A stretch of DNA of 24,753 nucleotides, from positions 1-24,753 of the IMG/VR virus record IMGVR_UViG_3300027573_000109; one strand, given 5' to 3'. Shown in pieces: positions 1-24,753 of the stretch (its first letter is position 1; every line of letters begins with the position of its first letter). Below the pieces are notes generated by a model, which was given only the letters and a program-made list of their open reading frames with translations, ran no database searches and was not told the DNA's origin. The translations under genes and the position numbers were made by a program. The stretch comes from a virus.

Positions 1-28
1 AGGTAGTCCGACATTGCAGTGGAAACCT

Positions 29-568
29 ATGAGACCCAAAAAACCTAAAAACCACCTGAAACGGGTCTTGAAGCCGATCGGAAGGCCGCGGAAGACGTTG
101 GACCTGCCGATTTACGATTCCATCGGCCAATGTGCGGCATCGACAGGAATCCCAAGGGCGGTGCTGAAGGGCGCCAAACGAGATGGCTGTCTGGCGTTTC
201 GGTCGAACCGGGTTTACCTCGCGGACTTCCTCGGCTGGTTTTTTAAAAAAATGTTCAACTCGACGGAGCCCCCGCCGGGATGTTCAACCTGGTCGGATGC
301 ATTGAACCAGGAACGGGCGATCGCGGAGCGCGAGGCCCGGGAGCGACGAGCAGGAAGGTTGATGGAGACCGCGGAGGCCAAGAGCCAGGCTAAGGCCGCG
401 GTTCACTTCGTCTTCGCCAGCTACGACCGCATGCGGCGCGAGCTGCCGCCGTTACTGAAGGGATGCAGCGAGGTGGAGATCGCGACGACCCTGGACAAAC
501 AGTTCGAGACTGAACGTAAAAACTCGGAATTGAAATTCAATGAAGTCGGAACCACAAAAACCACCTAA
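29..568 (+). CDS. putative terminase small subunit (DNA recognition)
   Basis: Probable small terminase subunit, which would bind the packaging site and hand the DNA to the large subunit. The call rests mainly on position: it ends 29 bases inside the GpA-type large terminase gene. The N-terminus is very basic (PKKPKNHLKRVLKPIGRPRK) and is followed by a short helix-turn-helix-like stretch (IGQCAASTGIPRAVLKGAKR), as in Nu1-type subunits. The C-terminal half is charged and helical. I chose the ATG at 29. The frame is open to the left edge and a TTG at 14 would add five residues, so an upstream start outside the window cannot be excluded. No family-defining motif is visible, so the name is an inference. 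Confidence 0.6.
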   Translation: MRPKKPKNHLKRVLKPIGRPRKTLDLPIYDSIGQCAASTGIPRAVLKGAKRDGCLAFRSNRVYLADFLGWFFKKMFNSTEPPPGCSTWSDALNQERAIAEREARERRAGRLMETAEAKSQAKAAVHFVFASYDRMRRELPPLLKGCSEVEIATTLDKQFETERKNSELKFNEVGTTKTT

Positions 569-2519
569 CATTTTCGACGGCGCCACACCTGAACCGCCGC
601 CGACGGACATCATCGACTGGCTTGAGGCGAAGTATCGCTGCGTCGGATCCGTGCGCTCGGAGCAATTCGACCGGAACACGACGCCGTGGAACGTGCCGAT
701 CATCCGTTGGCAGTTCGATCGGGTGACCCAGATCACGACTTACGTGAAGCCCGTGCAATGCGGCGGCTCGGAGGCCGGCGCGGCGACGGTCTGCGGCTGG
801 TCGAAATGGGGCAGTGGGCTGATCCAGTTCAACTGGGAGAATGACAAACCGAAGGCTGAGGATAAATGGCGTGAACACATCCTGCCGCGGCTCGAGGCCT
901 GCGGCGACCTGGACTGGCGCGGCGGCAGGTTCGATGCGGTAACCTGTCGTGCGGAGTTCCTGCGGACCGTCGTCAGATGTCAGGGTGTGTTCAGGCCGAC
1001 GCGGCTGGATTCAGACTCGGTGCCGCGGCAGATCAACGAAGAGGTGCACGCGTGGCCAGCTGGGCATCTCGCGAAGGCCCGCGGGCGCCAGACCGCGGTC
1101 TGGAATCCCAAGGCACTCGACATCTCGAACGCCGGCATGGCCCGCCCGGAGAACCAGAAGCCGGATGGCACCGGGAGTTTCCAGCTTCACGACGCCTTCC
1201 TTGAAGGCACGCAACAGCATTGGGAAGTCAAATGCCCGGGCTGCGGGCTCTACCACGCGATGCGAACTCGATGGCAGGATGACCGCCCGGACCTCGGCGG
1301 CCTGCGCTACGATTCAGAGAAATGTCGGCGGCCAGATGGATCATTCGATTACAACCGGCTGGCCGGCACGCTTCGCTTTCAGATGCCCTGCGGCTACATC
1401 GTTCACGACGACGTCCGTGAGCGTCGGGCGCTGTCGCTGTCGGGCGACTACAGCGAGCCGCAGAACCCCGGCGCGCAGTTGATCCATCGCAGCGCAACCC
1501 TCGAGGCGGTCTCGGTGGACTTCATTTCATGGATAAAACTGGTTCAGGAAAAGCACACAGCCTTGCGGGCGTTGAAGGCCGGGGATGACGAGCCCTGGCG
1601 CCGGTATCTGACTGAACGTGAGTGCCAGTTTTATTCCGAGGACAGCCGCCCGTTTCAGGGTCAGATCATCCTGAACCAGACCATGCGTAAGAGTCGCGAA
1701 GGCCTGAAGGACCGCGCGGCGCGCTTCTGGTGGGCTGACAAGCAGCGCGGCTACGTGCACAAGGGCGAGATGACGCATTACTGGCTGGTAATCCGCGACG
1801 TCATGGCCAATGGCGACTCTCAACTCGTGTTCGAAGGACTGGTGCAAACCGATTCAGACCTGATCGCCAGGCTTGATGAATTCAAGTGCGAGCGCACGGC
1901 CGGCGGCGTCGATGCGACTTGGGATCGTAACAACGTCCTGCAGTTCTGCTACCGCAACGGCTGCCATGCGTTGACCGTCAGCGCGCAGAAGGAATATTTT
2001 TTCCACAAAAAAGAAAAGGTGCAGCGCATCTGGAGCGAACCCGAGGGATTGCATCGTCTCATCGGCCAGAACCCGAAACAGAACTACGTGATGCAGGTGA
2101 ATCCCGATCGCTCGGTTGAATACGTGCCGCATCGGCTCGAACCCAGGCACTGGTCGATTCACAATCTCGGCGCCATGAAGCTCCTGTTTTTTCTTCGCGA
2201 CCATAAGCGCGTCGTCGAGCGCAACAACGGCGGCAAGGCCGAGGACGGAAGTTACATCGTCTTCGACGTGCCCGCTGACGTCAGCGAGGAATACAAGCAT
2301 CACGCCGAGTCCTGGGAATGTTCGATCAAACCGATCGGCAGATCGAAGCAGCGCGTTGAGGTCTTCGAACAGAAGCGCCAGGCCGATCACATGCTCAAGT
2401 GTGAGTCTTACATCGCGGTGCTGATCGCGATGAGTGGGATCCTCGGCGGTCGATTGACACAACTCGGCGTCACCGATGCGATCATCGGTGGCGACGGAAA
2501 CACAAAGGAAAAAAAATGA
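540..2519 (+). CDS. terminase large subunit, lambda GpA-like (packaging ATPase/nuclease)
   Basis: Large terminase subunit, which would pump DNA into the prohead and cut it. At 659 residues it has the usual GpA length. The Walker A-like segment is YVKPVQCGGSEAG (residues 68-80), lacking a classic GKS/T but resembling the K-S-x-Q-x-G-G-T-E form of the GpA family. A Walker B-like segment INEEVHAWP (165-173) has Glu-Glu where Asp-Glu is usual. A zinc-knuckle-like CPGC (232-235) sits in the expected place. The nuclease region includes VDATWDRNN (457-465) with a candidate metal-binding Asp458. The gene overlaps the small subunit and ends in an ATGA junction with the next gene. Family assignment is by eye but several landmarks occur in the right order. 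Confidence 0.9.
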   Translation: MKSEPQKPPNIFDGATPEPPPTDIIDWLEAKYRCVGSVRSEQFDRNTTPWNVPIIRWQFDRVTQITTYVKPVQCGGSEAGAATVCGWSKWGSGLIQFNWENDKPKAEDKWREHILPRLEACGDLDWRGGRFDAVTCRAEFLRTVVRCQGVFRPTRLDSDSVPRQINEEVHAWPAGHLAKARGRQTAVWNPKALDISNAGMARPENQKPDGTGSFQLHDAFLEGTQQHWEVKCPGCGLYHAMRTRWQDDRPDLGGLRYDSEKCRRPDGSFDYNRLAGTLRFQMPCGYIVHDDVRERRALSLSGDYSEPQNPGAQLIHRSATLEAVSVDFISWIKLVQEKHTALRALKAGDDEPWRRYLTERECQFYSEDSRPFQGQIILNQTMRKSREGLKDRAARFWWADKQRGYVHKGEMTHYWLVIRDVMANGDSQLVFEGLVQTDSDLIARLDEFKCERTAGGVDATWDRNNVLQFCYRNGCHALTVSAQKEYFFHKKEKVQRIWSEPEGLHRLIGQNPKQNYVMQVNPDRSVEYVPHRLEPRHWSIHNLGAMKLLFFLRDHKRVVERNNGGKAEDGSYIVFDVPADVSEEYKHHAESWECSIKPIGRSKQRVEVFEQKRQADHMLKCESYIAVLIAMSGILGGRLTQLGVTDAIIGGDGNTKEKK

Positions 2520-2740
2520 ACGTCTCCTACAATACGCACGGATTGAAAATACCATCGACCCAGACAACGCTTTCGGATTTCGACGGAAAGAAAATCCTTC
2601 TGTCCGCATCAATGCTGGAACGCCCACTAATTCACATCAAGACAGGCGACGAGAGTGTAACGGTAGATGCTCGCGCTTTGATTCACGCCATTCTTTCCGT
2701 CCACCCCGAACTATTCAAAGAACCAAAGGAACAAAAATGA
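2516..2740 (+). CDS. small hypothetical phage protein (74 aa)
   Basis: Not recognised. The ATG overlaps the terminase stop (ATGA) and is preceded by AAGGA, so it is likely translated by coupling. The product is 74 residues, soluble, with no signal peptide or membrane segment. It looks like a small mixed alpha/beta protein with a C-terminal helix (ARALIHAILSVHPELF). It lies between the terminase and another small conserved phage protein. Confidence 0.6.
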   Translation: MNVSYNTHGLKIPSTQTTLSDFDGKKILLSASMLERPLIHIKTGDESVTVDARALIHAILSVHPELFKEPKEQK

Positions 2741-3222
2741 ACCTCATCGAATTCCCGGAACAAACTGTCGTCATCGCCAAAGATCACCCCGAGTATCAAC
2801 CGCTGCCCGCGCATCAGGTGCCCAATTCTCAGCAAGGTGAAATCATCTGTTGCTGGCGGCTCACATGGCGGGAACGGTTCCGATTACTCTTCACCGGCAA
2901 AGTATGGCACTCGATCTGGACGTTCAACCAGCCATTGCAGCCGCAACTGCTCTCGAGTGACAAACCTCAGATGGCCACGCCGACGGAAGTCAAAGCCGCG
3001 GAGGATTCAGCACAGATGGCGCGCCGCAACGTCGTCAAGGAATGGGAAGACGCGATGATCCGAAAATACGGCGTCGAGGCGGATGAAAAGAAAAGGCAAC
3101 TCGATCGATCTGGGGTTCCGATGAGCGACCTGCGGCGGATATTCGTTTTCGAACGCAAGGACTTCGAAGCCGCGCGACGGCTTGGCGTGAAATTCTTTTT
3201 CGGTCTGAGAATTAAATATTGA
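2737..3222 (+). CDS. conserved phage protein of unknown function with WRERFRLLFTG motif
   Basis: A 161-residue protein starting at the ATG that overlaps the previous stop (ATGA), with AAAGGA upstream. Residues about 41-70 carry a pattern I recognise from many siphovirus structural regions: CCWRLTWRERFRLLFTGKVW followed by FNQPLQPQLLS. That family has no established function that I know of. Here an extra charged, helical C-terminal part follows (from about residue 80, ending in GVKFFFGLRIKY). The frame is open further upstream, inside the previous gene, but that extension has no plausible ribosome binding site. Confidence 0.7.
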   Translation: MNLIEFPEQTVVIAKDHPEYQPLPAHQVPNSQQGEIICCWRLTWRERFRLLFTGKVWHSIWTFNQPLQPQLLSSDKPQMATPTEVKAAEDSAQMARRNVVKEWEDAMIRKYGVEADEKKRQLDRSGVPMSDLRRIFVFERKDFEAARRLGVKFFFGLRIKY

Positions 3223-3226
3223 TGAT

Positions 3227-4084
3227 ATGAAAAATGGAGAATCGCTAAACTATAAGTTCGGCACCAAAAATCACTGGAGGCGCACGATATGGAATCGGAT
3301 TGTCGAGCGGCTTTTTGTTCCGGCAAAAGACGCTGTCGTTTTATACCTCGCTGGGGAACAGGATTTAGATCGCACAATTGCTGTGGCTAAGGGATTTCAA
3401 TCGCACAATCTAATCGCTATAGATCGAAGTAAAAGAGTCGTAAAAATGCTACGGAACAACGGCACGCTCGCCCTGCATGGCAATTTGATCGAAGTTATAG
3501 GTGAATGGCAGAACCTTAAAGTTGATGTTGTATTCGCGGACTGTTGCAGCGGCGTTTCACCTGAGGTGGCATTCCTAGCCATAAAACTGGGAACTGCTGA
3601 AAGTTTTAAAGATTCAGTTCTCGCGTTCAACCTCATGCGCGGGCGCGATTACTGGAAAGGGTTTTCAGACCAAGACGGTAGTTGGATTGGTAAGCATCGG
3701 GGATTGTGGATTGCGGGCTTGAACGCTGGGTCGTTTCAGGCCGTGGTTCCCGGCATAGCGGCGGCGATCGAATACCAGGCATTGCGCGGGCGAAGCATTG
3801 CCGAATGGGCAACAGAGCGAGCGATGGCAACGCCGCTATCATACAAAAGTAAATCCGGGCAGATATTTGACTCAGTGGTATGGCGGAATTGTTCGATGTG
3901 GGAATTTCTCAGAGATCAGGAGACATTTTTTCAAATAGAGTGCGCACGTAACGGAATAGCTTTCTCAGGGACTGACGTGCAAGCGTTCGTAGACCGTCGC
4001 CAAAAGACGGACACATCAAAGCCAATCACCAGACAGATCGCCGCAATCAAAGCAACACGCACGCGGATAATGTCAACGCAGTGA
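3227..4084 (+). CDS. SAM-dependent methyltransferase-like protein
   Basis: A 285-residue protein with a Rossmann-like N-terminal half. VVLYLAGEQDLD (about residues 37-48) resembles motif I, LIAIDRS (62-68) an acidic motif II, and VDVVFADCCSG (98-108) a motif IV strand. This fits a class I methyltransferase-like fold, but the glycine-rich loop is weak and no target-specific motif (NPPY or PCQ) is seen, so substrate and activity are unknown. A related arrangement, LYLAG-x-x-x-LD followed by AxDxxxxxxxxxR and VDVVxADxC, occurs in phage proteins I recall only loosely. The base composition is more AT-rich than the flanking genes, suggesting a cargo gene. It starts 5 bases after the previous stop and overlaps the next gene by GTGA. 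Confidence 0.55.
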   Translation: MKNGESLNYKFGTKNHWRRTIWNRIVERLFVPAKDAVVLYLAGEQDLDRTIAVAKGFQSHNLIAIDRSKRVVKMLRNNGTLALHGNLIEVIGEWQNLKVDVVFADCCSGVSPEVAFLAIKLGTAESFKDSVLAFNLMRGRDYWKGFSDQDGSWIGKHRGLWIAGLNAGSFQAVVPGIAAAIEYQALRGRSIAEWATERAMATPLSYKSKSGQIFDSVVWRNCSMWEFLRDQETFFQIECARNGIAFSGTDVQAFVDRRQKTDTSKPITRQIAAIKATRTRIMSTQ

Positions 4085-4569
4085 ACCCATTCACTCTGAT
4101 GCCAAAACGCATCCATCTCTCCAAACGCCAAGGGCAGATTGCCCGGCTAATGCTCGATGGAATGACCGACAAAGAAATGGCTTCGGCCCTCAATCTTTCG
4201 GTGCATACAGTCGGGCATCATGTGCGTGTGTTGTTCAAAAAATTGAAGGTGAGGAAGCGCACTCAAGCCGCGATGAAATGTTTGAACATGCGGCTTCCAA
4301 ATGCGCGACCATCGTTTATTTACTTTCTCTTCTGCGAGAAAATAAATCGCGTAAAAATCGGAGTTTCGGATTCTCCGGAAATCCGTATCGTGCGACATTA
4401 TACGTCCTGCCCTTTCCCGTTGGAATTGCTGCGCGTCATAAGCGGACCGAGATCATTGGAACGCAGCATCCATAAGCGATTCGAACACATTCGTCGGCAC
4501 CTAGAATGGTTCGAAGCTTCACCTGAACTTCTGAAATATATCAGGGACCTGCCTAGCGTGAAAAACTAA
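4081..4569 (+). CDS. LuxR-type HTH fused to MUG113 / T5orf172 (GIY-YIG-like) domain
   Basis: A two-domain protein of 162 residues. Residues 11-70 form a LuxR/GerE helix-turn-helix: LSKRQGQIARLMLDGMTDKE, then MASALNLSVHTVGHHV and LFKKLKVRKRTQA, the usual DNA-binding signature. Residues 78-155 match the MUG113/T5orf172 group of GIY-YIG-like domains: FIYFLF, VKIGVSDSPEIRI, SLERSIHKRF and LEWFEASPELLKYI. Candidate catalytic residues are Arg102 and Glu127. It could be a regulator, or a sequence-directed nicking or homing-like enzyme. The start is the GTG that overlaps the preceding stop; an ATG at 4099 is an alternative that leaves both domains intact. It lies in the same AT-rich insert as the methyltransferase-like gene. 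Confidence 0.75.
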   Translation: MNPFTLMPKRIHLSKRQGQIARLMLDGMTDKEMASALNLSVHTVGHHVRVLFKKLKVRKRTQAAMKCLNMRLPNARPSFIYFLFCEKINRVKIGVSDSPEIRIVRHYTSCPFPLELLRVISGPRSLERSIHKRFEHIRRHLEWFEASPELLKYIRDLPSVKN

Positions 4570-4581
4570 CACGTTTACGTG
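4570..4581. promoter_or_regulatory. short palindrome CACGT-TT-ACGTG
   Basis: A perfect inverted repeat with 5-bp arms and a 2-base spacer begins just after the stop of the LuxR-HTH gene, in the 50-base gap before the next gene. It could be an operator, for example for the neighbouring HTH protein, or chance. No clear -35/-10 pair is seen beside it. Confidence 0.25.
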
Positions 4582-4619
4582 AATAGCGGAACGCCCCACT
4601 TAACCCTCAGAGTTGATGC

Positions 4620-5177
4620 GTGGCGACACGCTTCATCGCGTTATCAACCGACGACCTGCGTTCCATGTTGGAACGTGCGTGGGATGCGTGCCCAGCCGAG
4701 ACTCCATTTTTTGATTATTTAAAATCGCTCGAGGTCGAGGCTGCTGAGATCGCGCGCGACAACGTTCAAAACTCTTCTTCCAATGGTCATTCATCGGGCG
4801 CCTTCATGCCCGGCGAGAATAAGCCGACGGAAACCGAAGAGGTTCGCGGTTACCGCAGGCTGATTGATGAATTCCGAAAGAACCGTTCTTACCTTCGCTA
4901 CTGTTCGAAATACGGCTTCGACGCTTTCTCGGTAAAACAGAACGGACAATTCCCAAGCCCTCCGGCTGCGCTCGCTGCTGACCTCCGGGTAATCGTCGAC
5001 GACGACGCCAACTGGGAATTGCTTTGCGAGCAGTTCGACCTCGCGACCGGAGATGTTGTCGGCGTGGTAGTCGGCGACGAGGCCGTATTCCTCTGGATCA
5101 TGGACAATCTGTTCCCGGTCACCGAGGGCCGCAGTGATTACAGTCAGTTGCTCACCATCGCCGGAGGTGTTGAGTGA
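4620..5177 (+). CDS. hypothetical protein preceding the portal
   Basis: Not recognised. The 185-residue product has a helical N-terminus (STDDLRSMLERAWDACPAET), a low-complexity NSSSNGHSSG linker near residue 55, and an acidic alpha/beta C-terminal half. The start is a GTG at 4620 with a weak CAGAG upstream; an ATG about 14 codons in is possible. It lies directly upstream of the portal and overlaps it by GTGA, the position where lambda has the head-tail joining protein W, but it is much longer than W and I see no similarity. A head or connector role is inferred from position alone. Confidence 0.55.
   Translation: MATRFIALSTDDLRSMLERAWDACPAETPFFDYLKSLEVEAAEIARDNVQNSSSNGHSSGAFMPGENKPTETEEVRGYRRLIDEFRKNRSYLRYCSKYGFDAFSVKQNGQFPSPPAALAADLRVIVDDDANWELLCEQFDLATGDVVGVVVGDEAVFLWIMDNLFPVTEGRSDYSQLLTIAGGVE
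5163..5176 (+). promoter_or_regulatory. strong ribosome binding site and GTG start of portal
   Basis: GGAGG at 5163-5167 lies 6 bases before the GTG at 5174, which itself overlaps the upstream stop (GTGA). This decides the portal start in favour of GTG, with no competing ATG nearby. Confidence 0.75.
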
Positions 5178-6832
5178 AGGTCAAGGTTCCACTTTCACTC
5201 CGAATGTCTGCGGTGGTGAGCACACTGTTGAGCGGCACGCGTCTTGGCGCGGCCTTCGATCAGTTCGTTCTCAATCGCTACGAAGCCGCGCTGCCGTCGC
5301 CCGGACGGCCGTTCATTCCCGGCTTCGCGCAGGACGCGCGCTTCGACGCCACGGCGTTTACGCGATGGGAGCTCGCGCGCAAGGTCCGTTACTACTTTCG
5401 CAATACCTGGCTGCTTCCCCGGCTCGCCGAAGAGGACGTCAAATACACTTGCGGACCTCACGGGCTCAGCGTCACGCCAGCGTCTTCGGATTCGGAATGG
5501 AACAAGCGGATGGATGAAGCCTTTCAGGAATGGTGCGAGTCACCGTTCCGCGATTCCAGCATTCCCATGTCTCAAGGTCATCGCTTGCTCTGGAAGGAGG
5601 CGCACATGGACGGCGAGGTCTTCGCGAGTTGCACCAGGCTCAAAATGCGCGGCGAACAATCGAAGCCCGCGATCGAGTTGATTGAAAGCCATCGTTGCTC
5701 GTCTCCCGATCTCTTCGGCATCGGCAGTGAGATGATTGTCGACGGCGTGCAACTGGGGCTCGACGCCAACGGCATCGCGATCGGCAGGCCCGCCGGTTAT
5801 CACATTCGCGACGGGGTCGAGGGTGACACCTTCCGTCTGGTGCCGGCGTTCAACAATCAACGGCCATCGTCTGGCGGCGTCATCCACATTTACGATCCGG
5901 AACGCATCGGCATGTATCGCGCGGTCACCGGTTACGCTTCGATCCTCAACCAGACCGCCGACCTCGAGCTGCTCGCCGGCCTGGAGATGTCGCGTGCGAA
6001 GGCGAATGCTGAAGACGCCAAGATTTTCGAAAGTTGGAACGGCGAACTTCCGCCCCATATGCAGGGCACGGGGTCAGGATCCTTCCTTCCGGTAAGCGGT
6101 CAGCCTGCAATTCCCGGGACCACAGTGGATAAGGAGCTAGAGAAGCGGGTTTCGCAGATGCGCACGATTTTGGGCTCTCGGATTGTCGCGGTGCGGCCCG
6201 GGGAAAAGATGAATTACCCAGAGAATCCCTCGCCGTCCGCCGCCCAGCAATGGCTCTGGAAGCTCGTCATCGCCCAGATTTGCACGGCGCGCAGCATTCC
6301 GATGATGCTCGTGTTGCCGGAATCCATTCAGGGAACCGTTGGCCGCGCGGTCCTGGACGATGCTCACCTCTCTTTCCTCGCGAAGTTCAGCATCATGAGC
6401 CGGGTTGCCCGGCAGTTCTACTGGTTCTTCGCGGATTGGGCTCGCTACAACGTGCCAGGCCTGACTGATGCCCCCGCCGACTGGAAGCGTTGCAAGGTCA
6501 CGCCGCCGCGTGCCTGCAATGTGGACAAGGGCAAAAACACGGCCGCAAATCTCGCCTCGATCGCCGCCGGAACCCGCACTTACGGAGATGAAGCCGCCGA
6601 CGATGGCACGACTGCCGAGAGCCGGTTTCGCCGCAAGGCCGTGGAGATTGGATTAGCCAAACAGATTGCCGCTGAGGTCAGCAAAGAAATGGGCGTTGAA
6701 GTTCTGCCGGCTGAAATCATCGGCAACATCGCCGACATCGCTCAACGACTCGGACTCGCAAAACAATCCTCTGGTATCGGAGAGCAAGCGGAAGCGATCG
6801 CCGAGAAAACAGAGGCGGAGGTGGAGGCATGA
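5174..6832 (+). CDS. phage portal protein, lambda GpB-like
   Basis: Portal protein, the dodecameric ring at the head vertex through which DNA passes. The 552 residues match the usual length of lambda-family portals (about 500-550). Typical features are the N-terminal LSGTRLGAAFDQFVLNRYEA region, FTRWELARKVRYYFRNTW, an internal LLWKEAHMDGEVFA core, the IHIYDPERIGMYR segment (in place of the family's H-x-F-x-P-x-R-x-x-Q-x-R-G), and the downstream helix ADLELLAGLEMSRAKANAED. It sits between an unknown small gene and the protease-capsid gene, as in the lambda B-C order, and ends with an ATGA overlap to the protease gene. The C-terminal 60 residues are charged and helical. Confidence 0.9.
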   Translation: MKVKVPLSLRMSAVVSTLLSGTRLGAAFDQFVLNRYEAALPSPGRPFIPGFAQDARFDATAFTRWELARKVRYYFRNTWLLPRLAEEDVKYTCGPHGLSVTPASSDSEWNKRMDEAFQEWCESPFRDSSIPMSQGHRLLWKEAHMDGEVFASCTRLKMRGEQSKPAIELIESHRCSSPDLFGIGSEMIVDGVQLGLDANGIAIGRPAGYHIRDGVEGDTFRLVPAFNNQRPSSGGVIHIYDPERIGMYRAVTGYASILNQTADLELLAGLEMSRAKANAEDAKIFESWNGELPPHMQGTGSGSFLPVSGQPAIPGTTVDKELEKRVSQMRTILGSRIVAVRPGEKMNYPENPSPSAAQQWLWKLVIAQICTARSIPMMLVLPESIQGTVGRAVLDDAHLSFLAKFSIMSRVARQFYWFFADWARYNVPGLTDAPADWKRCKVTPPRACNVDKGKNTAANLASIAAGTRTYGDEAADDGTTAESRFRRKAVEIGLAKQIAAEVSKEMGVEVLPAEIIGNIADIAQRLGLAKQSSGIGEQAEAIAEKTEAEVEA

Positions 6833-9207
6833 ACCGCTCAGAAATCATCGTCCGCTTGCGCGCGCGCAATATCGCCTTCAACGAAACCGCGACTGATGCG
6901 GAATTGTTTGCGCTCCTGAATCACGGCCCGGTTGTCGCCAAGCAACTGCCATACGCCGGCGGCAAGATCAACATCGTCTTCAATAACGATGCTAAAGAGG
7001 AACCCGCTGAGATTCTGATTTACGAAGAGATCGGAAGGGACCCTTGGACCGGAGACGGTGTTACCGCGAAGGATATTCGCGCGGCGTTGAACGAAGTTCC
7101 ACGCGGTCACGATCTTGACATCCGCATTAATTCCCGGGGCGGCGACGTTGCCGAGGGACTTGCCATCCGCAGCGTGTTTATGGATTGGCCGGGGCGGAAG
7201 ATCGCGACGAACGACGGCGTCGCGGCTTCGACTGCGAGCTGGTGCGTGCCAGCCGATGAATATCGAGCCCGCAAAGCTTCTCAATTCTTCCTTCACAAAA
7301 GCTGGGGGGTATGCGTCGGAAATTCCGACGACATGCGTCAGGCGATCACCTTCCTCGAAACCACCGACGAGCAGATCGCCGAGATTTATTCCGACGCCAC
7401 CGGCAAGAGCAAAGAGGAAATGATGGCGTTGATGAAGGCTGAAACCCTTCTCACCGGCCAGCAAGCCAAGGACCTCGGGCTCGTTGACACCCTGATCGAC
7501 GGCGATGCTGTTCACAATTTTTCAGCCACGGAATTCAGCGCGATGAAGCAGAAGCTCGCCGCGTTGAATTCGCTTCGTAATTCCGCCCGTAAGCAGGGCG
7601 ACAACCAACAACAAGAGGAGAACACAGTGAACCGACAACAGAAAATCACCCTGCTCAACCAGCGGGGTATCCAGGTCGACGCAAATGCGACCGATGCGCA
7701 GATCGACAACATGATCGCCAACAGCGATGCCATGCGCGCGCAGAACGCAGTCATCCTGAACAAATGGAATGTGGCGATCCCGCAAAATGCCACCGACGCG
7801 CAGATTCTTGCGCTGATCGAGGCCGGAAAACCTACCGCCAGCAACGCAGCTCCAAACATCATCGATCTGCAACAGCAGATCGCCGATCAAAATGCGAAGC
7901 TCGCGACATTGACCTCGGCGAATAGCGAGGCTAATCGCCTGCGTGTCACCAACGAGATCGAGCAACTCATCAAAGACGATAAGCTTCAGGCGAACCTGAA
8001 GACTGAGGCGATCACCGATTGCATCGCCAATCCCGCCAGGCTCGACAATTTTTACAAAAAGCTGCAGCCGCATCCCGTCGGTGCCGAGCCGTTGAATGCG
8101 ACACCAAATCTCGAGGTCACCGCTGCGATCAGCGACATCGCGGTGGGATTCGAGCAACACAACGAGATCACGAAGGCCTGGCAGCGTGGAAACGACGTCA
8201 AGATGGACTTGATTCGCAATTCCGCTGTCGCCAAAGCGAATTTTTTCCGCAAGTTCGAAAATCGCCTGATTCAGGTGATGAATACAAATACGATTCCCGC
8301 TGGCTTGAAGCGGCAGGTCATCCTGCAGGACATCATTCGCGACTTTGTTCGCCGGTTGGCTCCGCTCTCGATGTTCTCAACGGTGTTTCAGAACGTGCCG
8401 TTGCAGGGTCTGAACACGGTTGAGGTGCCGTTCTACGATCTCGACACCGGCGCCAGCACGTCGTTTGTCTCCGGCACGGGTTACACGACCATCGGCGACA
8501 CGGCCACGGACGTCCGCGAAATCACGATCGGCGAAGGCGCGACCAATGGCGACCGGCTTTACCAGGCGCTTTCGGTCAGCTCGCAGGAACTCGTCCGGCA
8601 GCCATACCTCAACAATCGTCAGCTCGCGCAATTGAAGGCCGAGAAGCTCGCCTCCGACATCTTCACCGACATCCTCAGCATCGTGACGGCGCTCAATTAC
8701 GGCGGCGCGGCGAAAACCTCCGTAGCGGATCTCTTCGACTCCGACGACATCGCCGACATGAAGTTGGCGTGCAAACTCTGGCCCGAGCTGGGGCGGTTGC
8801 TCATGCTCGACAGCGCCTACGACGCGAACCTGCTCAAGGATCCTGCGTTCAAGCACGCCCTGAACGCCGCCAGTGATTCCGCGATCAAGGAAGGACGGCT
8901 ATTCCCCCGGGTCATGGGCTTCGACTACAAGGAAATCCCGACGATTCCCGGCAACGGGCAAAATCTGGTCGGATTCGCAGCCTTCAAGTCCGCGATTCTC
9001 GTCGCGACCGCACCGGTGCCGCCTGTCGAGGAGGTGCGCAACTCCGGAACGACCTGGGAAATGGTGACAGATCCGCAAACCGGCATCTCGTTCGAATTCC
9101 GCGCATTCGGCAACAACGTCACCGATGCCGCGACCAACGTCATTGAGTGCTCGTATGGCTTCGCCAAGGGCAACGGCAACGCCCTGAAGCGCATCGTCAG
9201 CGCTTAA
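6829..9207 (+). CDS. fused ClpP/SppA-like head maturation protease + scaffold + major capsid protein
   Basis: A single 792-codon frame joins proteins usually encoded separately. Residues about 60-225 are a ClpP/SppA-like prohead protease: INSRGGDVAEG (oxyanion loop, 100-110), GVAASTAS with candidate nucleophile Ser134, FLHKSW with His156, and Glu205 where phage ClpP-like proteases carry the third catalytic residue, then AKDLGLVD. Residues about 267-425 are helical and Gln/Asn-rich and probably serve as scaffold. Residues about 430-792 look like a HK97-fold major capsid protein (for example VILQDIIRDFVRRLAPLS, LNTVEVPFYDL, SVSSQELVRQPYLN). HeH/SAP-like modules occur at 4-31, 270-297 and 304-332. 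Two GGAGG motifs precede the ATG, which overlaps the portal stop. An internal start at 7627 probably yields separate capsid protein. Confidence 0.85.
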   Translation: MNRSEIIVRLRARNIAFNETATDAELFALLNHGPVVAKQLPYAGGKINIVFNNDAKEEPAEILIYEEIGRDPWTGDGVTAKDIRAALNEVPRGHDLDIRINSRGGDVAEGLAIRSVFMDWPGRKIATNDGVAASTASWCVPADEYRARKASQFFLHKSWGVCVGNSDDMRQAITFLETTDEQIAEIYSDATGKSKEEMMALMKAETLLTGQQAKDLGLVDTLIDGDAVHNFSATEFSAMKQKLAALNSLRNSARKQGDNQQQEENTVNRQQKITLLNQRGIQVDANATDAQIDNMIANSDAMRAQNAVILNKWNVAIPQNATDAQILALIEAGKPTASNAAPNIIDLQQQIADQNAKLATLTSANSEANRLRVTNEIEQLIKDDKLQANLKTEAITDCIANPARLDNFYKKLQPHPVGAEPLNATPNLEVTAAISDIAVGFEQHNEITKAWQRGNDVKMDLIRNSAVAKANFFRKFENRLIQVMNTNTIPAGLKRQVILQDIIRDFVRRLAPLSMFSTVFQNVPLQGLNTVEVPFYDLDTGASTSFVSGTGYTTIGDTATDVREITIGEGATNGDRLYQALSVSSQELVRQPYLNNRQLAQLKAEKLASDIFTDILSIVTALNYGGAAKTSVADLFDSDDIADMKLACKLWPELGRLLMLDSAYDANLLKDPAFKHALNAASDSAIKEGRLFPRVMGFDYKEIPTIPGNGQNLVGFAAFKSAILVATAPVPPVEEVRNSGTTWEMVTDPQTGISFEFRAFGNNVTDAATNVIECSYGFAKGNGNALKRIVSA
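7613..7629 (+). promoter_or_regulatory. internal Shine-Dalgarno and GTG start inside the protease-capsid frame
   Basis: AAGAGGAG at 7613-7620 is followed after 6 bases by an in-frame GTG at 7627-7629 (codon 267). This is as strong a ribosome binding site as any in the window and lies exactly at the protease/scaffold junction, so a second, shorter product starting here is likely. Confidence 0.7.
7627..9207 (+). CDS. internal-start product: scaffold + major capsid protein (526 aa)
   Basis: Probable second translation product of the protease-capsid frame, starting at the internal GTG with its own ribosome binding site. It would contain two HeH/SAP-like modules, a coiled-coil-prone stretch (DLQQQIADQNAKLATLTSAN) and the HK97-fold capsid domain, without the protease. 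This resembles in principle the nested scaffold (Nu3) inside lambda C, except that here the shared C-terminal part is the capsid protein itself. Capsid protein is needed in hundreds of copies and protease in few, so separate initiation makes biological sense. This is inference from the sequence signal; the protein products would decide it. Confidence 0.6.
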   Translation: MNRQQKITLLNQRGIQVDANATDAQIDNMIANSDAMRAQNAVILNKWNVAIPQNATDAQILALIEAGKPTASNAAPNIIDLQQQIADQNAKLATLTSANSEANRLRVTNEIEQLIKDDKLQANLKTEAITDCIANPARLDNFYKKLQPHPVGAEPLNATPNLEVTAAISDIAVGFEQHNEITKAWQRGNDVKMDLIRNSAVAKANFFRKFENRLIQVMNTNTIPAGLKRQVILQDIIRDFVRRLAPLSMFSTVFQNVPLQGLNTVEVPFYDLDTGASTSFVSGTGYTTIGDTATDVREITIGEGATNGDRLYQALSVSSQELVRQPYLNNRQLAQLKAEKLASDIFTDILSIVTALNYGGAAKTSVADLFDSDDIADMKLACKLWPELGRLLMLDSAYDANLLKDPAFKHALNAASDSAIKEGRLFPRVMGFDYKEIPTIPGNGQNLVGFAAFKSAILVATAPVPPVEEVRNSGTTWEMVTDPQTGISFEFRAFGNNVTDAATNVIECSYGFAKGNGNALKRIVSA

Positions 9208-9212
9208 GCAAT

Positions 9213-9265
9213 CTGACTCTCAACTCATTCCCGGCTTTCGAAAGAGAGTCGGTTTGAGTTGAGAG
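9213..9265 (+). promoter_or_regulatory. two mutually exclusive hairpins in the capsid 3' gap
   Basis: Stem B pairs CTCTCAACTCA (9217-9227) with its perfect complement at 9255-9265. Stem A pairs 9213-9221 with 9244-9252 (GACTCTC/GAGAGTC plus a G-U and a C-G pair). Both use 9217-9221, so only one can form. A palindrome CTTTCGAAAG lies at 9235-9244. Neither stem is followed by a T-run, so it is not an ordinary intrinsic terminator. Stem B ends 3 bases before the AAAGGA of the next gene. Confidence 0.55.
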
Positions 9266-9280
9266 AAGAAAGGAACCTCA

Positions 9281-9667
9281 ATGAATCAAACTTTTTTAAT
9301 CGCACGCGATCGCAAGAGCGGCAAAGACGTGCTTCTGGCCGGCAGCGACGTGCCTTACCGCGAACAAATTGCTTTGTATCGCGAGTTCAACGAGCAAACG
9401 CACGAGAGATATTCCAGCGTTGTGCTTCTCGGATTCAATCCGATCAAAAAGCCTCTGCGGTTTCTCACCGGCGCCGAACTTAAAGCCCGACAGGATCAGC
9501 ATGACGCCCAGGTTGCGGAAGAGGCGCGCCAGCAGGCTGAAGCCGCGAAGAAAGCCAAGGCCAAAGGTGGGAAAAAGTCGAAGGGCAAGCCGAAGGCGGC
9601 TGAAGAACCTTCCACGACTGAGCCCGAGGCAGAACAGCCGGAGGAAGGCGGACCTATATCCGAGTAA
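9281..9667 (+). CDS. small protein after capsid gene, Lys/Ala/Glu-rich tail
   Basis: Not recognised by family. The 128-residue product has a compact N-terminal half (LIARDRKSGKDVLLAGSDVP, VVLLGFNPIKKPLRFLTGAE) and a low-complexity C-terminal half, first basic (AKKAKAKGGKKSKGKPKAA) and then acidic (STTEPEAEQPEEGG). AAAGGA at 9269-9274 lies 6 bases before the ATG. Its position matches lambda FI, a packaging and head-stabilising helper, but I see no similarity to it. The charged tail would suit contact with DNA or with the terminase, which is inference. Confidence 0.65.
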   Translation: MNQTFLIARDRKSGKDVLLAGSDVPYREQIALYREFNEQTHERYSSVVLLGFNPIKKPLRFLTGAELKARQDQHDAQVAEEARQQAEAAKKAKAKGGKKSKGKPKAAEEPSTTEPEAEQPEEGGPISE

Positions 9668-9711
9668 CGCGATCACAATTCAACCAGCAACAATTCAACA
9701 AGAGAAAATCA

Positions 9712-10251
9712 ATGAAAGAACAATTCCGACAGATCAAAAAGATGGTGACAGTCGCGGCTGTCATGACGATGGCCGTGGTTTCGCTTCACGCCGGCGATCA
9801 AGCGCTGATGATGCTCACCGGCACCAACGTCCTGAACGCTGGCGGGGCTCCGCTGACGAACTTCTACGCGGTGCCGCGCGATGTGACCGGCACTTTCACG
9901 AACGGCATCTCGTTGGCGGGCCTGGCGCCGAACGATTACTTCCATTGCGACAAGACAACCGTCTTGAACGTGATGGCCGGCGGGTATTTCGGCAATACCA
10001 ACGCGACTGTCGACAATAAATTCTTCCGGTTGCTCCGCTCGACAGACCTGTCCCATTGGCAGGATGCCGGCGACTTCGTGATGGTCTCAGTGCCGGCAAG
10101 ATCAACGAACTGGTATACCGGCACGATGACGATCACAGCGCCTTACACCGGGTATGTGTTGCGTCAAATCGACGGCACGAACATCACGGCGGCGGGCAGC
10201 AATACCGGGACGAATCTGTTTATTAACGGCTTCACCCATGACGGCCAATGA
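9712..10251 (+). CDS. exported beta-rich protein with Sec signal peptide
   Basis: A 179-residue protein of unknown function. Residues 1-28 look like a Sec signal: basic MKEQFRQIKKM, hydrophobic VTVAAVMTMAVVSL, then HA|GD as a probable cleavage point. The mature part is rich in Thr, Asn, Gly and aromatic residues and seems all-beta. The phrase RSTDLSHWQDAGDFVMV resembles beta-strand motifs of carbohydrate-active or surface proteins, but no family is certain. AAGAGA precedes the ATG. A signal peptide on a gene placed among head genes is odd: the product may be a periplasmic or surface factor, or a virion protein with a hydrophobic N-terminus. Confidence 0.65.
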   Translation: MKEQFRQIKKMVTVAAVMTMAVVSLHAGDQALMMLTGTNVLNAGGAPLTNFYAVPRDVTGTFTNGISLAGLAPNDYFHCDKTTVLNVMAGGYFGNTNATVDNKFFRLLRSTDLSHWQDAGDFVMVSVPARSTNWYTGTMTITAPYTGYVLRQIDGTNITAAGSNTGTNLFINGFTHDGQ

Positions 10252-10257
10252 TGCGCC

Positions 10258-10581
10258 ATGGTCGATCTCGAAGAACGCGGGTTCCGGCGCATGCTGCGGC
10301 TCAAGGGTCGCAGTATGCGTAATCTGAGAACCAACGTTCATTTCACGGCAACAGTCAATCACGTCGGTGAATTCAATCTCTCAACTGAACTCAGCGACGA
10401 CCCGCGCTCGGATGCCGTGATGGAGTTGGTGTTGATCGGCGCGCCCGAGATTCATTCTCAGGATCAGGTTCAGAACGTTAAGACCGGCGAAAAATGGAAT
10501 GTAGTGAAGCAGAAGTTCGATTGCCCGCACTACGCCAAAAAATACGAGTTGAAACAGATCGTCCCAGGCATCGACACATGA
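10258..10581 (+). CDS. putative head-tail joining protein (FII position)
   Basis: A 107-residue soluble protein. Its length, its position after the capsid gene and its beta-rich C-terminal ending (HYAKKYELKQIVPG) are compatible with lambda FII-like head-tail connectors, whose strands end in a similar turn. No diagnostic motif is seen, so the role is inferred. The ATG at 10258 lies 6 bases after the previous stop without an obvious ribosome binding site, so translation is probably coupled. It ends in an ATGA overlap with the giant fibre-like gene. Confidence 0.45.
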   Translation: MVDLEERGFRRMLRLKGRSMRNLRTNVHFTATVNHVGEFNLSTELSDDPRSDAVMELVLIGAPEIHSQDQVQNVKTGEKWNVVKQKFDCPHYAKKYELKQIVPGIDT

Positions 10582-13500
10582 TCTCCCAAAGCCGCAAAGG
10601 AATCCCCGGGCGAGCCAGCGCGTTCATCGGCGTGCTTGCCTGCCTGTTCGCGCTGGCTTTCTCGGCGGCGGCCTCGCCGGTCACCTTCACGATGACCAAT
10701 GAGTTCGGGGCGCCGAACACGAACTACATCCGCTTGCAAAAGCTGCAGGCTGAGATTCAGGCCGACGGTTCCTTCGTGACGGCTGGCGTTCCATTCAGGA
10801 TTTATCCCAATGCCAGCGGCTTCGTGCAAACAAATCTGCCGTCGGGATCCTGGTGGGCATCGAATCAATTCATCGTCTCGCAGTTCGGCATGCCGGGCGG
10901 CGGCGGTTCCTCGGCGGGCTTCTTTTTTATCGTGGACAACAGCGGCGAGACCAATCCGTTCACCTACTATCCGCAGTCCGGGCCAAACGTCCTGAACTGG
11001 CGCTCAGGCATTCGCGGTATCATCGGCACCAACGGGTTTACCACGCACACGAATAACGGTGTCATCACCCTCGACGGCGCGCTGTTCACACCGACGTCGA
11101 ATCAGGTCTTCACGTCGTTCGGCTTCTTTCCGTTGTCCGCGTTGGAGGTGACGAATCGGATTGCTGGTGCCGTGCCAACAAATTATTGGAGTTCATCGGC
11201 GCTGCTCTGGCTTTCGAACCTCGTGTTCAACGCGCACGCCTACGGGTTGGTGGACACGAACGATCTCCGGCTGGCCACCAATGCGCTGCAGGTCGTCATT
11301 GATACCAAGCAGGCCACGCTCGGTTATGTTCCGGCGACAAACAGCAACGCCGGGATCGTGGCCGCGCAGGGTTTCGCCTCGCAGCCGACGAATGTAAACC
11401 TGACGGGCTTCAGCCTGCTACAAACCAATCAACTCGCATCAACTAACGTGGCGACGGCGACTGTGACTGGGCTTCTGAGGCCCAGCGATTGGACGAATTT
11501 CAACGCGAAGCAAAACATTCTCGCCGTTGGCACAAACATGGTTGCCTACACGAACGCGAACGGCGTGTTGATCATCAATGCCACGGGCAGCGGAAGTGGC
11601 AGCGGCCAAAGCGTGGCGCCAGGGACGCTGATGACCGCGACGACAAACGGGACGCTGACGACGGTCAGCGCGGTCGGACAGACCAACGGCTTGCAGGCGA
11701 CGGCGTTCACGCCGCTGACCGCCTTTCAGCCTTCCGACAGCGATCTCACGAACTGGGCGACCATCGGCACGAATCAATTTTCACGGACGAACGTCGCCAG
11801 CGCGAGCGTCACAGGTCCGCTCAGCTCGAATGACTTCCTGAGCTTCAGCACGATCACTAATGCGCTCAAGGCAGGCGCTTACTCGATCGTGCCCAACCCG
11901 CAGCCCGCCGACGCCGATCTCACGAACTGGGCGAACTATCCGACGAATGTCTATCTTCCGTCGCAGGCCGGGCGCGGAACAAATACAACGTTCAATCACG
12001 TCACCAACATTGGCCGCGTGTGGTTTAACACCGGGGATTTTATCGATCCCAGCGGCGATGTCTCGCTCGGCAATGCGAATGTCGGCATTGATGGCGCCGG
12101 AACATTGACAGCCCCGACCATGACGACGGTGGACGGGCAAGGACTTGAAAACTTGGACGCTAGCAATCTCGCGCTGGGGACCGTGGCCGTCGCGCGCCTG
12201 CCCTACGTCCCACAGCCAACAAATACCGTGCTGACCGGCTGGACGGCTCACCCCACAAATCTTTACGCGATCTTTGAGCAACTTCTCAAGATCGACACGA
12301 ACACCGTGGTCTTGACGAATGCCGGGACCGCCGTCGTCATGCAGGGCGGCTACAAGTGGAATGGCGGCATATATTCGAACGAGTTCAACAGCGCTCACTA
12401 CATCGTCTACGAGCCCCCTTCGTGGATCGTGAAGTCGAATACGACGAGCCTTTACAGCGCGTCAGCGGTCAACGGCAGTTACGTGGCGGTCAACGGCGCG
12501 GCCCCAGCCCCGATTGGCATCTTCGGACTGACGATCAATGCTGCGGCTGTTGTGTTTCAGAATTGGGTCAACAGCACAAATCTCGGCGCGCGAATGTCTG
12601 CATTGACGAATGGACTCGGAAACGCGGCGTTCATGACAGCCAACAGTCTCACCAACGGATTTGTGACGGCCGGCGTTACGAACGGACTGGCAACCACGAA
12701 CTACGTCACCGGCCAGGGCTACGTTACCAGCACGGTTACCAACGGGCTGGCTTCGGTTAATTTCACGACGAACCTGAACACGATTTCGAGCAACGCGCTT
12801 CAGGCGCAGATCAGCGGCTTCGTCGCCGGGAGCGGGTTCCAGACCAATAACGGCACCGGGACGAATAACATTTTCACCGGGATGACGCTCGGCGGCGACA
12901 TGAGCGCCAACTCAAAGAATATCCTCGGCGTAAACCTCATGTCCTTTTCTGGTGATGTGTATATCACGAACGCCGATCAGCTTCATGCAAACGTGGTTAT
13001 TGGCGGAACGCAGAACTCGTTCGGTAATTCATCCTTCCATTTCGGAAGCGTCGTCATCGGTGGAACTCTCAACGTAATCACAAATGACACGAGTTCGATC
13101 TCTTACGCGGCCATCCTCGGCGGTTCTCAGAATGTAATTTCGAATTCCTCTGACAACGCGGCCATCGTCGGCGGCTTTCGCAATTCTTTCGGGGATCAGT
13201 CTGATTACTCACTCATTTCTGGAGGAACAAACAACGCGATCCGGGCCGCAAGTGCTGCAATCGTTGGCGGCGCTAATAATCGCATATTAGGCGTCGGCAG
13301 CGCGAGCAACCCCGACAACGCATACAACGGCATCTTCTCAGGTCGGGGAAACATTCTCTCGAACGCTCAATACTCGTTCATCGGCGGAGGACTTTCAAAC
13401 GTGGTGATGGCAAGCAACGCTTTTGTCTTGGGCGTGCGCGGGCGCGTGCTTCCAAGTCACGATGGTTCCGTCGTCATCTCTGATAATCGTGGCACCTTCT

Positions 13501-15476
13501 TCGATACTGCGACGAATCAGCAGGTGATCATTCGCATGGCGAACGGCGTCTCGATTGGGACCAATGATCCAAGCTCGAACGCGATGCTGAAGGTTGCCGG
13601 GCCGGTGAGTGCGACCGCGTTCATCGGACCATTGTCGTCGGGGATCACGAACCAATGGAGACTGGACGCCACCAACGCGGCGCGCAGCGTTTTGTCTGAT
13701 TTCTTCAATGGCCGCTACAACACAAATCAGTTCTTCCTCAGCCACGACAGCTTCACGAATAGCTGGCCGGACTACTCCTCTGCATACGAGGGGCAATGGG
13801 ACTGGTCGGATGCCGCGGGCGGGTGGATTCCATTCGTGAATGACCCAACACTTGAGCAACTCATCACCAATTGGGGGAACGGAATATATTGGATAACAAA
13901 CCTAACAAGCGGAGGCGCTCCTTACTACTCACTTGCGACTGAATTCCCATTTACATGGCGGACCAATTCAGACCCAACGGAAATCGAAACCGCTTTAGGC
14001 TCCGCACCGACAAACTCCGTTTATGCGGCAGCCGAAGTGTTGGAACTGGTGAAGACCTCTCAGCTTGCACGAGTGAGCTTGTCGCCTTCTGTCCCAACAA
14101 CCGGGGTGGATATAGTTCCACAACTCGGATTCGAGCAGGATGTTTCATTCACGTCGTCTGAACGCGCCGTAACCAACACGATTAAGATCGCGAAGGAAAA
14201 CGGAATGTCGCAGTTCTACCGAATCATTCTGCTTAACAATTGGACGGCGTCCACGCGGGATGCAAACGGCAACCTTCAAGCAGACAGTCAGTTCCCAAGC
14301 GGCATGGCTTACGTGGCGAATTACATTCATACGAATGGGTTCAAGCTGGGGCTGCAAATCCAGATGTCCGGGAGCGCTGAACTGCAATACCACATGCATC
14401 AGGATGCGACCAATATGATCGGCACCTGGGGCGCTGACGCAGTGTTGATCGATTTCAATAGCGGCTCATATCGCAAGACCGACGAGACATACCGCAATCT
14501 GGTGGAGCAATTCATTGTTGAGCTTCGGGACGCCTCAAAGATATACCGCCGACCGATACATATTTCGATCTCTGGCGCGCCCGAGGAATTTGAGCCGTGG
14601 GTTGCCGCCGCTGGTAATTCATGGACATTCGGCCCCGATGGAAACGCCGACCCCGGCAACCTGACAAACCATGTCGGCATCTTGTCGGAAGCCGTTAGCT
14701 ATAGCGGACCGGGGCATCACTACAACATGAATTCCCTGTCGCTATTCAGCGGCAATACCAATTTGTTTCTTGGGGCTCTGGCCATGCGGGCAATTGGTCC
14801 AAGCCGCATCGTTGTTCACGATACCAACTTCACGGCGTTCTCCTTGATCAGCCTGACGAACGCGAGCTTGCTGGCCATTCATCAGGACAAAGATGGTCGA
14901 GCGGGCCGAATCGTTTCTACAAATGGGCTGGCGCAAACATGGTATCGCCAACTTTCCAGCGGCGAACATGCTGTCGCGCTCTGGAACCCGACGACAACCG
15001 CCACCGCCGTCACGCTGAATCTAAACGACATCGGACTTCGCACAAACGATGTCGTCAATGTTCACACCGTGTTTTGGGAAACGAATTTCACGGCGACATC
15101 AGGCTTCACGGTGACCGTGCCAACGAACACGGCCCTCCTCTACACGATCCGGCAAGCCATCCTGACCAATGACATCGCGCTGAACACTCCGTTTACTAAT
15201 GGCCCTATCGGGCTGGATATCGCTGAATCCTTCGTGTTGACCTCGGCGACCGATGGATCGGCGACGGTTGCCGCATACATTGATACGGAGAACGATGGCA
15301 CCTTCGAGCAGACTGGTATCAAAGTCAGCCTTGGCACCAACGTCGTGACGTTCGGCACCTTCCAGCTCTCTTTTTACGTTCCACCTTTTGCTTCAGCGAC
15401 TCTGACAAATCTCTCAACCAGCACGGCTACGGCAACGGTATCCGGCGGTAGCACACAGAAGAGGCCGCGTAAATGA
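10578..15476 (+). CDS. giant secreted fibre-like protein with YadA-like repeats and GH27 alpha-galactosidase-like domain
   Basis: A 1632-residue modular protein. Residues 1-34 form a Sec signal (basic start, AFIGVLACLFALAFSAAA, then SP). Residues about 210-640 contain Thr/Asn-rich fibre repeats (LTNWATIGTN, LTNWANYPTN, LTGWTAHPTN) and the fibre phrase GLENLDASNLALGTVAVARL. Residues 670-760 repeat TNGL units typical of trimeric stalks. Residues 805-957 repeat V-I-x-G-G-x-x-N-x-I, like YadA/Hia-type beta-rolls. Residues 1177-1440 match GH27: RDANGNLQADSQFPSGM, YIHTNGFKLGLQ, VLIDFNS (candidate nucleophile Asp1292), SWTFGPDGN (candidate acid/base Asp1354), GPGHHYNMN and LAIHQDKDG. A beta domain follows. 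The family's DDxW substrate-binding pair reads NNW (1220-1222). The start is the ATG overlapping the previous stop; it also gives the signal peptide. It probably acts in glycan binding or depolymerisation at the cell surface or on the virion. Confidence 0.8.
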   Translation: MISQSRKGIPGRASAFIGVLACLFALAFSAAASPVTFTMTNEFGAPNTNYIRLQKLQAEIQADGSFVTAGVPFRIYPNASGFVQTNLPSGSWWASNQFIVSQFGMPGGGGSSAGFFFIVDNSGETNPFTYYPQSGPNVLNWRSGIRGIIGTNGFTTHTNNGVITLDGALFTPTSNQVFTSFGFFPLSALEVTNRIAGAVPTNYWSSSALLWLSNLVFNAHAYGLVDTNDLRLATNALQVVIDTKQATLGYVPATNSNAGIVAAQGFASQPTNVNLTGFSLLQTNQLASTNVATATVTGLLRPSDWTNFNAKQNILAVGTNMVAYTNANGVLIINATGSGSGSGQSVAPGTLMTATTNGTLTTVSAVGQTNGLQATAFTPLTAFQPSDSDLTNWATIGTNQFSRTNVASASVTGPLSSNDFLSFSTITNALKAGAYSIVPNPQPADADLTNWANYPTNVYLPSQAGRGTNTTFNHVTNIGRVWFNTGDFIDPSGDVSLGNANVGIDGAGTLTAPTMTTVDGQGLENLDASNLALGTVAVARLPYVPQPTNTVLTGWTAHPTNLYAIFEQLLKIDTNTVVLTNAGTAVVMQGGYKWNGGIYSNEFNSAHYIVYEPPSWIVKSNTTSLYSASAVNGSYVAVNGAAPAPIGIFGLTINAAAVVFQNWVNSTNLGARMSALTNGLGNAAFMTANSLTNGFVTAGVTNGLATTNYVTGQGYVTSTVTNGLASVNFTTNLNTISSNALQAQISGFVAGSGFQTNNGTGTNNIFTGMTLGGDMSANSKNILGVNLMSFSGDVYITNADQLHANVVIGGTQNSFGNSSFHFGSVVIGGTLNVITNDTSSISYAAILGGSQNVISNSSDNAAIVGGFRNSFGDQSDYSLISGGTNNAIRAASAAIVGGANNRILGVGSASNPDNAYNGIFSGRGNILSNAQYSFIGGGLSNVVMASNAFVLGVRGRVLPSHDGSVVISDNRGTFFDTATNQQVIIRMANGVSIGTNDPSSNAMLKVAGPVSATAFIGPLSSGITNQWRLDATNAARSVLSDFFNGRYNTNQFFLSHDSFTNSWPDYSSAYEGQWDWSDAAGGWIPFVNDPTLEQLITNWGNGIYWITNLTSGGAPYYSLATEFPFTWRTNSDPTEIETALGSAPTNSVYAAAEVLELVKTSQLARVSLSPSVPTTGVDIVPQLGFEQDVSFTSSERAVTNTIKIAKENGMSQFYRIILLNNWTASTRDANGNLQADSQFPSGMAYVANYIHTNGFKLGLQIQMSGSAELQYHMHQDATNMIGTWGADAVLIDFNSGSYRKTDETYRNLVEQFIVELRDASKIYRRPIHISISGAPEEFEPWVAAAGNSWTFGPDGNADPGNLTNHVGILSEAVSYSGPGHHYNMNSLSLFSGNTNLFLGALAMRAIGPSRIVVHDTNFTAFSLISLTNASLLAIHQDKDGRAGRIVSTNGLAQTWYRQLSSGEHAVALWNPTTTATAVTLNLNDIGLRTNDVVNVHTVFWETNFTATSGFTVTVPTNTALLYTIRQAILTNDIALNTPFTNGPIGLDIAESFVLTSATDGSATVAAYIDTENDGTFEQTGIKVSLGTNVVTFGTFQLSFYVPPFASATLTNLSTSTATATVSGGSTQKRPRK
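11741..11760 (+). repeat. 20-bp direct repeat, copy 1 (fibre gene)
   Basis: This 20-bp stretch, starting CGATCTCACG, is identical to 11915-11934. It encodes DLTNWA, the core of a recurring fibre motif, and marks a recent internal duplication or a recombination point. Confidence 0.8.
11915..11934 (+). repeat. 20-bp direct repeat, copy 2 (fibre gene)
   Basis: Identical at all 20 bases to 11741-11760, 174 bases downstream and in the same reading frame. The surrounding repeat units have diverged (TIGTNQF versus NYPTNVY). Confidence 0.8.
12990..13440 (+). repeat. YadA/Hia-like beta-roll repeat region in the fibre gene
   Basis: The encoded stretch (about residues 805-955) repeats a short unit of the form hydrophobic-x-GG-x-x-N-x-hydrophobic: VVIGGTQNSF, VVIGGTLNVI, AILGGSQNVI, AIVGGFRNSF, LISGGTNNAI, AIVGGANNRI, IFSGRGNIL, FIGGGLSNVV. 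This is the pattern of trimeric autotransporter head beta-rolls, so the protein is probably trimeric. Confidence 0.7.
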
Positions 15477-16081
15477 ACCGCCGCGACTCAACAATTGTTT
15501 GGCTGTTTTTGTGGGCGGCACTCATTGGCCTTTTCTTCGGCTGCGTGATGACGCCGCGATCCGACAAGGTGATTGCCGAACCGTTCGTTTTCATTCCAGT
15601 GACCTCGCCGGTTCCAATGGTCACCGAAGCCTCCTCGCGGGCGAATGCGCTTCCTCCGCCGCAACGGGTCACATTCACGGTGACAAACTATTGTGACGCG
15701 CTCTCTGGTGCCGAAGGCTATCAGTTCGGCGTTGGCACACAGACAGGTCAATACACGCGGCTGATTGACGCAGGAACGAACACACGCTGCGGGATCAGCG
15801 GACTCGCCATCGCAACTCGCTATTACATCGCGGTGCGCGGTTACAACCGTTATTCGACTTCGCAGTGGTCAGCGGCGCTGGTATGGCCGCGCCAGCGCAC
15901 GAACTGGTGGGAAGTCGCGCCGAATAGTTACATCAGTGTCAACATGACCGGCCCGTGGACGGCGTTGAACACGAATCGGCTTTACGAGTTTCCTGGCAAC
16001 GTGGGTTTCATCCGCGCCACGGGCGGCAAGGCGTGGATTGTCGCAAGCAACAACATCACCGGATACCAACACTTCGAATGA
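15473..16081 (+). CDS. membrane-anchored or lipoprotein-like protein with FnIII-like domain
   Basis: A 202-residue protein whose ATG overlaps the stop of the giant fibre gene (ATGA). Residues 9-24 are hydrophobic and end in LFFGC, which only partly fits a lipobox (Cys24), so either a lipoprotein or an N-terminal membrane anchor is possible. Residues about 65-140 look like a fibronectin type III domain (QRVTFTVTNY, YQFGVGTQTGQYT, TRYYIAVRGYNRY). The C-terminal 60 residues are aromatic and beta-rich (TNWWEVAPNSYISVNMTGPW). It is a plausible surface partner or anchor for the fibre-like protein; function unknown. Confidence 0.65.
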   Translation: MNRRDSTIVWLFLWAALIGLFFGCVMTPRSDKVIAEPFVFIPVTSPVPMVTEASSRANALPPPQRVTFTVTNYCDALSGAEGYQFGVGTQTGQYTRLIDAGTNTRCGISGLAIATRYYIAVRGYNRYSTSQWSAALVWPRQRTNWWEVAPNSYISVNMTGPWTALNTNRLYEFPGNVGFIRATGGKAWIVASNNITGYQHFE

Positions 16082-16452
16082 ACCGACTTGTCGAATGGAA
16101 TAATCACCTGATGGGACTTCCCAGTGGCGCGCTTCTCTTTATCGCGCTCATCGGACTTGGCTACGTGCTGAAACGCACGCACTGGTTTCACAACAACTCA
16201 ATACCCGTCGTGCTGATGGCTGTCGGGCTGGGATTATTTCTGCTCGTCTGTCCTGAACGCACGTCTGATATAAGCCTTCGCAATTGGTGGGGCCGCAACA
16301 TTCTCATCGGGCTCATTATTCCTTTCACGTCCTGGATGGCGCACCGCGTCGTCCTCAAGCGCATCGAAAGAAAGTTTGGACTCTTCGCCGCAAACGGAGA
16401 CTCCGACAGCGACCCCGTTGCATTCACAAAACCAACCGAACCAAAACTATGA
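16078..16452 (+). CDS. putative holin (three membrane segments)
   Basis: A 124-residue membrane protein starting at the ATG that overlaps the previous stop (ATGA). Hydrophobic segments lie at about 14-31 (LPSGALLFIALIGLGYVL), 42-58 (IPVVLMAVGLGLFLLVC) and 72-88 (GRNILIGLIIPFTSWMA). A basic stretch (HRVVLKRIERKF) and a hydrophilic tail follow. Size, number of segments and the charged C-terminus fit class I-type holins, and the overall pattern resembles phage holin proteins I have seen. Holins open the inner membrane for lysis. Spanin-like genes downstream support this. No endolysin is recognisable next to it. Confidence 0.6.
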   Translation: MNRLVEWNNHLMGLPSGALLFIALIGLGYVLKRTHWFHNNSIPVVLMAVGLGLFLLVCPERTSDISLRNWWGRNILIGLIIPFTSWMAHRVVLKRIERKFGLFAANGDSDSDPVAFTKPTEPKL

Positions 16453-17015
16453 GAAAACTACTCGCAATCGCAACCCTCATCGCCTTGTGCTTCACGGCAC
16501 AGGCGCAAACGAATGACACTTGGATTTCCCGCGCTCTAACGTTCAAGCAATACGTCGAGGAAACAAGGACATTGACCGTCGCCGTGTATCCATCCTACGC
16601 GCCTACGTTGAAGATCGGCGACACGAAGAAGCCGTGGGGCTTTGGCGCTGCGGCTTTCTACCCGTTGTCTGACCACACGTTTACCGGCTTCCGCGCTGAT
16701 TACCTCGGCGGCGACTTCTTCGCGGCTCAGGCGAATGTTGGACTGAAAGCCGATTTCCAGATTTTCGGTCACAACTTTACCACGTTCGGAATCACGGGCG
16801 GCTTACTCCCGATTCAAGGCGCAGGTGGCGACAACTTTAGTCCCGGCTTCATTGTTGGCGGCGGCGTCCGCACGGCAATCTTTCAACGCAAGACTCAGCG
16901 CACAACCTTTGTCCTGAGTCTGTCCTACGAAGGTGAGAGGTGGCAGGTGCCGAATACCAGTCTCGACGGCGCAATGGTTCATCACGTCGCCCTTGATGGG
17001 ACTTGGAAGTTCTAA
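16449..17015 (+). CDS. outer-membrane beta-barrel protein (Lom/OmpW-like size)
   Basis: A 188-residue protein beginning with a clean Sec signal (MRKLLAIATLIALCFTAQA|Q, cleavage after residue 19). The mature part alternates polar and hydrophobic or aromatic residues in strand-length blocks (TLTVAVYPSYAP, WGFGAAAFYPL, FTGFRADYLGG, FTTFGITGGLL, PGFIVGGGVRT, TTFVLSLSYEGERW) and ends in Phe, the usual beta-barrel assembly signal. About eight strands are likely. Phage-encoded barrels such as lambda Lom alter the host surface, so receptor masking, superinfection exclusion or adhesion are possible. The ATG overlaps the holin-like stop (ATGA) and the stop overlaps the next start (TAATG). Confidence 0.7.
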   Translation: MRKLLAIATLIALCFTAQAQTNDTWISRALTFKQYVEETRTLTVAVYPSYAPTLKIGDTKKPWGFGAAAFYPLSDHTFTGFRADYLGGDFFAAQANVGLKADFQIFGHNFTTFGITGGLLPIQGAGGDNFSPGFIVGGGVRTAIFQRKTQRTTFVLSLSYEGERWQVPNTSLDGAMVHHVALDGTWKF

Positions 17016-17209
17016 TGTGGAAACAAATTCTCAACGCAATCCTTTGGCTGGTCGTCCGGTTCTTCAAACGCCGCGACGACCCGCAAAAGCAGTATGAACG
17101 AGCACGGCAAGAGAATGCGCGGATTATTGCGGACCATGACGCTGACGGTCTTAATCGCAAGCTCGACCGGCTTACTGACCGCGTGCCGGACAGTAGTGAT
17201 TCCGAGTGA
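17015..17209 (+). CDS. small membrane-anchored helical protein, inner-membrane spanin-like (Rz-position)
   Basis: A 64-residue protein with one N-terminal membrane segment (about 4-17, QILNAILWLVVRFF) followed by a highly charged helix (KRRDDPQKQYERARQENARI). That is the layout of an inner-membrane spanin, though it is much shorter than classic Rz. The ATG at 17015 overlaps the upstream stop (TAATG). The next gene, a lipoprotein in another frame, starts inside this one, as in Rz/Rz1 pairs. Spanins fuse the inner and outer membranes during lysis. The assignment rests on layout, not sequence similarity. Confidence 0.45.
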   Translation: MWKQILNAILWLVVRFFKRRDDPQKQYERARQENARIIADHDADGLNRKLDRLTDRVPDSSDSE

Positions 17210-17321
17210 TGAAGTGGTTGTCAGGATGCCAGCGGGGACGAACTACACGGCAAAGGTGGACGGTTGGTTCGTTCCTGATGCGCGGATGCAGAAGATTTTG
17301 GATGCGCTGGATAGGAAATGA
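17094..17321 (+). CDS. small lipoprotein overlapping the previous gene, outer-membrane spanin-like (Rz1-position)
   Basis: A 75-residue product with a lipoprotein signal: a basic start, hydrophobic TLTVLIASSTG, and the lipobox LLTAC with Cys31 as the lipidated residue. The mature 45 residues (RTVVIPSDEVVVRMPAGTNY and a helical VPDARMQKILDALDR) are not proline-rich, unlike lambda Rz1. The first 116 bases overlap the preceding membrane-helix gene in another frame, typical of nested spanin genes. Alternative starts at 17115 or 17136 keep the lipobox. It could instead be an unrelated small lipoprotein of phage lysis or surface function. It ends in an ATGA overlap. Confidence 0.5.
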   Translation: MNEHGKRMRGLLRTMTLTVLIASSTGLLTACRTVVIPSDEVVVRMPAGTNYTAKVDGWFVPDARMQKILDALDRK

Positions 17322-17530
17322 ACAATATCAACATTCAAGTTACGGCCCGATTGGAGTGGCATCCGGAAGATGCTGACGGCTCGGCCTGCGCGTGCTGTGG
17401 TGATGCTATTTACCTCATCAATCAGTATCGCGCCGTGTCATTTATCACCATCCGCAACAACCCACAGGAAGAACGAGTTGAGACTGTCATCGTCGTGTGT
17501 GGCGCATGTCACGAAGCGCATTGTAAATGA
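17318..17530 (+). CDS. small Cys-rich, probably zinc-binding protein
   Basis: A 70-residue protein with two CxxC pairs, Cys24-x-x-Cys27 and Cys61-x-x-Cys64, plus His65, His68 and Cys69 near the end (CGACHEAHC). The spacing of 33 residues between the pairs fits a zinc-ribbon or treble-clef knuckle. No specific family is recognised; nucleic-acid or protein binding is the likely use. The ATG overlaps the previous stop (ATGA), and its own stop overlaps the cold-shock gene start. Confidence 0.6.
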   Translation: MNNINIQVTARLEWHPEDADGSACACCGDAIYLINQYRAVSFITIRNNPQEERVETVIVVCGACHEAHCK

Positions 17531-17787
17531 GCCTGATTCAAACCGGCAAAGTTAAGTTTTTCGACGCTCAAAAGGGCTGGGGATTCATTGCCCCGACGGC
17601 CGGAGGTATTGAGCATTTCGTGCATTACAGCGGCATCCTTGGCACCGGCTACCGCTATCTCGAGCAGGAAGACTTCGTGGAGTTCGAGTCGGTGCCGGAT
17701 CCGCAGAAAGGTTTGCGCGCGGAGAAAGTCAAAGTCCTGAGCAGAAGCAAGAAACCTGAACCAAAAGTTAAACACGTCAGAGATTGA
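17527..17787 (+). CDS. cold-shock domain protein (CspA family)
   Basis: An 86-residue cold-shock-domain protein, an OB-fold that binds single-stranded RNA or DNA. It starts with GKVKFFDAQKGWGFI, containing an RNP1-type KGWGFI (16-21, Trp in place of the usual Phe/Tyr), followed by an RNP2-type HFVHYSGI (30-37), and ends with the typical V-x-F-x-x-x-x-x-x-x-G-x-x-A strand (VEFESVPDPQKGLRAEKV). A short basic tail follows. The ATG overlaps the stop of the Cys-rich gene (ATGA). Within a phage late operon it may act as an RNA chaperone, for example unwinding structured late mRNA; this is inference. Confidence 0.9.
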   Translation: MSLIQTGKVKFFDAQKGWGFIAPTAGGIEHFVHYSGILGTGYRYLEQEDFVEFESVPDPQKGLRAEKVKVLSRSKKPEPKVKHVRD

Positions 17788-17792
17788 AAATT

Positions 17793-18044
17793 ATGAAACG
17801 ACATCAACTATTCAAATCGGCGAGCGATTTCGCTTACGAGACACTCGACAACAAGGACCCGGCGGCGCTCGACATCGCTGTCGCTGAACGGTTCAAAAAG
17901 GAAGGCTTGAACCCGGCGGATTACACGCTGTGGAAACAATTCTTCCAGCAATCCCGGCAGCAATTGGTAGCCCTGGCATCGCAGAATGCGCCGAGCTTCA
18001 AGCCCGCCCCGGCTCCGAGTGCCGCCGTCAAACCCGTGAAGTAA
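17793..18044 (+). CDS. small hypothetical protein (83 aa)
   Basis: Not recognised. The product is helical (FAYETLDNKDPAALDIAVAE, LWKQFFQQSRQQLVALASQN) with an Ala/Pro/Lys-rich C-terminal tail (FKPAPAPSAAVKPVK). I chose the ATG at 17793; a TTG at 17784 that overlaps the cold-shock stop (TTGA) would add three residues. The stop is directly followed by the ATG of the Z-position tail gene. Confidence 0.55.
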   Translation: MKRHQLFKSASDFAYETLDNKDPAALDIAVAERFKKEGLNPADYTLWKQFFQQSRQQLVALASQNAPSFKPAPAPSAAVKPVK

Positions 18045-18863
18045 ATGTCGAAATCCGGCGCCATAGGTTCGCTACAGATGAACGCCGCGCGGTTAAACTC
18101 CGCGATGGCGCAATACATGAATTCCGCGAAGTTGGCCCCAAAGGTTGTCGTCGAAGCGCAGGCTGGCATTCTGATGCGCGAACTCGCCGAGGATTCAGCG
18201 CCTGAAAATCGCGCGACACTTGAGCGCAACATGCGCAAGGATTTGGCTAAGGTTTATGCGCCGTCTCCGAAGGTGATGCTTCCGATCGCGCATCGACAGG
18301 GCAAAGGATTCACATGGTTGATGGCGAGCCCGACAGTTCTGCTCGGAACGCGCAACCAGAACGCGCACCTCGAGGATTCCGTTGGGGATGTGCAGCGACT
18401 CTTCCACCGCACCCAAAAGGCACAGGTCATTAAGGGCAAGAAATACATCGACCGTGGCAAGCGAGGTCGGCAGTCGATTGCAGAGTTGAATCGGATTGTC
18501 GTGCGACGCGGAGTTTTTTCCAGGTCGCTTGCATGGCTTAAGAGTCGTGCAGGTATTCTCGGCGGCTCCTGGGCGATCGCGTGGGACGTTCTGAGGCCCG
18601 GCGGTCGCCGTCCGCCGGCGTTCAAAATGCGGCATGTGGCCACCGGCCATGCAAAGGGCACATACATCAACGGACTCGGCGTGCCTGGCAAGGCGAGCTT
18701 CACATTGATCAACCGGGCAACCGGCTCGGAAAGCCAGAAGTCACTCGCCATGATTTCCGGGGCGCTCAGGCATCGTGCCGAGGCGATGAAGGTGGACATG
18801 AAAAACATTCTGCGCGGCGCTTACAAGCGTGCGGGATTCTCAAAGGCTAAATCCAATGCCTGA
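18045..18863 (+). CDS. putative minor tail / tail-completion protein (Z position)
   Basis: A basic 272-residue protein with a helical N-terminal region (VVVEAQAGILMRELAEDSAP) and many Arg/Lys residues in the middle (KKYIDRGKRGRQS). It is directly followed by two genes that fit the U and V positions of lambda, so this is the Z / gp10-type slot, which joins tail to head. The opening pattern, a region proposing to act on a set of subunits followed by a long basic domain, is compatible with that family but no firm motif is seen. The start is immediately after the preceding TAA. The last 8 bases overlap the next gene. Confidence 0.5.
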   Translation: MSKSGAIGSLQMNAARLNSAMAQYMNSAKLAPKVVVEAQAGILMRELAEDSAPENRATLERNMRKDLAKVYAPSPKVMLPIAHRQGKGFTWLMASPTVLLGTRNQNAHLEDSVGDVQRLFHRTQKAQVIKGKKYIDRGKRGRQSIAELNRIVVRRGVFSRSLAWLKSRAGILGGSWAIAWDVLRPGGRRPPAFKMRHVATGHAKGTYINGLGVPGKASFTLINRATGSESQKSLAMISGALRHRAEAMKVDMKNILRGAYKRAGFSKAKSNA

Positions 18864-19383
18864 CGCCGAAGCCATAGCACTTGTCTACGATCTCGAGGCC
18901 GTGTGCGAGAACGCGCTGAAGGCCGTCTTTGCCGCCAATCAGATTCAGGCTTTTACGACTCAAGACATTGGCGTGGTGGGGGCCGATGGCAATCCGGTTA
19001 TTGATTTCCAGAAGGCCAGACCACGGGTGGAGATCATGTTTGTCCCCGGCGCCGGGCAGGGTCGATTCCGCGAGATGATCGTTGATGGCATTCGAACGCC
19101 GGTTGAAACCTGCTGGAAGGGGCAATTCAAGCTCGACCTGATCACGGATGCCAGAATCAACATTCACGCTGCCTTCCGGACCTTCACTCGCTTTCTGATG
19201 CAGACAATGGTCTGGCGCATCAACGGCACGGCGCCGATGGAGATTCACAAAATTCAACGCTTTCCACGGGACGGCGGCACGTCGCCCGTGATGAAACCGC
19301 AGGACGGTTACCTGCAAACCACCATGCTCTACGATGTCGACCTGAGCGTTCAAGACAACGCCTGGGCCGCTCTGGAAACATAA
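18856..19383 (+). CDS. putative tail terminator protein (U position)
   Basis: A 175-residue protein of mixed alpha/beta character: an N-terminal helix (AIALVYDLEAVCENALKAVF), strands (PRVEIMFVP, QFKLDLITD), a long helix (AAFRTFTRFLMQTM) and a final strand (TTMLYDVDLSV). This resembles the fold order of siphovirus tail terminators, which cap the tail tube. It lies between the Z-position gene and the probable tail tube gene. Function is inferred from position and secondary-structure pattern. The ATG at 18856 overlaps the end of the preceding gene by 8 bases. Confidence 0.55.
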   Translation: MPDAEAIALVYDLEAVCENALKAVFAANQIQAFTTQDIGVVGADGNPVIDFQKARPRVEIMFVPGAGQGRFREMIVDGIRTPVETCWKGQFKLDLITDARINIHAAFRTFTRFLMQTMVWRINGTAPMEIHKIQRFPRDGGTSPVMKPQDGYLQTTMLYDVDLSVQDNAWAALET

Positions 19384-19405
19384 CAATAAACGAAAGAACA
19401 AAACT

Positions 19406-19858
19406 ATGGCACTACCCAATACTGCATATGTCTCCGGAGGAGTTCAGTTCGGAGGCATCTTTGTCAACGTTTTCCGGCTCGCTGATCCGGATGACAACTC
19501 CAGTGGTGTCCTGCTTGGCCGATACCTTGTCGAAACCATTACGCCCAGCGATTCCGGCATTCTCGGCAAACGGCCGGGCGCCGATGGCGGCCGTAACGGC
19601 TGGTGGATTTGTGACGGTGACGTCGAAGGCAGCGCCGTCATCCAGCGAACCGTTGCCACGACACCGAGCCTGAAAAATGGCGATTACTTCGATGCCGCGG
19701 TGCGCGTGGATTCTAACGGTGATCCTGTCGCCGAGCGGTTTGTGATTCACTCGCCAGGGCACGAAGTCGGCACCAGCTACCGGAAGCAGAACGTCAGCGT
19801 CATCGTTGATCAAAGTGCGACTGGCGTGAATGCTGGCGACCAGGAAAGCCCGACCTGA
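19406..19858 (+). CDS. putative major tail tube protein (V position)
   Basis: A compact 150-residue, beta-rich protein that follows the terminator-position gene and precedes the chaperone-position gene, the slot of the tail tube subunit. GAAAGA upstream of the ATG and a separate 22-base gap give it more independent translation than its coupled neighbours, which suits a high-copy protein. Segments such as VQFGGIFVNVFRLADP, WICDGDVEGSAVIQRTV and QNVSVIVDQSA look like strands. No family motif is certain. It ends in a TGATG overlap. Confidence 0.55.
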   Translation: MALPNTAYVSGGVQFGGIFVNVFRLADPDDNSSGVLLGRYLVETITPSDSGILGKRPGADGGRNGWWICDGDVEGSAVIQRTVATTPSLKNGDYFDAAVRVDSNGDPVAERFVIHSPGHEVGTSYRKQNVSVIVDQSATGVNAGDQESPT

Positions 19859-20538
19859 TGACGGAGGACGTCAAATCGGAATACGCGCGAGAACTCTTAC
19901 AGGCGATCGATACCGAGCGCGTTGTAAGAGCTTCATCGTTTCATCTGCGGACGGAAAAGCTGCTGGACTTCGACGTCGTTCCGTTGACGCTCCGGAAGTA
20001 TTCTCTGCTGCGGTTACTCAACTCGCCGTTCATTCCGCCGTTTGACACGCCGTCACCTATCGATCTCGCGCAGTTTCTTTGGGTCATGTCGCCGCAGTTC
20101 GATGCAAATGATAGTCAGGCAAAGAGTGCGTTCTTCCGACGCTGCCGAGGCTTCATCCAACCGGCGCCGCCGCGGTTGCGGATGTTGCGATGGCTTTGGA
20201 AAAGCCGTTGCATGGATGCCTCGATCTATGAGGCCGCGCTAGTCGATGCTGCCCGCGCATTCGTCGCGGAAGCCATGCAGGATCGCCCTGAGCCGGTCAA
20301 CGCCGGGCTCGAGGCCCCGGCCTATTATTGCGATGAAATCGGGCTCTGCGCGGCGCTGGGACGTGAACATCACTTTGAGGAGTCCAGCGTCATCGAGATG
20401 CCGTTGAAACGCATCTTTCAATACCTTAAAGAAATCAGGGATCGTGACGCCGCCAAGGCTGGCCAATACGCGTTGCTCTGTAATCCCAGCGATCGCGTGA
20501 AGGACAAGTATCTGGAAGCCGCCAACCGAAAGAACTGA
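19858..20538 (+). CDS. putative tail assembly chaperone-position protein
   Basis: A 226-residue, mostly helical protein between the probable tail tube gene and the tape measure gene, where tail assembly chaperones (lambda G/GT) are found. The segment VVPLTLRKYSLLRLLNSPFI and the later helical repeat are compatible with that, but the protein is longer than usual. I looked for a slippery heptamer leading to an extended frame near its end and saw none. TGATG overlaps mark both its start and its stop. The role is inferred from position only. Confidence 0.5.
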   Translation: MTEDVKSEYARELLQAIDTERVVRASSFHLRTEKLLDFDVVPLTLRKYSLLRLLNSPFIPPFDTPSPIDLAQFLWVMSPQFDANDSQAKSAFFRRCRGFIQPAPPRLRMLRWLWKSRCMDASIYEAALVDAARAFVAEAMQDRPEPVNAGLEAPAYYCDEIGLCAALGREHHFEESSVIEMPLKRIFQYLKEIRDRDAAKAGQYALLCNPSDRVKDKYLEAANRKN

Positions 20539-21869
20539 TGACCCGCGAAGAAGTATCAATCGCAGTCGGCGCCGATGTCACAACCATCGAGCAAAGCCTT
20601 GGCATGGGGCGCAATTACTTTGCGCGCTGGGGCCGCGAGCTGAAGTCCGACGGTGAAAAATACACGGAATGGTGGAACGCCGAATTGAAGAAGCGTGAAG
20701 ACGCGCAGCTCGCCTCGGATGTGCGGATGGCTCAACGGTCCAATCTGGCCAGGCGCTTGTTTCGTCAGCGGGCGGAAGGCGCCGCCGAGAGGGCTGCTAC
20801 GGAAATCGGCAAGGGCTCAATTCCGGAAAGCTGGCAGAAGATGTCCGAGTATTCGAAGCAGTCCGCCCAAACTGCGTCCGATGCCTGGAGGGGCTTCAAC
20901 AAGACCACCTCGGGCGAGATCATATCGGCCAGCGGAAAGTTCAGCCAAACATTCCGAACCGCGGTCAAAAGTATCTTCGGCAGCGAGACATCAGCGCTGA
21001 TCAAAGGCGGCATCTATGGGGCGATCATCGCCGGCGGTGTTGCCGGGTGGAAGGCGCTGACGAAATTCATGGCGGACACGCTCTACGGAGTGAACGGCAT
21101 CACCGGTGAGCGTGACGCCTGGGGCAAATTCCTCGAGGGCCGACGAAAGGATTTGAGGAAGGAACGCGAACAAGCCGACAAGGATCGCGCGGCACAGGCC
21201 GAGGCCGACAAGGAACGCATTTCCAATTTCGAAAAGATCATCAAAAAAGAGAATGAACTGCAGGAAGTCCGACAGGGCATTTACGAGGAAGGCCAATCGA
21301 GTCCCGGCAACGCATTACAGGCCCGCATCGATCACCTTGAGAGCGAGCTTGCGATTAAGAATTCCCGTCTCGGAACATTGACGGCCTACGGACCGTTCGG
21401 TTCGCAGGTGGGCACCGAACAGCAAATTCTCGAAGCGCAGATTGAAGCCGAGAAGGTAAAGCTGGAATTGCTGAAGGCCCAGAATCAGCAAAAGGACAAG
21501 CAGAGCGCTCGCGACAAAGACCTGCTCGAGATCCAAAAGGAGCAAGCCAACATTGGGAAGAAAGAACTTCAATCCTTCATGCCGACTTTACAAGAACTCT
21601 CGAAGCGCGGTGTCTTCCGCCGTGAAGCCCGGCAGATTGGGATACTTGAACGCCAGATCGGACGCGATCTGCAGATGGGAGATTTTGGAAAGGCAGAAGC
21701 CGACCTGGCACAACGGAACAAACTCTTCGACCAGTTATCCGCGAAAGGCGTGCTGCCCGAACGCGATGCAGTGCGTCGGCAAGCCGAGCTGGCGAGGCGT
21801 CAGACTGAACTCCTTGAAGGCATCGCGGATGGAAAGAAGACTCTCAACGTCAAAGCTAAAATGTCATGA
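20538..21869 (+). CDS. putative tape measure protein (short)
   Basis: A 443-residue protein with the usual tape measure composition: an Ala/Lys/Glu-rich helical N-terminus, one hydrophobic segment (about 153-172, LIKGGIYGAIIAGGVAGWKA), and a long charged coiled-coil part (about 195-350, for example RKDLRKEREQADKDRAAQAE, ALQARIDHLESELAIK) rich in Gln. The place after the chaperone-position gene fits. It is short for a siphovirus; with the commonly used 0.15 nm per residue a tail of about 65 nm would follow, which is an estimate. TGATG overlap at the start and ATGA at the end. The Gly-rich pore-forming region is only partly present. Confidence 0.65.
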   Translation: MTREEVSIAVGADVTTIEQSLGMGRNYFARWGRELKSDGEKYTEWWNAELKKREDAQLASDVRMAQRSNLARRLFRQRAEGAAERAATEIGKGSIPESWQKMSEYSKQSAQTASDAWRGFNKTTSGEIISASGKFSQTFRTAVKSIFGSETSALIKGGIYGAIIAGGVAGWKALTKFMADTLYGVNGITGERDAWGKFLEGRRKDLRKEREQADKDRAAQAEADKERISNFEKIIKKENELQEVRQGIYEEGQSSPGNALQARIDHLESELAIKNSRLGTLTAYGPFGSQVGTEQQILEAQIEAEKVKLELLKAQNQQKDKQSARDKDLLEIQKEQANIGKKELQSFMPTLQELSKRGVFRREARQIGILERQIGRDLQMGDFGKAEADLAQRNKLFDQLSAKGVLPERDAVRRQAELARRQTELLEGIADGKKTLNVKAKMS

Positions 21870-22495
21870 CTGTCCGATACAGATCCGGCGATTTCACGGT
21901 TGCGACCGCAGTCGGCATTCTGCGCAACGAGAGCCCGCTGTTGCCCGAACTCAACGAGGTCCTAATTTTCCACCAGGACTACGTGCAACTTCTGAACAGC
22001 TTCACCGCACTTCCCTATAATGATCCCAATCCTGATCTCCTCGGCGAGACCGCGTATCTGATCAACGAATCACCGCGCGAAGACTTTGGGGGTAACAAAG
22101 TCAAATGGACTCGAAGTTGGGCACGGGTGCCGAGTTCCTACTCGATGTCCGGCGGCATTTACGTTTACAACTTCCCGGGGTTCGCAACCGGGCGCGCGTT
22201 TGAGGTGTCGCGTTTTCCCGTCGCCGTCAGGATCCAGCGCGACTTCTTTTTGTGCGGCAACCTTGGGACGTTCACGCAATGGGAGGATATTCCAATCACT
22301 AAAGCTTTCGCCCCTTATGAGGGCGGCGATTCAACCGACTACGTCAATGAGCTGAGCGATACCACGACGCCGACACTGAATGATTATCTGGCCGCGATCT
22401 TTTTGGAGCAGGAGATTCAGATCGAGGATTCGAAAGTGCGCTCATGGATGGGCAGCATCTATGTTCGTGAAAACTTTTTTGTGAAGGCGCGATGA
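21866..22495 (+). CDS. hypothetical distal tail protein 1
   Basis: Not recognised. A 209-residue beta-rich protein (VRYRSGDFTVATAV, VKWTRSWARVPSSYSMSGGI, VAVRIQRDFFLCGN). It lies directly after the tape measure with an ATGA overlap and is followed by another ATGA overlap, so it is probably a distal tail or baseplate component. The single Cys in FFLCGN is not part of a visible metal site. A distal-tail-type role would be expected here, but no motif supports it. Confidence 0.55.
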   Translation: MTVRYRSGDFTVATAVGILRNESPLLPELNEVLIFHQDYVQLLNSFTALPYNDPNPDLLGETAYLINESPREDFGGNKVKWTRSWARVPSSYSMSGGIYVYNFPGFATGRAFEVSRFPVAVRIQRDFFLCGNLGTFTQWEDIPITKAFAPYEGGDSTDYVNELSDTTTPTLNDYLAAIFLEQEIQIEDSKVRSWMGSIYVRENFFVKAR

Positions 22496-23034
22496 GGCAA
22501 CCCGCTATTCGATCGGGAATGCGGATACCGATGTTCGACCCAAGCCGGTTACGCCCAAGCGTGTTTTCGGTTGAGGATATGAACAAGATCGCGGCGGTCT
22601 GCGATGCCGTGATGAATTGTCCTCAGTTCAAGATTTCTGAAAACGGTTTGACGGTCATTCAACCCGGCGGCGGTGCAGCTGTAAAAGTATTTCAGATCAC
22701 GGAGATCAGCGCTGGGGATTATGTCATCGCGCGCACCTGGGACGGTGCGAACCTCAGCGGCCCCGATGTCAAGATAGCCAAGCAATTCGCATTCAGAACT
22801 TCTCTGCTCGCTCAGGTTATTGACGGCACCAACGTCACCCACACGTTTTCCAGCGACAACGAAAGGACCTCAACGGACATCGGCGGCACTCAAAACGAGG
22901 TCCTGTATCCTCGCTATGAAGTCGGTGCGGAAATCGTGTGTGCGGAAAGTCAGAACGGGACACCGGTGGAGGTTGACGACGTGCGTATCTCATGGATGGA
23001 TTTGACCTCGCGGGTCTGGCTGGCCATCGATTGA
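22492..23034 (+). CDS. hypothetical distal tail protein 2
   Basis: Not recognised. A 180-residue protein whose ATG overlaps the previous stop (ATGA). A short N-terminal helical part (FSVEDMNKIAAVCDAVMNCP) is followed by beta-rich sequence (VKVFQITEISAGDYVIARTW, RYEVGAEIVCAESQ). The C-terminal region may be an OB-like or jelly-roll-like fold. Position after the tape measure and the first distal gene suggests a tail-tip or baseplate role. Confidence 0.55.
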   Translation: MRQPAIRSGMRIPMFDPSRLRPSVFSVEDMNKIAAVCDAVMNCPQFKISENGLTVIQPGGGAAVKVFQITEISAGDYVIARTWDGANLSGPDVKIAKQFAFRTSLLAQVIDGTNVTHTFSSDNERTSTDIGGTQNEVLYPRYEVGAEIVCAESQNGTPVEVDDVRISWMDLTSRVWLAID

Positions 23035-23035
23035 T

Positions 23036-23809
23036 ATGGCCATCTCATCGCCAATTGCAGGCGTCGAGAGTGAAGTCTTTGCGCCGGTATCCGCGCGCAT
23101 CCCATGCGCGTTAAGGTGCGACGCCAACCCAATTCACATTATCCAGCTCTGTTACGTCAATGTCTATAATACTGGCGGCTATCAGGTAGTTGGTCCGGAA
23201 CTCGATCTGTCGCTCTTCGACTTTTACCCCCAGCAGGCAGGCAAAGCTGTTCGGAAGCTCGCGACATACAGCAATGGGACACTGGCGGCTGTAATACAGT
23301 TCACGCATGACATGATCGAGCTTTCATCGTCGTCATGGCAATTCGGTCCCGATGCTCGCGATCGAGTGATTGCGCAGAACGGAGATCAGACAAATTCTCA
23401 ACAGCCGATCGGTTCTCAGCGGATGAAGACGAAGTGCCGATTGATCGGGCCGGCGCGCGGAGTCATTACGTTCCACGGCACGATTGCCACGATCATTCCG
23501 GCGCCGCCAGGTGAAGATGATTTCTTTTACATGCCGGGTCAATCAGAGCAGTCGGAACTCGCGGCGCCGTCTGGTGGCAATCCGATCTTACTTTGGGACG
23601 ACGGAATTCAGACCGGCTCGATCATACCAGTTGATGGCATCGCGGAGGTCAATCTGGCCGACAATACCCAATGGGCGGACTTCACCCCGGATGATCTGTG
23701 TCCGCCGGGTTCGGACCTGACGTGCTTCGCGATCTTCTGGATTGGGAAGACCCCGGCGACATTGCCGAGCTTCCCGGCGCCGTGGGTTGGGCAGTTCGAA
23801 TTGTTCTGA
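23036..23809 (+). CDS. hypothetical distal tail protein 3
   Basis: Not recognised. A 257-residue soluble, beta-rich protein beginning one base after the previous stop. It includes PIHIIQLCYVNVYNTGGYQV, a WQFGPDARDRVIAQNGDQTN stretch and a Pro/aromatic-rich C-terminus (LPSFPAPWVGQFELF). No signal peptide or membrane segment. It closes the tail gene run; no large gpJ-type tail-tip protein follows. A tail-tip or receptor-contact role is possible by position only. Confidence 0.55.
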   Translation: MAISSPIAGVESEVFAPVSARIPCALRCDANPIHIIQLCYVNVYNTGGYQVVGPELDLSLFDFYPQQAGKAVRKLATYSNGTLAAVIQFTHDMIELSSSSWQFGPDARDRVIAQNGDQTNSQQPIGSQRMKTKCRLIGPARGVITFHGTIATIIPAPPGEDDFFYMPGQSEQSELAAPSGGNPILLWDDGIQTGSIIPVDGIAEVNLADNTQWADFTPDDLCPPGSDLTCFAIFWIGKTPATLPSFPAPWVGQFELF

Positions 23810-23853
23810 GCTTTTAGCCTTGAAAGAATGGCTGATACTGGCAATATTCGGAC

Positions 23854-24105
23854 ATGCTCGGACGCGTCTTCGGCGTTTGTATTTTGTTGATCGTGCTTTG
23901 CTCATTGGCTGAGCCTTACTTTGAGCACCTTTATTACTTCGGTTTTCCACATCCGACCTCGACCCCGCCGCCATGCAAGCCGAGCGAGGTCAAGGTCATC
24001 GTCGGCTTCGTCGGAAGCTTTGTGATCTCGATCGGCTTTATCATTCTACTTACCCGGCTATCGGACTCTCCGACGAATGACGACGAGCCTGAGGAGACTG
24101 CTTGA
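23854..24105 (+). CDS. small membrane protein with two segments
   Basis: An 83-residue protein with two hydrophobic segments, about 4-20 (RVFGVCILLIVLCSLAE) and 47-67 (VIVGFVGSFVISIGFIILLT), joined by a Pro-rich loop (TSTPPPCKPSE), and an acidic C-terminal tail (NDDEPEE). Its function is not recognised; small membrane proteins at the end of phage late regions include holins and superinfection-exclusion factors. The ribosome binding site is weak (CGGA). Its last 56 bases lie opposite the 3' end of the - strand HTH frame. Confidence 0.45.
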   Translation: MLGRVFGVCILLIVLCSLAEPYFEHLYYFGFPHPTSTPPPCKPSEVKVIVGFVGSFVISIGFIILLTRLSDSPTNDDEPEETA

Positions 24106-24274
24106 GTTTCTTCGCCTTCTTCAGCCGCGCCAGAGCCGCCTCTTGCGTGAGCGCCAGCGGTTCCTCGCCTTTCTCCCACTGCCACACGGCGCGAGGCGAG
24201 ACATCCAACAGCACGGCAGCCTCAGCCTGTGTCAGGCCGAGCCGCGCACGCTCTGACTTGTTGTGATGCGAAGG
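24050..24274 (-). pseudogene. HTH-XRE-type reading frame lacking a start codon (frameshifted?)
   Basis: A 74-codon - strand open frame containing a good helix-turn-helix: SERARLGLTQAEAAVLLDVS then PRAVWQWEKGEEPLALTQEA, and a basic C-terminus (ALARLKKAKKLK). It opens after a TGA at 24275-24277 and has no ATG, GTG or TTG before the HTH. The preceding gene in the other frame contains RITTSQ just where the N-terminus of such a regulator would be expected, so a one-base shift around 24250-24262 would join them. Either the gene is broken, or the assembly has an indel, or translation shifts frame. I see no canonical slippery heptamer. A phage regulatory protein is the likely ancestral role. Confidence 0.5.
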
Positions 24275-24603
24275 TCACTCCGCGCACCGCCTTTCCCGGA
24301 GAGGGCTTGCTTGGCCAATTTCTCTAACGCCTCATCTTGCGAGTTTCCCGGCAGATGGTTCGCCATATATTCCGACAGCAGCCCCTCCAACTCCTGGACC
24401 CGCGCTTTGAGTGTTGGTGCTGACGCAATTAGTTCAGCGTTGCAACGTGCCAGCTTCTCAGCTTCGATGCGCTCTGCCTTAGACAACTCGACAGGTTGCC
24501 CCGCGGCGGCATTGGCCACCGTAGCGAGAATGTAACCGTCGCCGATAATGGAAAATTCGCCATCGGTGTTGCGTTCGATTGTCCAAGGCATGTTAGTTTT
24601 CAT
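24232..24603 (-). CDS. early-type phage protein with coiled coil (unknown function)
   Basis: A 123-residue - strand protein starting MKTNMPWTIERNTDGEFSII. It has a small beta-rich N-terminal part (DGEFSIIGDGYILATV) and then the pattern NAELIASAPTLKARVQELEG, which I know from many small phage early proteins (usually written ARLIAAAPELL) whose function is not established. The AGG ribosome binding site lies 8 bases before this ATG; the frame is open further upstream to an ATG at 24705, but that extension covers the direct repeats and lacks support. The final residues (from about RSDLRITTSQ onward) overlap the HTH frame and may really belong to it. Confidence 0.6.
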   Translation of the reverse strand: MKTNMPWTIERNTDGEFSIIGDGYILATVANAAAGQPVELSKAERIEAEKLARCNAELIASAPTLKARVQELEGLLSEYMANHLPGNSQDEALEKLAKQALSGKGGARSDLRITTSQSVRGSA

Positions 24604-24679
24604 GGCTACAGCCTCGCAGAAAGTGCGAACCGATGCAACAACTATTTCGCAGAATCTGCCGATTGTTTGTAAGTGCTTG

Positions 24680-24701
24680 TAGTCCACTTCATAGTCCACT
24701 T
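24680..24701. repeat. two tandem-like copies of TAGTCCACTT
   Basis: The 10-mer TAGTCCACTT occurs at 24680-24689 and again at 24692-24701, a 12-base period. It lies upstream of the - strand gene (24603) and next to the terminal inverted repeat. A repressor operator or replication iteron is possible. Confidence 0.5.
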
Positions 24702-24753
24702 GCATTTAAGCCGGTGGGGGCCGGTGGGACTCGCCGGCTTAAATGCAAGTGGA
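24695..24753. repeat. perfect 20-bp inverted repeat at the window end
   Basis: TCCACTTGCATTTAAGCCGG at 24695-24714 is repeated in perfect reverse complement at 24734-24753, the last base of the window. The 19-base spacer (24715-24733) contains GTGGG repeats; four more base pairs, two of them G-U, could extend the stem inward. It may be an operator or other hairpin, or the point at which the assembly stopped. Confidence 0.8.

Follow-up and report, generated by a model that had tools for sequence, protein, structure and literature searches.

The locus studied here lies in a 24,753-base virus record from an unclassified phage (hereafter the window, meaning the whole of this stretch). One of its ORFs, P0001, encodes a fibre-like protein with a C-terminal module resembling GH27 alpha-galactosidases, and it raises two questions: what such a module does on a phage fibre, and where the protein that carries it acts. 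The explanation we prefer, with a probability of roughly 0.5, is that P0001 is a Sec-exported protein of the fibre or tailspike type, whose re-specialised GH27-fold module would act on a host-surface glycan. The fold and family of the module, its residue changes, the gene context and the occurrence of the protein class in related phages were computed here.

Layout of P0001

The protein can be divided as follows.

10578..15476, + strand: P0001, 1632-aa fibre-like protein (open frame)
10578..10673, + strand: predicted Sec signal peptide, residues 1–32 (KGIPGRASAFIGVLACLFALAFSAAA|SP; simple heuristic)
10674..10889, + strand: N-terminal domain, residues 33–104, common to signal-peptide proteins of related phages
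10890..13673, + strand: Thr/Asn-rich fibre-like region (sequence inspection)
14100..14900, + strand: GH27 (beta/alpha)8 barrel, residues ~1175–1441 (homology and model)
14925..15149, + strand: GH27 C-terminal beta-sandwich (Melibiase_C), residues 1450–1524 (Pfam PF17801, E=7.6e-8)
15150..15473, + strand: GEVED-like C-terminal domain, residues ~1525–1632 (PF20009, E=1.5e-4; 23.0 bits when the domain is searched alone, below the cut-off of 24.4)

P0001 is called fibre-like for two reasons: the fibre-type motifs that it contains and the swappable C-terminal carbohydrate modules found on related proteins. The motifs include SDWTNFNAKQ (11481), a run of IGG-x-x-N repeats (12993–13280) and IGTNDPSSN (13542). 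Searches of the fibre-like region against Pfam, PHROGs and the PDB returned nothing significant, and a reading of the IGG repeats as YadA-like or TNF-like was rejected when the PDB search gave no significant match. The Thr- and Asn-rich style of the protein is reminiscent of Verrucomicrobiota, which may include the host.

When viral contigs were scanned with the portal, the capsid and the fibre N-terminus, the sole match was a near-identical contig (G001) of 46,042 bases with a 127-base terminal overlap, that is, with circular-type ends. In this independent contig the P0001 protein is identical, and its DNA has one synonymous difference. In one place 1377 bases of the window (3225–4601) are replaced by an unrelated 514-base stretch (G001 26890–27403); the remainder is 99.6–99.96% identical. 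This difference is a recent exchange of accessory genes.

Homology and fold of the GH27 module

The original prediction picked out a series of GH27 motifs from the sequence alone, and all of them are in frame, in the stated order and at the stated residues within the ORF at 10578–15476 (+). They are an Asn pair at residues 1220–1221 (window position 14235), RDANG at 1227, FPSGM at 1239, VLIDF containing Asp1292 (14451), WTFGPD containing Asp1354 (14637), GPGHHYN at 1377 and LAIHQDKDG at 1432. Two Pfam families matched the domain above their curated cut-offs, Melibiase_2 at residues 1195–1307 (E=1.2e-9) and Melibiase_C at residues 1450–1523 (E=7.6e-8). In a PDB sequence search the best matches were plant alpha-galactosidases, 6f4c (E=5.5e-25) and 1uas (E=1.1e-22), both spanning nearly the entire module, and an hhalign comparison with a 12-member GH27 profile gave a probability of 99.8% (E=6e-30, 348 columns covered). 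One hundred shuffled versions of the domain gave no match at E≤10.

A predicted structure was the second check, and it contains both the barrel and the C-terminal sandwich (AlphaFold mean pLDDT 82, pTM 0.82; pLDDT >90 in the Melibiase_C sandwich). The best 38 PDB matches of the model in Foldseek were all of the GH27 type, with 1uas leading at a TM-score of 0.83. The alignment given to AlphaFold consisted of 48 bacterial GH27 relatives, so the model expresses compatibility with the fold and is not independent proof of it. The prediction had the right module with too early an end, at 14900: the beta-sandwich belongs to the GH27 unit, and the end therefore moves to about residue 1524 (window position ~15149). 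That P0001 carries a complete GH27 unit, barrel plus sandwich, at residues ~1175–1524 is certain as a matter of homology.

Rice (1UAS) and Nicotiana benthamiana (6F4C) alpha-galactosidases share with P0001 the barrel and C-terminal sandwich, both catalytic Asp residues and the RD..G, FP.G, A.Y.H and Q-D motifs, at TM-scores of 0.83–0.85. Sequence identity is only ~22–31%, however, and P0001 differs in having NNW for DDCW, Leu for Lys in KxD, Thr for Arg, Asn at both NDPD Asp positions, no pocket cysteines, a removed beta3 loop and a fusion to a fibre. Close relatives of the domain were sought by a single-sequence scan of genome contigs and none were found; a family-level scan of genomes returned only standard GH27 proteins, 24–31% identical to the P0001 domain.

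A rebuilt active-site pocket

To compare the pocket, P0001 was aligned with 48 GH27 sequences from genomes at 12 near-invariant columns – an analyst's choice that combined residues published as lining the pocket in the human enzyme (PMC5082870) with the pocket cysteines and the two Asp positions of NDPD. The proposed catalytic pair held up well: Asp1292 (nucleophile) and Asp1354 (acid/base) fall in columns where 47 of the 48 sequences have Asp, a placement on which phmmer, MAFFT and hhalign agree. These two are the only pocket columns kept in P0001, and the other ten are changed. Asp-Asp has become Asn-Asn, a Tyr is replaced by Gln1260, the Lys of KxD by Leu1290, the Arg before the acid/base by Thr1350 and both NDPD aspartates by Asn1383 and Asn1385; three Cys are lost, and the beta3 loop is partly absent. 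Sugar binding in the human enzyme involves D92, D93, K168, E203, R227 and D231 (PMC5082870). P0001 has N, N, L and T at the positions of D92, D93, K168 and R227, and the CEW motif of E203, which lies outside the 12 scored columns, is absent. The change in the sugar-binding pair, NNW for DDxW, was thus correctly seen, but the loss is wider than had been predicted, with almost the whole −1 subsite replaced.

Two properties of the sequence bear on how the Asn residues are read. Compared with DDCW, NNW lacks one residue; in the phmmer and MAFFT alignments NN falls on DD and the Cys is gone, whereas hhalign places NN on D-C, so that the exact DD-to-NN register is uncertain by one residue. The overall Asn content of P0001 is 9.6%, and the Asp-to-Asn changes may therefore partly reflect composition. 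Among the other conserved barrel columns 34 of 67 are kept, compared to 2 of 12 in the pocket (Fisher p=0.056), which is only suggestive of a preferential loss of pocket columns.

A standard alpha-galactosidase pocket is excluded by these changes. The prediction had offered two outcomes, an altered specificity or mere binding, and the pocket residues are consistent with either an altered glycosidase or a lectin-like binder. A dead enzyme, binding in the manner of a lectin or forming a structural tip, also fits the loss of most pocket residues (ten of the 12 columns, among them the KxD Lys, the Arg, the NDPD Asp pair, both pocket Cys and the beta3 loop), and we consider it a real possibility, somewhat short of even odds. 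The survivors, however, are exactly the catalytic pair. Two random survivors among 12 columns would be this pair with a chance of 1/66, which mildly favours retained catalysis, the argument being a weak one given that the columns were chosen by the analyst.

GH27 domains are rare among phages

That a GH27 domain would be unusual in a phage was borne out by searches of GenBank phages, IMG/VR and a viral structure library. Only two of 50,697 GenBank phage records matched, MT837193.1 and MT836088.1. Both are unverified fecal scaffolds with a stand-alone GH27 gene amid bacterial metabolic and regulatory genes; they look mislabelled and were not counted as phage GH27. These 'Bacteriophage sp.' entries are probably bacterial DNA. 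Pattern scans of 2.9 million IMG/VR contigs with two GH27 alignments found the window phage or nothing, though such scans require conserved peptide words and so can miss members of the family. In the BFVD viral structure library the sole GH27-fold match was the alpha-galactosidase of Tetraselmis virus 1. It has the same fold as the P0001 module (TM-score 0.81–0.84) but is a stand-alone protein of 356 aa from a giant virus of a eukaryotic alga. A single GH27 among viral genes has been listed in a coral virome (PMC11656804). We found no report of a GH27 phage fibre, or of tail fibres bearing signal peptides, in the open-access literature, an absence that counts as weak evidence.

A predicted signal peptide among envelope and lysis genes

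Residues 1–32 of P0001 have the three regions of a signal peptide by a simple heuristic: a charged n-region, a hydrophobic core (best 11-residue mean 2.85) and an A-x-A site. The only Cys of the protein, C22, is within this predicted signal peptide. On this basis P0001 is probably exported via Sec. The genes around it are listed below.

9712..10251, + strand: 179-aa protein, weaker predicted signal peptide (heuristic; counterparts at the same place in related phages)
15473..16081, + strand: 202-aa predicted lipoprotein, lipobox C24, fn3-like (overlaps P0001 by ATGA)
16078..16452, + strand: 124-aa holin, three hydrophobic segments (PHROG 1129 holin, E=1.1e-5)
16449..17015, + strand: 188-aa protein, predicted signal peptide, ends in F (heuristic and inspection)
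17015..17209, + strand: 64-aa inner-spanin-like candidate (by arrangement: hydrophobic N-terminus, charged remainder)
17094..17321, + strand: 75-aa lipoprotein, outer-spanin-like, lipobox C31 (other frame, overlaps the 64-aa gene)
at 18045: tail-completion-like gene (matches L009, E=3.5e-17)
at 20538: presumed tape measure (position only)

P0001 is part of an overlapping gene string with the lipoprotein, holin and spanin-like genes, and the tail genes are further downstream. The ATG that starts it shares an ATGA with the stop codon of the preceding gene, and the overlap with the downstream gene is also ATGA; such close packing with the holin gene and the late genes suggests that P0001 is expressed late, in the lytic phase. 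The holin also matches Pfam Phage_holin_5_2 (E=1.3e-5) at 25.8 bits, just under the cut-off of 29.2. The 188-aa protein is perhaps an outer-membrane barrel; it has no family match in PHROGs or Pfam, and a single-sequence model was uninformative (pLDDT 33). The spanin-like pair likewise has no match in PHROGs or Pfam. A cold-shock domain protein (17527–17787, +; Pfam CSD, E=4e-17) is encoded after the lysis string and before the tail genes.

P0001 had been described as a phage fibre. A fibre-like protein with a C-terminal module it is, but the signal peptide and the envelope and lysis neighbours upstream of the tail module change the picture: the protein may be exported, with or without a place in the virion.

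Fibre-like proteins with predicted signal peptides in related phages

A terminase alignment used as the query yielded 41 loci, with terminases 36–54% identical except for that of the near-identical contig. None of the forty related loci has a GH27 domain. With one heuristic applied throughout – the same that is positive for P0001 – no signal peptide was called among 108 core ORFs; of the other ORFs, 4 of the 114 that precede the capsid gene were positive and 23 of the 80 that follow it (p=7e-7, downstream versus upstream, for ORFs that are not fully independent because some contigs are close relatives). Nine downstream ORFs have a length of 300 aa or more, and seven of these were positive; three of the seven (L110, L111, L116) are near relatives.

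Large fibre- or tailspike-like proteins with predicted signal peptides are found downstream of the capsid gene in L105, L110, L116, L125, L126, L132, L137, L140, L143 and L144, those of L137, L140, L143 and L144 coming from the flanking DNA of other records. The related loci are fragments, and in the covered stretch of four others (L101, L104, L120, L130) no large signal-peptide protein was seen. The modules on these proteins vary: Pect-lyase in L126 (E=1.8e-16), Beta_helix in L132 (E=3.9e-12), GDSL esterase in L125 (E=3.1e-7) and, judged by eye, an esterase-like segment in L144. Residues 33–104 of P0001, its first domain, have counterparts in L119 (E=3e-12) and L140 (E=2e-4), and an HMM built from all three also detects the signal-peptide fibre of L105, 584 aa long (E=1.7e-12). 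Next after the L105 fibre comes a protein homologous to the 202-aa lipoprotein and carrying an LLAGC lipobox (E=2.2e-6).

Judged by sequence, the large fibre- or tailspike-like proteins of this phage group repeatedly bear signal peptides together with interchangeable C-terminal modules, the exchange being visible at the level of the class and not among close relatives. This class is more surprising than the GH27 variant itself, and it did not feature in the original prediction. Phage fibres with a C-terminal carbohydrate-active module are known from tailspike depolymerases such as the Erwinia phage phiEt88 tail fibre and the Acinetobacter phage Mithridates tailspike, and homologs of their modules are found on the signal-peptide fibres described here. 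P0001 is unlike these reference proteins in its GH27 module and in its predicted signal peptide, which is absent from all four of the reference tailspikes and tail proteins matching the L126 module in the same comparison.

In many of these phages a small signal-peptide protein is encoded right after the capsid or decoration genes. They were noted in L100 and L102 and at the following positions.

window 9712–10251
L006 9237–9854
L009 6587–7024
L105 18209–18769
L110 7359–7793
L119 11551–12132

Three observations were made in the 46-kb relative (L013). A 452-aa protein (18468–19826, +) resembles TnpB/Cas12-type RuvC nucleases by eye, with no match in Pfam or NCBIfam; a 334-aa protein (4763–5767, +) contains a long, near-perfect run of 'VGEMWGSSN / VGVMRESSK' repeats and has no Pfam match; and an IS1595-type transposase (17234–18109, −; Pfam E=7e-43) lies within the phage genome.

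Where P0001 may act

The mechanism that we propose begins with a fibre-like carrier that would be made late in infection with a signal peptide and exported by the Sec system of the host. Its C-terminal GH27-fold module, one of several interchangeable modules that would be mounted on the exported fibres of this phage group, keeps the catalytic carboxylates Asp1292 and Asp1354 in a rebuilt and more open pocket, and would act on or bind a host-surface glycan. Once exported, P0001 could be displayed, be set free so as to loosen the surface polysaccharide during lysis, or join virions outside the cytoplasm. Export, catalysis, glycan target and destination, whether virion or cell, are what we infer from the computed features.

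Export of an enzyme by a phage through the Sec pathway has a precedent. The endolysin Lys44 of phage fOg44 has a typical signal peptide and is exported before lysis (PMC6116005). Endolysins of this type act on peptidoglycan, however, while Pfam recognises no peptidoglycan hydrolase domain in P0001. Extending the argument to the whole group, we suggest more tentatively that these tailed phages export Sec-signal fibres with exchangeable modules, either as free or cell-displayed depolymerases at lysis or to join virions outside the cytoplasm. Virions of tailed phages assemble in the cytoplasm, with which an exported virion fibre fits poorly, and the signal-peptide assignments come from a simple heuristic.

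An ordinary virion fibre or tailspike would avoid this difficulty of assembly. The hydrophobic N-terminus would then be an anchoring or assembly segment, and the GH27 module a virion depolymerase or receptor binder. The fibre-like motifs of P0001, the pectate-lyase, beta-helix and GDSL modules that are interchanged as on known tailspikes, and the lack of any other recognised fibre candidate in the window all agree with it. Fibre genes often precede holin genes, an order matched here. We nevertheless think it unlikely, since all three regions of a signal peptide are present at the N-terminus of P0001 and nothing similar is seen in the four reference tailspikes, and since the gene precedes the tail module and adjoins a lipoprotein gene.

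More improbable still is a lysogenic-conversion (moron) protein that a prophage would display on the cell surface, for example changing a glycan against superinfection, and that would play no part in the virion. The signal peptides and lipoprotein at the locus, the secretion-associated GEVED-like domain and an integrase-like gene in the 46-kb relative (L013 1764–2981; Phage_integrase E=0.008, under the cut-off) would suit such a protein, but the class of fibre-like proteins to which P0001 belongs is found throughout the phage group, and the tight gene overlap points to late, lytic expression. An assembly artefact, or a host gene joined to a phage contig, can be dismissed as having next to no probability, since no point was found in its favour and the identical protein is present in a second contig with circular-type ends.

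Significance

In the GH27 module of P0001 a known enzyme family turns up as a variant and in an unusual setting; our searches gave no other phage fibre with this fold. With its catalytic pair intact and the rest of the pocket rebuilt, the module is on its sequence a candidate for a new glycosidase specificity. If these fibres are indeed exported, this would break the picture in which the receptor-binding proteins of tailed phages fold and assemble in the cytoplasm. The exchangeable modules on exported fibres suggest a swappable tool for the sugars of bacterial surfaces, and such modules on a common exported carrier may offer a route to predicting the surface-glycan targets of uncultured phages.
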